A stretch of DNA of 64,000 bases, taken from the NCBI RefSeq assembly GCF_001719125.1, contig NZ_CP017006.1, positions 1,178,001 to 1,242,000 of the forward strand, in the 5' to 3' direction. The notes under the pieces are model-generated. The model searched no databases. It was not told the DNA's origin and was given only the letters and a program-made list of their open reading frames with translations. Origin of the DNA: Sulfolobus sp. A20 (lineage in GTDB: Archaea; Thermoproteota; Thermoprotei_A; Sulfolobales; Sulfolobaceae). The position numbers were made by a program, and so were the translations under genes. This document shows, piece by piece, positions 1 through 64,000 of the stretch. Position 1 is the stretch's first letter. Each line of letters opens with the position of its first letter.

Positions 1-2
1 CT

Positions 3-1022
3 AGGAAGGAGAAGTTTGATAAAGAGGAGGTTTCTAGAGCAATAAGGAACGCAATTGCAGCAGAAATAGATGCAATAAATTTCTATCTTCAACAAAACAG
101 ATACATAGAAGACGAGAAGCTTAGAAAAGTACATGAGGATATAACTAAAGAAGAGATGACTCACTTTGGAGAATTCCTAAGACTATTATACCAAGTCTCT
201 CCTGAAGATTTTGAGTATTTTAAGAAAGGTTGGGAAGAGGCGTCAAAGCTTATTGGAGAAGTTAGACCTTTAACCCTTTCATCCCCAGAGAACGTGAGTA
301 AAAATGAGGGAATCAATACGAATAATGAAGGGTTTCAAAGTTGGATATTTGAAGGGATTAATTCTAGTAGGGTAGTTAGGGATATAGGAAATTTGATTAG
401 ATGGAATTCTACAACCATACCGTATTCAGAAATAACATTAAGTGAAGATAGTGTATCACAGGAAAAGAAATTATCAGTATATGATTTGACCTATATTTCC
501 CTTGAAGTAAGGTATTATTTAGGTCAACTGACCGAAAAAAGAAGGGTATCAATATTAGCAGGTCATAGATTTGGGAGGATGGAAAACCTGGTTCTCCTTA
601 AGGAACACCCGCTTTCCCCATTAAAGTTGGGCATTACAGTTAAAGCATCAGACTGGAGTCAAACTGGAAACATACTCAACGATGTATTAAAATCGTACGA
701 AGTTTTAGCTAAAGATGGTTTTGGTAAAGGAATTTTTATTCTAATTTCCCCATCCAATTACGCTAAGGCATTTAGGACTATAGATCGTGCTGGGACTTTA
801 GAAATAGAGATGATAAAAAGCTTAGGAAGTGTTATTCCAACTGATGTGGTTGAAGATAATGAGATATACGTTATAAGTAAATTTGGTTTTGACATTCTAT
901 TATATTCTGATATAACAATAGAGCCTTTAGGAAAGGAAAAGGATTATGACGCTTATCTGATTTCAGAACAATTAGCTCCTAGACTTGTAAGTAGGAACGC
1001 AGCTTGCGTAATCAGACAATAG
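3..1022 (+). CDS. Encapsulin shell protein with N-terminal ferritin-like domain (5' end outside window)
   Basis: The frame is open from base 3, so the gene begins left of the window and the ATG at 156 is internal. The 339 visible residues hold two domains. Residues 1 to about 75 form a ferritin-like helical pair with Glu21 (AAEIDA) and an ExxH motif at Glu51/His54 (EMTH). From about residue 85 to the end is a Linocin_M18/encapsulin HK97-fold shell domain. This order matches the known Pyrococcus furiosus ferritin-encapsulin fusion of about 345 residues, so probably only a few residues are missing. The expected role is a self-assembling shell that carries its own ferroxidase for iron storage or oxidative-stress protection. 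No cargo gene is visible beside it. The family assignment is firm; iron storage is inferred. Confidence 0.85.
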   Translation, partial: RKEKFDKEEVSRAIRNAIAAEIDAINFYLQQNRYIEDEKLRKVHEDITKEEMTHFGEFLRLLYQVSPEDFEYFKKGWEEASKLIGEVRPLTLSSPENVSKNEGINTNNEGFQSWIFEGINSSRVVRDIGNLIRWNSTTIPYSEITLSEDSVSQEKKLSVYDLTYISLEVRYYLGQLTEKRRVSILAGHRFGRMENLVLLKEHPLSPLKLGITVKASDWSQTGNILNDVLKSYEVLAKDGFGKGIFILISPSNYAKAFRTIDRAGTLEIEMIKSLGSVIPTDVVEDNEIYVISKFGFDILLYSDITIEPLGKEKDYDAYLISEQLAPRLVSRNAACVIRQ

Positions 1023-1185
1023 CTCACGAATTTTAGCTTATATTATTTTTATTATGCTAAATTGTAGCTTCTTTTTGAACGAAATTGTTTAACCTCTAAA
1101 CCCTAAAAATTTAGCACTATAACAGATACTTCAATCCATTAAACTGCTCATATACTTAGTTTTTGAAAACAAATGAGAAGTATCT

Positions 1186-1250
1186 TAAATTACAAAGTTG
1201 AGGAAAGCCTCTATAGCGGTGAGGAAGTCAGTGGCTTTCAGACTATATCT
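1186..1250 (+). repeat. Short dispersed remnant, copy A, in a 485-bp gene-free gap
   Basis: The stretch contains AAAGTTGAGGAAAGCCTC followed by GCGGTGAGGAAGTCAG. It matches the first and last parts of the longer copy at 61372-61545 and resembles an internally deleted derivative. The rest of the gap (1023-1507) is AT-rich and I see no gene, RNA or clear promoter in it. The IS200/IS605 origin is an inference from the better preserved copies. Confidence 0.45.
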
Positions 1251-1507
1251 ATTCTAAGTAATCCTATATAATGTAATTATTGAGGTTTATATTATACGTT
1301 GTAGACTTAATCAATGCCAAGAATTGTAATATCGTGATTAGAGTATACGAGTAGCGCATATTTTTTATATCTTACATATACCTAACTTATATTTTTACGA
1401 TGTAACGGTAACTAAGAATTGATAATGTTTTTATTATATATTGATAATATCATTACATTTAAGCTCAATTAATTTTTAGAAATATTGGTATATATAATAT
1501 TTAATTT

Positions 1508-2323
1508 TTAATGATATACCCATTTAATTTCTTCTGCTTTTTTCTTAAGATTTTTCAATACTATGTCTTCAAATCCCATTTCATAAGCTATCAATCTAAT
1601 CTCTCCTTTAGCTTTAAGGAGGCTTACCATTACATCTCCTGCTTGTGATAGGGAGCCATTTATTTGTACTTGGCTGATGTCCCCGTTAGTAATTGACATT
1701 ATTATTTCTAAGTTTTCTCCTAGTATTATAGCTCCCCCATACTTTACCGTATTAATTAATTCTCTCATTTTGGAGAGAATCTCATCTACGTTACCTTTCA
1801 AATTTATGATTTCATTAATGGAATAACCTTCTTCTATAGAAGGCTTAAAATATAAACTCAAGAACGGAATTATATGCTCCTTTACTAAGTGTTCTGCTAA
1901 ATTGAAATCTCCTCCGGAAAATATTCTATCAAAGACACCGTAATCCTGTTTATAATCCCCTATAATTTTTACCTTAGAAATACCCTTACTGGAATCTAAA
2001 ATAAATATGTCTATTTTCCATGACAATTTGTTATCATCGGTATTCCCTTTGTACTCTATACCACCTAAGGATATAATAGGTCCTTCCATATACCCTTTCA
2101 AGAGTGTCATTCTAGAATCAGGGTCACCTAGAACGTAAACTACCCTAAACTTGTTCTCAGGATTTTGCAAATTACCCATAGTAAGATAATTGTTCTTCTC
2201 TTTATCAAAAATCTTTACTATTAAGAGATGACCAAACATTCCAGCAAATCTGATAGGATCTATAAAGAATGATGTTATCTGTGATCTACTTGCTCTCAAT
2301 TCTAGTTCTTGCGAATAAACCAT
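1508..2323 (-). CDS. START/SRPBCC-like protein of unknown function
   Basis: This 271-residue soluble protein has no signal peptide or membrane segment. Residues 1 to about 160 look like an SRPBCC (Bet v 1-like) lipid-binding fold, with a start region similar to the DUF3211 and CoxG proteins elsewhere in the window and a long C-terminal helix. The last 100 residues are a separate alpha/beta part that I do not recognise. It stands alone, divergent from the TPP enzyme downstream on the other strand. The coding call is good because the frame is long and uses codons like its neighbours. The fold is a low-confidence guess and no ligand can be named. Confidence 0.75.
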   Translation of the reverse strand: MVYSQELELRASRSQITSFFIDPIRFAGMFGHLLIVKIFDKEKNNYLTMGNLQNPENKFRVVYVLGDPDSRMTLLKGYMEGPIISLGGIEYKGNTDDNKLSWKIDIFILDSSKGISKVKIIGDYKQDYGVFDRIFSGGDFNLAEHLVKEHIIPFLSLYFKPSIEEGYSINEIINLKGNVDEILSKMRELINTVKYGGAIILGENLEIIMSITNGDISQVQINGSLSQAGDVMVSLLKAKGEIRLIAYEMGFEDIVLKNLKKKAEEIKWVYH

Positions 2324-2500
2324 AAAATTATCATATAATGTTTCAGAAAGTTTCCTATATATATTTATCTACTCTCAGGATGGTTTTTTAATGAAAAAGA
2401 TTCTTTTAAGTTTTTTATAATTTGTTAAGGAATATTTTCCAATCTATATGTTAAATAATTGATAAAATTTGTAGTGTTCATAAGTTCTTTAAGGAAAAAG

Positions 2501-2509
2501 ATATTATAC
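2501..2509 (+). promoter_or_regulatory. Putative TATA box of the TPP enzyme operon
   Basis: An AT-rich TATTATA-like box lies 19-27 bp upstream of the ATG at 2528. This is the spacing expected for a leaderless Sulfolobales transcript and favours 2528 over ATG 2510 or TTG 2459. Confidence 0.4.
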
Positions 2510-2527
2510 ATGAATACAATATACTTT

Positions 2528-4177
2528 ATGCCATCTGTAGCTGAAGTAATAGTAAAAGTATTAGAGGATAGTGGGATTGAAAGAATGTATGGAATTCCAG
2601 GGGACTCAATTGATCCTCTAGTTGATGCGATAAGACGTTCCAAAGTAAAATACGTGCAAGTGAGGCATGAAGAGGGCGCGGCTTTTGCAGCTTCAGTAGA
2701 GGCTAAAATTACAGGAAAACCTGTAGCCTGTATGGGAACATCTGGTCCAGGTTCTATACACCTCTTAAATGGTTTATATGATGCAAAGATGGATCATTCG
2801 CCGGTAATAGCATTTACTGGTCAAGTAGAGTCTGATATGATTGGGCATGACTACTTCCAAGAGGTTAATTTAACAAGATTGTTTGAAGACGTCGCAGTCT
2901 TCAATCAGATATTGATAAATCCAGATAATGCTGAATATATCGTAAGAAGAGCGATAAGAGAAGCAATAACTAAGAGAGGAGTTGCTCATGTAAATCTACC
3001 TGTTGACATTTTGAGAAAATCTTCTGAGTATAAGGGTGAAAAGAAGACTGAGACAGTAAAGGTAGAGTACACTATAGATTTCACTAAAGTCAAGGAGATG
3101 ATAAAGCAGAGTGAGAAACCAGTTCTATTAATTGGGGGAGGAGCTAGAGGCTTGGGTGAGCAGATTAACAAGTTCGCTGAAAGAGTAGGTTCACCTATAA
3201 TATACGCCCTAAACGGTAAGGGAATACTACCTGATCTAGATCCTAAGGTGATGGGAGGAATCGGTCTCCTAGGAACTAAGCCATCAATCACTGCAATGGA
3301 TAAGGCTGACTTACTTATAATGTTAGGTACATCATTTCCCTATGTTAATTTTCTCAATAGAGAAGCTAAAGTTATACAAGTAGATATTGATGCATCAAAC
3401 ATAGGGAAGAGACTAAATGTCGATTTAGCTCTTCCAATACCAGCTAGCGAATTCCTAAAGGTAGAGGTAGAGGAGAAGCAAAACAAGTTCTACGAAGAGT
3501 TAAAGGGGCAAAAAGAGGACTGGCTAGACTCAATATCTAAGCAAGAGAATAGCATAGAGAAGCCGATGAAACCACAGAGGGTAGCTTATTTAGTATCTCA
3601 GAAGTGTAAAGAAGATGCAGTTATTATAACTGATACTGGTAACGTAACAATGTGGACTGCCAGACATTTCAGAGCATCCGGAAAACAAACTTTTGTCTTC
3701 TCAGCATGGTTGGGATCCATGGGGATTGGAGTACCAGGGGCTGTTGGTGCTTCGTTTGCCGTGAATAACATGAGACAAGTTATCGCTTTTGCGGGGGATG
3801 GTGGGTTTGCCATGACGATGATGGAATTGATAACAGCTAAGAAATACAATTTGCCTATTAAGATAATAATATATAATAATTCTAAACTAGGAATGATAAA
3901 ATTTGAACAAGAAGTAATGGGTTATCCAGAATGGGGTGTTGATCTTTATAACCCTGATTTTGTGAAGCTGGCTGAGGCTATGGGATTTAAGGGATATAGG
4001 CTTGAAGAGCCAAAAGAAGCTGAGGGGGTAATTGAGGAATTCCTAAACACTGAAGGACCAGCAGTATTAGATGCTATAGTAGACCCTAACGAGAGACCAA
4101 TGCCACCTAAACTTACGTTTAAGCAAGCTGGCGAATACGTGCTATCAATCTTCAGAGAAAAGTTGCAGGGGTTATGA
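2528..4177 (+). CDS. TPP-dependent pyruvate oxidase / acetolactate-synthase-like enzyme
   Basis: The 549-residue protein has the three-domain layout of the acetolactate synthase/pyruvate oxidase family. An N-terminal PYR domain (VRHEEGAAFAA, with the catalytic Glu) is followed by a central domain and a C-terminal TPP/Mg domain with GDGGF at residues 423-427 and the paired NN about 27 residues on. The QEVNLTRLFEDVAVF region and the segment after GDG resemble PoxB/SpxB pyruvate oxidases more than biosynthetic IlvB. Likely reaction: oxidative decarboxylation of pyruvate or another 2-oxoacid. The flavoprotein gene starts one base after its stop, so the two are surely co-transcribed, suggesting electron passage to quinone. 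The chosen start gives the MPSVAEV N-terminus usual for the family. Substrate is not proven. Confidence 0.85.
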   Translation: MPSVAEVIVKVLEDSGIERMYGIPGDSIDPLVDAIRRSKVKYVQVRHEEGAAFAASVEAKITGKPVACMGTSGPGSIHLLNGLYDAKMDHSPVIAFTGQVESDMIGHDYFQEVNLTRLFEDVAVFNQILINPDNAEYIVRRAIREAITKRGVAHVNLPVDILRKSSEYKGEKKTETVKVEYTIDFTKVKEMIKQSEKPVLLIGGGARGLGEQINKFAERVGSPIIYALNGKGILPDLDPKVMGGIGLLGTKPSITAMDKADLLIMLGTSFPYVNFLNREAKVIQVDIDASNIGKRLNVDLALPIPASEFLKVEVEEKQNKFYEELKGQKEDWLDSISKQENSIEKPMKPQRVAYLVSQKCKEDAVIITDTGNVTMWTARHFRASGKQTFVFSAWLGSMGIGVPGAVGASFAVNNMRQVIAFAGDGGFAMTMMELITAKKYNLPIKIIIYNNSKLGMIKFEQEVMGYPEWGVDLYNPDFVKLAEAMGFKGYRLEEPKEAEGVIEEFLNTEGPAVLDAIVDPNERPMPPKLTFKQAGEYVLSIFREKLQGL

Positions 4178-4178
4178 T

Positions 4179-5186
4179 ATGATAGTGATCGTTGGAGGTG
4201 GATTTAGTGGCAACTCTGCACATAATCAAAACAAAGACTCAATAATAATTGATAGAAAAGACTACTTTTTACTTACTCCTTGGCTAATAGATTTCATTTG
4301 TGGAATGAAGACTCTTAACGATATAATAATTAAATATAAAAATGTGATAGTTGGAGAGTTGGAAAAAATTGATTTTAACGATAAGAAAATTATCCTAAGT
4401 AATAGTAAGGAGATACGTTACGATAAGTTGATTTTGGCACTAGGTCATCATCAGAACTTGCCAAGACTTAAGGGTCCAAGAGAATATGCTCACAAAATCG
4501 AGACACTACAAGACGCATTTTACCTTAAGAAGAGATTGAATGAAGTAAAGGATATTGCAATAGTAGGTGGAGGAGCTACTGGAGTAGAATTAGCTGGCAA
4601 TATAAGAGGGAAAAGAGTAACGCTAATACAGAGAAGAAATAGACTTCTCCCCACTATGACTACAGCTTCGTCTAAGAAAGCTGAGGAAATACTAAATGAA
4701 TTAGGGGTTAATTTAATGCTGGGTGTTGAAGCTATTGAGGTATTAAAAGATGGCGTATTAACTTCGCACGGGAAAGTGAAGTCTGAACTAACTATTTTTG
4801 CTGGAGGATTAAAGGGGCCGCAGATAATTGACACTTTACAACATGCAAACAAAAATCATAGAATGATAGTGGATAGATACCTTAAATCCGTGGAGCATAA
4901 AGACGTATATGGTGCAGGAGACTGTATTACCTTTGAAGACTCTGACATTCCTATGTCTGCAGATGTAGCAGTATCTTCTGGCAAAATTGCAATGAGGAAC
5001 GCTTTAGGAGAGGAAATAAAGTTTGAGCCTAAAAGGAGCGCAACTATAATAAGAATTAGGGACGAATTCTTTGGAGATTTTGGAAATAACTATGTTGAAG
5101 GAAACTTTGCTAAGTTACTTAGGAGTATAGCCTACGCGGAGTCATTACTATTACCAAGTAAAGAAAGCTTTAATACAAAGATTTGA
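4179..5186 (+). CDS. FAD/NAD-linked oxidoreductase, NDH-2 / sulfide:quinone reductase-like
   Basis: The 335-residue protein carries the FAD-binding GGGFSG at residues 6-11, a second nucleotide-binding GGGATG near residue 128, and the C-terminal GAGD near residue 246 of pyridine-nucleotide disulfide oxidoreductases. It resembles type II NADH dehydrogenases. The first Rossmann helix is short, with several residues fewer than usual between GGGFSG and the IIIDRKDYF strand. No redox-active CxxxxC pair is visible, which argues against a disulfide reductase. It follows the TPP enzyme with a one-base gap, so it may take electrons from that enzyme or recycle NAD(P)H to caldariellaquinone. The electron donor is inferred only. 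Confidence 0.8.
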   Translation: MIVIVGGGFSGNSAHNQNKDSIIIDRKDYFLLTPWLIDFICGMKTLNDIIIKYKNVIVGELEKIDFNDKKIILSNSKEIRYDKLILALGHHQNLPRLKGPREYAHKIETLQDAFYLKKRLNEVKDIAIVGGGATGVELAGNIRGKRVTLIQRRNRLLPTMTTASSKKAEEILNELGVNLMLGVEAIEVLKDGVLTSHGKVKSELTIFAGGLKGPQIIDTLQHANKNHRMIVDRYLKSVEHKDVYGAGDCITFEDSDIPMSADVAVSSGKIAMRNALGEEIKFEPKRSATIIRIRDEFFGDFGNNYVEGNFAKLLRSIAYAESLLLPSKESFNTKI

Positions 5187-5393
5187 AAAAGTCTAGCAAT
5201 TATTTTTTAAGTCGATTACGGTCTATATTGTATCTATATTCTTTTTGTAATATATGTAAGAAATGGTATCCGAACTCTTTCGTTTCCTCTACTTTAGAGC
5301 GATTAGTATATTTTTATATCATAATTTTTATCTTAAATAATTAAATTAAAAGCATAAACTTATAAAGAGTATTAAAGGAGTGTGTAATTTTAT

Positions 5394-5568
5394 TCATTAT
5401 AGTAAATTATAATGATAAGGGAGTACTATGTTCTCAGTTGAAGGACGAGAAAACATTAAAGGATTAATTTTTATTGCTTAGAAAGTATGCTATATAGCAT
5501 CTCCATCGTGTACTTTACTTAAACAAATCATTATAGTAATATAAAAGAGAGTATATATTATAATGATT
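5394..5568. repeat. Paired TCATTATA / TATAATGA inverted repeats in a 551-bp convergent gap
   Basis: The gap 5187-5737 lies between two convergent genes and has no believable ORF. It holds TCATTATA at 5394-5401 facing TATAATGA at 5408-5415 (6-bp spacer). A second pair follows at 5526-5535 and 5559-5568, with 10-bp arms (AATCATTATA/TATAATGATT) and a 23-bp spacer. The function is unknown; binding sites or RNA hairpins are possible. Confidence 0.4.
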
Positions 5569-5737
5569 GTAGTTAAGGTTAAATCAAAGACTGTAAATAA
5601 AACACTAAGCCCTTTATATGTTTAAAATGCTTGTAAATGTAATTTATATCTTCATATTATACTATGACTTAATTCTAAAAATAATAAAGCAAAGAAATTA
5701 TGTACTTATAAATAAAGACTTTTAGATAGTGAGTAAT

Positions 5738-6685
5738 TTAGCAAATTTCTTCACGCAAAGCTTTGGATATCCTTAGTCTCTCCTCTCTTTCAACTAGTCT
5801 AGCCTCAAGCAACTTCTTTTCCTTTTCGCTAGATGGAGTAAACTTAGGTAAGGTTTTTGGTTTTCCTTCATCATCTACACTCACGAAGGAGAAGACAGTT
5901 TTAGTAACTAATTTCTTCTCACCTTTACGATAATCTATAGAAAATACTTTTGCACCAACATCAATTGAAGTATTTCCAACGTATTCTACAGCTCCTTGTA
6001 TTTCAAGAATATCCCCTATCCTTACTGGTATTAAAAAGTTGGCATTTCCTGCACTAACAGTTAACACGTTTCCCCTTGAGTAAATTTTTGCTACGATAGC
6101 TAAGGCTTCATCTAACATAGTGTACATTTTTCCGGCGTAAAGTATTCCAGATGTAAACGCATGTTCAGGATATATTGTTCTAATATAACTCCTGCTAAAC
6201 GTGGTAAAGGGAACTAAGTCTTCTTGATCACCCATATCGGCTATTTTTCTTTTCAGTCTTCTTTCCCTTCTCTTTTCTGCTTCTTCGTCATATTTTGGAG
6301 GAATAGATAGATTCCTAGGTCTCCCAGTTTCATCTACTGCTACAAATGTCATCAAGCTTATAGCTCCTACCTCCTCCTTTTCCCCTTTCTTTAAACAAGC
6401 TTTAACCTTAATTTCAACCGATGATTTCCACCAAGCTGTTGCTTCAGCTATTATTCTTAGAACATCTCCTAATCTGCCCGATTTATATAAGTATAAATAG
6501 TCTAGTGATGCTAATACATAATTTCCTCTGCTTATATTACTCATCAAAAGACCGCCAGTATCTATAAGCCAACTCATATAAATTCCCCCATGTAAGCTGT
6601 TGAAATGATTTACGTGCCAAGGTAAGACACTGTAATAATTTTCTAGTTTAAACATTTTATATCTAGCTAATATTTGCATTGACAA
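5738..6685 (-). CDS. Acyl-CoA thioesterase with two hotdog domains
   Basis: The 315-residue protein contains two consecutive hotdog domains, roughly residues 15-130 and 165-290. Each has a loop-helix core, [19 protein letters not shown] and [22 protein letters not shown]. Both domains contain a FVAVDE or FVSVDD motif near their ends. This is the arrangement of BACH-type acyl-CoA hydrolases, which release CoA and free acid in the cytosol. The start drawn is a TTG; ATG at 6679 (codon 3) or ATG at 6655 (codon 11) is more likely, since a TATA-like AATATATTTT lies at about 6686-6697. It may balance acyl-CoA pools for the fatty-acid genes further right. Chain-length specificity cannot be read from sequence. 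Confidence 0.85.
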
Positions 6686-6737
6686 AAATATATTATTTGC
6701 TTACATCAGAACACTTTTTATTAAGAAAATAACAGAT

Positions 6738-7973
6738 TTATGGTCTTTTCTTAACTTCCTCCCATTTTCCATTAAATAGAATTTTCTTCCCATCCATTGC
6801 AATAACCTTACCTTTCCTAATTACGTATTTTGGCGGTTCCATAAATCTGATTAAATCTATTAAATCTATCGCGTCAGTAACTAGTAAGTTAGCCTCATTT
6901 CCGACTTCTATTCCATAATTCCTTATTTTCCAAGCCTTAGCAGAATTAAATGTTATCAAATCTATTGATCTCTTAAGTTCTTCCTCTCCAGTCAACTGAT
7001 CTAAGTGAATAGCCATGAATAATACTTGTAGCATATTACCTATTCCTAAAGGATACCATGGGTCCATAATGCAATCATGTCCCAATGCTACATTAACTCC
7101 AAAACTTAACATTTCTTTTATTGGAGCCATCCCTCTCCTCTTAGGATAACCTTCTAACCTACCTTGTAGGACAGCGTTGACCAAAGGATTAGGTATAACA
7201 GTAACTTTAGCCTTTGCGACAAAGGGTAAAATCCTATATCTGTATGAAGAGTCCCAACTATGCATTGCCGTAACATGACCTGCTGTTACTCTTCCCTCCC
7301 AAGAATTACTTATCGTTTCCTTGACTAATACTTCTAAAAATCTTGAATTAGGATCATCCGTTTCATCAATATGACCGTCTATATCTTTATCAAATTGTTT
7401 AGCTATCTCGAAGGCGAAACTTACAGATTTAACTCCATCCTCCCTAGTTGTCTCATTATGTGGGATTAAACCTACATTGTCCGCTCCTCTTTCTATTGCC
7501 TTAAACAATAGCTCATCGTTGCCTTTATCTGTGAATATGCCGTCTTGGGGAAAGGCTGTAACTTGTATGTCAGCTATCTCCTTAGAGATTTCCTTTACTT
7601 TCAGTATAGCATTCAGCAATTTGAAATTCCCCTCAGTAATGTCTACATGCGTTCTAATCCATAAAGTGCCATAAGCAACCATGAGTTTTACAGCAGTTAA
7701 GGCATTTTTGATTACATCTTCTTCCGTTATCCGGTTCTTCACTTCCTTCCATAGTCTTATTCCCTCCCATAAAGTTCCGCTCTTATTCACTGCTTGAGTG
7801 AAAGCACTATCTAAGTGAAAATGCATATTAAAATATGGAGGTATGACTAAATTGCCTTGAGCGTCTAAAACGGTATCATCTTTTTCACAGCTTCCAATAC
7901 ACGTTATTATATTGTCATCTATTCTTATATTAACTACCTTTCCATCTAACAATCTGGCGTTCTCTATAAACAT
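6738..7973 (-). CDS. codA: Cytosine-deaminase-like amidohydrolase
   Basis: This 411-residue metal-dependent amidohydrolase has the CodA signature set: HFHLD at residues 51-55, DGHIDETDDP near 199, AGHVTAM near 232, and LGHDCIMDPWYPLGIGNML near 299. These supply the His, Glu and Asp metal and catalytic residues. The terminal beta-sandwich halves are present, so the length is normal. It would hydrolyse an exocyclic amine of cytosine or a related cyclic compound in the cytosol. It sits alone between divergent or unrelated genes, so the pathway context is weak. Cytosine, creatinine or another heterocycle are all possible substrates. Confidence 0.8.
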   Translation of the reverse strand: MFIENARLLDGKVVNIRIDDNIITCIGSCEKDDTVLDAQGNLVIPPYFNMHFHLDSAFTQAVNKSGTLWEGIRLWKEVKNRITEEDVIKNALTAVKLMVAYGTLWIRTHVDITEGNFKLLNAILKVKEISKEIADIQVTAFPQDGIFTDKGNDELLFKAIERGADNVGLIPHNETTREDGVKSVSFAFEIAKQFDKDIDGHIDETDDPNSRFLEVLVKETISNSWEGRVTAGHVTAMHSWDSSYRYRILPFVAKAKVTVIPNPLVNAVLQGRLEGYPKRRGMAPIKEMLSFGVNVALGHDCIMDPWYPLGIGNMLQVLFMAIHLDQLTGEEELKRSIDLITFNSAKAWKIRNYGIEVGNEANLLVTDAIDLIDLIRFMEPPKYVIRKGKVIAMDGKKILFNGKWEEVKKRP

Positions 7974-8051
7974 TAAAAGTTATACGTTGATAGAACTTTT
8001 ATCACTAACCTCCAGTTAACGTTATTAACTTAACTTACTTGAAAAAGATTT

Positions 8052-9131
8052 GTGAATAAAGATCAGTTTTTCTTAGTTATTTCTTCTTCACTTTTCGGAA
8101 TTTCAATGGGAGCGAATACGATAATTATTTCTCTATATTTCAAATCTTTAGGCTTGTCTCCCTTAACTATTGGTGAGATATTATCTTTATCAGTGATCAT
8201 AGGTTCCGTGATTTCTCTAATCTTCTCCTTCTTGGGGGACATGTATGGAAGGAAAAAATTTGCAATAATAAGTAGATCAGTGACTACGGTCTCCACGTTT
8301 CTTCTCTTTCTAGGATATCCTATTGCTTACGTTTTTTCCCTAGGATGGGGGTCCGGAAACCTAATTTTCTCCATGTTAGCTGAAAAGTCCAATAATGTTC
8401 AGAGGCTTTTGGGATTAAGGCAAAGTCTATCTATATTTTTATCTGTTTTCGGAAGTCTTTTACCACTATTATTAACCTACAAAGAGATACTCTTGCTTGA
8501 AGTATTTATCAATTTAATGGCTTTAGCCCTAATAATTCCAGTTGAAGAAAATTATAGAGGAAATAGAAGTTTTAATCTAAAGAGTATAGGTGTGATTTCA
8601 AAGTTTTCAACTGAAGCATTAATAGGTTTAGGAGCAGGATTAGTTATTCCTTTAATGTCGTTATGGTTTAATCTAAGGTTTGATGTGACTGCATCTGAGA
8701 TGAGTCCAATTTTTGCAATTGCAGAACTGTCGTTAGCTTTCAGCAGTTATCTCTCCATAGTAATAGCTGAAAAAATTGGGGAAGTGAATACGATAATATA
8801 TTTTCACTCAGTTGCAATAGCATTATTGTTCATACTTCCTTTCTCCCCTTCATTTTTTGTAGCCTCAATAGTTTTCGTAGTCAGAAATGTTTTAATGAAC
8901 ATGACTTCACCAGTTTTCCAAACCATGATACTTAAACTTGTTCCAGAGAACGAAAGAAGTAGAGCAAACGGGATAGTCAATTTGATGAGCTCTATACCAA
9001 GAGCTTTTGGACCAAGTATAGGAGGTTATTTCTTCAACCTAGGGAATCTTTATTTCCCATTTTTTATAACTGGTACGCTGTACTCCTTGTCTACAGTATT
9101 ATTCTTTTTATTTTTCAGAAAAACTTCTTAA
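8052..9131 (+). CDS. MFS transporter
   Basis: The 359-residue protein is almost entirely hydrophobic helices, about 11-12 membrane segments. The MFS loop 2-3 motif appears near residue 60 (FLGDMYGRKKF). It starts with GTG and is shorter than the usual 400 residues. Its 3' end overlaps the convergent glycosyltransferase gene by 24 bp. The substrate is unknown; a drug or metabolite exporter is plausible from the DHA-like layout. Confidence 0.75.
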   Translation: MNKDQFFLVISSSLFGISMGANTIIISLYFKSLGLSPLTIGEILSLSVIIGSVISLIFSFLGDMYGRKKFAIISRSVTTVSTFLLFLGYPIAYVFSLGWGSGNLIFSMLAEKSNNVQRLLGLRQSLSIFLSVFGSLLPLLLTYKEILLLEVFINLMALALIIPVEENYRGNRSFNLKSIGVISKFSTEALIGLGAGLVIPLMSLWFNLRFDVTASEMSPIFAIAELSLAFSSYLSIVIAEKIGEVNTIIYFHSVAIALLFILPFSPSFFVASIVFVVRNVLMNMTSPVFQTMILKLVPENERSRANGIVNLMSSIPRAFGPSIGGYFFNLGNLYFPFFITGTLYSLSTVLFFLFFRKTS

Positions 9132-10157
9132 ATACTCATAATATTCATTGGCAGACTTATCCCAATCATAAAGCAGGGATTCCTCATAACTACTCTTCCA
9201 TAGCCTCTTTAACTCGCTCTCGTTCCTTAACAATTCTTTGATGATTTCAGCAGCTTTTTCCACATCCTTATACCTAATTATATAGCCGTTTACTCCTTCT
9301 TTAATTATCTCTGGTAATGAGCCTCTATTGTAACCTATTACTGGTGTTCCACATGAATTAGCCTCTAAAGTAACCATACTCCAACCCTCTATAAATGAGG
9401 TAACTAATGTAACCCAGGATGACTGATATAATCTGATCTTCTCCTCCTCTGGTATCTTACCTAAATAGTCACCGTTAACTTCTCTTATTTTGTTTCTAAT
9501 AATGTTTTCCAACTCTCCTCCTCCAGCCATTACTAGCTTAACTTTTGCTCTTTTTGCAATTTCAATGGCATCTAAAGGATTTTTATAGTTCTTTAACCTA
9601 CCAATCCAAAGTATAAATGGTTCATCAGATTTTTTCCCCGGTTTATATTTATTATGATCTATACCATTATAGATCACCTTAATCTTCTCTTCTCCAACCT
9701 TTAATTTCTCTATTAGATCTTTCTTGGTCGTGTTTGAAACTGAAATCACATTATTGTAATTCCTAATATCACGCTCTAACGTAGATACAACCTTTGATAA
9801 AAACCAGTTTAGCTCGTATTTCACGACCTCTTGATGGACATGATGAACCAGAGCTATGTTCCTTTTATTCACGAGAAACGAATAAAATGGCACAGCATGA
9901 GCTACACTATCAATGACTATATCATGTTTTTTAGCTTCCCTTAAGGAAAATAAGTGAAGCGTTAAACTATTTCCTTTTCTAATTATTCTTATATCGTCAA
10001 TAATTTCTTCTCTCTTTAATCCATCTACCTGCTCCGCTAACCAGGTTACATTAATCCCTTTTTTAACTAATCTCCTAGAAATTTGATAGATTACTTCCTC
10101 AGCTCCACCCGCCTTAGGATGTTTTAAGTCTCTATGGTTTATTATCAATAAATCCAT
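9108..10157 (-). CDS. Family 4 glycosyltransferase
   Basis: The 349-residue GT-B fold protein has an N-terminal acceptor domain (HPKAGGAEEVIYQISRRL at residues 13-30) and a C-terminal nucleotide-sugar domain. The latter has FILWIGRLKNYKNPLDAIE near residue 180 and the EX7E motif EGWSMVTLEANSCGTPVIG near 260. It probably transfers a sugar to a lipid, glycan or protein on the cytoplasmic face of the membrane. It lies 15 bp downstream of fixX on the same strand and may be read through from that operon, although the functions look unrelated. Donor and acceptor are unknown. Confidence 0.85.
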   Translation of the reverse strand: MDLLIINHRDLKHPKAGGAEEVIYQISRRLVKKGINVTWLAEQVDGLKREEIIDDIRIIRKGNSLTLHLFSLREAKKHDIVIDSVAHAVPFYSFLVNKRNIALVHHVHQEVVKYELNWFLSKVVSTLERDIRNYNNVISVSNTTKKDLIEKLKVGEEKIKVIYNGIDHNKYKPGKKSDEPFILWIGRLKNYKNPLDAIEIAKRAKVKLVMAGGGELENIIRNKIREVNGDYLGKIPEEEKIRLYQSSWVTLVTSFIEGWSMVTLEANSCGTPVIGYNRGSLPEIIKEGVNGYIIRYKDVEKAAEIIKELLRNESELKRLWKSSYEESLLYDWDKSANEYYEYLRSFSEK

Positions 10158-10172
10158 TTTCTTTAAACTTGA

Positions 10173-10442
10173 TTATCCATATTTATAAGTTACACCACCT
10201 TCCGGAAACGTAAACTTTATTGCATTGTATGGACATGCTACCAAGGCAGCTCCACATTCTAAACATCGCTCATAATGTACAATAATTCTTCCATCTGGCG
10301 AAGGTTCATATGTTCCAGCTGGACATACTTTAGTGCAAGGTTTATCTTTACAAGTTAAGCAAATATTAGTATCAACTGCGATATGACTATTCTTGTTTAC
10401 ATTATATTTATTTAATGATAGTCTTTTGAGGACGTTTATCAT
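10173..10442 (-). CDS. fixX: FixX-like ferredoxin, partner of ETF:quinone oxidoreductase
   Basis: The 89-residue protein has CLTCKDKPCTKVCP at about residues 28-41 and CLECGAALVACP at about 65-76. FixX proteins normally read CxECGTC in the second motif; here the third cysteine position is alanine. The remaining cysteines still suffice for one [4Fe-4S] cluster. Its ATG overlaps the fixC stop by 4 bp, so translation is coupled. It would carry electrons from FixC toward quinone, or be the Fe-S part that bacterial and mitochondrial ETF:QO carry in one chain. Confidence 0.85.
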   Translation of the reverse strand: MINVLKRLSLNKYNVNKNSHIAVDTNICLTCKDKPCTKVCPAGTYEPSPDGRIIVHYERCLECGAALVACPYNAIKFTFPEGGVTYKYG

Positions 10443-11659
10443 ATGAAAAGCCTCATTAAATCCAATATCATGTTCGAAGCATTTATATTTTCTTTCTTAC
10501 TCTCATCAATAAGTATATTGATTGGCCTTTCCTTACCGTTACTATCTACGCTGAATACTCTACTCAAGGTATTACATAATATTTTAGGATATTTAGTAAA
10601 GATGTTTTCCTCATTTAAAACTTTAAATGATCTCAGAGCTGTTTCCATGTCCCTTAATACGAAAGATTCCTTAAGCATTTCTAAGTATATATCAGTTCTA
10701 GAGAAATCATTTATTTCCTTAATTTTCTTAGCTGCCTTACCTGCTACTATACCAGATCCAATTGCTAAATCCATCCCCCTAATATTGAATCCATCATTTA
10801 TTAACAAACCCGCTGAGTCTCCTACCACGATTAAATTATTATCGTATAACTTACCTATCTTATCATAGCCATAATACGGAATGAGATGTGCGGAGTATTC
10901 CAGTATGTTCCCATTTAGCCCAATGGATTCTCTAAACTTCTCAACAATTTCATGAGAAGGTATACTAGAAGAGTACAAGGATTCCACTTTTATTGTGACA
11001 CCTACTGATAATGACTCCTTATTAGTATATACAAATCCACCACCTTTTAGATCACCTATTAATCCAACTATAGTCCTAGCTTCTCCTTCGTCATCTGGGA
11101 GATATGGTTTAATATCTAATACTTCCTTAACCCCTAACATTAATGTCTTAGGCTCTAATTTCCTTAAGCCCAAGTATCTAGAAACAGGTGAAGTTACTCC
11201 ACCTGCGTCTATTATTAATGGCGCCTTTAATTCTCCTCTATTGGTTTCAACTACTACATAATTATTTTCACGCCTAGCATTTGTGACTAATGTATCATAT
11301 GAGATGAGAACACCTTCATTCTCAGCTTCTTTGGCTAGCCACTGATCGAATTTAGCTCTCAAAATCGTATAACTATTTTTTGTCTTGTGTTGAAACGAAA
11401 ACGAGATTACTTTTTCCCCACAATATATTTCATATGTCTCCCTAGTCACGGGTCTCTCTAAGGGAGCTCTCTCCAAGGCATCGGGATATAACTGAAGTAA
11501 GGCGTGTACATACATTCTCCCTCCAGATACGTTTTTTGCACCCGAATACTCACCTCGTTCCAGAACGATAGTTGATAATCCTTCCCTAGTAGCCGTTATC
11601 GCAGCAGATAAGCCAGAAAGACCTCCTCCAACAACTATGACATCAGCATCGAAGCTCAT
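10439..11659 (-). CDS. fixC: FixC-like electron transfer flavoprotein:quinone oxidoreductase
   Basis: This flavoprotein of about 406 residues has the FAD-binding VIVVGGGLSGLSAA at the N-terminus, the mid-chain LIIDAGG motif, and the late GDSAGL FAD motif with ring contacts, as in ETF:QO and FixC. The ATG at 11659 is preferred over an upstream GTG-like extension because a TATA-like box lies 22-31 bp upstream and the Rossmann strand begins at residue 6. It should take electrons from ETF, reduced by acyl-CoA dehydrogenases such as the one at 26085-27209, and pass them to the quinone pool at the membrane. No ETF subunit gene is in this window. Confidence 0.88.
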   Translation of the reverse strand: MSFDADVIVVGGGLSGLSAAITATREGLSTIVLERGEYSGAKNVSGGRMYVHALLQLYPDALERAPLERPVTRETYEIYCGEKVISFSFQHKTKNSYTILRAKFDQWLAKEAENEGVLISYDTLVTNARRENNYVVVETNRGELKAPLIIDAGGVTSPVSRYLGLRKLEPKTLMLGVKEVLDIKPYLPDDEGEARTIVGLIGDLKGGGFVYTNKESLSVGVTIKVESLYSSSIPSHEIVEKFRESIGLNGNILEYSAHLIPYYGYDKIGKLYDNNLIVVGDSAGLLINDGFNIRGMDLAIGSGIVAGKAAKKIKEINDFSRTDIYLEMLKESFVLRDMETALRSFKVLNEENIFTKYPKILCNTLSRVFSVDSNGKERPINILIDESKKENINASNMILDLMRLFI

Positions 11660-11678
11660 ACGATAAAATACTTGAAAG

Positions 11679-12035
11679 CTAAATATAAGTATTTGGCTTT
11701 CCCGCATTAGACTTTTTGACCATGTTTAACAGTATTTCATTACCGTTACTTAAGATATATAATGTGTGAAGTATTAGAGCCCTTAATTTGTTCTCCCTAC
11801 AAGACTTCATTTCCTCAATACTGTTTCTTAACATTTCAACGAAGGGTGAATCAAATTTATATAGAATTTCCTTATCGTTCTTAAACTCTTTTATCTCTTT
11901 TTCTATCTCTGCTAGAAGATCTATTATCTTATCTTGGTTTTCATAATCTCTAGCAATATCTAATAACTTATTTCCGGCCTCGACTAATTTTCCTTCATTA
12001 AGCTTCTCAATTATGGATATCAATTTCTCAAACAT
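11679..12035 (-). CDS. Small helical protein of unknown function upstream of fixC
   Basis: The 118-residue protein is predicted mostly helical, charged and without membrane segments. It has heptad-like Leu/Ile spacing (for example IIDLLAEIEKEIKEF near residue 38) and a single cysteine. I do not recognise a family. Its stop lies about 19 bp before the fixC ATG, on the same strand, so it may be part of or overlap the control region of fixCX. Its tail covers the fixC TATA box. An ETF:QO accessory role is only a guess by position. Confidence 0.6.
   Translation of the reverse strand: MFEKLISIIEKLNEGKLVEAGNKLLDIARDYENQDKIIDLLAEIEKEIKEFKNDKEILYKFDSPFVEMLRNSIEEMKSCRENKLRALILHTLYILSNGNEILLNMVKKSNAGKPNTYI
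11681..11690 (-). promoter_or_regulatory. Putative TATA box of fixCX
   Basis: On the minus strand CTTATATTT lies 22-31 bp upstream of the fixC ATG at 11659, inside the 3' end of the preceding small gene. It fits a leaderless fixC transcript separate from that gene. Confidence 0.45.
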
Positions 12036-12239
12036 AAAATTGATATACTTTTCCTCCCTTATTTGCTTATCTTTTTTGAGGAGTTAACCTTCTCCCTACC
12101 TTGAAGGATGTTAGCTAAATTTCCTTCTATTTTAGACATCAAAGTTTTCTTAAGACAAGGACATCAAACTATAAATTAATCTATAACAATCGGAGAGTTG
12201 AAAGGGCATAATACAATTTTTAACATATTTTAAAAAAGT

Positions 12240-12590
12240 AAAACTACGCTCATCTAACCTCCTCCTTACCCTAAAGGTTCCCTTAGGCTGCTCACTGGTT
12301 TATGGTTTACCGCCTTCACCACTTCATAGCTAGTGGGCTTTGAGCCCGCTCTATTAGTCCAGCGATGGCTGCGTCTTCAGCTAGATTAACCCTATCCCTT
12401 GGGTAGAGGAAGCCCCTACTCCACCCTCCTCGAGACTTAGGGATATGTAATGAGGAGGAAGGACACACTCTCACTATCTCCTTTTTTGGCTTCTCTCCTC
12501 CCCAATGATCTTTCTTCACTTAAAAACCTTATCCCACCAAAGGGCGAGGCTTGTCGTTCTCTTTGTCATGACTAAGTTTAATTTAACTTA
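12240..12590 (-). mobile_element. Decayed IS200/IS605-like end with tnpB C-terminal remnant
   Basis: On the minus strand AAGCCTCGCCCTTTGGTGGG comes first (about 12550). It is followed by a CCTCCTCATTACATATCCC...GAGGAGGG segment and then a 67-codon frame at 12316-12519. The tail of that frame, after a one-base shift, continues AVNHKPVSSLREPLG to a stop near 12255. The hairpin words match the dispersed remnants elsewhere in the window. I read it as the tnpB 3' end plus right-end/guide-RNA region of an IS200/IS605-type element. The 67-codon ORF is not a functional gene in my view. The family assignment is from memory of such ends and needs ISfinder. Confidence 0.45.
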
Positions 12591-12708
12591 AAGTCCTTTT
12601 TCTCCATAATAATATTATTCAGATTTTTTAACTTTACTAACTTTTTTATATAGTATAAAATCTTTTAAAAATTGATAAAAAATTTTTAGTTACCTTTCTC
12701 GCTCTTTC

Positions 12709-12804
12709 CTACCACTCTTCATCTTCTTCTTCAAGATCGAAATCCTCAAATTCTTCCTCTTCTTCCCAATCTTCTTCTTCCCAATCTTCTTCCTCAAACA
12801 TCAT
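12709..12804 (-). CDS. 31-residue ultra-acidic peptide
   Basis: An ATG-ATG start at 12804/12801 opens a frame of 31 codons ending in TAG at 12709. The peptide is almost only Glu and Asp, with Trp/Phe at regular places: MMFEEEDWEEEDWEE, then FEDFDLEEEDEEW. There is no Lys or Arg. The word EEEDW repeats. A GGTG Shine-Dalgarno-like word precedes the start and a T-rich run follows the stop on the minus strand (AAAAATTTTTTAT at 12674-12690), as expected for an expressed unit. A GAA-rich simple repeat with no coding role is the alternative, but the TGG codons, in-frame stop and flanking signals favour a gene. The function is unknown. Confidence 0.5.
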   Translation of the reverse strand: MMFEEEDWEEEDWEEEEEFEDFDLEEEDEEW

Positions 12805-13592
12805 AAATTATAGCACCACATAAAACTTCAGTATAGAGTTAAAACGTTTTTGGGTCTAATATGTTAAGGGAATTGTAAAGTAAATAGAGAAAAAGAAGGA
12901 GAATAACCAGCCATGAATTTTTATTATTAAAATATGAGGTACTTTTAAAAATATTTTATAATGTTAAAAATAAGGTAGATTATAAGAATTATTACCCTTT
13001 AATTTTTTACGGGAGGATTTCAATCTTTGTTTCTAAATGAAAAGTATTTAATTATATGCTTAAGAGAAGGCGTATAAATAAAAAGTTTTTAAGTATAGAA
13101 CAAAGAATGGGCTAAAAGAGAAAGTTTTTAATTTTATCAAAAAAGTATTTCATTTCAATATGCTATAATTTGAAGATTTAAACTCTTGGTTAAGTTAAAG
13201 ATGTTCTTAATATCCCTCAGTAAGATTCTTGCTGAACAGTTATGATTCACTTGTCATACCATTTGCTTATACCATAGTATGAAATGAAATCTCTTAGATG
13301 GAAAGAAGAAACCTTGCCCTTTAGGTTGAAACCTTTAAACGCTCTTCCTATAAATAGTTATGGGGAGTAAAGATGAAAAGTGATTAAGCTATCACCAGGG
13401 ATGCCTACAGTAATAATTGAAGTGGATCATTCTTACGGATAGTATATTTTCTAGTAATTATCTTAAAAATTATAGATTTCGCTCGCCCTATTCGGATCCG
13501 TTTGTCTAATAGCGTTCATATTTCGATAAATAAAGAAGCTGAAAAAATGCCTTTAAGGAGAACTCAATTGGAGAAAAGTAAATAAAAACTCC
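12805..13592. other. Gene-poor AT-rich stretch with possible decayed coding fragments
   Basis: No intact gene is visible. Two short coding-like pieces occur on the plus strand. A GTG at 13380 opens 20 codons (VIKLSPGMPTVIIEVDHSYG) to a stop at 13442. A start-less frame from about 13470 to 13584 contains FARPIRIRLSNSVHIS. Neither is recognised. With the IS remnant to the left, the region looks like old decay. Confidence 0.3.
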
Positions 13593-14474
13593 TTATTTCT
13601 TATTATTGCTTTTCAGATACTTAAGATACGGTTTCAATACGCAGTCCCAGAATAAAGCACCTAGAATGCCACCTATGAAATCAGGGATGCCATAAACGAA
13701 GAAATACTGTCCTCTAAAGTTAAATGCCCCTGACCTATAACCAAATAGGTAAAGAGCTAGCATTGGTCCCCAGCTTCTAGCCTCGTTTATCATACCTCCA
13801 GTCAATTGAGCCTCGAATAATAAGAATGGCATTACATAACCTATTCCTATAGCCCATGGGGCTAAGCTTTGATTGAAAAATGGTGAATCAGCATCAGTAA
13901 CCGCTAGAACTATTAATAAGAGTAAGAAAGTCATTAGTAATTCAGCAAAAGCACCTATCCATAACGGGAATACTTGATTGACTTCAGAGTAAAGTGAAGT
14001 TCCACTCACAGAATTTGGTAGTAGTAATTTGCTTGGCCAATATTGACCCCAGAAGAACGGATTTGGATATTCAGTGAAGAACGATGCTCCTACTTGCGCA
14101 TATAAAGTAGGTGGAGGATCCATTTTAACAATAACGTTACCCCACCACGCTAATAATATTCCTGCTGCAGCAGCTGCCCCTAAAGTTTGAAACAATATGT
14201 AGGGAATTACGTCCCTCCACTTCATCCTTTTAGTAACCGCAAAAGCTAATGTGACGTTTGGATTTATATGAGCTCCGCTTATTGGACCTACAGCGTAAAT
14301 TGCTAGGACAACTCCGAAGCCCCATGATATCATAATAAATCCATAGCCTGGGGATGTACCATTAGTTACTAAGGACGCTACTACTGCACCATCGCCGAAA
14401 AGAATTAAGATGAAAGTGCCTACGAATTCAGCGAAATACCGCCATAAACTGTCCCTTACAACTTCAGACGCCAT
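13593..14474 (-). CDS. glpF: Aquaporin / glycerol facilitator with altered NPA boxes
   Basis: The 293-residue MIP-family channel has six membrane helices and two half-helix loops. The first box reads SGAHINPN (Asn71-Pro-Asn) instead of NPA. The second reads GMINEARSWGP (Asn230-Glu-Ala), keeping the selectivity-filter Arg233. Both asparagines that cap the half helices remain. Its start lies 6 bp after the glycerol kinase stop, so the two form an operon and the protein should let glycerol into the cell. The substitutions could change pore width or selectivity. Water or another small polyol are alternatives. Confidence 0.85.
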   Translation of the reverse strand: MASEVVRDSLWRYFAEFVGTFILILFGDGAVVASLVTNGTSPGYGFIMISWGFGVVLAIYAVGPISGAHINPNVTLAFAVTKRMKWRDVIPYILFQTLGAAAAAGILLAWWGNVIVKMDPPPTLYAQVGASFFTEYPNPFFWGQYWPSKLLLPNSVSGTSLYSEVNQVFPLWIGAFAELLMTFLLLLIVLAVTDADSPFFNQSLAPWAIGIGYVMPFLLFEAQLTGGMINEARSWGPMLALYLFGYRSGAFNFRGQYFFVYGIPDFIGGILGALFWDCVLKPYLKYLKSNNKK

Positions 14475-14480
14475 TTTATC

Positions 14481-15974
14481 TCAACCCCCAACCGTTTTAG
14501 CCCAACCTAAAGCCCTTCGTACTGCTTCTTTCCATCCTGCATATAATCTTTCCCTATATTCATCATCCATCTTAGGTTCAAACACTTGGTCGATCTTCCA
14601 CTTCTGTTTTAACTCATCTATGGAGTTCCAATATCCTACGCTTAAACCAGCTAACATCGCAACTCCCATAGAGGTCGTTTCCATAATCTTTGGTCTAATC
14701 ACTTTCATTTTAAGTATGTCAGCTTGAAATTGCATTAGTAAGTCGTTTTTCGATGCACCCCCATCTACTTTAAGAGAGTCTATCTTTATTCCGGAATCTC
14801 CTTGCATTATTTCTAGCACATCCCTTGTCTGATACGCTATTGATTCTAATATTGCTCTAGCAATGTGAGCCTTAGTAGTACCCCTAGTTATTCCTATTAT
14901 TAGTCCTCTCGCATAAGGATCCCAATACGGTGCTCCTAATCCCGTAAATGCGGGAACGAAGTACACTCCGCCGTTATCTGGAACGCTATCGGCTAAAGGT
15001 TCAATTTCATCGGATACATCTATAGCTCTAAGACTGTCTCTAAACCATTGAACAGCTGCCCCAGTGATGAATATACTTCCCTCTAAAGCATATGTTATTC
15101 CTTTACCTATCCCCCAGGCTATAGTTGTTAGTAAGTCGTTAGATGAAACTAAGTTACTTCCAGTGTTAAGTAAAATGAAACTACCAGTTCCATAAGTACA
15201 TTTAACATCCCCTTGGTTGAATGCTATTTGACCAAAGAGCGCAGCTTGTTGGTCTCCTGCGTCTCCCGATATAGGTATTGAAGAATTAAGAGCCTCAGCG
15301 AAACCATAAATCTCGCTTGAAGCCTTTACATCTGGTAAAATAGCCTCGGGAATCTTTAGTATTTCCAATATTTCTCTATCCCACTCAGTTTTCCTTATAT
15401 TAAATAGCATAGTCCTAGACGCGTTTGAAAAGTCAGTTACATGAACTTTACCGTTAGTCAACTTCCAGATTAGGTAAGTATCTATTGTTCCAAACTTTAT
15501 TTCTCCTTTTTCAGCCTTCTCTCTAGCATTGGGTACATTATCTAAAATCCACTTTATCTTAGAAGCACTAAAATATGGGTCTGGTACCAAACCTGTTCTA
15601 TCCTTTATTAACCTCAAATAGTTAGCTTTAAGATAGTCAGTAATTGGGGCAGTTCTCCTATCTTGCCAAACAATAGCATTATATATTGGCTTCCCCGTTC
15701 TAGTATCCCACATCACTGTGGTCTCTCTTTGATTCGTTATTCCTATACTCAAAATATTATTCCGATCTATCTTAGCTCTCTCCAATGCTTTATTTATAGC
15801 CAATAACTGGGCTTGCCATATCTCCTCAGGACTATGTTCTACGTAACCCGGTTGAGGATAGTATTGAGTGAACTCGTTTTGCCCTATTCCTAGAATATTT
15901 AATTCCTTGTCAAAGACGATAGCTCTTGCACTTGTAGTCCCTTCGTCTATGGCTAGTATGTATTTTTCAGCCAT
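14481..15974 (-). CDS. glpK: Glycerol kinase
   Basis: The 497-residue FGGY-family kinase is of full length. It opens with the phosphate-1 motif [15 protein letters not shown] at residues 8-22 and contains TNQRETT near 82, the FGGY core [15 protein letters not shown] near 240 and the adenosine motif [13 protein letters not shown] near 403. It phosphorylates glycerol to sn-glycerol-3-phosphate in the cytosol. It heads the minus-strand unit glpK-aquaporin and is divergent from the glycerol-3-phosphate dehydrogenase gene, which uses its product. Confidence 0.96.
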
Positions 15975-15997
15975 AGCATTTTATCCATTTCTATTTT

Positions 15998-16010
15998 CAT
16001 ATAAAAATTT
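15998..16010 (-). promoter_or_regulatory. Putative TATA box of glpK-aquaporin operon
   Basis: On the minus strand AAATTTTTATATG lies 24-36 bp upstream of the glpK ATG. It fits the usual near-leaderless spacing. Confidence 0.5.
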
Positions 16011-16163
16011 TTCGTAAAAAATATAAATTTATAATTATTTGATATTTACTCTTTATTACTTCTTATTATTATATTAAAGCAATTCTAAACTAGATGTTCC
16101 ATATAACGTTCAAATTTGATAGCAGGAAAATCTCGTAAAGTGAGAAATTCAGATTACGAAAAG

Positions 16164-16248
16164 TGGAAATAAAAACAAGCGTTGTCCACAATAAAATTTT
16201 AAATGTAAAATATAGGTTAATTCTGTTATGGAAATAAAAACAAGCGTT
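16164..16248 (+). repeat. Exact 20-bp direct repeat spanning the glycerol-3-phosphate dehydrogenase start
   Basis: The word tggaaataaaaacaagcgtt occurs at 16164-16183 and again at 16229-16248. The second copy begins at the second base of the ATG of the dehydrogenase gene. The two are 65 bp apart and flank the promoter. This looks like a local duplication of the start of the gene; a regulatory use is possible but not shown. Confidence 0.7.
16193..16205 (+). promoter_or_regulatory. Putative TATA box of glycerol-3-phosphate dehydrogenase-CoxG operon
   Basis: AAAATTTTAAATG lies 23-35 bp upstream of the ATG at 16228, the spacing of a leaderless transcript. It sits between the two copies of the 20-bp repeat. 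Confidence 0.5.
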
Positions 16249-17523
16249 CTAGTAATAGGTGGGGGAGCTAATGGTCTATTCACCGCCTTAGATTTGGCTT
16301 TAAGAGGTATTGATGTAATTTTGGTTGAAAGAGGAGACATTGGATCTGGAACTTCTGGTAGGTTCCATGGACTTTTACATAGTGGTGCTAGGTATGCTGT
16401 AACTGACCCTGAATCAGCAAAGGAGTGCATTCAAGAAAATAAAATAATTTCGAAAATAGCTCCTCATGCCGTTAGAGACACGGGGGGATTATTTTTAGGT
16501 ATTACTAAAGAAGACCTAGAATTTTCAGATAAGTTTCTTTCTTCCCTAGAGAAATTAGGTATAGAGTATAAGCTAGTTGATAAAAATCAAGTCCTACAAG
16601 AAGAACCTTATGTGAATAAAGACTTAAAAATAGCTATTTGGGTTCCGGATAAGGTAATATATGGTTATGATCTTTTATCGAGCGTAGCTATGACAGCATC
16701 ACTAAATAAGGCTAGAATTATGACGTATAATGAGGTAACAGAATTTATTAGGGATGGAAATTTTATAAAAGCTGTAAAAGTTTTAGATAAAATTAATAAT
16801 CAAATAAATATAATAAAAAGTGATATAATAATAAATGCCTCAGGACCTTGGGCGTTTAAAATCATTACTATGGCAGGACTAGAAGAGATTCCCATACTAC
16901 CTACAGCTGGAATAATGGCAGTGTTTGAAAAAAAGGTTAATAACGCAGTGCTAAACAGGCTTAGACCACCTTCTGATGGAGATATATTAGTACCATATCA
17001 AGGTACTTCAATATTGGGTACTACTGCAACTATAATCGAAGACCCAGATAATTTTACTATATCAGACGAGGACGTGAAGATGCTAATTAAGGAAGGATCT
17101 CAATTAGTACCTGAATTGTCTAAAACGAGAGTTATTAGAACTTACGCATCCGTTAGACCTTTGATGAGAACCAGCGAGGATGGTAGAAAAGCTAGTAGAG
17201 ATTTCACAATATTAGATCATGAAAGAGAAAATGGGGTATCTGGTCTAATATCTATAATAGGAGGTAAATTTACCACTTCAAGACTAGTAGGGGAAAGAGT
17301 GGGGGATTTAGTCAGCGAGAAATTGGGAGTAAGGGAAAAGAGTAAAACTAAGGAGATTAAACTTATCTCTCCCAACGAAATGAACTTTGAAAAATACTTG
17401 GAAAAAATTGGAATACCAAAAATATTTTTAAGAAGTATAATGGAGAGAAAAGGATCATTAGATGAAGAGAGATACGAAACTGCTTTATATCTTCTGTTAT
17501 CGTTAATTGCAAGAGGGAAATGA
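16228..17523 (+). CDS. glpA: FAD-dependent glycerol-3-phosphate dehydrogenase
   Basis: The 431-residue DAO-family flavoprotein begins with VLVIGGGANGLFTALDLALRG (FAD Rossmann motif). It carries SGRFHGLLHSGARYA near residue 45, SVRPLMR near 311 and the late motif IIGGKFTTSRLVGE near 348. It oxidises glycerol-3-phosphate to dihydroxyacetone phosphate and should feed electrons into the quinone pool. It is shorter than bacterial GlpD/GlpA and has no amphipathic membrane anchor of its own. The next gene, coxG, starts right after its stop; in Sulfolobus acidocaldarius a CoxG-like protein has been reported to anchor this enzyme to the membrane. Confidence 0.92.
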   Translation: MEIKTSVLVIGGGANGLFTALDLALRGIDVILVERGDIGSGTSGRFHGLLHSGARYAVTDPESAKECIQENKIISKIAPHAVRDTGGLFLGITKEDLEFSDKFLSSLEKLGIEYKLVDKNQVLQEEPYVNKDLKIAIWVPDKVIYGYDLLSSVAMTASLNKARIMTYNEVTEFIRDGNFIKAVKVLDKINNQINIIKSDIIINASGPWAFKIITMAGLEEIPILPTAGIMAVFEKKVNNAVLNRLRPPSDGDILVPYQGTSILGTTATIIEDPDNFTISDEDVKMLIKEGSQLVPELSKTRVIRTYASVRPLMRTSEDGRKASRDFTILDHERENGVSGLISIIGGKFTTSRLVGERVGDLVSEKLGVREKSKTKEIKLISPNEMNFEKYLEKIGIPKIFLRSIMERKGSLDEERYETALYLLLSLIARGK

Positions 17524-17524
17524 A

Positions 17525-17971
17525 ATGGAGATCAGTGGAGAGTTCGTGGTAAACAAGGTAAAGGCAAAAATATCGGAATTTTTAACAGAGCCAAAAATGT
17601 TTACAGAATGTCTACCGGGCTTACAAGGTTACGAAATTAAGAGAGATGGCGAGATAGGTGCAACTTTCAAGATAGATGTCAGTGACTTTAACATTCCGCA
17701 TATGTCCACAATTACAGCCAATATAAATGCAAAAATAATTAAAGATAGTGAGAAAATTGAAATAGTCGGTAACGGAAGATCGGCTGGAGTGAGCATTAAA
17801 ATTAACATTTCGCTAAACCTTTATGAGACCCAAAATTCTACAAAAGTAATTTGGAGTGCTAAAATGGATTTGGGACTCCTAGCTAAACTATTAGGAGAAA
17901 ATAGTATAAGAAGGTTAGCTGAGTCCAACGTTAATTACATTATTAACTGTATACATTCTAGGCTTTCTTAG
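17525..17971 (+). CDS. coxG: CoxG-like SRPBCC protein, probable membrane anchor of the dehydrogenase
   Basis: This 148-residue protein of the CoxG/SRPBCC fold shows the family pattern of an N-terminal strand (MEISGEFVVN), a LTEPKMFTECLPGLQGYEI segment, a seven-strand sheet and a C-terminal helix. The ATG at 17525 is chosen over an upstream in-frame codon at 17507, because it begins one base after the dehydrogenase stop and a GAGGG word lies about 9 bp upstream. The pairing with glycerol-3-phosphate dehydrogenase matches the arrangement known in Sulfolobales glycerol catabolism. Its 3' end overlaps the convergent acyl-CoA synthetase gene by 14 bp. Confidence 0.85.
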   Translation: MEISGEFVVNKVKAKISEFLTEPKMFTECLPGLQGYEIKRDGEIGATFKIDVSDFNIPHMSTITANINAKIIKDSEKIEIVGNGRSAGVSIKINISLNLYETQNSTKVIWSAKMDLGLLAKLLGENSIRRLAESNVNYIINCIHSRLS

Positions 17972-19616
17972 CCTTTTCTTTCTCTTGTAAAACTCTCCAT
18001 AATATTTTTCCAGATCCACTCTTGGGAAGAGATTCAACAAATTCTATAATTCTAGGATACTCATATGCGTTCATATGCTGTTTGCACCATTCTCTAATAT
18101 CCTCTTGAGTTATTTTACCTTTGTAATCCGGCTTTAATACGATATATGCCTTAACCTCTTCTCCTAATCTAGGATCAGGAGTAGAGACCACGCAAGCTTC
18201 TAACACTGCTGGATGTTGATATAACTTATTTTCAACCTTAGTGGGCCATACTTTATATCCTCCTCTGTTTATCATTCTCTTTATTCTATCTACAATAAAG
18301 AAGTAGCCTTCCTCATCCATGTAGCCTAAATCCCCGGTTCTAAAATATTCGATGCCATTAATTGTAATGAATGCTTTCCTAGTTTCCTCATCTTTATTCC
18401 AATATCCCTTGAAAAGACTAGGACACCTAACTACTATTTCACCTTCTTTGTTTGGAGGTAATACCTCACCTGTTGAAGGATCTACTATTAGTGCATCTAC
18501 TCCAAAGTGTGGTATCCCTAAACATTGTAATTTAGGTCTATCCGGAGGATTAACGTGAGTTTGAGACATCGTTTCAGTCAGTCCATAACCCTCTATGTAG
18601 TCTAAGCCAGTTAATTCCTTAAGTTTTTTGGCAACTGCTTCTGGCATCGAGGCCCCTCCACCTCCTACTAATATTAATGAACTTAGATCTCTTTTCTCTA
18701 TTCCTTGTACAGTTAGCAGATCAACTACCATAGTTGAAATGTTAGTCCAATGTGTTACCCCGTACTTTTCAATAGCTTCTATTGCACTCTCCTTATCCCA
18801 TATCGACATGAGAACTATGGTACCACCTATATACAGTGGTGCATTTAGACTATGAACAAATCCAGTAACGTGAAATATAGGTAATGATGCCAAGGCTACT
18901 GATGATGGAGTTAACATGTTCCACACTACTGAACCTAACACAGTTGGCCATATAGTAGAATGTGTATGTATGCATCCCTTAGGAAAGCCTGTTGTGCCAG
19001 AAGTATATGGAATAGCAGCGATGTCATCTGACGTAACTTCAATAGGTGGTAAAGGCTTTTCGCTAAATGCCTCATTCCACTTTATTACATCACCCTCTAT
19101 TTCTGGTTCCTTTTGCATAAGGGGATGGACTTTAATTTCTGGATTAGGAGGTAAGTAATCCTTGAATTTTCCTACGATTATATATTTGATATTAGTGTTT
19201 TCTTTAGCCTTTAACACTTTAGATAAGTATGAGGAGAGTGTTACAATCGCTACAGAGCCGGAATCCCTAAGTATATAATTCAATTCATCCTCCGATATTA
19301 AAGGATTAATTGGGACCATTATTGCGTTAGCCCTTAATATTCCAAAATATGATATTATCCATTGGACCGAATTAGGCATGAAAATTGCTACTCTATCCCC
19401 TTTTCTTATCCCTAAATCGTTATGTAAGAAAGACGAAAAACTTGATATATCTTCCCATAGTTTCTTATATGTTATCCTATTACCATAATAGATTATTGCT
19501 GGTTTATCAGGATACCGTTGAGCAGATACCTCAACGATATTAAATAGAGGTACTCTAGGATAATCTAAAGTTTTAGGTAATTTTGAAGGCCAAAACTTAA
19601 ACCAAGGTCTATTCAT
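17958..19616 (-). CDS. AMP-forming acyl-CoA synthetase
   Basis: The 552-residue ANL-superfamily enzyme has the P-loop-like motif YTSGTTGFPKG near residue 206, the adenine motif EGYGLTETMS near 345, the TGD ribose motif (FRTGDLGYMDEEGYF near 425) and the C-terminal catalytic lysine in PKSGSGKILWR near 538. It activates a carboxylic acid through an acyl-adenylate to an acyl-CoA in the cytosol. Medium-chain fatty acids or hydroxy-acids such as 4-hydroxybutyrate are both reasonable in Sulfolobales. It sits at the left edge of the acyl-CoA gene region. The substrate is not readable from sequence. Confidence 0.9.
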   Translation of the reverse strand: MNRPWFKFWPSKLPKTLDYPRVPLFNIVEVSAQRYPDKPAIIYYGNRITYKKLWEDISSFSSFLHNDLGIRKGDRVAIFMPNSVQWIISYFGILRANAIMVPINPLISEDELNYILRDSGSVAIVTLSSYLSKVLKAKENTNIKYIIVGKFKDYLPPNPEIKVHPLMQKEPEIEGDVIKWNEAFSEKPLPPIEVTSDDIAAIPYTSGTTGFPKGCIHTHSTIWPTVLGSVVWNMLTPSSVALASLPIFHVTGFVHSLNAPLYIGGTIVLMSIWDKESAIEAIEKYGVTHWTNISTMVVDLLTVQGIEKRDLSSLILVGGGGASMPEAVAKKLKELTGLDYIEGYGLTETMSQTHVNPPDRPKLQCLGIPHFGVDALIVDPSTGEVLPPNKEGEIVVRCPSLFKGYWNKDEETRKAFITINGIEYFRTGDLGYMDEEGYFFIVDRIKRMINRGGYKVWPTKVENKLYQHPAVLEACVVSTPDPRLGEEVKAYIVLKPDYKGKITQEDIREWCKQHMNAYEYPRIIEFVESLPKSGSGKILWRVLQEKEKAKKA

Positions 19617-19700
19617 ATGATATGCTTTATAACTAGTTGTTAATAAAGCTTACATAAAAATTGAGAGAAAGTTTATATGTTAATAAAACGATAAAAAATC

Positions 19701-20648
19701 GTGGCTAAAATTCCACTTGTTGGAAAGGAAAGTATATCTCCAGAAGATATGGGTTTCACGTTAATTCACGAACATTTAAAGGTTTTTAGTGAGGCAGTAA
19801 GATTTCAATGGCCTCATTTATACAATGAGGAAGAGGAATTTAAAAACGCTGTAGATGAGGTGAGAAAAGCGATGAACTATGGTGTAAAGACGATAGTAGA
19901 CCCTACTGTGATGGGATTAGGAAGGGATATAAGATTTATGGAGAAGGTAGTTAAAGAAACTGGGATAAATTTAGTGGCAGGAACTGGGATATACACTTAT
20001 ACTGATTTACCCTTTTACTTTACTCAGAGATCAATCGAGGAGATAGCTGAACTTTTCATACACGATATAAGGATAGGTATTCAAGGTACTGATAATAAGG
20101 CTGCTTTTATAAAGATAGCAGCTGATGAGCCGGGTATTACTAAAGATGTAGAGAGGGTTATTAGAGCAGCAGGAATTGCCCACAAAGAGACTAAAGTCCC
20201 CATAATTACACACTCAAATGCTCATAATAATACTGGAATGGAACAGCAGAGAATATTGATGGAAGAAGGTGTTGATCCGGGCAAAATTCTGATTGGACAT
20301 TTAGGGGATACTGAGAACGTGGAGTATATAAAGAAAATCGCTGATAAAGGGTCTTTCGTTGGTTTAGATAGGTATGGATTAGACTTGTTTTTGCCAGTAG
20401 AAAAAAGAAATGAGGTATTGATTAGATTAATAAAAGATGGTTATGCAGATAAAATAATGGTATCTCATGATTATTGTTGTACCATAGATTGGGGAACAGC
20501 CAAACCAGAATATAAACCTAAACTAGCCCCTAGGTGGAGTATGACCCTAATATTCACAGATGTAATACCTTCATTAAGGAAGTCGGGAGTTAAAGATGAC
20601 GTAATAGAGTTAATATTTGTAAATAACCCAGCCAAGCTTTTCAGCTAA
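19701..20648 (+). CDS. Phosphotriesterase-like lactonase (SsoPox-type)
   Basis: The 315-residue amidohydrolase-fold enzyme closely resembles the lactonase SsoPox. All binuclear metal ligands are present: His23/His25 (HEH), carbamylated Lys138 (KIAADEPG), His171 (THSNAH), His200 (GHLGD) and Asp257 (SHDYCC). The family hydrolyses acyl-homoserine lactones and oxo-lactones, with weak phosphotriesterase activity. The start is GTG at 19701, giving the usual N-terminus. It overlaps the convergent FAH-family gene by 8 bp. Here it stands among acyl-CoA genes, so opening of lactones formed from hydroxy-acids is a plausible role. Quorum quenching is the textbook alternative. Confidence 0.93.
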   Translation: MAKIPLVGKESISPEDMGFTLIHEHLKVFSEAVRFQWPHLYNEEEEFKNAVDEVRKAMNYGVKTIVDPTVMGLGRDIRFMEKVVKETGINLVAGTGIYTYTDLPFYFTQRSIEEIAELFIHDIRIGIQGTDNKAAFIKIAADEPGITKDVERVIRAAGIAHKETKVPIITHSNAHNNTGMEQQRILMEEGVDPGKILIGHLGDTENVEYIKKIADKGSFVGLDRYGLDLFLPVEKRNEVLIRLIKDGYADKIMVSHDYCCTIDWGTAKPEYKPKLAPRWSMTLIFTDVIPSLRKSGVKDDVIELIFVNNPAKLFS

Positions 20649-21585
20649 TAATATTTATTAGTGTTCCTATTTTTTCCACGTAAAGTTCTATTGTGCTATT
20701 AGGCTTCAACGATTTACCAATATCAATACCAGTACATCCGGATATTGTCCCACTACCAAATATGTCCCCTGGTCTAATGTATTCGTCTTGAGAAACATAG
20801 GCTATCATGTCATCGAAAGTCCATTGCATATCTTCAGCCTTTGTATCACACCACGTCTCTCCATTTACTTTAACGTAAGACCTTAAACCCTTGATATCTT
20901 GTAACTCATCCTTAGTAACTATCCACGGTCCGAGACCATTAGCAAAATCTTTTCCCTTAGCAGGACCTAGTAACCCTTTCATCTCCATCATCTGAATATC
21001 CCTAGCACTAAAATCATTAAATATAGTGAAACCTAAAATGTAGCTCTTTGCTTTATCCTTTGGTATGTCTTTTCCTTTTTTGTATATTATAGCTGCAATT
21101 TCAAGCTCTAAATCTACTTGTTTAGAGTACTTTGGCCAAGGCACTACTTCCATATGACCATAAAATATTGTTGGATCTCCCTTGTAATATATTGGTATCT
21201 TAAACCACTCTTCTGGTATTTGCTGACCTCTCCTCCTATAAGTTGCTTCAACGTGACCTCTAAAAGCTAAAAAATCTCTCAGCATATTAGCCCTCTGTAA
21301 CGGGGCTTTAAGCTTTACTTCACTTAATTTGATTAGGTGTTCCTCTCTCTTCTTCACCCAATTTATCATTTCATGGATCAATTCAATACCCTTATCTCCG
21401 GCTTGAAGAACTCCTAGCATATCGGAAGGTGCTAGAGCGTTACAATATCTATCGGCGAAAATCTCATCTTCCCCCTTTTCCAGTAGCATTGAATAACAAG
21501 TGTCATTGAGGTCAATTACGTAGTTTTCATTTATTATTACACCACTTCTTATCCTATTCCCCCTTAGAAAGCTGAGTAGTTTCAT
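20641..21585 (-). CDS. Fumarylacetoacetate hydrolase family enzyme
   Basis: The 314-residue protein has the FAH C-terminal beta-roll with the metal ligands of the family in LELEIAAII (near residue 156) and the FNDFSARD loop (near 188). Late motifs GDIFGSGTISG (near 272) and the short IELYVEKIGTL strand end the fold. Members cleave or decarboxylate 2-oxo acids, for example acylpyruvates or hydratases of aromatic and sugar-acid pathways. The closest known Sulfolobus relative type is 2-keto-3-deoxy-arabinonate/xylonate dehydratase, but I cannot decide between dehydratase and hydrolase. It is a single gene between convergent and divergent neighbours. Confidence 0.8.
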   Translation of the reverse strand: MKLLSFLRGNRIRSGVIINENYVIDLNDTCYSMLLEKGEDEIFADRYCNALAPSDMLGVLQAGDKGIELIHEMINWVKKREEHLIKLSEVKLKAPLQRANMLRDFLAFRGHVEATYRRRGQQIPEEWFKIPIYYKGDPTIFYGHMEVVPWPKYSKQVDLELEIAAIIYKKGKDIPKDKAKSYILGFTIFNDFSARDIQMMEMKGLLGPAKGKDFANGLGPWIVTKDELQDIKGLRSYVKVNGETWCDTKAEDMQWTFDDMIAYVSQDEYIRPGDIFGSGTISGCTGIDIGKSLKPNSTIELYVEKIGTLINIIS

Positions 21586-21619
21586 GTAGATATATTTAGT
21601 AAGAAAAGGAATATATTTT

Positions 21620-22519
21620 ATGATGGAAATTCCCTTTAAGTTTGAGAGAATTACTGATAATGTTTACGCTTTTATTCAAGGAAACGGCGATTGGTTCTTA
21701 AGTAATGCAGGGGTAATTATAGGAAAGGAATATGCGATTGTCGTAGATTCTCTCACGAACGATAAAATGGCAAGGAACTTTATTTCGCAAATAAGAAGGG
21801 TTACCGATAAGCCAATAAAGTTTTTAATAAATACACACGAGCATGAGGACCATTTATGGACGAATTATCTATTTAACGCTATAACAATATGTCATATTAA
21901 TTGTAGGAAGAAGACGTTAGAGGGTATGAAGAGGGGAACAAATCCCTTTCAAAACCTATTTTTTAATGTTGATTTCTCTGGATGGAAATATGTACCTCAA
22001 GACCTAACATTACGTGATGAAATGAGCATCTTTATTGATGATAAAGAGATAAAAATTGTTTACGTAGGTTACGCTCATACTACAAGCGATGTTTATATCT
22101 ATCTACCAGATGAAAAAGTAGTATTTACCGGTGATTTGTTATTTTCTCCACCTTGTACTCCTTTTGCTCTAATGGGAAATATTCAAGGGTATATAAATGC
22201 ATTAGAAAGCTTGGCTAGTCTAGATGCTGAAGTATTTATACCGGGACATGGAGAAGTGGCGTATGATAGAAAAGCACTCTATGAGTCTAGGGATTACTTG
22301 ATCTTTGTTAGAGACGAAACAAGGAAGATGATCAAACAAGGTATAGAAGATCCAATAAAAGCTTCTTATCAGATTAACTTAGGTAAATATGACTCATGGA
22401 TTAATAGAGAGAGGATTGTAGGAAACGTGGCACGAGCTTACAGTGAGTTGACTAAAACAAGATTAGAAAATGTTAATCAAATATTGTTAGAAATGGTCAA
22501 GTATAGAGCTAAATCGTAG
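21620..22519 (+). CDS. Metallo-beta-lactamase-fold hydrolase
   Basis: The 299-residue protein has the zinc motif THEHEDHLW (near residue 74), a later metal His in VGYAHTTSD (near 151), the bridging Asp in VFTGDLLF (near 171) and FIPGHGEVA near 212. The C-terminal 75 residues are helical and probably cap the active site. It starts 34 bp from the divergent FAH gene. The reaction is unknown; hydrolysis of a thioester or lactone is common for the family. It is a distant relative of the next gene. Confidence 0.82.
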   Translation: MMEIPFKFERITDNVYAFIQGNGDWFLSNAGVIIGKEYAIVVDSLTNDKMARNFISQIRRVTDKPIKFLINTHEHEDHLWTNYLFNAITICHINCRKKTLEGMKRGTNPFQNLFFNVDFSGWKYVPQDLTLRDEMSIFIDDKEIKIVYVGYAHTTSDVYIYLPDEKVVFTGDLLFSPPCTPFALMGNIQGYINALESLASLDAEVFIPGHGEVAYDRKALYESRDYLIFVRDETRKMIKQGIEDPIKASYQINLGKYDSWINRERIVGNVARAYSELTKTRLENVNQILLEMVKYRAKS

Positions 22520-22716
22520 AATGTTCACGTCATTATGTAGTTTACAGATTTTATATCGTTACGTTTATTGTTAATTAAAATACTAATGTCAAAAAGTATC
22601 TATTCAAGAATTTGGTGTGAGGTTTTGTAGTAGTCTTTAAAGTTTAATGATGCTCTTCCTACTGATGTCTTTTATTTAGCTAAATTTTAAATTGTGAACA
22701 GTGTATATGCCTTATA

Positions 22717-23643
22717 ATGATAATAACTATACCATTACCAATGCAAGGTCCGCCTCACTTCATTAATTCCTATCTAATAAAGGATGGAGAAGATAGTGTA
22801 TTAATAGATACCGGATTGCCTACTGAAGAAGATATAATGACTCTTACATCCTCTTTAACTAAATATGGATATCCAAGGAATGTGATAATAACACATTATC
22901 ATCCAGATCATATTGGGCTAGTTAGACTTTTTAAAAATTCAAATATAATCATTCATGAAAAAGAATTGGAATTTATTCATTATTTATTAAGTCCAGAATA
23001 TTCTAAAGATATTAAAGAGTACTTATCGTCTAACGGATTTCCAGATCAAGTGATAGATAGAATGCTGAGAAATAGAGAAAGGTTTAATGAAATAATAAAA
23101 GGCGTAAACTTTATCACTGTGAAGGATGGTGATAAAATAGAAATTAATGGAACTAGAGCCGAAATATTGTGGACACCTGGACACACTGTTGGACATATAT
23201 GCTTAATGTATGATCATTCATTATTTTGTGGGGATCATATCTTACCGGACATAACGCCTAACGTATCTCTATTAAGGAAAGACGATAATCCCTTGAAAGC
23301 TTACTTGAATAGCTTAGAGAAGATCAAATCACTAAATGTAGACGTAATTTATCCCGCTCACGGAAAGGCCTTTAGTAACGTTAAAGAGAGGATTAGAGAG
23401 ATTATAGGGCATCATGATAAAAGGTTAGATGAGATCATAAAAATAATTAGAGATAAGAGAAAAGCCAATGCATATGAGATAGCAACGGGCATTTCGTGGT
23501 ATAAAAAATGGGATGAACTTTCATCATTCGATAAACAGTTAGCTTTAGGAGAGACAATGTCCCACTTGAAGTATCTTGTTGAGAAAGGTTCTATAAGTGA
23601 AATAAAGATTAATAATTCAATTTATTATACTATATCTACTTGA
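22717..23643 (+). CDS. Metallo-beta-lactamase-fold hydrolase, MBLAC2/LACTB2-like
   Basis: The 308-residue protein has THYHPDHIGLV near residue 57, TPGHTVGHICLMYDHSLFCGDHIL near 146-170 and YPAHGKAF near 206, giving a full set of binuclear zinc ligands. After the catalytic domain a helical winged segment of about 80 residues follows (WYKKWDELSSFDKQLALGETMSHL), as in the LACTB2/MBLAC2 group. The position just upstream of the fused dehydrogenase/hydratase fits a thioester hydrolase acting on acyl-CoA, as MBLAC2 does. That is inference only. Confidence 0.82.
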   Translation: MIITIPLPMQGPPHFINSYLIKDGEDSVLIDTGLPTEEDIMTLTSSLTKYGYPRNVIITHYHPDHIGLVRLFKNSNIIIHEKELEFIHYLLSPEYSKDIKEYLSSNGFPDQVIDRMLRNRERFNEIIKGVNFITVKDGDKIEINGTRAEILWTPGHTVGHICLMYDHSLFCGDHILPDITPNVSLLRKDDNPLKAYLNSLEKIKSLNVDVIYPAHGKAFSNVKERIREIIGHHDKRLDEIIKIIRDKRKANAYEIATGISWYKKWDELSSFDKQLALGETMSHLKYLVEKGSISEIKINNSIYYTIST

Positions 23644-23724
23644 TACAAAATAAGTAATGTATCAAAAAGTATATGTAAATACGTATGAGTTTACTTTTTA
23701 ACCTTTGGCTGTTAATTTTAATTA

Positions 23725-25716
23725 ATGAAGGTAGAAGACATTAAGAAAATCCTGATTATAGGAGCCGGAACGATGGGTCATGGAATAGCTGAAGTCGCAG
23801 CGATAGCAGGTTATCAAGTATACTTAAGTGACGTTTCCCAAGATATATTGAATAATGCCATTGAGAGGATTAAGTGGAGTTTGAGTAAACTTCAAGAAAG
23901 GGGACAATTAAAGGAAAGTGTCGACACAATTCTATCCAGAATAAAAACAGTAGTGGGTTTAGATAATACTGTAAGTGACGCCGACTTCTCTATAGAGGCT
24001 TCACCTGAAAGGTTAGACATTAAAAGGCAAGTGTTCTCCAAACTTGATGAGTTATTACCGAAACACGCTATATTGGCGACGAATACTAGTAGTCTACCTA
24101 TTACTAAAATAGCTGAAGCGACGAAGAGACCGGAAAAAGTAGTTGGGATGCACTTCTTTAACCCACCTGTGTTAATGCAATTAGTAGAGGTTATGAAAGG
24201 AGATAGAACCAGTGATGAAACGGCTAAGATAACGTATGATTTAGCTAAAAGGTTTGGAAAACAACCAATTATGATTAACAAGGATATTCCAGGTTATGTA
24301 GTTAATAGAATTTTAGGTGGGATTAATCTAGCATCATGTATCGTTGTGGAGAAGAAAATTGCTGACTTTAGAGAAGTTGATGCGGTAGCTAGGTATAAAC
24401 TTGGATTTCCTATGGGCGTTTTTGAACTCCTCGATTACACTGGAATTGATGTAGCTTATTACGTTTCGAAATCTAGAGAGGAATTGGGAATTAGGGACGA
24501 CGTGCCTATCTGTAGCTTAATAGAGGAAAAGTTTAAGAAAAATGAGTTAGGCGTAAAGACTGGCAAAGGATTTTATACTTATCCAGCTCCAGGTAAATAC
24601 ATTAAACCAGAAATACCAAAGGAGTTGGCTGATAAGCTAAATCCTGCGTTACTTCTAGCTGGCGCCATAAACGAAGCGTCAAGATTATTGAGAGAGAGTG
24701 TAGCTAGTAGAGATGATATAGATCTAGGAGTTAGATTAGGCTTAGGATTTCCTAAGGGCATTTTCCAATACGCTGATGAATTAGGAATTGATAATGTAAT
24801 TAAAGCTCTAGACGAACTAAAAACTTTGTCAGGATACCAAGTTTACTCACCAGACCCACTTTTGACTCAAATGGCTAGTCAAGGTAAATTAGGTATAAAA
24901 AGCGGAATAGGCTTTTACCAATATGGTAAGGTTGAGGAAAAAAGGCTTAATACGATTATTGTTAGAATTGAGCCTCCGTTAGCATGGATCGTTTTGAATA
25001 GACCAGATAGGTTAAATGCCTTAAATGCAGAGTTGATAAGCGAACTAGATAAGGTACTGGATGAGTTAGAAACTAACAATGAAGTAAGAGTCGTAGTAAT
25101 AACTGGTAACGGTAGGGCATTCTCTGCTGGAGCTGATATAACTTCGTTTGTAACATTAAGACCTATTGATGTAATAAGATTGAGAACCTTGAGAAATGTG
25201 TTAAATAAAATCGCGTTATATACTAAACCAATCATAGCTGCTCTAAATGGGTTCGCATTAGGTGGAGGACTAGAATTAGCCATGGCTTGTGATATAAGGA
25301 TTGCCTCTGAAGTAGCTCAACTAGGCCAACCAGAGATTAACATAGGGATAATTCCAGGAGCAGGAGGTACTCAAAGACTTCCAAGGCTTATAGGAAAGGG
25401 TAGGGCAAAATTAATGATATATACTGGTGATATGGTTAGTGCAGAAGACGCATATAAAATGGGCCTGGTTGATGTGATAGTTCCTGCAAATAGATTTGAG
25501 GACGAAGTTAGAAGAGTAGCATTAAAGATAGCCGAGAAGTCCCCACTCTCATTATTAGCTGCTAAATTGGCAATAGAATTAGGCTATGAGTCAAATATAT
25601 GGACAGGGCAGACATTGGAGTCTACATTGTTTGGCTTACTATTTACTACCAAAGACGTAGAAGAGGGTGTAAGGGCTTTCTTGGAGAAAAGGAAGCCTCA
25701 ATTTAAGGGAGAATAA
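23725..25716 (+). CDS. Fused 3-hydroxyacyl-CoA dehydrogenase / enoyl-CoA hydratase
   Basis: The 663-residue bifunctional enzyme has the dehydrogenase first: NAD motif IGAGTMGHGIAE at residues 12-23, catalytic His in GMHFFNPP near 140, and two C-terminal helical domains to about 395. The crotonase domain follows: oxyanion-hole residues in FSAGADI near 470, and ALGGGLELAMACD near 512 with the catalytic Glu pair in that segment and in PEINIGIIPGAGGTQRLP. The same order is found in the Metallosphaera enzyme of the 3-hydroxypropionate/4-hydroxybutyrate cycle (crotonyl-CoA to acetoacetyl-CoA). It may serve that cycle, beta-oxidation, or both. Confidence 0.93.
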   Translation: MKVEDIKKILIIGAGTMGHGIAEVAAIAGYQVYLSDVSQDILNNAIERIKWSLSKLQERGQLKESVDTILSRIKTVVGLDNTVSDADFSIEASPERLDIKRQVFSKLDELLPKHAILATNTSSLPITKIAEATKRPEKVVGMHFFNPPVLMQLVEVMKGDRTSDETAKITYDLAKRFGKQPIMINKDIPGYVVNRILGGINLASCIVVEKKIADFREVDAVARYKLGFPMGVFELLDYTGIDVAYYVSKSREELGIRDDVPICSLIEEKFKKNELGVKTGKGFYTYPAPGKYIKPEIPKELADKLNPALLLAGAINEASRLLRESVASRDDIDLGVRLGLGFPKGIFQYADELGIDNVIKALDELKTLSGYQVYSPDPLLTQMASQGKLGIKSGIGFYQYGKVEEKRLNTIIVRIEPPLAWIVLNRPDRLNALNAELISELDKVLDELETNNEVRVVVITGNGRAFSAGADITSFVTLRPIDVIRLRTLRNVLNKIALYTKPIIAALNGFALGGGLELAMACDIRIASEVAQLGQPEINIGIIPGAGGTQRLPRLIGKGRAKLMIYTGDMVSAEDAYKMGLVDVIVPANRFEDEVRRVALKIAEKSPLSLLAAKLAIELGYESNIWTGQTLESTLFGLLFTTKDVEEGVRAFLEKRKPQFKGE

Positions 25717-25835
25717 TAGAGAAAAGTAATAAATTTTTTCTCTTCAGTTTATTTTATTATAGACATACTTATTTCTTTAAGAAAGCATTACTAAATGAAA
25801 GACAAACTATTCATAAAATTTTAGTTATCATCATT

Positions 25836-26084
25836 TTATAAACTCGTAAAGTATATGTTATTTGATGTTTTATTCATAATTTCTAATACCCTATAGTCGG
25901 AGGGTACATTAGAGTTTCTAAGCTCTAACGTTAATGGCTTAAATGGTATCAAAGTTAGGTGAGTGATAGGTTGGGTAAGATATACTCCATGAAGCTTACA
26001 CTTAAGGAGTTTAGTTTGCTTAAATAGCCCGGGAAATAAAAAACGCGAGGATTGAATACCATGACTATTAAAGGCAGATCTCCA
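25836..26084 (-). other. Start-less open frame of 82 codons below the acyl-CoA dehydrogenase stop
   Basis: The 368-bp gap 25717-26084 has no gene with a normal start. On the minus strand the frame of the upstream acyl-CoA dehydrogenase stays open after its TAA for another 82 codons. It includes SHGIQSSRFLFPGLFK and RNSNVPSDYRVLEIMNK, to a TAA at 25836. No ATG appears before codon 70. Such length without a stop is unusual for this AT-rich DNA. A decayed repeat or gene fragment is my best reading; no family is recognised. Confidence 0.35.
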
Positions 26085-27209
26085 TTATCCTTTAGGCATT
26101 CCTAATATAACTTCTCCCAATAAGTTACGTAGTATTTCGGAAGTACCTCCAGCTATTGTTATTGATCTAGAAGCTAACAGACCATAAGTAAATTCTGGAT
26201 TGAAACCAGCTTGTCTCTCCATAATCAGAGCATCAACTCCCATATTGCTCACTGCAATCTCATAAGCCTTCTGTATGCTCTCGGAAGCTACAAGCTTAAT
26301 TACAGCAGCCTCTGGTCCAACTACATATCCCTTCTTTATTCTTTCTAATAACCTCCTGTAAAAAGATCTTAATGCTACTACATCCTCAGCCAGATTAAAC
26401 AGCTGTTCATTGGAATATTTCTTTGATACATCTCTTAAAATTCTCTCTACAGCAAATAATATTGTACCAATATTAAATCGTTCATAGTTTAGAGTCGACA
26501 TCGCTACCTTCCAGCCTTCACCTATTTTTCCCACTAAGTTCTCCTTTGGAACTTTAACGTTATTAAAGTATACTGTATTAAATTCGGATCTTCCGGTTAT
26601 TTGCCTAATTGGACTAACCTTAATTCCTTCACTTTTCATGTCAACAATTACCATGGTCATTCCCTTATGCCTCTCTGAAGGATCTCCAGTTCGACCTAAA
26701 AGTAGGCAATAGTCTGCTATGTGTGCATAACTACTCCATATTTTCTGACCATTCACTAAGAAATGATCCCCCTTATCCTCAATCTTAGTCTTTATCCCAG
26801 CTAAATCCGAACCTGCATGAGGTTCAGAAAACCCTTGGCACCATATGTTTTCAGCAGTTAAAATTTTCTTTATGTATTTCTTCTTCTGTTCTTCAGTACC
26901 ATTAAGTAAAATAGTAGGTCCAACTACTGATACACCTAAACCTAAATTAGCATATGGTAATCCAGCCTTAGCGAATTCTTCTCTTACAATGATTTCCTTT
27001 AACGGGTCTTCTCCCCAACCACCATATTCTTTAGGCCAAGAAACGCCTAAATAACCTGCTTCATAAACTTTTCTTTGCCATTCTCTTAAGGCAGTTACAG
27101 ATGCTGAATCCCCCTTATTTTTAATCTCCTCCGGAACGTTTTTCTCGATCCATTCCCTAACATTATTCCTAAATTTTTCTAATTCCTCCTCATCTCTCAT
27201 AATTCCCAT
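26085..27209 (-). CDS. Acyl-CoA dehydrogenase
   Basis: The 374-residue protein has the full ACAD layout. An N-terminal helical domain is followed by the FAD/substrate motifs WCQGFSEPHAGSDLAG (near residue 118) and GQKIWSSYAHIADYCLLLGRT, and a C-terminal helical domain ending ITIAGGTSEILRNLLGE, the flavin-contact motif. It introduces an alpha,beta double bond into acyl-CoA and reduces ETF, which FixCX can oxidise. It lies 6 bp downstream of an acyl-CoA synthetase gene on the same strand, so activation and first oxidation are co-expressed. Chain length is not known. Confidence 0.92.
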   Translation of the reverse strand: MGIMRDEEELEKFRNNVREWIEKNVPEEIKNKGDSASVTALREWQRKVYEAGYLGVSWPKEYGGWGEDPLKEIIVREEFAKAGLPYANLGLGVSVVGPTILLNGTEEQKKKYIKKILTAENIWCQGFSEPHAGSDLAGIKTKIEDKGDHFLVNGQKIWSSYAHIADYCLLLGRTGDPSERHKGMTMVIVDMKSEGIKVSPIRQITGRSEFNTVYFNNVKVPKENLVGKIGEGWKVAMSTLNYERFNIGTILFAVERILRDVSKKYSNEQLFNLAEDVVALRSFYRRLLERIKKGYVVGPEAAVIKLVASESIQKAYEIAVSNMGVDALIMERQAGFNPEFTYGLLASRSITIAGGTSEILRNLLGEVILGMPKG

Positions 27210-27215
27210 CTCAAA

Positions 27216-28865
27216 CTATTTTGTAAAGTAATCTTTGTACTTTTCCTTTAAAACCTTTTTATCAAACTTTCCAACGCTAGTTTTAGGAATTTCCTTAACG
27301 AAAACTATATCGTCTGGCAATTGCCATTTAGCAAACCTCTGACCTAAATATTTTACTAAATCCTCCTTGGATACTTTACCTTCAAACTCTGGTTTTAATA
27401 TTACAAAAGCCAAGGGTCTTTCGCCCCACTTTGGATGAGGGACTCCAATCACAGTAGCTTCAGATACTGCTGGATGAGTCATCAAATAATTTTCTAGGTC
27501 TACAGTGCTTATCCATTCTCCACCACTTTTTATTACATCCTTAATTCTATCCACTATTTTTATGTATCCCATTTCGTCTACGACGGCTAGATCGCCCGTT
27601 TTCCACCACCTATCAACCCCATCACCAATAAAAGACTCTATAGTTCTAGGATCGTTATAATAAGATGCTGTCACCCAAAATCCCCTTACCAAGATCTCTC
27701 CAACGGTCTTCCCGTCGTGAGGTACCTCGTTTCCCGTAACGGGATCAACTACTTTCACATCTACGCCAAAGCTAGGTATTCCTTGTTTTCTCAGTAGATC
27801 AGTTAATTGTTCATTAGAATACTTTTCTCTCACTTTAGGTTTAACAACACTACCAGTTACAGAAGGAGTTGTTTCTGTAGTACCGTATCCTTGGCCTACT
27901 TGTATTCCAAAACTCATTAAGCCTATAACTAGGCTTAAAGGAGGTTCACTACCACCTATTAAAATCCTCGTGTTAGTGAAAACTGGTTTCTTCTCCATTT
28001 TCATTAAATAATTTAGAATAGAGTTAAATATTTCAGGAACTCCAGCAGTAACTGTGACCTTCTCGTTTATCATGAGATCTACTAAGTGTCCTACATTTTC
28101 TAAAGTGTACCTACCGGGAAAAACTAACTTAGAGCCTACAAGAGTAGCCCCCATGAAGCCTAACCAACCATTTACGTGAAACATGGGGACTAGTTGCATA
28201 AATGTATCATCAATTGTTAAATTCCTCGATATTACCAGAGTATTAAGAACTATAGATCTATGAGAATAGAATACTCCTTTAGGGTCACCAGTAGTTCCAG
28301 TAGTATAAGCAGAGTAACAAGCAGTCTTTTCATCAAACATAGGTATTTCATAATTACTATTATTTTCATTGATTAGTTCTTCATAGTTATGCACTCGTTG
28401 AAGTTTAGTTTCTATCCCTTTAGAAATAATTATGAATTCTTTCACTTTTATGTTGTTGGCTATACTTTCTATGATAGGTAAGAAATTTTCATTTAGTATT
28501 ATCAAACTCACACCAGAGTGGTTGATGATTTTAGCTAACTGTAATGGATGAAGTCTTGGATTTAATTCTACCATCACAGCTCCTACTGCTGGGATAGAGA
28601 AATATAGTTCATAGAATCTATGTGTGTTCCATTCAAGAACACCTATTCTATCACCCACTCTAATTCCTAAAGACTTTAAGGCGTTAGCAAACCTCTTAAT
28701 TCTATCATAAGCTTGAGAGTAAGTATATCTAAAAACCTTTCCATCCATCTCTCTTGAGACGATCTCTTGCTCTCCATACCACTTAGCTGTGTGAGAAATT
28801 ATCTGTGTGACATTCATTTGATAGTCGTCCATCATAGTAGATGGAAAACCCTTTATAATTTCCAT
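27216..28865 (-). CDS. AMP-forming fatty acyl-CoA synthetase
   Basis: The 549-residue ANL enzyme has YTTGTTGDPKG near residue 188, GQGYGTTETTPS near 328, the TGDLAVVDEMGYIKIVDRIKD segment near 425, and KTSVGKFDKKVLKE with the catalytic lysine near 530. It is of the FadD/medium-chain type. It heads the operon with the acyl-CoA dehydrogenase. Together the two genes provide fatty-acid activation and the first beta-oxidation step. It is not a recent copy of the synthetase at 17958-19616. Confidence 0.92.
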   Translation of the reverse strand: MEIIKGFPSTMMDDYQMNVTQIISHTAKWYGEQEIVSREMDGKVFRYTYSQAYDRIKRFANALKSLGIRVGDRIGVLEWNTHRFYELYFSIPAVGAVMVELNPRLHPLQLAKIINHSGVSLIILNENFLPIIESIANNIKVKEFIIISKGIETKLQRVHNYEELINENNSNYEIPMFDEKTACYSAYTTGTTGDPKGVFYSHRSIVLNTLVISRNLTIDDTFMQLVPMFHVNGWLGFMGATLVGSKLVFPGRYTLENVGHLVDLMINEKVTVTAGVPEIFNSILNYLMKMEKKPVFTNTRILIGGSEPPLSLVIGLMSFGIQVGQGYGTTETTPSVTGSVVKPKVREKYSNEQLTDLLRKQGIPSFGVDVKVVDPVTGNEVPHDGKTVGEILVRGFWVTASYYNDPRTIESFIGDGVDRWWKTGDLAVVDEMGYIKIVDRIKDVIKSGGEWISTVDLENYLMTHPAVSEATVIGVPHPKWGERPLAFVILKPEFEGKVSKEDLVKYLGQRFAKWQLPDDIVFVKEIPKTSVGKFDKKVLKEKYKDYFTK

Positions 28866-28924
28866 GGTGAAAGTTATGTTATTTTTGATATTTAAGTTTT
28901 TTCTAATCCTTTAAGCAAAAATTT

Positions 28925-29080
28925 TCAAAATGAGGAAAGCCTAGCACTTTAAGAACGGAAAGCTTTAAAAATTCATTTTTCTAAGGGAAGGAGATCTATG
29001 ACTCTCTTGATTTCTCCTCAGATGAGGTATGTAATCTCGAATCGATGAGAGTAACCATCATGGCAGGGGGGAGTCAGACC
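28925..29080 (+). repeat. Dispersed remnant, copy C (long form)
   Basis: It contains TGAGGAAAGCCTAGCAC, then GGGAAGGAGATCTATGACTC, CTCCTCAGATGAGG and GGGGGAGTCAGACC. It aligns in order with the copy at 61372-61545. Its last bases overlap the stop codon of the DUF35 gene by a few bp, so the insertion or decay reached the 3' end of that gene. The IS200/IS605 origin is inferred. Confidence 0.5.
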
Positions 29081-29427
29081 AATCTGAAAAACGGGTACTT
29101 CTTACCGTTTACGTTAACGAAGGTTACTTTAACCCTCCTACCTATATCTACTTCATTCTCGTCACCAATTATATTGGAGTAAATCTTGAATCCCTCATCC
29201 AGCTCAATTATCCCGTAAATCACCTTTTTATCGTATATTTTTGTCATAGCAAATATCTTACCCATTCCTCTGCTCTCCTTGATTTCAAGATATTTATTAC
29301 CACACTTAGGGCATATAACTCTGGGATAGTAGAATTTATGACCACATTTTCTACACTCAATAAATGGCAAGATTTCTTTTTCAAAATACTCAAAGTACTT
29401 CTTTCTTACCTCTTCATCTTTCATCAT
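29074..29427 (-). CDS. DUF35 OB-fold zinc-ribbon protein, copy 1
   Basis: The 117-residue protein has an N-terminal helix, a rubredoxin-like zinc ribbon CRKCGHKFYYPRVICPKCG at residues 22-40, and an OB-fold with GKIFAMTKI and IIELDEGFKIYSN. DUF35 proteins pair with thiolase-fold enzymes and help hold CoA substrates. Its ATG overlaps the stop of the thiolase-fold gene by 4 bp, so the two are translated together. The same pair recurs at 53677-55181. Confidence 0.9.
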   Translation of the reverse strand: MMKDEEVRKKYFEYFEKEILPFIECRKCGHKFYYPRVICPKCGNKYLEIKESRGMGKIFAMTKIYDKKVIYGIIELDEGFKIYSNIIGDENEVDIGRRVKVTFVNVNGKKYPFFRLV

Positions 29428-30572
29428 TTTTTCTCACCTAAGACTAAAGTAACTGAATGTCTTCTACTCCACCATCCTATCCCGTTAATATATGCAACGT
29501 TTACGTCTTTGACTTGATGCCCTTTAGCCATTCCATTCAATTGTAGCAAAGCTTCTTCAAGTATGACTCCACCACTCATATATGCAGGTTGTCCAGTATT
29601 TAAGCTACCCCCACCTGTGTTAGTGGGGATATTCCCCTTGAATGTCAGGTCATTTGACTCCACAAAACTGCCAACTTTGCCTTTTTCTACTAGTCCAATA
29701 TCTTCCATTTGTAACATAACTGTAATTGTAAAAGAATCATATAATTGAAACGTATCCACTTTATCTAAATTGAACGAAGCTCGCTTAGAACTTTCTACAG
29801 CGGGAGTATATACAATATCTTCCCATTCAGCCGGAGGTTCCGTCCAATGTGCCTCTCCATAGGCTAATATGTCAATATTTCTCAAGTTCGACTTGCTGGT
29901 CTTTTTACTTACAATAAATGCATGAAAACCATCAACTGGATATACAATTTCCAATAAGTGAAGTGGATAAGATACTATCCTTGAGCTTAAGACGTCTTTT
30001 ACACTTAGAGGACTCCTAAATATAGCCTTTTCGTTATACATTGCATTATACCTTTGCATTACAGAGATTAGGGCTCTTTGTTCATCTGTAGTACCAAATA
30101 GTTTATAATGTCTATACGCTACCATTGCATAGTCTGATATAGGAAGCATTTGGTCATAAATTTTGATAAAATCTTCAAACGGAGTATCTATTATATCAGT
30201 CTTTGGCGGTCTCACTGTGCCATCTCTAAATTGTGATATTTTCCCCCCTTGAATACATAGTATTGTATCAGCCTCTCCTGCTCTTATTGCTTTGTAAGCC
30301 CTATATATCATCGTTAATGCTGAAGGACCACCATATTGAACGTGATCTATATATTTTGGTCTAATTCCGAAGTATTCACTTATCTGATCAGCGGGATTGA
30401 AAAAGGTCTTATCTCCATAGAATCCTCCTCTTCCCGCGTTAGCTATAACACCATCAATGTCTTTATATTCCATTCCAGCCATCTCTAAGGCCTCGTCTAC
30501 CGTCTCTCTTAAGAGATCCATCCCATCTCCCTCATATCTCTTGAAAATCTTGCCAGAAAATCCTACAATCAT
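29424..30572 (-). CDS. Thiolase-fold protein without thiolase residues, probable Ltp2-type aldolase, copy 1
   Basis: The 382-residue protein has the SCP-x/lipid-transfer thiolase fold. The nucleophilic Cys position reads QYGGPSAL (no Cys). The GHP histidine motif reads LNTGQPAYMSGG (Gln). The last CxG motif reads INGIGWW (Asn). It retains LYDSFTITVMLQMEDIG, in which the tyrosine resembles that of the steroid side-chain retro-aldolase Ltp2. Ltp2 likewise lacks the cysteine and works with a DUF35 domain. The likely job is a retro-aldol or related C-C cleavage of a 3-hydroxyacyl-CoA, not thiolysis. This is inference from residues and pairing. Confidence 0.82.
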   Translation of the reverse strand: MIVGFSGKIFKRYEGDGMDLLRETVDEALEMAGMEYKDIDGVIANAGRGGFYGDKTFFNPADQISEYFGIRPKYIDHVQYGGPSALTMIYRAYKAIRAGEADTILCIQGGKISQFRDGTVRPPKTDIIDTPFEDFIKIYDQMLPISDYAMVAYRHYKLFGTTDEQRALISVMQRYNAMYNEKAIFRSPLSVKDVLSSRIVSYPLHLLEIVYPVDGFHAFIVSKKTSKSNLRNIDILAYGEAHWTEPPAEWEDIVYTPAVESSKRASFNLDKVDTFQLYDSFTITVMLQMEDIGLVEKGKVGSFVESNDLTFKGNIPTNTGGGSLNTGQPAYMSGGVILEEALLQLNGMAKGHQVKDVNVAYINGIGWWSRRHSVTLVLGEKK

Positions 30573-30642
30573 AAGCTCTTTATCTTTTAAAAGGATTATT
30601 AAGCTTTTAAGGGGCTTGCATATTGAATGGAATGAAGGAAAA

Positions 30643-30650
30643 ATTATTTA
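30643..30650 (+). promoter_or_regulatory. Putative TATA box of the SCP2-like gene
   Basis: ATTATTTA lies 24-31 bp upstream of the ATG at 30674. This supports that ATG as the leaderless start over in-frame codons at 30623 and 30659. Confidence 0.4.
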
Positions 30651-30673
30651 TTAAGAAAATGTCTAATTCTATT

Positions 30674-31114
30674 ATGGAATTGGTATATCCAAGTAAGGAA
30701 TGGGCTGAAGAATGGTGTAAAAGATTAAACGAAAGTAAAGAATATAATGATGCAGGTAAGGGATGGGTTGCTCCACTCTTATTCGTGGTAACTGACGTCC
30801 CTGGTCAAGTGATACAAAGTCTAGGTTTAAATAACGTTAACGCATTAGCTATGAAACTTTATTTAAATAATGGTCAATGTCAAGGTGTTGATTTCTTCAC
30901 CGATGTATCTAAGGCTGATGCTCCATACATTCTTGAGGGGAGTTATGAAACGTGGAAGAACATTATTTCAGGGAAACTGGAGGTAGTCTCTGCCCTTCTA
31001 TCCGGTAATATTAGGCTGAAAAAAGGGAGTTTATTCGACTTAGCCAGATATACTAGTGCGTCAGTTATAATGGCTAGGATATCGAACCAAATAAATACTA
31101 AATTCTTAGCTTGA
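30674..31114 (+). CDS. SCP2-like sterol/lipid-binding domain protein
   Basis: The 146-residue soluble protein resembles the SCP2 fold: MELVYPSKEWAEEWCKRLN at the N-terminus, a central sheet with CQGVDFFTDVSKADAPYILEGSY, and a C-terminal WKNIISGKLEVVSALLSGNIRLKKGSL segment typical of SCP2 proteins. It would bind acyl chains or acyl-CoA. It is divergent from the thiolase-fold gene and convergent with the TetR gene, overlapping the latter by 9 bp. If the ATG at 30659 is used instead, five residues are added. Confidence 0.8.
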   Translation: MELVYPSKEWAEEWCKRLNESKEYNDAGKGWVAPLLFVVTDVPGQVIQSLGLNNVNALAMKLYLNNGQCQGVDFFTDVSKADAPYILEGSYETWKNIISGKLEVVSALLSGNIRLKKGSLFDLARYTSASVIMARISNQINTKFLA

Positions 31115-31699
31115 TTTCGGTTTCAACATATTGGATAAAAGTAAATCTAAGTCATTTAATTGTTTATTTGTTAACCCTTCATTGGTCCATAGAATATATC
31201 TTCTACCTAACATTTCGCCTATTCCTATTAAAACGTATGATAATAATTCTGGATCTACACGTACTATTTCTCCTCTATTCATAGCTTCTTGTAAGCCTAT
31301 TCTATATCTTTCCGAGAGTTTATAGAAATGCCATATATACATTTCTGGTCTATGTACTTGAGCTTCCACAAATATCTTATAATATTTTTTATTTTCATCC
31401 ATCCATTCAAGAAACTTTCTCATACCTACCTTTTCTATCTCTATTCTATTTTGTAATCCCATAGTGTTAACTTTTAAATAATATCTCATATCTCTATTGA
31501 ATTTTCTAATTAATTCATCTAGTATATCATGCTTACTCTTGAAGTAAAAATAAAACAGACCATAAGCTACTCCAGCTTTACTAGTTATGTCACTAATACT
31601 CGTATTAAGAAAACCCCTTTCTGAAATAAGATCTACAGATGCATTAATTATCTTATTTAAAGTTTCCTTTCCTTTCTCAGTTTTAGGAGACCTATACAT
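31106..31699 (-). CDS. TetR-family regulator, FadR candidate
   Basis: The 197-residue protein has an N-terminal TetR helix-turn-helix (ISDITSKAGVAYGLFYFYFKSKHDIL, residues 41-66) and a helical ligand domain. It lies amid acyl-CoA genes. A TetR-family repressor (FadR) that senses acyl-CoA is known to control a comparable lipid gene cluster in Sulfolobus acidocaldarius. I infer the same role here. An imperfect dyad TGATTACTGAGTCA (31714-31727) sits between its TATA-like box (31736-31747) and its start, which suits autorepression. Confidence 0.87.
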   Translation of the reverse strand: MYRSPKTEKGKETLNKIINASVDLISERGFLNTSISDITSKAGVAYGLFYFYFKSKHDILDELIRKFNRDMRYYLKVNTMGLQNRIEIEKVGMRKFLEWMDENKKYYKIFVEAQVHRPEMYIWHFYKLSERYRIGLQEAMNRGEIVRVDPELLSYVLIGIGEMLGRRYILWTNEGLTNKQLNDLDLLLSNMLKPKSS

Positions 31700-31713
31700 G
31701 TTGATCGCCTATC

Positions 31714-31727
31714 TGATTACTGAGTCA
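31714..31727. promoter_or_regulatory. Imperfect dyad upstream of the TetR gene
   Basis: TGATTACTGAGTCA reads TGA(T/C)T at both ends on opposite strands. It lies 15-28 bp upstream of the TetR start and downstream of its TATA-like box, the position of an autorepressor operator. No binding data. Confidence 0.35.
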
Positions 31728-31902
31728 ATTCTCAAGCTATATAATAGTTTATATCTTATAAATTTTTCTCTAAATCTTAAACTACGTGTTAATTAGTTAT
31801 TATAGATTCATCCTTGTTATGTGTTTTCTTCACAATTATAAAAAATCTATAGTTAAATAAATTCATCAATATTTACACTACTGAGATTAGGGTCAATATT
31901 CA

Positions 31903-31943
31903 AATAATCAAGTTTATATAACATATAGTGTGACTTGATTATT
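31903..31943. promoter_or_regulatory. Perfect 11-bp inverted repeat upstream of MFS transporter
   Basis: AATAATCAAGT (31903-31913) faces ACTTGATTATT (31933-31943) with a 19-bp spacer, about 10-50 bp upstream of the TATA box at 31952. It is a candidate site for an activator or for the nearby TetR protein. Confidence 0.5.
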
Positions 31944-31951
31944 AAAATTAA

Positions 31952-31959
31952 TTTTTATA
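31952..31959 (+). promoter_or_regulatory. Putative TATA box of MFS transporter gene
   Basis: TTTTTATA lies 25-32 bp upstream of the ATG at 31984, consistent with a leaderless transcript. Confidence 0.5.
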
Positions 31960-31983
31960 AATGATAAGCATAAAGACCGATTT

Positions 31984-33411
31984 ATGAGTAATAAAAATGT
32001 GTTAGACGAATATTTAGCAAGAATAGATAGGTTACCTACTTGGGGACTATCATATGCCTTGTTATGGGCAATAGGTTTCAGCTATTTTATAACGTTATAT
32101 GACGCAGTAGGAAATATTGGTGCCGCATTACCTTATATACCTTTCATTAATGCTTCCCAAGCAGCTTTTGTAGCATCATTAGGACTGTTTGGTTACATCC
32201 CTGGCTCTTTAGGACTTGGATACTTAGCCGATAGGATAGGAAGGAGACCCGTTCTAATATTGACCGTTTTGCTTACAGCCATAGGAAGCTTAGGGATGGC
32301 TTTAGCCGTAAATTACCCAATGTTGGCGATTTTTAGGTTTATTGAAGGAGCCGGGATTGGTGGAGATTTAAACTTAGCAATGGTTTATGTATCGGAATTC
32401 GCGCCAGCTTCCAAGAGGGGAAAGTACGCTAACTGGATATACTTATCGGGTTGGATAGCAGTGGGCGTAGGTGCTACCATTGCTGCACTCTTAGTTACTT
32501 CATTTCCCTCAATAGGTTGGAGACTAGCCTTTGGAATTGCAGCTATTATGGCATTTGCTGCATTAGTATTAAGAACTAAAGCCCCAGAGACAGTTAGATT
32601 TCTGGTTAAGAAGGGAAGGATAAAGGACGCTGAAAGTATCATTAGAATTATGGAAGAGACAGCGATGAAGAGAGCTAGGTTGCAATCTCTGCCTGAACCT
32701 AAGATTATACAATACTCACCAACACCTTCCAATCCTTTCTCGGTTTTAGCTAATAGGGTTTTCCTAAAGCGTCTAGCAGGACTAATAGCTTTTTGGTTCT
32801 TCATATATTTTATTCAATATACGTACTCGACACTTTGGGATTACTTCGGTAAATTTGTGGGAATATCTGGACCATTATTTAATGAATTCGTACTACTAAC
32901 TGGACTATCAGCACTAGGGGACACAGCTATGGCATTCATATTGTTAACCTTTATAGAAAAGGTAGATAGAAGGATGTTAACACAAATAGGATCCTTAGGA
33001 TGGCTGGTTGGAACTATTGTGGCAGCATTTTTCGTAGCCCATCTAAACCTTATAGGAATGGCTATATCATTAGGTTTAATACTAAATGCGATAGGAGGAG
33101 GAATGTCGTATTTAGCAGGTTATCTAATGTCTAGTGAATCCTTCCCTACAGTTGCTAGGTCTACTGGTTTTGCGATAACAGATGGATTAGGGCATTTAGG
33201 AGGGGCGATAGGTCCATTATTTCTATTCCCATTGGTAACGTTATACGGACCTATTAGCGCGTGGGCAATTCTTTCCTTCCCTGTAGTTATTGCTGCTATT
33301 GCATTATGGTTTACCGTACCTAGGACTGTTGGGGTTAGGTTAGAGGAGATTAACGAAAATCTAATTACACCTACAACACAAAGTGGAATAATAAAAAGTG
33401 ATAAGCAATAA
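31984..33411 (+). CDS. MFS transporter, metabolite:H+ symporter type, copy 1
   Basis: The 475-residue protein has 12 predicted membrane helices. It carries the MFS signature ADRIGRRPVL near residue 82 and a charged central loop (residues about 200-250). It begins LDEYLARIDRLPTWGL and ends with an MFS-type cytosolic tail. It is a close paralogue of the protein at 35666-37063; both share the start segment and SSESFPTVARSTGFAITDGLGHLGG. The aromatic-acid/sugar H+ symporter type suggests uptake of an organic acid used by the catabolic genes here. Confidence 0.88.
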   Translation: MSNKNVLDEYLARIDRLPTWGLSYALLWAIGFSYFITLYDAVGNIGAALPYIPFINASQAAFVASLGLFGYIPGSLGLGYLADRIGRRPVLILTVLLTAIGSLGMALAVNYPMLAIFRFIEGAGIGGDLNLAMVYVSEFAPASKRGKYANWIYLSGWIAVGVGATIAALLVTSFPSIGWRLAFGIAAIMAFAALVLRTKAPETVRFLVKKGRIKDAESIIRIMEETAMKRARLQSLPEPKIIQYSPTPSNPFSVLANRVFLKRLAGLIAFWFFIYFIQYTYSTLWDYFGKFVGISGPLFNEFVLLTGLSALGDTAMAFILLTFIEKVDRRMLTQIGSLGWLVGTIVAAFFVAHLNLIGMAISLGLILNAIGGGMSYLAGYLMSSESFPTVARSTGFAITDGLGHLGGAIGPLFLFPLVTLYGPISAWAILSFPVVIAAIALWFTVPRTVGVRLEEINENLITPTTQSGIIKSDKQ

Positions 33412-33503
33412 TTTTTTATATAAATTATTTTAATTTTTCATTTCTATCTTCAGCCTTATTTAAATTAAGTAATTCATCTAGCATAAGGTAAATTCATTGC
33501 TGA

Positions 33504-33526
33504 CGTCGTAATAAAGGGCTACGACG
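33504..33526. other. GC-rich hairpin in a 311-bp gap
   Basis: CGTCGTA (33504-33510) faces TACGACG (33520-33526) with a 9-nt loop, about 90 bp after the MFS stop in otherwise AT-rich DNA. The rest of the gap 33412-33722 shows only T-rich stretches suited to termination. The role is unknown. Confidence 0.35.
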
Positions 33527-33722
33527 CAAGAAAGTTAAATAGACATAGTTTTGGCAAATAGCAACTAGAATCGTATTGTTAAGGAAAAAGATTGCTTGTG
33601 GATTAATTTAAAATAAACTTAAGGATTTCTAAGCTTATACTTTTTTATGGTTACTTACACCTATTTGTTAAAACCTCATCAATTCCAAAAATTTAATAAA
33701 CCATCACAACTAATTATTATTT

Positions 33723-35111
33723 ATGAGGACAAAGGAGGACTTTCTGAAGTCTCTAAGAGATGGAAGAAAGGTTTATTATAGAGGTAAGTTAGTCGATGAT
33801 ATAACGCAACATCCAATTTTGAAGATAGCTGCTCTTCATGCTTCTAAATTATACGAATATCCAGATAGACTTTATGAAGATAAGGGGGAGAAAATAAGTA
33901 AATACTTTAAAACTCCGAGTAGTTCTCAAGATTTATTAGATAGGCACGCTCTTATATACGACACTACGTTATACTGTAATGGAATTTTTAATATATCTCA
34001 AGCAATAGGTAGCGACGCTTTATTTGCCTTAATGATAACCACCAAACAAGTTGATAGAAAATATGGGACAGAATACTATAAGAGGGTAGAAAAGTATTTC
34101 GAAAAAGTAAAGAGGGAGGATTTGACACTTGCTACTGCTCAAACTGATGTAAAAGGTGATAGAAGTAAAAGGCCATCAGAGCAAGTAGATCCTGATATGT
34201 ATGTTAGGGTTTCAGAGGTAAGAAGTGATGGAATAGTTGTTAGAGGTGCTAAGGCTCATACTACACAGTCAGCAGTATCTGATGAGATAATTGTTATAAC
34301 TACCAGAGCTATGAGGGAAAGTGATAAAGATTATGCTGTAGCCTTTGCAGTACCTGCCAACGCTCCAGGATTAAAAATGTATACTAGACCTATTGATGAG
34401 ATAGAAGGAAACTCCTCAGCAATATTAAGTAAAAAGGACTATGAACTCGAGACGATAACTGTGTTTGATAACGTGTTCGTGCCATGGGACAGAGTGTTCT
34501 TATTTAGAGAGCATGATTATGCGGGGACCTTAGCGATGCTATTTGCCACATTTCATAGATTTACCGCTTTATCCTATAGATCTGCTCTGATCAATCTGTT
34601 CTTAGGTTCATCTAGGCTAATGGCTAAGGTTAATGGAATAGAAAATGAAAAACATGTTAGGGATGACATTGTTGATATAATCCTGTACAAGGAAATTTTA
34701 AGAAGTAGCGCTATTGCTTCCGCAGTGAAGCCCGTTATGCTTGAGGGTATTGCGTTGCCTAATCCAATATTTACTAATATAGGTAAATTATACTCAAATA
34801 TGCATTTTCATGATGTTGTTAAAGATTTAATAGATGTATCAGGTGGAATTATAGCTACCTTACCTTCTCAAGAAGATTTTGACAGCGAGGAGGGTAAGAA
34901 TATTGTTAAGTACTTGAGAGGGGCAGTAGATGGTGAGGAAAGAGTAAAAGTTTTGAAACTTGTAAAAGAATTAGCTTCTAGTCCAGTTACAGGATATCTA
35001 CTGACTGCTATGGTACATGCTGAGGGCTCAATTGAGGCTAGCAAAATAGAGCTCTTTAGAAGCTATAATTATGATGAGGCTGAGAAATTAGTTAGGAAGA
35101 TATTAGATTAA
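33723..35111 (+). CDS. HpaB / 4-hydroxybutyryl-CoA dehydratase family protein lacking Fe-S ligands
   Basis: The 462-residue protein has the acyl-CoA-dehydrogenase-like fold of this family: N-terminal helices, a beta domain (VRGAKAHTTQSAVSDEIIV near residue 175), VFDNVFVPWDRVF near 247 and a C-terminal helical region with DVSGGIIATLP. True 4-hydroxybutyryl-CoA dehydratase needs three Cys and one His for its [4Fe-4S] cluster. Here the whole protein has one Cys (Cys85), so that cluster cannot form. It is therefore either a flavin monooxygenase of the HpaB type or a non-classical homologue like the second copies in Metallosphaera. It lies between twin MFS genes and upstream of a DUF3211 gene. Confidence 0.83.
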   Translation: MRTKEDFLKSLRDGRKVYYRGKLVDDITQHPILKIAALHASKLYEYPDRLYEDKGEKISKYFKTPSSSQDLLDRHALIYDTTLYCNGIFNISQAIGSDALFALMITTKQVDRKYGTEYYKRVEKYFEKVKREDLTLATAQTDVKGDRSKRPSEQVDPDMYVRVSEVRSDGIVVRGAKAHTTQSAVSDEIIVITTRAMRESDKDYAVAFAVPANAPGLKMYTRPIDEIEGNSSAILSKKDYELETITVFDNVFVPWDRVFLFREHDYAGTLAMLFATFHRFTALSYRSALINLFLGSSRLMAKVNGIENEKHVRDDIVDIILYKEILRSSAIASAVKPVMLEGIALPNPIFTNIGKLYSNMHFHDVVKDLIDVSGGIIATLPSQEDFDSEEGKNIVKYLRGAVDGEERVKVLKLVKELASSPVTGYLLTAMVHAEGSIEASKIELFRSYNYDEAEKLVRKILD

Positions 35112-35140
35112 ACTTTAATTGCTTAGCTTGTTAGAAAAAA

Positions 35141-35148
35141 TTTAAAAA
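35141..35148 (+). promoter_or_regulatory. Putative TATA box of first DUF3211 gene
   Basis: TTTAAAAA lies 23-30 bp upstream of the ATG at 35171. It gives this gene its own leaderless promoter despite lying 59 bp after the preceding gene. Confidence 0.45.
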
Positions 35149-35170
35149 GAAATGTTTACATATTTATTTT

Positions 35171-35575
35171 ATGGAGTTCAATGTTGAAACAGAGCATGAG
35201 ACTGCAGTTATACTGAAAATCTTTTCTGACCCTTATTTCACCTTATATAAGTTGCTAGGAGCTGAGACAGTAGTAGCTGAAAACAAGGAATTCGAAGCCT
35301 CTCTACCATTAGGAGTGCTAAGTATAATCATTAGGGGTAGTGTATATGAGGGCAATAATAGAGTATCTTATAAGTTTTCGACGGTAGGTTTAAGCAGAGG
35401 AGAAGGCGGTGAATTGAACATAACAGTTCCTAAAGAGGGAGAGATTAAAGTAATCTTTCAGTATGAGGGAACGATGAAATCTCTAATAAATTTCATGGTT
35501 AGAAGGAGAATAGCGAAGAACATTAATAATTTAAATGAGGAGATAAGACTTGAAAGAATAAGGCGAAAAATATGA
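35171..35575 (+). CDS. DUF3211 SRPBCC-fold protein, copy 1
   Basis: The 134-residue protein is of the DUF3211 family, a Sulfolobales Bet v 1-like fold with a hydrophobic cavity. A helix-grip pattern is visible: a first strand (EFNVETEHETAVILKIFSD), a seven-strand sheet and a basic C-terminal helix. It ends EEIRLERIRRKI, nearly the same last 12 residues as the copy at 62810-63217. It follows the HpaB-like gene. A lipid or acyl-CoA carrier role would fit the neighbourhood but is not shown. Confidence 0.83.
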   Translation: MEFNVETEHETAVILKIFSDPYFTLYKLLGAETVVAENKEFEASLPLGVLSIIIRGSVYEGNNRVSYKFSTVGLSRGEGGELNITVPKEGEIKVIFQYEGTMKSLINFMVRRRIAKNINNLNEEIRLERIRRKI

Positions 35576-35665
35576 AACATTTAAATTTATATTTTACCTT
35601 GTTACGAATTGTGTATTTCTAGGTTTAAAACAAAAATTGGTATATTAAGACTCAATATTTCTTAA

Positions 35666-37063
35666 TCATTTCTTTATAATAGCTTCATTTACTTCTTCTA
35701 ACCTGACCTTAACTGTTTTAGGAATAGTAAACCATAGTGAAATAGCAGCAAACGGTAATGGTAATGACAGAATTACCCAGGCATATAATGGTCCAAATGT
35801 CGAGATTAGCGGAAATAATAGTAGAGGTCCTACTACACCTCCCAGATGTCCTAATCCATCTGTTATCGCAAAACCAGTAGACCTAGCAACTGTCGGAAAA
35901 GATTCGCTTGACATCAGATAACCTGCTAAATACGGCGGATTAAGGATAAATTCAAGTAGGAAATAAGTAATAAACCATATTATTAGCTCTTTATTAAGTA
36001 TCAAATACGTTGTAAGATAGCTACTTACCACAAAGCCTATTGCTCCAATTTGAGTTAAAAGTCTTCTATCTACCCTTTCAATAAAGCCCAACATTCCAAA
36101 TGATATAACTGTAGCACCTATGGCTACAAAGCCTAATAGCCTTATATATTCAGTATATTGTAATGGCGTAAGATTTACTACAACTTTAACAAATGTCGGT
36201 GCCAATCCAGTAGCGGTATATTGAATGAAGTATAAGAAAAACCAAAATATTGTTAAAGATATTAATCTTTTTAAGAACGTTGGTTGAGTCAATATTTTTA
36301 TGGCATTAACTTGGGCTTGCTCGTAATTGACTACTTTAAGAGGAGGTAAAGTAGATACTTTAGCTCTCTTCATACTTATTTTTTCCATATCCCTTATAAG
36401 ATTTTCAGCTCTATCAAACTTCTTTTTTCTGACTAAAACCCTGATGCTCTCTGGAGCCATTATACTAATTATAGTGGTAGAGATAAAACCTAAGGCTGCT
36501 GCAAGCCCAAAAGCTATTCTCCATCCAAATGTTGGGGTAAGTGTTACGATGAATGCTACTAGTAGAGTGCCTAGTCCTACAGCTATCCAGCCTGACACAA
36601 ATATCCAATTTGCGTACTTACCTCTTTTAGAGCTAGGTGAAAACTCTGTGACGTATACCATAGCAAGGTTTAAGCATGCACCAGTCCCTACACCTTCTAT
36701 CACTCTAAAGACGAATAGTGTTGGATAATTTACTGATAAAGCCATCCCTAAACTTCCTACTGTTAATAGAGCAAATGACGTTAATAAGGCTAGTCTTCTT
36801 CCAATCCTATCAGCTACTGCACCTAATCCTATAGATCCTATAATATATCCAGCTAGTCCTACAGACACTATTATTGCAGCTTCCTCCGAGTTTATAAATG
36901 GTATATAAGGTAATGCTAACCCTAAATTTGATACAGCATCATAAAGTGTTGCAAAATAGCCAATTCCGATTGCCCATAAAAGGAGATATGGTAGTCCCCA
37001 CACTGGTAATCTATCTATTCTCGCTAAATATTCATCTAAACTATGCTGATTATCAGAACTCAT
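35666..37063 (-). CDS. MFS transporter, metabolite:H+ symporter type, copy 2
   Basis: The 465-residue, 12-helix MFS protein is a paralogue of the one at 31984-33411, with the same SLDEYLARIDRLP opening, ADRIGRRLALL loop motif and a shared late-helix segment. The pair brackets the HpaB-like and DUF3211 genes in convergent orientation. A TATA-like TTTATATAAA lies at 37085-37094, 22-31 bp upstream of the ATG. The two copies may take up related acids or differ in affinity. Confidence 0.88.
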   Translation of the reverse strand: MSSDNQHSLDEYLARIDRLPVWGLPYLLLWAIGIGYFATLYDAVSNLGLALPYIPFINSEEAAIIVSVGLAGYIIGSIGLGAVADRIGRRLALLTSFALLTVGSLGMALSVNYPTLFVFRVIEGVGTGACLNLAMVYVTEFSPSSKRGKYANWIFVSGWIAVGLGTLLVAFIVTLTPTFGWRIAFGLAAALGFISTTIISIMAPESIRVLVRKKKFDRAENLIRDMEKISMKRAKVSTLPPLKVVNYEQAQVNAIKILTQPTFLKRLISLTIFWFFLYFIQYTATGLAPTFVKVVVNLTPLQYTEYIRLLGFVAIGATVISFGMLGFIERVDRRLLTQIGAIGFVVSSYLTTYLILNKELIIWFITYFLLEFILNPPYLAGYLMSSESFPTVARSTGFAITDGLGHLGGVVGPLLLFPLISTFGPLYAWVILSLPLPFAAISLWFTIPKTVKVRLEEVNEAIIKK

Positions 37064-37391
37064 TAAATATAACTTTATTTCTGTTTTATATAAACATAAT
37101 TCTTGTTAATAAAGATATTTTCAAGAATTAAGAAGATGATGATTCAATATTTTTGAGAAGAAAGTTATTGATTTCTATTCTATATATAAAGACTATATAA
37201 AGTTTAAAAGAAAAGCTCTAGATGCAATATCCTTAATGCTGATTTCAAAATATCTTAACGGCTTCAAGAGTTTCTCATTTCCTTGGCTTTAGAGGTCTCT
37301 GGTCAGAGCTTATATCATTAACGTTATTAGCCTTGATACGATTGTAGAATCTATAAAGCCGTGCCATTTATTATCTCTTTAACTATCTCAT

Positions 37392-38558
37392 CTAAACATT
37401 ATATGCTTTGGAGTAAATCCATGAGAGAACCGGTATGGCAACGTCCCTCTTTGAGTACGTACCGTTATATACATCTAGGTGACCGTATTTATCCAACGTT
37501 ATTAAATTATATGAGCGTGATGTGGAACCTATTAAAGGATTATTAGTTAACCTACCTATAGAAATACCGAACCTACTAATCACATCTAGAATAGGAATTT
37601 TTATATTCGAGTATAGGTTATCAAAGTCGTATTTTGTATAAGGACATTCCTCCCAATCTAGCATAGCTTGAGTCTCAAGGTAAATTCTTGATGGCCAATA
37701 TCTATCGAAAGTTGCCATAGTGTGAATTAGAACTTTAGGATCGTTAAAACCTTCATAGACGTTCGTTAGCATTCCAGGTCCCCATGCGATATAAAGAATA
37801 AATGTAGCCCATTCCAGAATATTATTCCATTTTTCTCCAGTAATGGGATTTATCGGAGGACTTAAAGCTTCTCCAGTAAGCGGATTTATCGGATTAGCTA
37901 GAGGATTTTCGTCTATATACTTAAACAAGAATAATGCTCCTTTTCCTCCTCCAACCTCCATAACCCAACTCTTTTTTCTCCTCATTTCTTCAAGAAGTTC
38001 ATTAAAATTAAGGGAATTTGAAGGCTGTCTTATAACTGGTCCCCCATCTAATAAGATTAGACCATTAAGATCATCTTGAAATTGTGTAGCATAGTTTATG
38101 CTCGCTAGCCCTCCAAAACTTTCACCCACTAAAAATATTTTCTGATTAGATGAGATATCTTTAACGAAGTCTACAACTTCTTTTATATCGTTTATCCATT
38201 GTTCCCATCCCCAGTTTATCATAAATTCTAGTTCACTTGAGTCTTTTTCAATTGGAACAAAATGAGTACGATAGTCCATAAGATATACATCGATACATCG
38301 ATTTGCCCAAAAGAAGGGTTCATCAACATTTTCATTTCTACTCCATCTGTCCTCATTGGAGGAAAGTTGCTCTCCACTGCTCCATGTACCGGGTAAAACC
38401 AGTATAGCTGAGACTAGTTTGCTACAGTTCTCGTTTACTAGTCTATGTACTCCGATTTTATTGTACTCTCCTACTGGCGGTGTTTTAGCCTCTTTAGACC
38501 AGAATGTATGTTTTATATGTGGGAAGTCTTTACTCATATACTCTTTTAATATTTTCAT
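37392..38558 (-). CDS. Alpha/beta hydrolase with PINPxTGE tandem motif
   Basis: The 388-residue cytosolic hydrolase has the nucleophile elbow GESFGG (Ser near residue 145) and a late catalytic His in DKYGHLDVYNG near 364. The cap region between them holds an imperfect tandem: NPINPLTGEALSPPINPITG. It has no signal peptide. It probably cleaves an ester or amide; the family is not close to the HSL esterase at 45055-45972. The 328-bp gap 37064-37391 beyond its 3' end shows no gene or clear element. Confidence 0.8.
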   Translation of the reverse strand: MKILKEYMSKDFPHIKHTFWSKEAKTPPVGEYNKIGVHRLVNENCSKLVSAILVLPGTWSSGEQLSSNEDRWSRNENVDEPFFWANRCIDVYLMDYRTHFVPIEKDSSELEFMINWGWEQWINDIKEVVDFVKDISSNQKIFLVGESFGGLASINYATQFQDDLNGLILLDGGPVIRQPSNSLNFNELLEEMRRKKSWVMEVGGGKGALFLFKYIDENPLANPINPLTGEALSPPINPITGEKWNNILEWATFILYIAWGPGMLTNVYEGFNDPKVLIHTMATFDRYWPSRIYLETQAMLDWEECPYTKYDFDNLYSNIKIPILDVISRFGISIGRLTNNPLIGSTSRSYNLITLDKYGHLDVYNGTYSKRDVAIPVLSWIYSKAYNV

Positions 38559-38657
38559 TTTTACACTATTTCATGTTTGGTGCTAAGGTATTTATAGCTT
38601 ATTGGATTTAAGGAAAATAAAATTGGACTTAAATTTCATGAAATGATTTTTAAAGTA

Positions 38658-38675
38658 AGAACTCGATTGAGTTCT
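38658..38675. other. Short perfect hairpin in a 436-bp gap
   Basis: AGAACTC-GATT-GAGTTCT forms a 7-bp stem with a 4-nt loop. It lies in the gap 38559-38994 between divergent genes, about 100 bp upstream of the hydrolase start. It could be an operator or RNA hairpin. The rest of the gap is AT-rich promoter-like sequence without a gene. Confidence 0.35.
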
Positions 38676-38994
38676 GACTCTAGTATCAATTTTTTGAAAA
38701 TTATTTAAAATTATAGAGGCTCTGACCATCAAAGTTGACTAATATGCTTATACCATTATTGTCATTCATTTATTATATTATTAGATTTAAATAATAATAT
38801 ATATCATACTAACATAGTAAAGTCAAAGTAAACTAACTAGAATTAGATATAATAAACTTTTCGCTTATAGGCATGTTTGATTGCAAAGTCATATATGATT
38901 AAATCCTTACTAAATGGAAAAATAATTACGATCTCTTTATACGATTGTCCCTTTAAATAAAGTTTAATAAGAATCAAAATGAATTAAAATTCAC

Positions 38995-40041
38995 ATGAGA
39001 GCTGCAGTTTTTAGGGGAGTTAATAAACCCTTAGACCTAACTGAAGTTTCAGATCCAAAACCAAAGGGTGACGAAATATTAGTGAAAGTAGCATCGACTG
39101 GAATTTGTCATAGTGATTTACACTTAATTGATGGAGAGCTAGTTGGTCCTCTTCCGAATGGGTTTATCATAGGTCATGAAATATCCGGTTGGGTAGAGGA
39201 ATTAGGAAGTGATGTTAAGAATCCTTATGGATTAAAAAAGGGAGATCCAGTATTAGTCTCATGGATAGTACCTTGCGGAGTTTGCAGAAATTGTGCGAGT
39301 GGTAAAGAAAACTACTGTAAGAATGTAGCAAGTAAGTTAGTAGGAATTTTAGGAATCAATGGAGGACATGCTGAATACGTTTCAGTCCCTGAAATAGCTG
39401 TAATACCTTTAGCTAAAAATTTAGATCCTTATATTTCATCTCCAATAGCGTGTGCATATGGTACTGCGTATAATGCATTAAAAAGTGCTAAATCGACCAG
39501 CGGGAATAGTTTAGTGATCATAGGTGTAGGTGGCGTAGGTTCAGCTGCATTACAATTGGCTAATGCGATGGGGCTTTATCCCATCATAGCTGTTGATATC
39601 AATGAAAATAAACTTGAAAAAGCTAAGGAACTGGGAGCTACTTACGTTATTAATCCGTTAAATGAGGATACTAGATCTAAAATTATAGAAGTGTTAGGCG
39701 GTGGGGCTGATATTGTGTATGAGACTAAGCCAAATCCGGACTTGAGGTTATCCCTAGAAGTAGTTAAAGCTGGTGGGAGTATAGTTGTTACAGGATTAGG
39801 CGGTTTCACTCATTTAGCTCAAATACCTATAACTTATGTAGTATCCAATGGAATAAATATCATAGGAAGTTTAGGTTACAGACCTAGAATTGATCTACCA
39901 GAAATAGTCTCTCTAGCCTCCTCGGGTAAAATAGATATAAGGAAGTTGATATCGCATGTATATTATCCTGAACACATAAACGAAGCCTATGAGAATTTAA
40001 GGAAAGGTCTGCATATTAGAGCTGTTGTTAAGTGGAACTAA
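38995..40041 (+). CDS. Zinc-dependent alcohol dehydrogenase
   Basis: The 348-residue MDR-family enzyme has the catalytic zinc site CHSDLHLIDG and GHEISGWVEELG, the structural zinc lobe CGVCRNCASGKENYC (residues about 93-107, all four Cys present) and the NAD motif GVGGVGSAALQ near 180. It interconverts an alcohol and an aldehyde or ketone in the cytosol. It opens a run of plus-strand genes (dehydrogenase, SDR, R2lox, ACAD-like, thiolase), although gaps suggest separate promoters. Substrate is unknown; the family in Sulfolobus accepts medium-chain and aromatic alcohols. Confidence 0.92.
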   Translation: MRAAVFRGVNKPLDLTEVSDPKPKGDEILVKVASTGICHSDLHLIDGELVGPLPNGFIIGHEISGWVEELGSDVKNPYGLKKGDPVLVSWIVPCGVCRNCASGKENYCKNVASKLVGILGINGGHAEYVSVPEIAVIPLAKNLDPYISSPIACAYGTAYNALKSAKSTSGNSLVIIGVGGVGSAALQLANAMGLYPIIAVDINENKLEKAKELGATYVINPLNEDTRSKIIEVLGGGADIVYETKPNPDLRLSLEVVKAGGSIVVTGLGGFTHLAQIPITYVVSNGINIIGSLGYRPRIDLPEIVSLASSGKIDIRKLISHVYYPEHINEAYENLRKGLHIRAVVKWN

Positions 40042-40072
40042 ACTTTATTTGCTATGAAGTTCAATATTTTTT

Positions 40073-40831
40073 ATGTATTCCTTAAAAGATAAGGTAGTTG
40101 TTGTAACTGGTTCTGGCAGAGGTATCGGTAGGGCTATTGCTGTAAGACTTGCTAAGGAAGGTAGCTTGTTAGTTGTTAATGCTAAGAAGAGGATTGAAGA
40201 AATGAATGAGACAATAAATATTATAAAGAGCGTAGGTGGAGAAGCTATTGGTGTGTTAGCAGATGTTTCAACTAGAGAGGGTTGTGAGACACTGCTTAAG
40301 GCTACGCTAGAAAGATATGGAGTTGTTGATGTTTTAGTGAATAATGCTGGTTTAGGATTGTACTCTCCGTTCATTAACGTTGACGATAAACTTTTAGATA
40401 AACATATTTCGACCGACTTCAAGTCAGTAGTCTATTGCTCACAAGTCTTCGCTAAAGAAATGAGAGAAAATGGGGCAATACTTAACATGGCTTCAGTTGC
40501 TGGAGTTTCACCTGCATACGGTTTATCAATATATGGTGCAATGAAGGCAGCTGTAATAGCGCTAACTAAATACTTAGCTTTAGAGTTATCCCCTAAAATA
40601 AGGGTAAACGCTATTGCTCCAGGCTTTGTGAAAACTAAGTTAGGAGAAAGTATGTTTCAGTTGCTTGGAATGACAGAGAAAGAGTTTGCACAAAAATTCA
40701 CTCTTATGGGCAAAATCTTAGATCCAGAGGAGGTTGCCGAATTCGTTACAGCAGTTCTCAAGATAGAATCGTTAACTGGTCAAGTGTTTGTGTTAGATTC
40801 GGGGGAAGCAATTAAGGGAGGGATTAAATAA
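40073..40831 (+). CDS. Short-chain dehydrogenase/reductase
   Basis: The 252-residue classical SDR has the cofactor motif TGSGRGIGRA (residues 12-21), NNAG near 87, catalytic Ser in NMASVAG near 140 and the YxxxK pair YGAMK near 156. It may be FabG/PhaB-like, acting on 3-oxoacyl-CoA or a related keto compound. It starts 31 bp after the alcohol dehydrogenase stop and is probably in the same transcript. Confidence 0.9.
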   Translation: MYSLKDKVVVVTGSGRGIGRAIAVRLAKEGSLLVVNAKKRIEEMNETINIIKSVGGEAIGVLADVSTREGCETLLKATLERYGVVDVLVNNAGLGLYSPFINVDDKLLDKHISTDFKSVVYCSQVFAKEMRENGAILNMASVAGVSPAYGLSIYGAMKAAVIALTKYLALELSPKIRVNAIAPGFVKTKLGESMFQLLGMTEKEFAQKFTLMGKILDPEEVAEFVTAVLKIESLTGQVFVLDSGEAIKGGIK

Positions 40832-40887
40832 TTTTTTCCTCTTAAAATTAATTAATATGTATTATATCATGTTCTAAGTTTTATAGG

Positions 40888-40900
40888 CAAAATTTAAATA
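40888..40900 (+). promoter_or_regulatory. Putative TATA box of the R2lox operon
   Basis: CAAAATTTAAATA lies 24-36 bp upstream of the ATG at 40924, so R2lox and the genes behind it likely form a separate leaderless unit. Confidence 0.5.
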
Positions 40901-40923
40901 CAAATATCTATTCTTAATTTAAT

Positions 40924-41847
40924 ATGGGACTTAATTTTGAGGAATATAAGCATGAATACTTCAAATCTGTAAGGAAAGGAGGGATAGATTGGGCACTGTT
41001 TCCTATGAAACTTTACCAATTAGGTAAGAGGTTATTCTGGGATCCAGCTACGATAGATTTATCCAAAGACGTGGAGGATTGGAAAAAATTAAGTGATTTA
41101 GAGAAATTATTTATAATAAACGTAGGGTCTAAGTTCTCGGCTGGAGAGGAGGCAGTAGCTTTAGATCTTCATCCTTTAATAGTTACACTGGTTAAAGAGG
41201 GCAGAGTTGAAGAGGTTATGTATTTAGAGCAATTCGTTTATGAAGAATCTAAACACGTTGAGGCTTTTAGAAGATTTTTTGATGCTGTAGGGGTTAAGGA
41301 GGATTTAACGGCATTCACTAAAGAGTTATCACCTAACTATAGGAAGATATTTTATGAAGAATTACCGAAGGCAATGTGGAATTTATCTAAGGATCAATCA
41401 CCTGAGAATGAAGTTAAGGCTGTTGTCACATATAACCTAATAGTTGAAGGTGTTGCAGCTGAAGGAGGATACAATATATTTAGATACATAAACAAGAAAT
41501 TTAACATACTCCCGGGATTGGGTAAGATGGTAAATTGGATTGCAACTGACGAATCAAGACATATCGCATTTGGGGTATATTTAATAGCTAGACTCATAAA
41601 AGAATGGGGGGAGAGAGTATATAAGGTAGCTATGGATCATTTGAATTACTTAGCTCCCTACGCTATAGGAATATTTTCAGAACCAGGCGTTCCTCAAGAA
41701 GGTAAGATACCTTTTGACCTAACCCCGGAAGTAACTGTTGAATACGCTAAGAAATTATTAAATGTGAGGATAGACGCTGTTAATAGAGCTAAGGAAATGA
41801 AGTTAGAGATGCTTACTCCTAAGGATTTAGGCGTTATAGAACAGTGA
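40924..41847 (+). CDS. R2-like ligand-binding oxidase (R2lox)
   Basis: The 307-residue ferritin-fold di-metal protein carries the full R2lox set: metal ligands Glu75, Glu108, His111, Glu175, Glu210 and His213. It also has Val78 and Tyr170, the two residues that form the ether cross-link in characterised R2lox proteins (spacings Glu75+3 and Glu175-5). It is not a class Ia ribonucleotide reductase subunit; the radical Tyr context and partner gene are absent. R2lox uses a Mn/Fe cofactor and binds a long fatty acid in known structures. Here it is followed after 11 bp by an acyl-CoA-dehydrogenase-like gene and a thiolase, which suggests an oxidation in fatty-acid metabolism. Confidence 0.92.
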   Translation: MGLNFEEYKHEYFKSVRKGGIDWALFPMKLYQLGKRLFWDPATIDLSKDVEDWKKLSDLEKLFIINVGSKFSAGEEAVALDLHPLIVTLVKEGRVEEVMYLEQFVYEESKHVEAFRRFFDAVGVKEDLTAFTKELSPNYRKIFYEELPKAMWNLSKDQSPENEVKAVVTYNLIVEGVAAEGGYNIFRYINKKFNILPGLGKMVNWIATDESRHIAFGVYLIARLIKEWGERVYKVAMDHLNYLAPYAIGIFSEPGVPQEGKIPFDLTPEVTVEYAKKLLNVRIDAVNRAKEMKLEMLTPKDLGVIEQ

Positions 41848-41858
41848 TGGTGAGATAA

Positions 41859-42749
41859 ATGTTACTAGATTTAAATTTTGAAATTAGTGAAGACTTAAAG
41901 CTAATTCTGAATAGCCTAAAGGAAACCTTAGATTCACAATGGAGCACAAAGAAGTTAAGATCAGTAATAGAGGGTAATAAGGAATACGTTGACCAGATAT
42001 GGAAGGAAATAATTAGGCTTGAAATCCTGCCTTACATTTCTAATTCATCCCTCAAAGACGTAGTTATATTAAATGAATTGATAGGAAGCAGATTATTGCC
42101 CGGAATAGTTGCAAGTAGTATTATTGCGTCTAGGGGAATTAAGGATAAGGATGTATTGAACAAATTGTATGCAGGTGAAGTGAAAATAGCTATTTCTGAT
42201 TCTAACATGGTACCATCTGGAGATCAAGCTGATCTTATATTGATAAATAATAAGTTAATTAAGAGGAAAGAGTGCAACAGTATTATTACTTTTAATTCAT
42301 TGGATAATACAATGAAAATTAGTAAAGTAGAATGTAACAGTAATGAGACAATAGAAGTTAATAATGCCGAAATTGCCTTATTACTATCTTCACAGATGTT
42401 GGGAAGTGGAGAAGAAGTCTTGAACATGTCCGTTAAGTATAGCAAGGAGCGAATAGCGTTTGGAAAACCTATAGGTTCTTATCAAGCAATAAAGCATAGG
42501 GTAGTAAATGACGCAATAGATATTGAACTAACGAGGTCTATTGTTTTAGAGGCTTCAGAAAATATAAAATATGCTTGGTTAGCTAAGGATATTGCTAATA
42601 GGAAAGTACCTAAAGTAATTATGAGTGGTATTCAAGTTCATGGAGGAATAGGATTTACTGATGATATCGATATCCATTTGCATTTAAGGAGAGCGTTAAC
42701 GCTGAGTAAAATATATAATGAAAGAATTAATATATCTGAGTTTCTATGA
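41859..42749 (+). CDS. Shortened acyl-CoA-dehydrogenase-like protein
   Basis: At 296 residues this is about 80 shorter than a normal acyl-CoA dehydrogenase. The N-terminal helical part (to about 105) and the C-terminal helical domain with RIAFGKPIGSYQAIKHR and VHGGIGFTDDIDIHLHLRRA are kept. The middle beta domain is reduced to about 50 residues. A GGTGA ribosome-binding word at 41850-41854 precedes the ATG. Partial ACAD subunits are known in heterotetrameric FadE complexes of mycobacteria; this one may pair with a full-length ACAD encoded elsewhere. Loss of activity is also possible. Confidence 0.75.
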   Translation: MLLDLNFEISEDLKLILNSLKETLDSQWSTKKLRSVIEGNKEYVDQIWKEIIRLEILPYISNSSLKDVVILNELIGSRLLPGIVASSIIASRGIKDKDVLNKLYAGEVKIAISDSNMVPSGDQADLILINNKLIKRKECNSIITFNSLDNTMKISKVECNSNETIEVNNAEIALLLSSQMLGSGEEVLNMSVKYSKERIAFGKPIGSYQAIKHRVVNDAIDIELTRSIVLEASENIKYAWLAKDIANRKVPKVIMSGIQVHGGIGFTDDIDIHLHLRRALTLSKIYNERINISEFL

Positions 42750-42789
42750 AGAATTATCAGATACGCATATAAATGATCAACTGCAAATA

Positions 42790-43998
42790 ATGTTTTGGAG
42801 TGGGAAAGTGTTAGAAGAAGTTTATCTGGTAGATTTTCTTAGAACACCTTTCACGAGATTCACTAGAAAGGAACCACAGAAGGATCCTTTCTATAATTTA
42901 AGACCAGAGGAAATAGCCAGTTTGGTTATCAATAAGTTGATTGAGAAAAATGGAATAAATCCTAGTGAAATAGACGAAATAATAACTGGATGTGCGTTAC
43001 AAGTAGGTGAACAGTGGTCTTTTGGAGGTAGACATGAGATTTTTGCCGGCAAATTGCCTTATACGATTCCTACTATGGCTGTGGATAGGCAATGTGCATC
43101 TTCACTATCAACTGTGAGTATAGGGGCAATGGAAATAGCAAGTGGGATGGCTGATATAATAATTGCAGGAGGAGTCGAGAAAATGTCAAAAACACCTATG
43201 TTTGACAATCCACATATAGAAATAAATACTAAATTTCTAACGGATCCTAAATACTCTGATTACGATTTGACTACTGGCTATGTAATGGGATTAACTGCCG
43301 AAAAATTAGCTGAAGAAGGTAGAATAAGTAGGGAAGAAATGGATAAATGGTCATTGAGGAGTCATCAGTTAGCGTGGAGAGCAACTCAAGATGGTTATTT
43401 TAGAGGAGAGATAATATCGGTAGAGGTAGAAGGAGAAGGTGGAAAGAAGATAACTCTGAACTCTGACCAGTCAATAAGACCTGATACAAGTCTTGAGAAA
43501 TTATTACAATTACCTCCTGCATTCAAGCCAAATGGATCAATTACCGCCGGTAACTCAGCTCCACTCAATTCCGGAGCTTCTTATGTTTTATTAATGTCTA
43601 AAGAAGCTGTGAAAAAGTACGGACTTACTCCAATGGCAAGGATATTAAGCTTTGGTTTTGCCGGAGTTCCTCCTGCCGTTATGGGAAAGGGACCAGTCCC
43701 TGCTTCTAAAAAAGCTCTAGAAAAAGCCAGACTGAGCCCTAAAAATATAGATTTATGGGAAATAAATGAAGCTTTTGCTGTAGTAGTACTTTACGCCATA
43801 AAACAGTTAGAGCTAGATGAGAACTCAGTTAATAAGAGAGGTGGGGCTATCGCAATAGGTCATCCTTTAGGAGCGACTGGAGCTAGACTGGTAGGAACGC
43901 TAGCGAGACAACTCATATTAGAGGGAAAAGATCACGGTGTAGCTACCTTATGTGTAGGCGGAGGTCAAGGGGGAGCAATAGTTTTGGAAAGAGCTTAA
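42790..43998 (+). CDS. Acetyl-CoA C-acyltransferase (thiolase)
   Basis: This canonical thiolase of about 402 residues has the nucleophilic Cys in DRQCASSLSTVSIGAME, the His in GGAIAIGHPLGATGARL and the C-terminal Cys in TLCVGGGQGGA. It cleaves 3-oxoacyl-CoA with CoA, the last beta-oxidation step, or runs in reverse. The annotated start is the ATG at 42790; GTG at 42808 with GGAG at 42796 is an alternative. An in-frame upstream ATG at 42718 lies inside the preceding gene and is less likely. It ends the R2lox/ACAD-like unit and overlaps the convergent reductase by 4 bp. Confidence 0.93.
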   Translation: MFWSGKVLEEVYLVDFLRTPFTRFTRKEPQKDPFYNLRPEEIASLVINKLIEKNGINPSEIDEIITGCALQVGEQWSFGGRHEIFAGKLPYTIPTMAVDRQCASSLSTVSIGAMEIASGMADIIIAGGVEKMSKTPMFDNPHIEINTKFLTDPKYSDYDLTTGYVMGLTAEKLAEEGRISREEMDKWSLRSHQLAWRATQDGYFRGEIISVEVEGEGGKKITLNSDQSIRPDTSLEKLLQLPPAFKPNGSITAGNSAPLNSGASYVLLMSKEAVKKYGLTPMARILSFGFAGVPPAVMGKGPVPASKKALEKARLSPKNIDLWEINEAFAVVVLYAIKQLELDENSVNKRGGAIAIGHPLGATGARLVGTLARQLILEGKDHGVATLCVGGGQGGAIVLERA

Positions 43999-44999
43999 TC
44001 ACTTCTAATTAATATTTTTCCATATCTATTTTTATCCCTTAGCATCTCTAAAGCCTTGCCAAATTCCTCTATACTCACTTCTCCTCCTATTATAGGTTTT
44101 ATCTTACCGTTCTTAACCATATTTAAAGCCTCTATAATGTCTTTCTTATTTGCACCTGCATGACCTATTAAACTAATATCTTTCAATATTAGGTAGCCTA
44201 ATTTCAAGTTATAGGATATTGACGGATCTAAATTTCCTATCTGTATAATTTTACCTCCTTGCCTAACCGTCTTCATGCTCTCATCTAGAGTAGCAGTTCC
44301 TACGTTTTCAATTACGACTGAAACGTCTCCTATCCTTTTGGCTTCTTCTGCAAATTTATTTCCAACAATTACATAATCGGCAAACTTAGAGACTATTTTA
44401 GCCTTTTCTTCATTACTGGTAACCCCTATTACTTTACAGCCTAAAGCCTTCGCTACTTGAAGAGCATGAATTCCGACGCCTCCACTCGAACCAGTAACTA
44501 AAACTAAGTCTCCAGCCTTTACATCAGCTTTCTTTAAGCCTCTATATACCATTGCAATTACACAAGGTACTACTAATGCTCCCTCATCATTTACACCCTC
44601 CGGTACCTTTAATAAGCTATTAGCTTTAACTATGCCTTTTTCGGCAAAGAAACCATCCAACTCTTGAGCATAGAGTAATTTATTTTTACAATAAACTTCC
44701 TCACCTAACTTACAGTGTTCGCAAGAAAAATCCGGAACGAATAGCATCGAGGTCACTTTTTCACCTTCTTTAAAATCTATAACATCTTCACCTACTTCCT
44801 CAATAGTTCCTACCACTTCATGACCCAATATTAAAGGATATTTTGACCTTGGATAAAAGCCTTCAATCTGCAAAAGATCTCTGTAGCAAAGAGATGCCTT
44901 ATTTACTTTTATAACTACTTCATCTTTCTGCGGCTTTGGCTCCTTAATGTTTTCTATCTTATATCCTTGTTTGTAGCCGGGGAGAATTACGGCTTTCAT
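43995..44999 (-). CDS. Zinc-type MDR reductase, acryloyl-CoA reductase-like
   Basis: The 334-residue MDR-family protein (MKAVILPGYKQGYK start at 44999, three codons after an upstream in-frame start) resembles the Sulfolobales acryloyl-CoA reductase of the 3-hydroxypropionate/4-hydroxybutyrate cycle. It has LCYRDLLQIEGFYPRSKYPLILGHEVVGTIEEVG, a cysteine lobe (CEHCKLGEEVYC) and NADP motif SSGGVGIHALQ. It probably reduces an enoyl-CoA such as acryloyl-CoA with NADPH. Alternatively it is a paralogue acting on other enoyl-CoAs of fatty-acid metabolism. Confidence 0.85.
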   Translation of the reverse strand: MKAVILPGYKQGYKIENIKEPKPQKDEVVIKVNKASLCYRDLLQIEGFYPRSKYPLILGHEVVGTIEEVGEDVIDFKEGEKVTSMLFVPDFSCEHCKLGEEVYCKNKLLYAQELDGFFAEKGIVKANSLLKVPEGVNDEGALVVPCVIAMVYRGLKKADVKAGDLVLVTGSSGGVGIHALQVAKALGCKVIGVTSNEEKAKIVSKFADYVIVGNKFAEEAKRIGDVSVVIENVGTATLDESMKTVRQGGKIIQIGNLDPSISYNLKLGYLILKDISLIGHAGANKKDIIEALNMVKNGKIKPIIGGEVSIEEFGKALEMLRDKNRYGKILIRSD

Positions 45000-45054
45000 A
45001 CATAACATATGTTAATTGTCTAATTAAAATTTATTCTAAAAAATTGTAATATTT

Positions 45055-45972
45055 TTAGAAGGAATTATAGAAAGCTCTTTTCAATGTTTGTCCGATTAAA
45101 CCTATAGCATCCATTCCTTGATCTATTATCGAGAAGAAGGATACAAATCCGTGAATCACATTATTAAATCTAACACTTGTTACCTTAACTCCCGATTGTA
45201 ACAGTTTATTTGCATAAGCTTCTCCTTGATCTCTTAATGGATCGTATTCAGCAGTAATAATTAATGCTGGAGGTAGTCCGGTTAGATCGGCGATTATAGG
45301 TGAAAATCTGTAATCTAATAAGTCAGCTGGGCTTCTTAAATACTGGGAACCGAACCACTCTATTTGGTCTCTAGTTAAAAAATACCCCTCTGAATACTCT
45401 ACTAATGATCTTGAAACGTTATCTAGGCTGACAGCAGGATATATTAATATTTGGTATTTGAGATTTATGTTATTTCTCTTTGCAAGTATAGCAACTACAG
45501 CAGTTAAATTTCCTCCTGCACTATCTCCACCAATAGCTACTCCCATTTCCCCATGAAGCTTTTCTGCATTTTCGTATATCCACTTCATGGCATCAAAGGA
45601 GTCTATAACAGCCGAAGGAAATTTATGCTCTGGAGCTAATCTGTAATCTACCGAAGCTACGATGCAATTACAAGCGTTTGTTAAAGCTCTGCACAATGGA
45701 TCATAAGTCTCTATATCGCCTATTACAAAACCTCCACCATGGAAGTAAACTAGAATTCCATAAGGTCCGTTAGATTTAGGATAATATAGCCTAACAGGTA
45801 TCGTAGCTTCACTACCTGGAACTTTAATGTCTTCAATTTTTCCAACATCCATTCTTGGGGCTTGTGAAGAAAGATCTCTAAATACTTTTCTTATCTCCTC
45901 TACGGGGGCTTTACCTATAGGTATGTTAAAACCTGAGTCTAATAACTTCTTCAATTTAGGGTCTAGTGGCAT
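45055..45972 (-). CDS. HSL-family carboxylesterase
   Basis: The 305-residue alpha/beta hydrolase of the hormone-sensitive lipase family has the oxyanion motif HGGGFVIGD near residue 78, the nucleophile elbow GDSAGG near 149, the acid in EYDPLRDQ near 245 and the His in VIHGF near 275. It hydrolyses short- to medium-chain esters in the cytosol. Similar thermostable esterases are known from Sulfolobus. It is a single gene upstream of the reductase on the same strand, 55 bp away. Confidence 0.93.
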   Translation of the reverse strand: MPLDPKLKKLLDSGFNIPIGKAPVEEIRKVFRDLSSQAPRMDVGKIEDIKVPGSEATIPVRLYYPKSNGPYGILVYFHGGGFVIGDIETYDPLCRALTNACNCIVASVDYRLAPEHKFPSAVIDSFDAMKWIYENAEKLHGEMGVAIGGDSAGGNLTAVVAILAKRNNINLKYQILIYPAVSLDNVSRSLVEYSEGYFLTRDQIEWFGSQYLRSPADLLDYRFSPIIADLTGLPPALIITAEYDPLRDQGEAYANKLLQSGVKVTSVRFNNVIHGFVSFFSIIDQGMDAIGLIGQTLKRAFYNSF

Positions 45973-46062
45973 AAATAATGTTAGAATTTAAGGTAAATAA
46001 ATTTACTTTATAAAAAGTTGGTTAAGAAATGAAAAATTATTTTCCTAAATTCGTTTGAAGAA

Positions 46063-46602
46063 CTATGATTTTAAGTATATATCTTTCTGATAATTCGAAT
46101 CAATATCATTGTTAATTAGTAGTGCGTATTTAGCATTTAATTGGCTCCAATTATTTAAATATTCTAACGTTTTATCAAGGGAGAGTTGATCAGTCAGAAA
46201 AAGACCAACATTTACATCTACATTCTCATAAATGTTCCTAATTATTCTATCTTTTTCTGTAATACCGGTCCAATTATCAACAATAATATATTTCCAATAT
46301 TTTCTACCTATAAGATCCTTCAGAATCTTCTCCCTATTAATATCGTTGAGTTGAGTAAATGGATTTCTTCTCAGCCTAAGTAAAAAGGTATTTCTCCTAA
46401 TTTTTACTAAACTATCTAAAGGATACCGTCCATCAACTAAACTTTCTATATGATATCCTAACCTTAGAGATAAATTTGACATTCCATCATTATCTATAAG
46501 TAAAACTCTGTTTTTCCTTCCCAAAGAATGAGCCATCTTTATAGCCAAGCTAGTCTTCCCTATACCTCCTTTGAGGCTCAAAATATATATCGCAATACGC
46601 AT
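46063..46602 (-). CDS. MinD/ParA-like P-loop ATPase, short
   Basis: The 179-residue protein has a deviant Walker A KGGIGKTS at residues 11-18 and LLIDNDGMSNLSLRLGY near 35. The typical MinD DxxP switch is replaced by VDNWTG near 109. It is shorter than MinD (about 260) and lacks the C-terminal membrane helix. It is followed on the same strand by a small Cys-containing protein and an Fe-type dehydrogenase upstream. A role in positioning or metallocluster insertion cannot be chosen. Confidence 0.72.
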   Translation of the reverse strand: MRIAIYILSLKGGIGKTSLAIKMAHSLGRKNRVLLIDNDGMSNLSLRLGYHIESLVDGRYPLDSLVKIRRNTFLLRLRRNPFTQLNDINREKILKDLIGRKYWKYIIVDNWTGITEKDRIIRNIYENVDVNVGLFLTDQLSLDKTLEYLNNWSQLNAKYALLINNDIDSNYQKDIYLKS

Positions 46603-46658
46603 GATGAAAATTTAGATAAAAAATATATTTAAGGATTGATTAGATAGTTTTTAACACA

Positions 46659-47096
46659 TTAAGAGTTTTGTATTTTCTTCCATTTTCTCCAATCGCCAAA
46701 TTTCTTATCGTATTCTGGGCATCCTCTTCTCCAGTTTATTCCTCCTATCCAATCAACGTTAACAAAAATATCATAAAATTTCTTCTCGTTTAAACTTACT
46801 TTTTCCTTTATATAATATTTTATACTATCTATGAATTGTCTCATTTCATCTTCCGTATTAAAGTAGAAAATGATTACTCCCTTACTCATTAAATTGATTG
46901 GGAAAGGAAATAAAGTATACTTACCAGGCATATCTTTGACGTTTTTTAAAAACTCATCTAGAGGTACCTTTAGCGAACTAATAGGAACTCCTAATTTATA
47001 ACAATATAATGAATTATTGTGTTGTAGTCCCTTTTCGAACGATAACCAGCAATCTTTACATTTACCCCAATTCTTTCCAAATCCAATCCACTCCAT
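46659..47096 (-). CDS. Small cysteine-containing protein of unknown function
   Basis: The 145-residue protein is rich in Trp and Lys and has [11 protein letters not shown] with a third Cys (SLYCYKLG) at residues 13-32, and a further Cys near the end ([14 protein letters not shown]). The arrangement could hold a metal or Fe-S cluster. No family is recognised. It lies 2 bp from the Fe-type alcohol dehydrogenase gene and 56 bp from the MinD-like gene, all on the minus strand, so the three are probably one operon. Confidence 0.65.
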
Positions 47097-47098
47097 CT

Positions 47099-48082
47099 TT
47101 AATAAACCTCCTTTATGAAGTCCTCAGCCATCTTTAGATCCACTTTTAGAGGATTTCCACTGTTATTTACCAATTCCGAATAAACCTTTGCGTATTTTAA
47201 CGCATCCTCAAGAGAAGGAACAAACTCAGATAATCTCTTTCTTACTCCTATTTCTTTTAGGAAATTATTTATCGAAATATATAGAGGCTCTCCATCTTCT
47301 ATCTCCTTCAATTTATGCTTAGCTATTTCATAGTTAAACTTTACCGCGGTAGGTAATGATATACATGATGTAACGCCATGAGGTATGTTAAACCTTGGAC
47401 CAAAGACGTAACCGAACATATGACTCATCCCCATTTTGACATACCTCATAGTAATTGATGATAGCCAAGAACCTATTTGGCAATTAAGTCTATCTTCCAA
47501 GCTTTCCAAATTTCTTAAGCAATTGATTAATTTTTTATACCCCTCTATAGCTAATGTATCGGTAAATGGAGTAGATTGTGTTGAGTATAACGCTTCTATA
47601 GCATGATCTAATGACCTAACACCCGAAGTTACTAATAACCATTTAGGAGTCTCTAATGTAGCTCTAGGATCTAGTATAATTACGTCAGCATCTTTGCCTA
47701 ATTTACTACTCTTAACTCCATCAACTGTGTAACCACCTGATCTAGTATGCTCTGCTCCCGAAAGAGTTGTTGGTATTGCTATATAAAATGCGTCAGTAAC
47801 CAATTTAATCCCATCTATAATACTACCCCCTCCAAGGCCTATTACTGTTTCATAACCTTTTAATTTCTCATATAGAGAGTTCAAGTCAGATTCTGGAACG
47901 TGTTGTCTAGGTCCCTCGATAACATTTGCACTCACTAATTTAAGAACTTCCGATAAAATTTTACTTTTCAATAAACTTCTCGTTGTCACCAGTGCTACTT
48001 TCTTCTCTTTTATGTTAATAAGCCATTCTAAGGCATCATATCCATAAATTACTTGTGCCGTTGGATAATTTAATTTATACAT
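47099..48082 (-). CDS. Iron-containing alcohol dehydrogenase / maleylacetate reductase family
   Basis: The 327-residue group III dehydrogenase has the NAD(P) motif [12 protein letters not shown] near residue 84, [14 protein letters not shown] near 110, and the metal ligands in SLDHAIEAL near 168 and [20 protein letters not shown] near 235. The last is close to the HALGHxxGG...PHxxT motif of maleylacetate reductases. It would reduce an oxo-acid or aldehyde. Aromatic-catabolism and glycerol-dehydrogenase-like roles are both possible; no other ring-cleavage gene is visible. Confidence 0.85.
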
Positions 48083-48149
48083 TAAGTATTGTAATGCGCT
48101 TTACTAAATAAAGTTTATATCTTACGTAACCTAAGATCCATAGAAGATC

Positions 48150-48467
48150 TTAGAGGATCATACTCCTTGCAAAAAGTTCTTTTAACTTTTCTCTTTCCAG
48201 CTCGAGCTTATTCCTTAGTTCTAAAAATTCTTCTAAATGTTCTTTTAAGACCTTTCCTTTTTCCGTAAGCTTGTACAACTTTTTGTTCCCTTCCCCTTCG
48301 ACTATTAATACATTCACCTTAATTAATTCATTGACATATTTCTGTGCGACCGCGTAATTTATACCTGCCTCATATATCACTTTAGTTATGTTGCAAGACT
48401 CTTCACAACTCTTCAATATATCCAATATTATCTCAATAGATGATCTCTTCCTTATTTTATAATTCAT
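48150..48467 (-). CDS. Winged-helix DNA-binding protein, Sso10a-like
   Basis: The 105-residue protein has a winged-helix domain (residues about 8-75, with SCNITKVIYEAGINYAVAQKYVNELIK as the recognition part and LTEKGKVLKEHL) and a long C-terminal helix LELEREKLKELF suited to a coiled-coil dimer. This is the layout of Sso10a-type chromatin proteins and archaeal wHTH regulators. It lies upstream of the Fe-type dehydrogenase gene and might regulate that unit or act as a general DNA-binding protein. Confidence 0.83.
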   Translation of the reverse strand: MNYKIRKRSSIEIILDILKSCEESCNITKVIYEAGINYAVAQKYVNELIKVNVLIVEGEGNKKLYKLTEKGKVLKEHLEEFLELRNKLELEREKLKELFARSMIL

Positions 48468-49039
48468 ACAGTATAAGAATGCAATCGAAATTAAAAGTAT
48501 TTTGTTGAAAATTTATATATAATTGAATTTTATATCAGTAGTTCGAGATTCAGAAGACACATATAAACGCATTTCGAATTCAAAAGGTATAATAGAAATA
48601 TGTTAGTACAAAATATTACCACCAATTAGCTGAAAAGTAATAATGATTCAGCGCGAGATTTTTAAATTATAAACCTAATACTCGATCTAATAATCGTACG
48701 AGTTTTATTATTACGTGGGTGAGCTGCTAAACCGTTATGTGACATAAAATTAATATTATACAAAATTCTTCTCATGCTGTAAGGTAACTATACATTACGT
48801 GATAATTTTTACGAAAGGGCTCATTTGCTGAACCTTTTAAAAAATTTAGGACTACAATTTATGACTGTCAGTACATAAAACGAATTTATAATATGTTCAA
48901 TATTTGATAGAAAGTTCCTATTAAGTTTACATGATTTCCGTCATCAATCTTATTATTATGTCAAATGATTTCCAGGTTTAACATAAGAATGTTTAAGGTA
49001 GTAATAAAGCTTAAATTTCTATTGCGTTAAATAGTACAC
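48468..49039. other. 572-bp divergent intergenic region
   Basis: No gene is visible. It holds a weak dyad ACTCG...CGAGT (48680-48703), a 9-bp direct repeat ATGATTTCC (48931 and 48965), and TTAAATTT at 49011-49018, which is 22-29 bp upstream of the permease ATG and is probably its TATA box. Confidence 0.35.
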
Positions 49040-50569
49040 ATGGAGAAAAAAGAGGAAAAAACTTTAAGAAAGGAATTATCCTTGTTAAATCTCGTAATTA
49101 TAGGAATTGCAGGAGCTGTAGGAACTGGAATACTTTTCAGTTCAGCTGCTATGGCTTCGTTAGCTGGTCCTGCAATGGTTCTATCATGGTTGCTAGGTGG
49201 TATTTTTTATCTCACGATTGGGTTAACTTATGTTCAACTTGCATTAAATTACCCAGAAGCAGGAGGCCCTTCCAGATACGCCTTATACTCTCATGGCAGA
49301 GTTACCAATATGTTAAATGCGTTCTCAGATCTTATTTGGTATCTGTTCATTCCCCCTATAGAGGCCTTAGCAGTAGTAGAAGCAATAAATTTCTTCACAT
49401 CCCCTCATGGCATAGTTCTTATCAACTCCTCTGGCTATCCTACTAGCTTAGGTGCATTGCTTGGCGTCCTAGTAATGCTTTTATTTATACCTTTCAATTA
49501 CTATTCAGTTAAGTTCTTTGGGACTTCCACTACCGTATTTGGAATAATAAAACTTTTATTATATCTAGCAGTAGCGTTAGGATTCTTAATATTTCTATTT
49601 AATTCTATGAATTTTGTAAAATACGGTGGATTTGTCCCATTTGGATTCGCAGGTATATTCTCTGCTATTCCCTTAGCAATGTTCGCATTTGGTGGAATTA
49701 GAGTAATTCCGGATTATGCTGAAGAAACTAAGGACCATAAAGTATTAGGGAAGGCTATTGTTTACACTGTCTTGGGACAAACACTTATTTATATAATCTT
49801 TGCAATTGCTTTTATAGGTTCGCTAAATTGGACAGGATTAGGGATAAAACCGGGGGATTGGACTGATATTCAAAACGTGCCAGGTAATCCGTTTATTGAC
49901 ATTGCGGGAGCTAGCAACCTTTACTCTCTACTGATCTTAACAAGTGTAATTGGTATTGTTGGACCATTTGTAGTAGGGTATATCTATCAAGGAGGTGGAA
50001 TGAGAGTGTTATTTGCGATGGCGCGGTCTAAGTATGTCACAGATAAAATGAAAGAGTTAAATAAGTATTCAGTACCATTGTGGGCGTTAATAGTGTTTAG
50101 CGTAGTCGGAGCTATAGTTGCTTACATTTCAGCTCCATTACCTACAATTTACGGTTTAATTAGCGATGCTGTTGTTGCGGGATACATAGGGTTCTCTGTA
50201 AATCCAGTAGCGATGCATAGTTTAATCTCTAGAGGTAAAATTAAGCCCATCTTTCCATTATATCAAGTAATTTCATTTCTAGCCTTTATCTTCGCAGGGC
50301 TAATAGTTTACTGGAGTGGTTGGCCATCAGTTCCATATGCAGTTTTATTGTTGACAATAGTTTCAGTAATATTCTCAATAGTATATAGAGTTAAAGAGGA
50401 TTTTATTAATAGCATTTGGTATATTGTATACATAGGATTTCTTACCTTACTAACGTATATTGGAAGTGTTGGTGCTTTATCATTGCTGAACTTTTATTAT
50501 GCCTCACTAGTTTGTGTCATAGGCTCAGCTCTATTTTATGGTTGGGGAGTAATATCTTCTAAAAAATAA
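49040..50569 (+). CDS. APC-family amino acid permease
   Basis: The 509-residue membrane protein has 12 predicted helices. It has the APC first-helix unwound motif GIAGAVGTGILFSS (residues 18-31) and the sixth-helix region PLAMFAFGGIRVIPDYAEE with the E-rich turn of the family. It transports an amino acid or related amine with protons at the cytoplasmic membrane. It is monocistronic, with a promoter in the preceding gap and a T-rich tail after the stop. Confidence 0.88.
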   Translation: MEKKEEKTLRKELSLLNLVIIGIAGAVGTGILFSSAAMASLAGPAMVLSWLLGGIFYLTIGLTYVQLALNYPEAGGPSRYALYSHGRVTNMLNAFSDLIWYLFIPPIEALAVVEAINFFTSPHGIVLINSSGYPTSLGALLGVLVMLLFIPFNYYSVKFFGTSTTVFGIIKLLLYLAVALGFLIFLFNSMNFVKYGGFVPFGFAGIFSAIPLAMFAFGGIRVIPDYAEETKDHKVLGKAIVYTVLGQTLIYIIFAIAFIGSLNWTGLGIKPGDWTDIQNVPGNPFIDIAGASNLYSLLILTSVIGIVGPFVVGYIYQGGGMRVLFAMARSKYVTDKMKELNKYSVPLWALIVFSVVGAIVAYISAPLPTIYGLISDAVVAGYIGFSVNPVAMHSLISRGKIKPIFPLYQVISFLAFIFAGLIVYWSGWPSVPYAVLLLTIVSVIFSIVYRVKEDFINSIWYIVYIGFLTLLTYIGSVGALSLLNFYYASLVCVIGSALFYGWGVISSKK

Positions 50570-50754
50570 TAATTAAATATTAAAAATTTTATTTTTTATA
50601 ATATATAATTATTATAGTTTATTCCTATATCTATAGGAGAGGCGAATTAAATTAATGAGAACACGGGTAGTTAGTTTAACTTGGAATATACAAGTCATAT
50701 TTCTATACCAAAACTTTTAATACCGATATTAACCATAATTAATAGGGAATAATA

Positions 50755-51186
50755 ATGGTTTTCAAAAATATAATTTTAGCTTATGATGGATCTGATAATG
50801 CAAAAAGGGCATTGGATATAGCCATAGATCTTGCAAAAAAATATGAGTCAAAGTTAATTATTATTGAAGTTATTGATACTGCTATACTTTCTGGGATGGG
50901 ATTAGCTCCCGTTCCTAATGAAGTTATACAACAGATATATGATAAGGCAAGTAGTGACGTTAAAGATGCTAAGGATAAGGCGTTAAAAAGCGGAGTTAAA
51001 GACGTAGAAACTGTCACTGTAGAGGGAGATCCCGCGAGTACTATATTAGATATAGCTGGAAAAAGTGGGGCTGACTTAATAGTGACAGGTAGTAGAGGTC
51101 TCTCTACTATAAAAAGGTTATTTCTGGGAAGTGTATCTTCAAGGATAGTTCATGAAGCTAAGATTCCTGTTTTAGTAGTTAAATAG
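50755..51186 (+). CDS. Universal stress protein, ATP-binding type
   Basis: The 143-residue UspA-family protein has the ATP-binding G-2x-G-9x-G(S) pattern in TGSRGLSTIKRLFLGS (residues 112-127) and the N-terminal AYDGSDNAKRAL motif. A TATA-like CTTTTAATA lies near 50713-50721, leaving a leader of about 10 nt. It probably binds ATP as a dimer and acts in stress responses. It is a single gene after the permease. Confidence 0.9.
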   Translation: MVFKNIILAYDGSDNAKRALDIAIDLAKKYESKLIIIEVIDTAILSGMGLAPVPNEVIQQIYDKASSDVKDAKDKALKSGVKDVETVTVEGDPASTILDIAGKSGADLIVTGSRGLSTIKRLFLGSVSSRIVHEAKIPVLVVK

Positions 51187-51284
51187 AAATTTTTAATATC
51201 ATTATAGATTACTAAAATTCTGCCCGTTTTATACACTAACATTTTAGGGTTAAGTTAATATTTGGACTAAACTTATTATAGCGT

Positions 51285-52211
51285 ATGGAGAAAGCGATAG
51301 AACCCTGGGGAGTTAATGTACCTTATATTATCTTGGGATTATTATATTGGTTATTAGGTGGTATCTTCTTATATACTAATTTACAATTTCACCCATACTT
51401 TATGATGATAGGAAGTTATTCTATATTCTTTGGCATGATCTCAAGATTATTCTTTCCCGCCAGAAAGTACCTCCCGCTACATTTAACATCTCTGATACTT
51501 CTAGCTATACCGTTTTATCCGTTTCAAGCCCTAGCATCAGCGTCATTATTAGCTACAGAAATATGGGGGATAAAGGATATAAGATCATATGGTGGTAGAT
51601 TTCCGATAAATACCTTAGTTCTCTCGTCCCCTATAATTTCGTTAATAGTTTGGAGTATATTTCCCTATAACTACACTCTTTTGATTGTAGGACTGATGTT
51701 GTATTTATTGGGAATTAATATTGGAGTATTCACTGCTACATTAAACGCTAAGCCTAAATTTGGAATTACTCAATTACCCATTTTCATGCTTATTTTCATG
51801 CTCATCTTTATACAAAAGCTTCTCTTTATCGTTATTTTAGGCTATATAATATGGCTCTTCATTGGCAGTAAGGGTGTTAAAATTAATGCTTCTGCATTGT
51901 CTGTCATAATAGTCGCGTTAGCTGTGTCGCTTTCCTATTATTTTTTAGGTGAGTTTACTCATGCTTTTGCATTTGGTATTATGTTACCATTTTTCTTCAG
52001 CTGTATAACCTACTCTACTTCAAGGTATAATTACAGTAAAGTTTACCCAATACCTTACCTTTCTGCCTTAGCATATTTCTTTAGATTTATATACTTTACT
52101 ATCTCTCCGATATTTACTATTATATCTATATTATATTTTATATACTTATTTAAAGATAATATTAGTATAGAAACCATTAAATTAGGCATGTCATCTAAGT
52201 ATTTACACTAG
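51285..52211 (+). CDS. Polytopic membrane protein of unknown function
   Basis: The 308-residue protein has about 9-10 hydrophobic helices and short loops. It begins MEKAIEPWGVNVPYIILG and ends in a short basic tail. No transport motif, heme ligands pattern or catalytic signature is recognisable. It stands alone between UspA and the CBS protein. It may be a Sulfolobales-specific family. Confidence 0.72.
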   Translation: MEKAIEPWGVNVPYIILGLLYWLLGGIFLYTNLQFHPYFMMIGSYSIFFGMISRLFFPARKYLPLHLTSLILLAIPFYPFQALASASLLATEIWGIKDIRSYGGRFPINTLVLSSPIISLIVWSIFPYNYTLLIVGLMLYLLGINIGVFTATLNAKPKFGITQLPIFMLIFMLIFIQKLLFIVILGYIIWLFIGSKGVKINASALSVIIVALAVSLSYYFLGEFTHAFAFGIMLPFFFSCITYSTSRYNYSKVYPIPYLSALAYFFRFIYFTISPIFTIISILYFIYLFKDNISIETIKLGMSSKYLH

Positions 52212-52347
52212 CTCTCTATTAAGAATTGTAAAATTAATTCAAGGATATATCGTCAGATTGGCTTTATAGTGTGCGTGAATAGTTTAAGAAACGCCTAAAC
52301 TAGTAAACGTAGTTAATGTGATTTTATAATTTGGATTTATCTATAAG

Positions 52348-52357
52348 CTTTAAATAC
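52348..52357 (+). promoter_or_regulatory. Putative TATA box of CBS-domain gene
   Basis: CTTTAAATAC lies 25-34 bp upstream of the ATG at 52382, consistent with a leaderless transcript. Confidence 0.5.
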
Positions 52358-52381
52358 TTATAAGAGAACATAATACCACTT

Positions 52382-52771
52382 ATGAAGGTTAAGGAAGTAG
52401 TTATAGAAAGAGTACCAATATTGATTGAAGATTCCTATACAATAAAGGATGCTTTAGATATGATGAGAAAGGGTAACACCAACTTTCTGTTAGTTACCAA
52501 TAAACAAGGAGAAATAGTTGGAATAGTTACGCAAAAGTTAATAATTAGGGGGCTTAGCAGTAACGTCTCCTTAAGTGATAATATATCTAAGGTGATGTCA
52601 AGAACCATAATAACAGTTAATGGAGATGAAGAGTTATTAGATATCTTTGTTATGATGGTAAAAAATAATGTAAATTATGTACTTGTAGTAAATAATAGCG
52701 GTAGACCAATAAGTGTATTATCACTTAGAGAAGTACTATATAGTATTCAGAAGGAGTGTGATCGAGAATAA
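52382..52771 (+). CDS. CBS-domain pair protein
   Basis: The 129-residue protein is made of two CBS domains (residues about 5-60 and 68-125) with GEIVGIVTQKLIIRGL and GRPISVLSLREVL as the conserved ends. Such stand-alone pairs bind adenosyl nucleotides and act as energy sensors. No partner enzyme is encoded beside it. It is monocistronic. Confidence 0.9.
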   Translation: MKVKEVVIERVPILIEDSYTIKDALDMMRKGNTNFLLVTNKQGEIVGIVTQKLIIRGLSSNVSLSDNISKVMSRTIITVNGDEELLDIFVMMVKNNVNYVLVVNNSGRPISVLSLREVLYSIQKECDRE

Positions 52772-52803
52772 ATTCATAAATATTAGGAAATGATTCTATA
52801 TTG

Positions 52804-52870
52804 CAAAGTGAGGAAAGTCTAGCCCAAAATTTAGGGAAGAAGTCAGCATTCTAGAGGTAAGGGATGAAAG
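52804..52870 (+). repeat. Dispersed remnant, copy D (short form)
   Basis: GCAAAGTGAGGAAAGTCTAG followed by GGGAAGAAGTCAGC resembles copy A (1186-1250): the first and last words of the long form with the centre missing. It lies between the CBS gene and the SDR promoter. Confidence 0.45.
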
Positions 52871-52910
52871 CGTGTTGTAAAATCTCGTTGTATGATATAA
52901 AGCTAATCAC

Positions 52911-52918
52911 TTAAATAT
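52911..52918 (+). promoter_or_regulatory. Putative TATA box of the SDR-aldolase-DUF35 operon
   Basis: TTAAATAT lies 25-32 bp upstream of the ATG at 52943. Confidence 0.5.
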
Positions 52919-52942
52919 TTTATATGGAATAAAGAGTTTGAA

Positions 52943-53680
52943 ATGGTTAGATATGCAATAATAACCGGGGCGGGTAGTGGAATAGGTTTTGCGACTTCCG
53001 TAAAATTAGCCTCACTAGGTTATGGAGTAATAATGGGAGATATTTCAGAAAATATTCAAGAAAGAGCTAACAAAATTAGAGAGATTACAAGGAACGAGAA
53101 AGTTATTGGACTTAGGGTCGATGTTACCGATTGGAATTCGTGCAGAGAATTTTATAACAAAGCATTATTAGAGCTAAACATCGATCACGTAGATATATTA
53201 GTAAATAATGCTGGAATAATAAGGGACTCATTATTCACAAAAATGACTCCCGAACAATGGGATCAAGTAATTAAAGTGCATTTGTATGGGACTTTTAATA
53301 TGACGAAACAAGTAGTTGAAGGGATGATAAAATACCAGTGGGGTAGGATAATTAACATGTCATCAGCTAGTTGGAGGGGAAACATCGGGCAAGCTAATTA
53401 CTCAGCAGCTAAAGCTGGAATCATAGGATTCACTTTAACACTATCTAGAGAATTAGGCAAATATAATATAACTACAAATGCCATAGTACCAGGGTTCATA
53501 GATACTCCAATGACAGCATCTGTGCCGGAAAAGGTTAGAAAGATAATAATTGATAGGATTCCGATGAGCAGAATAGGTAAGCCAGAGGAAGTAGCAAATG
53601 TAATAGCTTTTCTATCATCAGATGAAGCTTCATATATTAACGGTGCAATAATAGAGGTTACGGGAGGGTTAACCTTATGA
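52943..53680 (+). CDS. SDR-family 3-oxoacyl/acetoacetyl-CoA reductase-like enzyme
   Basis: The 245-residue classical SDR has TGAGSGIGFAT at residues 8-18, NNAGI near 86, the catalytic Ser in NMSSASW near 137, and YSAAKAG (Tyr/Lys) near 153. It closely follows the FabG/PhaB pattern, ending VTGGLTL. It heads an operon: its stop overlaps the ATG of the thiolase-fold gene (ATGA), and the DUF35 gene follows. It may interconvert 3-oxo- and 3-hydroxyacyl-CoA to feed the aldolase-like pair. Confidence 0.9.
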   Translation: MVRYAIITGAGSGIGFATSVKLASLGYGVIMGDISENIQERANKIREITRNEKVIGLRVDVTDWNSCREFYNKALLELNIDHVDILVNNAGIIRDSLFTKMTPEQWDQVIKVHLYGTFNMTKQVVEGMIKYQWGRIINMSSASWRGNIGQANYSAAKAGIIGFTLTLSRELGKYNITTNAIVPGFIDTPMTASVPEKVRKIIIDRIPMSRIGKPEEVANVIAFLSSDEASYINGAIIEVTGGLTL

Positions 53681-54831
53681 TAGTAGGATTTTCTAGTATG
53701 ATTTACAAGAAGTATGAAGGATCAACATTTCAACTATTGGCTGAAACTGTAAGTAAGGCTTTAGATATGGCTTCAATGGAACTAAAGCAAATTGATGGTG
53801 TGTTTTACACAATATTACCCGGGACATTTGATGGTAAGGCTGCCCTTCACTTCTCCTCCTTTCAAATACCATCATTCCTAGGAATAAAGCCTAAAGTTAT
53901 AGAGATAGTAGAATATGGTGGGCCTTCAGCCTTAACGATGCTATACAGAGCTGAGAAAATGATAAGCATGGGAGAAATAGAGAACGCTCTATGTATAGTT
54001 GGTGGAAAATCTTCTTCATTAAGAGAAAATAGAGTAACTGCAGACAGTGTGGATAGATTTTTTGGAAATGTTCAAATAACTCCTTATGATGATTTCTTCA
54101 GAGTATATGAGGATATAAATCCTGTTAGCGATTATGCATTAGTGGCTAAAAGACATGCTAAACTATTCAATACTACTGATGAACAGAGGGCTTTAATAGC
54201 CGTAATGCAAAGGAAGAACGCATTAGGAAATGAAAAAGCATTATACCGTACACCTTTGAGTGTGAAGGAAGTCTTATCCTCAAGGATGGTTAGTGATCCA
54301 TTAAGACTATTAGAAATAGTGTATCCAGTAGATGGGTTTCACGTTTTTGTATTGAGTAAACATTCAAGAAAATCAAATTTAAGACCACTAAAGATAGAGT
54401 TTTATGGGGAAGCTCATTGGTCCGAGATGCCAACAGAATTGAATGATATTATATACACCCCTGCTATAGAAAGTAGTAAAGGTGCGAATTTAAATAAAGT
54501 AGACGCTTTTCAATTATATGACTCCTTTACCATAACGGTCATGCTACAAATAGAGGATATTGGACTTAGTGAGAAAGGCAAGGGAGGTAAGTTTATTGAA
54601 AGTAATGATATCACATATCAAGGAAACGTGCCAATAAACACTGGAGGTGGATCATTAAACGTTGGTCAACCAGCCTATATGAGTGGAGGTGTGATATTAG
54701 AAGAAGCTATAATACAACTAAATGATATGGGATATAACCGACAGGTTAAGGGCGTTAATAAGGTTTTAATCAACGGAATTGGCGGATGGAATAGAGGACA
54801 TTCCGTCACTATGGTCCTAGCAGGTGAATAA
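53677..54831 (+). CDS. Thiolase-fold protein without thiolase residues, probable Ltp2-type aldolase, copy 2
   Basis: The 384-residue paralogue of the protein at 29424-30572 has the same three losses: EYGGPSAL where the nucleophilic Cys belongs, LNVGQPAYMSGG in place of GHP, and INGIGGWN in place of CxG. It keeps LYDSFTITVMLQIEDIG with the tyrosine candidate. Conservation of the substitutes in both copies argues for selected function rather than decay. It is coupled by ATGA overlap to the SDR before it and by a one-base overlap to the DUF35 gene after it. Confidence 0.82.
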   Translation: MIVGFSSMIYKKYEGSTFQLLAETVSKALDMASMELKQIDGVFYTILPGTFDGKAALHFSSFQIPSFLGIKPKVIEIVEYGGPSALTMLYRAEKMISMGEIENALCIVGGKSSSLRENRVTADSVDRFFGNVQITPYDDFFRVYEDINPVSDYALVAKRHAKLFNTTDEQRALIAVMQRKNALGNEKALYRTPLSVKEVLSSRMVSDPLRLLEIVYPVDGFHVFVLSKHSRKSNLRPLKIEFYGEAHWSEMPTELNDIIYTPAIESSKGANLNKVDAFQLYDSFTITVMLQIEDIGLSEKGKGGKFIESNDITYQGNVPINTGGGSLNVGQPAYMSGGVILEEAIIQLNDMGYNRQVKGVNKVLINGIGGWNRGHSVTMVLAGE

Positions 54832-55181
54832 TGATGTATGAAGAAATTAAAAAGAAATATACGGAAATGTTTGAGAGAAACAAATTACCTTACATAAGAT
54901 GTAACAACTGCTCATATATATTCTATTACCCTAGAGATTATTGCCCAAAATGCGGATCACGGAAATTAGAAGTATTAGAAAGCAATGGTTTAGGTAAAGT
55001 TTTTTCGTATACAAAATTTTTTAATAAAGAAGGAAAAGAAATAATCTATGGAATAGTAGAACTTAATGAGGGATTTAGAATCTACACGAATTTCACGAGT
55101 AACATAGATATTGGAGACAGAGTTAAGGTGAAGTTTATAAAAGTAAATAATAAGATAATACCAGTATTTGATAAAGTATGA
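54831..55181 (+). CDS. DUF35 OB-fold zinc-ribbon protein, copy 2
   Basis: The 116-residue protein has a zinc ribbon CNNCSYIFYYPRDYCPKCG at residues 24-42, a linker GLGKVFSYTKF and an OB-fold with GIVELNEGFRIYTN. It is the paralogue of the protein at 29074-29427. It begins on the last base of the thiolase-fold gene. It should form a complex with that protein. Confidence 0.9.
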   Translation: MMYEEIKKKYTEMFERNKLPYIRCNNCSYIFYYPRDYCPKCGSRKLEVLESNGLGKVFSYTKFFNKEGKEIIYGIVELNEGFRIYTNFTSNIDIGDRVKVKFIKVNNKIIPVFDKV

Positions 55182-55297
55182 AGTTAGGACGTCTTTTATT
55201 AAACTAGAGATTGTGGTAGGATATACATCTTCAACACCTAAAGATATACAAAATTATTTAATTTATTTGATTTTATAACTAATAATTTATTAACGAG

Positions 55298-55330
55298 GGG
55301 AACATCTAAGGCGAGGAAGTCAGATTAATG
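55298..55330 (+). repeat. Dispersed remnant, copy E (fragment), in a 324-bp gap
   Basis: ATCTAAGGCGAGGAAGTCAG matches the GGTGAGGAAGTCAG end of copy A. The remainder of the gap 55182-55505 has no gene or clear signal. Confidence 0.35.
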
Positions 55331-55505
55331 TCTACTACTAGGAGTTTTGATTTCATCAACCTAACTCCTAAATCTTTATTTTCATTACATATGTTTTTAA
55401 TCTAATTAGCGTTAAGTCATACAAACTTTGCTAGTTATCCGAAACTGTAGTTAATGAAGATTGAAAATTAGTAGTTCTTGAGTTTAAACTCCTTGGAGAG
55501 TAAGG

Positions 55506-56171
55506 CTAACTAATTATACTCTTCATAATTTCCATCATTCTCCTACCGTTCTTTAGCATCCACAAATCATTGTTAAAAAATATGTATACCTTTTCGGGAT
55601 TTTGTTCAAGAATTCTATGTGCTACTTCAATCAACTCCTCTTCTTTATACTCATAAAAATACCAGTTTTCTCTGCCATGCATTCTCAAGTAAACGATCCC
55701 CGATGTATTTACCAAGTACGTTCCAATTGGAGAATCTATTGAAACTACTGTTACCTTCAAGTCCAACTTCCTCCTATACCATTCTGGATCTCTAAACTCG
55801 ATAGCCATCTTATTCCCCACTTCATTCTCGAATTTTTTAACCCTATTAAGGTTCTCCTCATTAAACTTAAATGAGGGAGGCATCTGGAATAAGTAGAAAT
55901 CCGGATTTAGTTCCCTTATATTATCTTCAAATTTTCTCCAAATTTCAATATCAGATAATCTCTTCACGTGAGTTATCATCCTATTTACCTTAATTGCCCA
56001 TCTTATGTTATTATATTTCTTCCACGAGGATATTTGCTTACTAGTCGGAAATTTATAGAAACTAGCGTTTAATTCTACTGCATTAAAGCCTGAGTTCTTT
56101 ACGTACCAATCAAGGTTTTTCTTTGGGTTCCAGCTGTACATCCAACCAGAAGTTCCTATATAAACTTCCAT
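55506..56171 (-). CDS. DUF72 family protein
   Basis: The 221-residue TIM-barrel-like protein of the DUF72 family has the N-terminal VYIGTSGWMYSWN, VELNASFYKFPT near residue 35, the FLFQMPPSFKF region near 94, MAIEFRDPEW near 118 and VYIFFNND near 196. The family is widespread and has no agreed function, though a nuclease or isomerase fold relationship has been suggested. It is shorter than the 240-290 residues usual in bacteria. It is a single gene, divergent from the following unknown gene. Confidence 0.9.
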   Translation of the reverse strand: MEVYIGTSGWMYSWNPKKNLDWYVKNSGFNAVELNASFYKFPTSKQISSWKKYNNIRWAIKVNRMITHVKRLSDIEIWRKFEDNIRELNPDFYLFQMPPSFKFNEENLNRVKKFENEVGNKMAIEFRDPEWYRRKLDLKVTVVSIDSPIGTYLVNTSGIVYLRMHGRENWYFYEYKEEELIEVAHRILEQNPEKVYIFFNNDLWMLKNGRRMMEIMKSIIS

Positions 56172-56278
56172 TATTATGTATATGTGAAGATTGTTTTAAT
56201 CATTAACTCTGTTAAAGTAAGCTTACTGAGGATTTATGAGAAAAACTAATAAAAGGTTATGTAAAGACGTATATTATT

Positions 56279-56896
56279 ATGTGTTTGCTTAGGACTATTA
56301 ATGTACAAAGACCATTACTTTCCAATGATATACTTTTGATTGAAGAGGAGGAATTCGAGAAGCTTGGGGACGAAATTTATATTAAAGTATTAGCTTCTGA
56401 TAGAAGAGGGGATGAGATAAGTAAGAGTTATTATTATTTTATTGTCAACAAGTTAAAACAAATTGGTCTACTGGTTGATAATGCAATAGGATTTAAGGTG
56501 GTATTTCCATTTAAGACAAAATCAGATAATATTTCAATTAGTGATGGGATAATGTTCATTACCGATAATAAGTATCTAGTTTATTATTATACTAAAGATT
56601 ATGATTATAACTGCGAATTTTGTCCAGTTCAAAACGAGTGTATTTACGATTTAAAAACATTAGCTAAACTGACCAACATAAAGATAAGGAACGAAAAATT
56701 AAATGATGCTTGGATTTACCTTATAGAGAATGTGAGAAGAGACGTCATATCCAGTTTGAAATTTATGAGAGTTAAGGCGGAAGGTTTAAGTATAGAACAT
56801 AAGAGCTTAAGTGAAGCTAAGAGGATTAAGCAGAGTATCCAAATTACTGACATTAGATCTTATTTAGAGGATAAGAGGAGGTTACAAAATGAGTAA
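56279..56896 (+). CDS. Protein of unknown function with CEFC motif
   Basis: The 205-residue soluble protein has a possible winged-helix N-terminal half (IYIKVLASDRRGDEISKSYYYFIVNKLKQIGLL). A cysteine cluster CEFCPVQNEC follows at about residues 112-121 and could bind zinc, and the C-terminal region is helical and charged. I do not recognise a family. It may be a DNA-binding regulator. The gene lies beside DNA that has clearly decayed (pseudogene to its right). Confidence 0.65.
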   Translation: MCLLRTINVQRPLLSNDILLIEEEEFEKLGDEIYIKVLASDRRGDEISKSYYYFIVNKLKQIGLLVDNAIGFKVVFPFKTKSDNISISDGIMFITDNKYLVYYYTKDYDYNCEFCPVQNECIYDLKTLAKLTNIKIRNEKLNDAWIYLIENVRRDVISSLKFMRVKAEGLSIEHKSLSEAKRIKQSIQITDIRSYLEDKRRLQNE

Positions 56897-57350
56897 AGAT
56901 TCACTGTAAAGGGTTGGAGGAAGCCAGTTACGTTATTTGGCTATCAATCTTAGCTCTAATATTTTGAGGATTTAATAATAAGGTTAGGAGCCCCCGTTAG
57001 AACACCTCAAAAATACTAAATACTTCTTACCTTTCACGAACGAAAAGGAAGCCTCACCTTTGGGTTTAGGAATAGTGAACATTAAGTTTTCACATAAAAG
57101 CTAAGAACATGTTAAAGGCTCTATAAAGAAGATGGTAAATAAGTTTAGGTAAAATGCTAAATGCATCAACTGATTTCCTAGAAGATTTAAACTTTACACT
57201 TAAACTTTTTATTGATAGTATCTATAAAGTTATATATTTAATATTTATATAAAGAATTGAGAAAACATAATCTAAGCATGTATATATATATTTTTATTAA
57301 ATGTTTCTATAGTTGTTCAGCTGCAAGTACTAAGTATAAAAACTATTTAA
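56897..57350 (+). other. Non-coding stretch with remnant copies F
   Basis: It contains GGGTTGGAGGAAGCCAG (near 56915) and AAAGGAAGCCTCACCTTTGGG (near 57045). These resemble the GAGGAAAGCCTCGCCCTTTAG word of the long remnant. No intact gene is seen; the last 150 bp are very AT-rich. Confidence 0.35.
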
Positions 57351-57385
57351 CTTCTAGGACTAGAAGATACTTCTGGGGATAGAAG
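57351..57385. promoter_or_regulatory. Tandem pair of 16-bp palindromes at the ATPase pseudogene start
   Basis: CTTCT-aggact-AGAAG (57351-57366) is followed 19 bp on by CTTCT-ggggat-AGAAG (57370-57385). The first is a perfect 7-bp dyad (CTTCTAG/CTAGAAG). A further TTCTAGAA lies at 57413-57420. They sit just upstream of the first recognisable coding residues and look like a double operator or hairpin. Confidence 0.5.
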
Positions 57386-57386
57386 T

Positions 57387-58173
57387 GATCTTTTCAATCC
57401 TTTAACTAAAAGTTCTAGAAAAGATTTCTTTAATAGAGAGATAGAAAAGGTTTAAATCTCTATCGTCATCAATCTCTTTAGTCTTAGGCCTCAGAAGTAC
57501 TGGAAAATCTTCAGTAATAAAAATTGCCATAAATGAAACGCAACTTCCGTATATCTATATAGATATGGGAAAATACAAAGAGACGAATTATATATCATTT
57601 TAAGGATTTCATACTTGACATTGAAAAAGAAATAAATAGTTTAACTGTAAGTTACCTTCACTAATGAACTTCCTCAAACGAATAGAGGTTGTTAGCGTAC
57701 TAGGTGATGAAGTAAAGTTCCATTGGGGAGAGAGTTAATAGGGTCAAATTTTCGTCACTGTTAGAGTCACTTGACGAGTAGGCTGATGATAGAGTTATTG
57801 TAGCTTTAGACGAAGCTCAAGAACTAATTAATTTAAGGGGAGCAAATTTGATTTATCTTTCCTTCAATAATCTGAGGAAAGTCAAGACTATATTAACAGG
57901 ATTAAAGATTGGTTTATTATATAGATACTTAAAGATAGAAGACCCTGGTTCTCCTCTATACGAGAGAGAAATGAACAGAATATAATTTACCCCTTTTGAT
58001 ACAGAGAAAAGCAAGGAATTTTTAGAGAAAGGATTTAAAGAAGTTGGAATAGGTTTTTAGTAAATATGATTAAAATTTACGAAGCAATGGGAGGAGCACC
58101 AAGTTGGTCAAATTGCTTCAGATACTACTCCTATCAAAATGAGGACTATGATAAGGCTTTAGAATTGACCTTA
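57387..58173 (+). pseudogene. Decayed archaeal ATPase (ATPase_2 family), N-terminal part
   Basis: Pieces in three frames, broken by stops and frameshifts, follow the order of an archaeal P-loop ATPase. They are DLFNPLTKSSRKDFFNREIEK (57387), Walker A LGLRSTGKSSV (57484), Walker B VIVALDEAQELI (57797), LTGLKIGLLYRYLK, PLYEREMNRI then a stop (57983), FTPFDTEKSKEFLEKGFKEVG, and IYEAMGGAPSW near 58088. The homology ends near KALELTL at 58173. The matching C-terminal part resumes at 59046, beyond the vapBC genes. It cannot make a working protein. Confidence 0.82.
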
Positions 58174-58239
58174 CCTCAAAAGATGCTACTGAATATAAGA
58201 TTTCAGCAAGTATTGACGGTAGGTTAAAGTCTCCCTTTC

Positions 58240-58635
58240 TTATTGTACTCTCTTTATCCTAACTAGATCTTTCAGTCTCTCCCAGTCTTTATCGTTGCTA
58301 ACAACCGTATAATTCAGTCTCTTAGCTATTACAGCGTTTATTGCTTCACCTAGATTTACGTCTCTCTCAAACATTATTTTTATCCCTTCTTCAACATCCT
58401 TAAGGGAAACTTCAACTACTACATCTTTTATCTGCGATAGTGTGAGGTACAGGAAATTCAAATAACCTTCAGCCCTTCGTCTCTCTCCTCTTTTAATAAG
58501 CTCATGGTGTTTCCTGCGTATGACGATGGCAAGCTCAATGATTGACACTAAACTAACGATAAAGGGCTCCTTAACCTTTACGAACTGCTTAGACACTAAG
58601 ATATCTGTGTCTAAGAGGTATTTTTCTTCCATCAA
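58240..58635 (-). CDS. vapC: PIN-domain toxin VapC
   Basis: The 131-residue PIN ribonuclease has acidic site residues in LLDTDILV (near residue 8), SIIELA (near 33), LGEAINAVIA (Glu where Asp is more usual, near 95) and SNDKDWERL (near 113). It starts 6 bp after the vapB stop. It should cleave RNA when the antitoxin is lost. With vapB it sits inside the decayed ATPase gene, in the opposite orientation. Confidence 0.88.
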   Translation of the reverse strand: MMEEKYLLDTDILVSKQFVKVKEPFIVSLVSIIELAIVIRRKHHELIKRGERRRAEGYLNFLYLTLSQIKDVVVEVSLKDVEEGIKIMFERDVNLGEAINAVIAKRLNYTVVSNDKDWERLKDLVRIKRVQ

Positions 58636-58641
58636 GGAATT

Positions 58642-58908
58642 TCAGCCTAAATCCTTCATAAACCTTTTGGATAACTCCTCCTCAGCCTCTTCATGAACTT
58701 CTTTAAAGTCAAGCTCTGTTACTAACCTTATGAACTCCTCAGTAAAGAAGTTTGAAGCTTTCTTGCTCGCAGCTTCAGCTAACTCTTGATTATCAGTTAA
58801 AAAATATCCATTACCTAAGTCGATTAAGTAGACTTTCTTACCCTTATATTCAGGTATATAGACTCTCCCTTTTTCGTCAACTTTTCTCTCAACTTTTTCC
58901 CCTATCAT
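58642..58908 (-). CDS. vapB: AbrB-like antitoxin VapB
   Basis: The 88-residue protein starts at ATG 58908. It has an N-terminal SpoVT/AbrB DNA-binding domain (KVDEKGRVYIPEYKGKKVYLID) and an acidic C-terminal helix (FKEVHEEAEEELSKRF) for toxin binding. A longer frame to 59010 exists, but a TTTATAAATA box at about 58935-58944 and the domain boundary favour the short form. Likely autoregulated together with vapC. Confidence 0.87.
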   Translation of the reverse strand: MIGEKVERKVDEKGRVYIPEYKGKKVYLIDLGNGYFLTDNQELAEAASKKASNFFTEEFIRLVTELDFKEVHEEAEEELSKRFMKDLG

Positions 58909-59045
58909 ATTCCCACATGTATAGTTTTTTGCAAATTTATTTATAAACTTTCTTTTCCTCTCTCTGCTTCCTTTGAAAAGTTCATCTTGAAGGACAGTTA
59001 AGATGTTCAACTAGCTAATTCCACAAATGCTAACAATTACATACT

Positions 59046-59320
59046 GCAGAAAATTTAATTAGAAAGGAATTTGAGAACTTCTTGAAGAACAGAGTTGTAA
59101 CCAGTAAAAGATATATAGTAATAATGAGGAAAGTTGCAAGTAAATGCAGTTGGTGGAGTGAAATAAAAAGGGCTTTGGATGACCCAGAAGGTAGAAAATA
59201 ACCGATTCTGAGGCATATAATTATTTAAATCATCTAGAAGAGGTGTTGTGGTTGGTAATAAATGATGAGAAATATTGCCCAGCAGAGAAGCTAATAGGAA
59301 GAGTTTTTAGAGGCTATTAG
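59046..59320 (+). pseudogene. Decayed archaeal ATPase, C-terminal part
   Basis: AENLIRKEFENFLKNRVVTSKRYIVIMR and CSWWSEIKRALDDPEGRK (stop near 59201) are followed, after a frameshift, by ITDSEAYNYLNHLEEVLWLVI and PAEKLIGRVFRGY, ending TAG at 59318-59320. This is the C-terminal winged-helix part of ATPase_2 proteins. It belongs with 57387-58173. The 872 bp between them hold vapBC. Its end overlaps the convergent DUF998 gene by 30 bp. Confidence 0.8.
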
Positions 59321-59839
59321 GTAAGTTCCAAAACTTATTCCCCAGATCAGCTCTGGGTAAACGATTAATCTCTCCATACCACCTGGTCCGAATGGTCCAT
59401 AAATTTTTAAGACGTAAAGGACAAGGGTGAATAGAGTGATAATTCCTAATACCGTCCAAAAGTAGTTTCTCTTCAACGAAGTGAGAATCGCACCAATTCC
59501 TCCAAATAAGAATGCTATGAGTGCTGAAATCGAATGAATGAGACCGGTATATTCAGGGAATATTCCAACTAGCATAGAGCCTAATCCTGTTAATAGTATT
59601 ATGTAAGATACTGAATGATACTCTTTCCTTATTAGCAGAGAAGAAATAATTATTAATATGCCCATGAAAATTATTGATGAATTGAAAATTATTGCTGTGC
59701 TGCCTACTCCTAAATCGCTTATGTAGTTATATTTTACAGAATAATTTGGATAAAAGAACTCTGATATTAACATTAGTAAGAGGAATTCACTTACACCTAT
59801 TGAAACTAAATAGCCAGCTAGATTAATTCTGCTCATCAT
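59291..59839 (-). CDS. DUF998 membrane protein
   Basis: The 182-residue protein has six predicted membrane helices and the DUF998 pattern: FFYPNYSVKYNYISDLGVGSTAIIFNSSIIFMG near residue 28, LTGLGSMLVGIFPEYTGLIHSISALIAF near 83, and a last helix with a GIFG-like turn. The function of the family is unknown. It is a single gene; its 3' end overlaps the ATPase pseudogene. The 325-bp gap 59840-60164 beyond its start holds no gene. Confidence 0.83.
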   Translation of the reverse strand: MMSRINLAGYLVSIGVSEFLLLMLISEFFYPNYSVKYNYISDLGVGSTAIIFNSSIIFMGILIIISSLLIRKEYHSVSYIILLTGLGSMLVGIFPEYTGLIHSISALIAFLFGGIGAILTSLKRNYFWTVLGIITLFTLVLYVLKIYGPFGPGGMERLIVYPELIWGISFGTYLIASKNSSY

Positions 59840-60164
59840 ATATAATGAACAATATATATTTAAATCATAAACGATTGAAAATATGGATTATAAAAAGACT
59901 ATGCATAGTATAAGTATTACTCACTGCTTTGTGTGAAAACGCTTGATTTATTATCTCAAAAAATTCTTTATGTATATTTATAGAAAATCATAAAATTAAT
60001 ATTTAAAACATTTAATATAGTAAAATTTTTATATAGGAATTATGGATGTATAAAAATGTTTCAAGTTACAAATTAATAGATAGACTCCATGTTTTATATC
60101 TCGACAGAAGGAGTACGACTTATTTCCATATTATTGAATGATTTGGCGTATTTTTATTCACTTA

Positions 60165-61175
60165 TCACTGAACTAACTTGTTAACTTCCTTAAATTTAGA
60201 TGGGTCACCTAAAACGAATAGAACTTCCCCTTCTTTAACTTCAGTGTCTTTTTCAAAATAGGGATCTAGGTTACCATCTTTTAGTATTGCTATTGGTATG
60301 ACACCATTAGGTAAATCTTTAAGTTTTATAACTCTTTTAACTTCAAAAACTCCTATTGCGAACTCCCTGCTGTTTGTAGGATAAATCATACCAGCAAACT
60401 GTTTAGATACTGAAGCTGAAGCCATCATTCTCCCTAAAACTTCCTCAAACGGTATGACAATATCAGCTCCGGCTGTTCTCATAATATCCATCATTGATGA
60501 GTCCTTAACGACAGTAACTATTGTTAATGGCGGATTTATCTTTTGTACCTTCAAAGTTAGCAGAAGGGTTTCTGAATCATCATCCATTGCTATTATAGCT
60601 GACTCAGCGTTATTAATTCCAGCACTTATTAAATTATCCTCATTTTTAGGATCTCCCAAGATTACCTTATCTCCCTTTAACAATTTTTGAATTTCTTGAT
60701 TATTTGTAACTACAACATAGTCCTTATCCAATTCTTCTAGCTTCCTCACAGCTGACAATACGCTTCTCGAATTCCCTAGTACTACAACATGACCTCTCAT
60801 ATGCTTACCTCTCCATCTAGCCCTAGCATCAATCCAAGTATTTCTATTCACAATTGTTAAAATTAAACTTTGTGCCATACTCGCAAATAGTCCTACACTG
60901 AAAACTATGCTTAAAGTTAAGAATAACTTTTCTTGTGAAGGCATAGAGTAAATACTTGGCGCGTAAAGTCCAACAGTAGTTATAACGTTAACAGCTGCAT
61001 AAATTGCAGAAATCCAATCTAAATGTTGATAGTAAACAAATATTAAGGCTATAATATATACTACAATACTTAGCATTAATAACTGTAAATATATTTTTCT
61101 AATAACTGAGTAAGGTGATGCAAAAATTTCCATAATCGGTATTATTCTTCTATTCCATATTTCGTTTTTATTCAC
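60165..61175 (-). CDS. K+-channel-like protein with RCK (TrkA) domains and altered selectivity filter
   Basis: The 336-residue protein has two membrane helices (residues about 30-50 and 85-108) around a pore loop, then a TrkA-N Rossmann RCK domain (HVVVLGNSRSVL near 129) and a TrkA-C domain (residues about 265-335). The pore loop reads ITTVGLYAPS at residues 65-74, where K+ channels have TVGYGD. The Gly-Tyr-Gly core is lost while the rest is normal. It may be a non-selective or anion-tolerant gated channel, or a sensor. MthK-like K+ channels are the closest known layout. Confidence 0.85.
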   Translation of the reverse strand: MNKNEIWNRRIIPIMEIFASPYSVIRKIYLQLLMLSIVVYIIALIFVYYQHLDWISAIYAAVNVITTVGLYAPSIYSMPSQEKLFLTLSIVFSVGLFASMAQSLILTIVNRNTWIDARARWRGKHMRGHVVVLGNSRSVLSAVRKLEELDKDYVVVTNNQEIQKLLKGDKVILGDPKNEDNLISAGINNAESAIIAMDDDSETLLLTLKVQKINPPLTIVTVVKDSSMMDIMRTAGADIVIPFEEVLGRMMASASVSKQFAGMIYPTNSREFAIGVFEVKRVIKLKDLPNGVIPIAILKDGNLDPYFEKDTEVKEGEVLFVLGDPSKFKEVNKLVQ

Positions 61176-61371
61176 AATATAAGTCTTACAAATTCATATT
61201 AAATAAGCTTTGACAGTAATTATTTGCGATAAATATGTGAGTGTACATCATATGAATAAAAACTCTAGAAGTATATACAGCTCTTTATTATAGTATTCGT
61301 TTTCCTCATAATGGTACCGCACATACTAGTGCTAAGGAAAAGAAAATAATACAACTCATAGGTAACTAGAA

Positions 61372-61545
61372 GTTACGAAGTTGAGGAAAGCCTCGCCCTT
61401 TAGGGCGGGAATGACAAATTTTTAAGCGTAAAAACATACCCTAGATGGGAGAGGTTCTCTGACCCTCTCGACTGCCCCTCAGATGTAAACATGAATCTAT
61501 GAGGAGAACGCTCTAAGGGGGAGAAAGTCAGAAAAGTCTCTACTC
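61372..61545 (+). repeat. Dispersed remnant, copy G (long form, best preserved)
   Basis: In the 385-bp gap 61176-61560. It carries GAAGTTGAGGAAAGCC, the hairpin GCCCTTTAGGGC, GATGGGAGAGGTTCTCTGACC, CCCCTCAGATGTAAACATG, TATGAGGAGAACGCTC and GGGGGAGAAAGTCAGAAAAG. These words resemble the right end and guide-RNA region of IS200/IS605-type tnpB elements. No tnpB frame adjoins it. The 65-codon minus-strand ORF through it (61400-61597) is taken as chance. Confidence 0.5.
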
Positions 61546-61560
61546 TCTCACCTTTTTCTT

Positions 61561-62673
61561 CTAAAGCAGGAATAAACAAATTAGCGAGATTATGCACCCT
61601 AGATCTAAGGCTAACATGGAAAACGCAAAACTATGCGTTAAATATAATACAAAACCTACAAAAGTTGGGGCTATCATAGTGCCAATCTGAGAAACGGCGT
61701 TTGCAAAACCTATGGAGGTACCAGCTCTACCTTCTCCACCTATTTTCATAATTAATGAGTCAGTAGGAGGTCTATACGAGAACGAGAAAATTCCAAGAAA
61801 GAAAGCTTCAGTTAAAACAAGCAGTGGAAAAGAGGTTATAATAATTAATAAGGTCAATGCAATAAAGCCTATCAAATTAACCATGATGACTTTCTTATCT
61901 CCAATTATTGAAACCAGTCTCTCTACGCTCAATATACCAACTAGCTGACCAAGTCCAAACAAAAGCAAAAATGACGAGGATAATATAACTGGAATGTGCC
62001 TATATAATACGAGCATCGAGAATATCCAAGTTGTAGTACCCCATGTTGCCCATAATTCGCCTAACCTAATTAGAGTAGATAAGGCGATTTTCTTATCAAA
62101 GAGTACTTTGAACGATTTCTTTACTTCAGTGGAATTTACTCTAATGTTGATTTTCGTACTTATTACTACTAGCAATAGAAAGGCCAAGGAGAAGAATAAG
62201 AAAAGATATCTCCACGAATTTAAGATTAAAGATGATATTAATCCTAATAATAAAATCGTTATAGGACCAGCACTCTCTAATATCGCTACATAAAATGTTA
62301 AATGATTAGAGTAAGATACAGCTACGATTTTCATAGCTGAGGGAAATATTGAAGAAGCTACTAATCCCTCAAGCAAATAGATTAAAGTTAAAACTAAATA
62401 TGATTTAAAGAATAGGAATAGTACTAGATTGAGCAATACTAAGAATATTGAAGAAATGGCAATTGCTTTACTAGGTCCAATCTTATCTATTATTAACCCC
62501 CATGGAATTGACATTACTATGTAACCTATATAAAAAGACGTGGCTACGAATCCCACTTGTACCGGATTTAAATGTAGAATTATGGATACAGGCAAAGCTA
62601 TAACTCCCCAACTTAATCTTATTAGTAACTGAAGGAAGGTACCATACCATCCAGTGAGAAGGTTCCTCAGCAT
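61561..62673 (-). CDS. MFS transporter
   Basis: The 370-residue protein has 11-12 hydrophobic helices. It has a loop 2-3 motif WGLIIDKIGPSKAI near residue 58 and a late SYRPPTDSLIMKIGGEGRAGTSIGFANAVSQIG segment. It is likely an organic-solute transporter of unknown substrate. Its stop lies 15 bp from the end of the non-coding remnant G. It is divergent from the DUF3211 gene. Confidence 0.83.
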   Translation of the reverse strand: MLRNLLTGWYGTFLQLLIRLSWGVIALPVSIILHLNPVQVGFVATSFYIGYIVMSIPWGLIIDKIGPSKAIAISSIFLVLLNLVLFLFFKSYLVLTLIYLLEGLVASSIFPSAMKIVAVSYSNHLTFYVAILESAGPITILLLGLISSLILNSWRYLFLFFSLAFLLLVVISTKINIRVNSTEVKKSFKVLFDKKIALSTLIRLGELWATWGTTTWIFSMLVLYRHIPVILSSSFLLLFGLGQLVGILSVERLVSIIGDKKVIMVNLIGFIALTLLIIITSFPLLVLTEAFFLGIFSFSYRPPTDSLIMKIGGEGRAGTSIGFANAVSQIGTMIAPTFVGFVLYLTHSFAFSMLALDLGCIISLICLFLL

Positions 62674-62771
62674 AGAAATAGTCTTAACGTTTACTGTTTA
62701 AAAATTAATCACTTTAAAAGTCAAAATCAGCCTATCTTTATATTCATGAAATAAACGTAGTTTAACTAAAA

Positions 62772-62780
62772 CTTTTAATA
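62772..62780 (+). promoter_or_regulatory. Putative TATA box of second DUF3211 gene
   Basis: CTTTTAATA lies 30-38 bp upstream of the ATG at 62810, giving a leader of roughly 8 nt. Confidence 0.45.
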
Positions 62781-62809
62781 TTTTAAAAAAGGGGAAGATA
62801 GGATAGGCT

Positions 62810-63217
62810 ATGGAATTAGAGAAGGAGATTAAAGTAAACCATGAGATTACCTCGCTCTTTAAGATACTTTCAGATCCTTGTTTCATTATACCCAAAATTT
62901 TCCCTTCTATCAAACATATAGAGTGTAAAGGGGACGAGTTCAAAGGAAATGGAAACCTTTCTATCTTGGGCGAATATGATTTCAGAGGGAGAGTTTACGT
63001 CGGTGATTCGAGGATTAAGTACATTTATAATACGACTAAAGGAAATGGAACTCTAGAGATAGAGAAAGTGAATGTAGGCATAATTAAACTGAAACTTGAA
63101 CATGATAATGGTTTAAGCTCTTATTTTATAAGATTCTTATTTTCGTCTAACCTAAGGAAGATGGAAAAAGAATTAGATGAAGAGATAAGAATAGAAAGAA
63201 TCAGAAGAAAAATATAA
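62810..63217 (+). CDS. DUF3211 SRPBCC-fold protein, copy 2
   Basis: The 135-residue protein is a paralogue of the one at 35171-35575. It has the same helix-grip pattern (KEIKVNHEITSLFKILSDP at the N-terminus) and the same basic tail, EEIRIERIRRKI. The middle strands differ much, which suggests a different ligand. It has its own promoter and is monocistronic. Confidence 0.83.
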   Translation: MELEKEIKVNHEITSLFKILSDPCFIIPKIFPSIKHIECKGDEFKGNGNLSILGEYDFRGRVYVGDSRIKYIYNTTKGNGTLEIEKVNVGIIKLKLEHDNGLSSYFIRFLFSSNLRKMEKELDEEIRIERIRRKI

Positions 63218-63366
63218 TTCTTTGTATATATTTTAATGAAAATCCTTATCTTAAAGTTATTAAGCTAATTCGTTAGCAATGAAAAAATTTTACGACAAAT
63301 TTTGTATGCATATTTATATTCGAAGTATCATGTGCCACAACATATAATGGACGGAAAGAATAGGGC

Positions 63367-63885
63367 TTATCCATATGATGCCCTAATGCCGACTTGAGGT
63401 TTACAAGCTTCTTTAGCTAATTCTTCCGGTGAATCGAAATACTTTGGTTTAATGACCTTCCTTTGATCTATGTACTCTGGAAAGGCTCTTGCTATTACGT
63501 CAGACGATAATCCAGTGTGATTTAACACAAGTAAGGGCTTTCCCATTGCGTAAGCCATGAATATTTCTATCATTGTTCCTACTTCACCACCTAGAGAGAC
63601 TAAAACATCAGATGATCTTACCAACATCACAGATCTGCATCTAAATTCACAGCCCGTATTAACTCTTATTACATTTACTGGTAAATCTATATCTTCCCTC
63701 TCTATCGGTAAGAACACTATCACCTCTAATCCCCTTTTAGAGGCTTCGTCTACTACTGTCTTCATTAATCCCCAATACCCTCCAACCAAGATCGTGGGTC
63801 TACAATCTAGTGAATTTATAAAACGGGCTACTTTCTCTTCCATATCCTTAGAAGAGGAGCTATGAACAGCTATTCCGATCTGCAT
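63367..63885 (-). CDS. LOG-like / SLOG-fold Rossmann protein
   Basis: The 172-residue protein has a Rossmann-type SLOG fold, with VGGYWGLMKTVVDEASKRG near residue 34 and SLGGEVGTMIEIFMAYAMGKPLLVL near 97, matching the GGxGTxxE motif of the lysine-decarboxylase-like/LOG family. LOG proteins release cytokinin-type nucleobases from nucleotides. The short archaeal group (TIGR00725-like) has no proven reaction. It is divergent from the gene starting at 63943. Confidence 0.82.
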   Translation of the reverse strand: MQIGIAVHSSSSKDMEEKVARFINSLDCRPTILVGGYWGLMKTVVDEASKRGLEVIVFLPIEREDIDLPVNVIRVNTGCEFRCRSVMLVRSSDVLVSLGGEVGTMIEIFMAYAMGKPLLVLNHTGLSSDVIARAFPEYIDQRKVIKPKYFDSPEELAKEACKPQVGIRASYG

Positions 63886-63942
63886 AACAAAATGTGATTA
63901 TGTGATAAGTCTTAAAAATTATTCTTCAAGTATTTTTATATC

Positions 63943-64000
63943 ATGAACTACTCTAGATTTTGGAGAAAATTCAGAAAGTGGGCTTTGGTGACCGAGGAGG
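63943..64000 (+). CDS. Start of a gene cut by the window end, product unknown
   Basis: ATG at 63943 opens MNYSRFWRKFRKWALVTEE and stays open to the end of the window. A TTAAAAATT box lies at 63912-63920, 23-31 bp upstream, the leaderless spacing. Nineteen residues are too few to name a family. Confidence 0.45.
   Translation, partial: MNYSRFWRKFRKWALVTEE

Follow-up and report, generated by a model that had tools for sequence, protein, structure and literature searches.

What an R2-like ligand-binding oxidase (R2lox) does in a cell that places it among genes for fatty-acid breakdown is the question raised by this locus. R2lox proteins are widespread and structurally well known, and their function is unsettled. 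The locus lies in a 64,000-nucleotide stretch (the window) of a 2.69-Mb chromosome; the six closest relatives among the compared genomes share the genus of the source, for which we use the label Saccharolobus, inferred from the genes present and from the position of S. acidocaldarius in a sister genus. Profile, PDB and alignment evidence identify the oxidase itself, a 307-residue protein encoded at 40924–41847 (+ strand). It scores 602 bits against the NCBIfam family NF006198 'R2-like ligand-binding oxidase' (cut-off 274), its best PDB match is 7QBK, S. acidocaldarius R2lox homolog II (E 9e-166), and the second is 6QRZ, the other R2lox of S. acidocaldarius. A class I ribonucleotide reductase (RNR) small subunit is ruled out, since RNR families reach at most 81 bits for this protein, below their own cut-offs. 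S. solfataricus SSO2498 has been assigned to the R2lox clade, and a class II RNR has been reported in that species (PMC5134839). In our R2lox tree, ortholog II forms a fully supported clade of nine rows with SaR2loxI as its sister (support 87/87), the deep position of several long branches being unsure. The initial annotation had described all metal ligands and the Val78/Tyr170 cross-link pair as intact, and each of them maps onto a GkR2loxI residue in the HMMER alignment with 4HR0: E75/E108/H111/E175/E210/H213 correspond to E69/E102/H105/E167/E202/H205, and V78/Y170 to V72/Y162 (GkR2loxI numbering and ligand list from PMC10867098). The active site is shown by this alignment to be intact as far as its residues can be read.

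R2lox opens a trio of genes on the same strand. Exactly 11 bp downstream, a gap that a recount bears out as first given, begins a short acyl-CoA dehydrogenase (ACAD) homolog of 296 residues (41859–42749, + strand), followed by an acetyl/acyl-CoA thiolase of 396 residues (42808–43998, + strand). The thiolase had likewise been called at the outset and is real, matching NF005033 at 721 bits and carrying the motifs DRQCAS, NEAFA, GHPLGA and CVGGG; its predicted start is likely GTG 42808 rather than the first ATG at 42718, because the orthologs begin there. The order is not unique to this strain but is kept in all nine Sulfolobaceae genomes that have ortholog II (seven Saccharolobus and two Sulfolobus). 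Behind the trio, all nine carry a convergent acryloyl-CoA-reductase-like gene and then an esterase, represented in the window by an acryloyl-CoA reductase-type Zn oxidoreductase (43995–45008, − strand) and a hormone-sensitive-lipase-type esterase (45055–45972, − strand; Saci_1116 in S. acidocaldarius, PMC6449355). The genes 5′ of the trio differ, being an alcohol dehydrogenase (ADH) and a short-chain dehydrogenase (SDR) in Saccharolobus and an acyl-CoA ligase in Sulfolobus; therefore, the trio stayed linked through rearrangement. In the window, the ADH is a Zn enzyme (38995–40041, + strand) of the same type as the ADHs beside other R2lox genes, and the SDR, FabG-like by profile, lies directly 5′ of R2lox (40073–40831, + strand). 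Comparison of the upstream regions revealed a BRE/TATA-like element, GCAAAATTTAAATA, at approximately 40887–40900 (+ strand), some 35 nt ahead of the ATG of R2lox, which is common to seven of seven Saccharolobus genomes and present as a variant in Sulfolobus, as well as GGTGA-type ribosome sites before the ACAD gene. We infer a transcription start that would probably leave the R2lox mRNA leaderless, and the TATA-like element and GGTGA sites are consistent with one transcript with a leaderless first gene. A sigma-70/terminator scan gave chance-level results and is uninformative for an archaeon.

The proposal of a single unit of R2lox, ACAD and thiolase holds for the conserved trio and falls short in extent, the real unit being a larger lipid cluster that is predicted to be under FadR control. 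The window contains a FadR ortholog, a TetR-family regulator (31106–31699, − strand) 74% identical to FadRSa (Saci_1107), together with the remaining genes of a FadRSa-type cluster. Among them are a fused 3-hydroxyacyl-CoA dehydrogenase/enoyl-CoA hydratase for the middle steps of beta-oxidation (23725–25716, + strand) and an AMP-forming acyl-CoA ligase homolog, recognised by sequence and by homologs in relatives (27216–28865, − strand). We take the G022 chromosome (2,225,959 bp) to be that of S. acidocaldarius DSM 639, in agreement with a control match in the R2lox search; its trio lies at 915.0–918.1 kb. The FadRSa-repressed cluster, Saci_1103–1126, occupies 903–932 kb; Saci_1107 encodes FadR itself, and Saci_1105 and Saci_1116 encode esterases (PMC6449355). 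Exactly eight genes stand between FadR (1107) and esterase 1116 at the G022 trio locus, and therefore, by counting between these anchors, R2lox, the short ACAD and the thiolase of S. acidocaldarius are Saci_1112, 1113 and 1114. In a FadR mutant, RNA-seq and qPCR found thirteen cluster genes significantly and the others slightly upregulated, and loss of FadR led to quicker growth on hexanoate (PMC6449355). When 95 RNA-seq sets were decomposed by independent component analysis, a FadR module of 19 genes emerged, Saci_1103–1122 minus 1107, which is switched on when FadR is knocked out and when nutrients are limiting (PMC8578740). This number omits no gene of the range, and the trio is therefore included. 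The window R2lox is thus shown to belong, through its ortholog, to a published regulon and co-expression module.

A candidate FadR operator, TGAGAATTGACTCA (31721–31734, − strand), lies 22 bp 5′ of the fadR ortholog and resembles the duplicated TGATAGTCGACTCA of the Saci_1106/1107 intergenic region; the pattern was built from both species, which makes the exact TGAGAATTGACTCA match one by construction that counts as a lead only. A search with this pattern found the site beside fadR only and none near R2lox, and the FadR sites of S. acidocaldarius are themselves far from most promoters (PMC6449355). The main text of the FadR paper (PMC6449355) mentions neither ribonucleotide reductase nor Saci_1112–1114, and neither Saci_1112 nor Saci_1113 is named in any searchable paper. 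Both the placement of homolog II in the FadR regulon and the ACAD pairing described below appear unremarked in the searchable literature, and in that sense new.

The second gene of the trio had been annotated as a reduced ACAD. It is truly short, with Pfam matching the C-terminal ACAD domain only; it is, however, probably a beta subunit with a partner elsewhere in the window and not a stand-alone dehydrogenase. As judged from its own orthologs and from local alignments to PDB ACADs (a MAFFT alignment of short against full-length ACADs being unreliable in the C-terminal half), it is without the FAD motif SEPxAGSD, and Asn287 replaces the catalytic Glu of the J-K loop, with Asn in nine of nine orthologs. 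Its top NCBIfam profile is IpdE2, at 112 bits against a cut-off of 450, which makes it by score a distant IpdE2 relative and not IpdE2 itself. A structure model built from the nine close orthologs was poor (pLDDT 58.5), and 13 diverse rows gave a good one (86.4); the top fold match of this second model is the steroid ACAD Tcur3481-Tcur3483 (IpdE1-IpdE2; 6wy8), with other ACADs close behind. The proposed alpha partner is a full-length ACAD of 374 residues (26085–27209, − strand), which has the SEPxAGSD motif and a helix-G-like Glu243, and whose top profile is the large subunit (PimC) of pimeloyl-CoA dehydrogenase, a two-subunit enzyme. In each of 31 Sulfolobaceae genomes, short ACADs and full-length ACADs of the 26085–27209 clade occur in equal numbers, from 0 to 3 copies, at chosen thresholds that leave out two borderline short-ACAD matches in G022 and G023 (E near 1e-11, both within ORFs as long as an ordinary ACAD). 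Such equality arose in 0 of 100000 permutations, which ignore phylogeny. Where there is a second short/full-length pair, its two genes are mostly no more than about 4 kb apart; in the window, the alpha candidate is 14.6 kb from the short ACAD and belongs to the same regulon in S. acidocaldarius. Because the short protein has neither the FAD motif nor the Glu, resembles IpdE2 and PimD, and is paired one-for-one with a full-length ACAD, it is most likely the non-catalytic beta subunit of a putative heteromeric ACAD. A role as electron or obligate partner of R2lox was rejected as the main reading, since G027–G030 carry the short and full-length ACADs without R2lox.

R2lox itself is patchily distributed: ortholog II is absent from 22 of the 31 Sulfolobaceae genomes, and any R2lox occurs in only three of 87 genera of the class. 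Some Sulfolobaceae that have no R2lox still carry FadR/ACAD genes, so R2lox is dispensable for basic beta-oxidation. In the FadR cluster of one relative, G005, the SDR is followed directly by the thiolase, with neither R2lox nor the short ACAD between them (the genome is 79% complete, and this stretch is continuous); on this ground, R2lox and the short ACAD behave as a present/absent cassette within a working beta-oxidation set. Beyond the family, we compared 60 R2lox loci with full 10-kb flanks, nearly all from Actinomycetota, mostly Pseudonocardiaceae, and not phylogenetically independent: 46 of them have an acyl-CoA ligase no more than 5 kb from R2lox, as against one of 60 at 5–10 kb. The probes used detected no ACAD near R2lox in these loci, and R2lox-ACAD-thiolase as a general order is rejected (0/60); among the R2lox genes examined, it is confined to Saccharolobus and Sulfolobus. 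ADHs adjoin R2lox in Gordonia, in a Bacillota MAG, in another Sulfolobaceae genus and at a Sulfolobus paralog. On Rhodococcus plasmids, the neighbours of R2lox are a ferredoxin, an FAD oxidoreductase, an NDMA-dependent alcohol dehydrogenase, an aldehyde dehydrogenase and a fatty-acid ligase, and on a Mycobacterium plasmid they are a ligase and an alcohol dehydrogenase. Genes of these kinds would be expected to accompany a hydroxylase if the alcohol that it makes goes on to be oxidised and activated to acyl-CoA. No ferredoxin or reductase gene stands next to the archaeal R2lox.

Given this regulon and these neighbours, we propose as the probable role of R2lox that of an accessory O2-activating enzyme of FadR-controlled lipid and fatty-acid catabolism, which would hydroxylate a chain that then enters beta-oxidation, an idea already in print for Geobacillus. 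The Mn/Fe (or Fe/Fe) centre would oxygenate an aliphatic chain held in the fatty-acid tunnel, most likely by hydroxylation; the nearby alcohol dehydrogenase and SDR would then oxidise the alcohol, and an acyl-CoA ligase would activate the product. Beta-oxidation would follow through the heteromeric ACAD (alpha subunit 26085–27209, beta subunit 41859–42749), the fused hydroxyacyl-CoA dehydrogenase/hydratase and the thiolase, and acyl-CoA would release FadR and thereby switch the cluster on. We infer the hydroxylation by the window R2lox, its substrate, the position of attack and the electron donor, and the hydroxylase reading draws on the Rhodococcus plasmid set of ferredoxin, reductase, alcohol and aldehyde dehydrogenases and ligase. 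The suggestion that the beta-oxidation genes offer a rare clue to an R2lox pathway is strengthened by the conserved unit and by the published co-expression of its orthologs (PMC6449355, PMC8578740), although such a clue is not new in kind (PMC10867098). More speculatively, R2loxII and the archaeal heteromeric ACAD could together be dedicated to bulky or isoprenoid/branched aliphatic chains, with the Mn/Fe oxygenase opening those that ordinary beta-oxidation is unable to begin on, which, if true, would be the first genetically placed physiological role of R2lox in archaea. With the structurally solved S. acidocaldarius homolog II placed in an experimentally defined FadR regulon and beside a probable two-subunit ACAD, the pathway hypothesis becomes concrete, and it concerns an archaeon in which gene deletion is established.

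Other readings of the same genes are less probable. R2lox might instead be a desaturase, a decarboxylase or an alpha/beta-hydroxylase acting on a CoA-linked or free fatty acid and clearing chains on which the ACAD cannot start, for example branched or isoprenoid ones, in place of a hydroxylase of alkanes or terminal carbons. We regard this as unlikely, if the best placed of the alternatives. The paired ACAD speaks for it, since it belongs to the heteromeric kind known from steroid and dicarboxylate breakdown (the short protein like IpdE2, the long one like pimeloyl-CoA dehydrogenase), as do the acceptance of bulky or unusual chains by such ACADs and the fatty acids that co-purify with R2lox as ligands (PMC10867098, with reference to Griese 2013 and Diamanti 2022). 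However, many other ACAD folds score close behind the steroid ACAD, and PMC10867098 cites negative aldehyde deformylation tests for two R2lox proteins and states that the bound hydroxy acid undergoes no further turnover. Still less probable is a non-catalytic R2lox, serving as a fatty-acid-binding, O2- or metal-responsive sensor or store in which the cross-link is a one-time activation. Here it counts that the only R2lox chemistry to be firmly established is the Val-Tyr cross-link, which arises when O2 is activated with a fatty acid bound (PMC6399176), and that the archaeal unit has no electron donor gene; yet the catalytic residues are invariant in the alignment columns across strongly diverged R2lox copies, and the Rhodococcus plasmids do place ferredoxin and reductase genes beside R2lox. 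That the linkage of R2lox and short ACAD is a frozen accident, a joint arrival or retention with no common pathway, is very improbable: the patchy distribution of R2lox and the occurrence of the short ACAD without it would fit, but the trio outlasted upstream rearrangement between genera, and its genes are regulated together in S. acidocaldarius (PMC8578740).

The window R2lox and its unit can be set beside four known systems. S. acidocaldarius R2lox homolog II (7QBK) is the direct ortholog; the two proteins share about 79% identity across 306 residues, have the same gene order behind them and show no difference of substance, except that the Saccharolobus copy in the window has an ADH and an SDR upstream and not an acyl-CoA ligase. 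GkR2loxI (GK2771) of Geobacillus kaustophilus has the same ligand and cross-link residues and sits in a beta-oxidation/alkane gene cluster, with a claimed alkane hydroxylase activity (PMC10867098); it is bacterial, far less similar (about 197 bits) and embedded in another gene order. Its alkane hydroxylation is suggested, not settled, because the loss of alkane was seen with crude recombinant extracts and mutating a ligand reduced it only modestly (PMC10867098). The window ACADs resemble IpdE1-IpdE2 (Tcur3481-Tcur3483) and PimC-PimD, the short one being like IpdE2 and 6wy8 and the long one like PimC, with the FAD motif in the long one only; they differ in being archaeal, of low identity and encoded by non-adjacent genes, and their assembly is a proposed one. 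In gene content, the parallel is the FadRSa regulon, Saci_1103–Saci_1126, of which the window has orthologs or homologs of FadR, ACAD, the fused HBD/ECH, ligase, R2lox, short ACAD, thiolase, esterases and glycerol kinase, although the Saccharolobus gene order is rearranged, and FadR control, established for S. acidocaldarius, is predicted for the window. Placement in the FadR regulon agrees with the independent gene neighbourhoods of R2lox in Rhodococcus, Mycobacterium and Geobacillus.

Two further genes lie near the lipid genes of the window. One, at 19701-20648, has the appearance of a phosphotriesterase-like lactonase, and no counterpart to it was seen in the S. acidocaldarius cluster. As an idea only, lactones could arise from hydroxy acids made by an oxygenase. 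The other, at 46659-47096, codes for a conserved, functionally uncharacterised protein of 145 aa; this gene accompanies the lipid cluster in Saccharolobus and also adjoins the SDR-thiolase pair in G005, a relative without R2lox and the short ACAD. Elsewhere, a 1.55-kb stretch (12040-13590) contains no ORF of at least 80 aa; a segment of ~200 bp within it (12249-12446) is repeated at two other loci (L043 and L045) with 68% identity, and is therefore a dispersed element. No Rfam family scored above threshold anywhere within the 64-kb window.

The short ACAD of the window strain has a C-terminus three residues shorter than that of all eight orthologs compared, its TGA stop (42747-42749) standing where most orthologs carry a Gln codon. 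A second pairing of full-length and short ACADs, with a 144-145 aa gene in between, is found in the same genome (L163, G000:C1:160517-163021), and this triad recurs in several genera.

In G020, R2lox is split over two reading frames of 160 and 115 aa (L049:8909-9704), flanked by an aldehyde dehydrogenase on one side and an alcohol dehydrogenase on the other, representing either a frameshifted copy or a sequencing error. The genome of the window itself encodes a second, distant R2lox (44%; L046, G000:C1:2482035-2482742), which adjoins acyl-CoA ligases and an ACAD-like gene; S. acidocaldarius possesses a related paralog, likewise adjoining a ligase.
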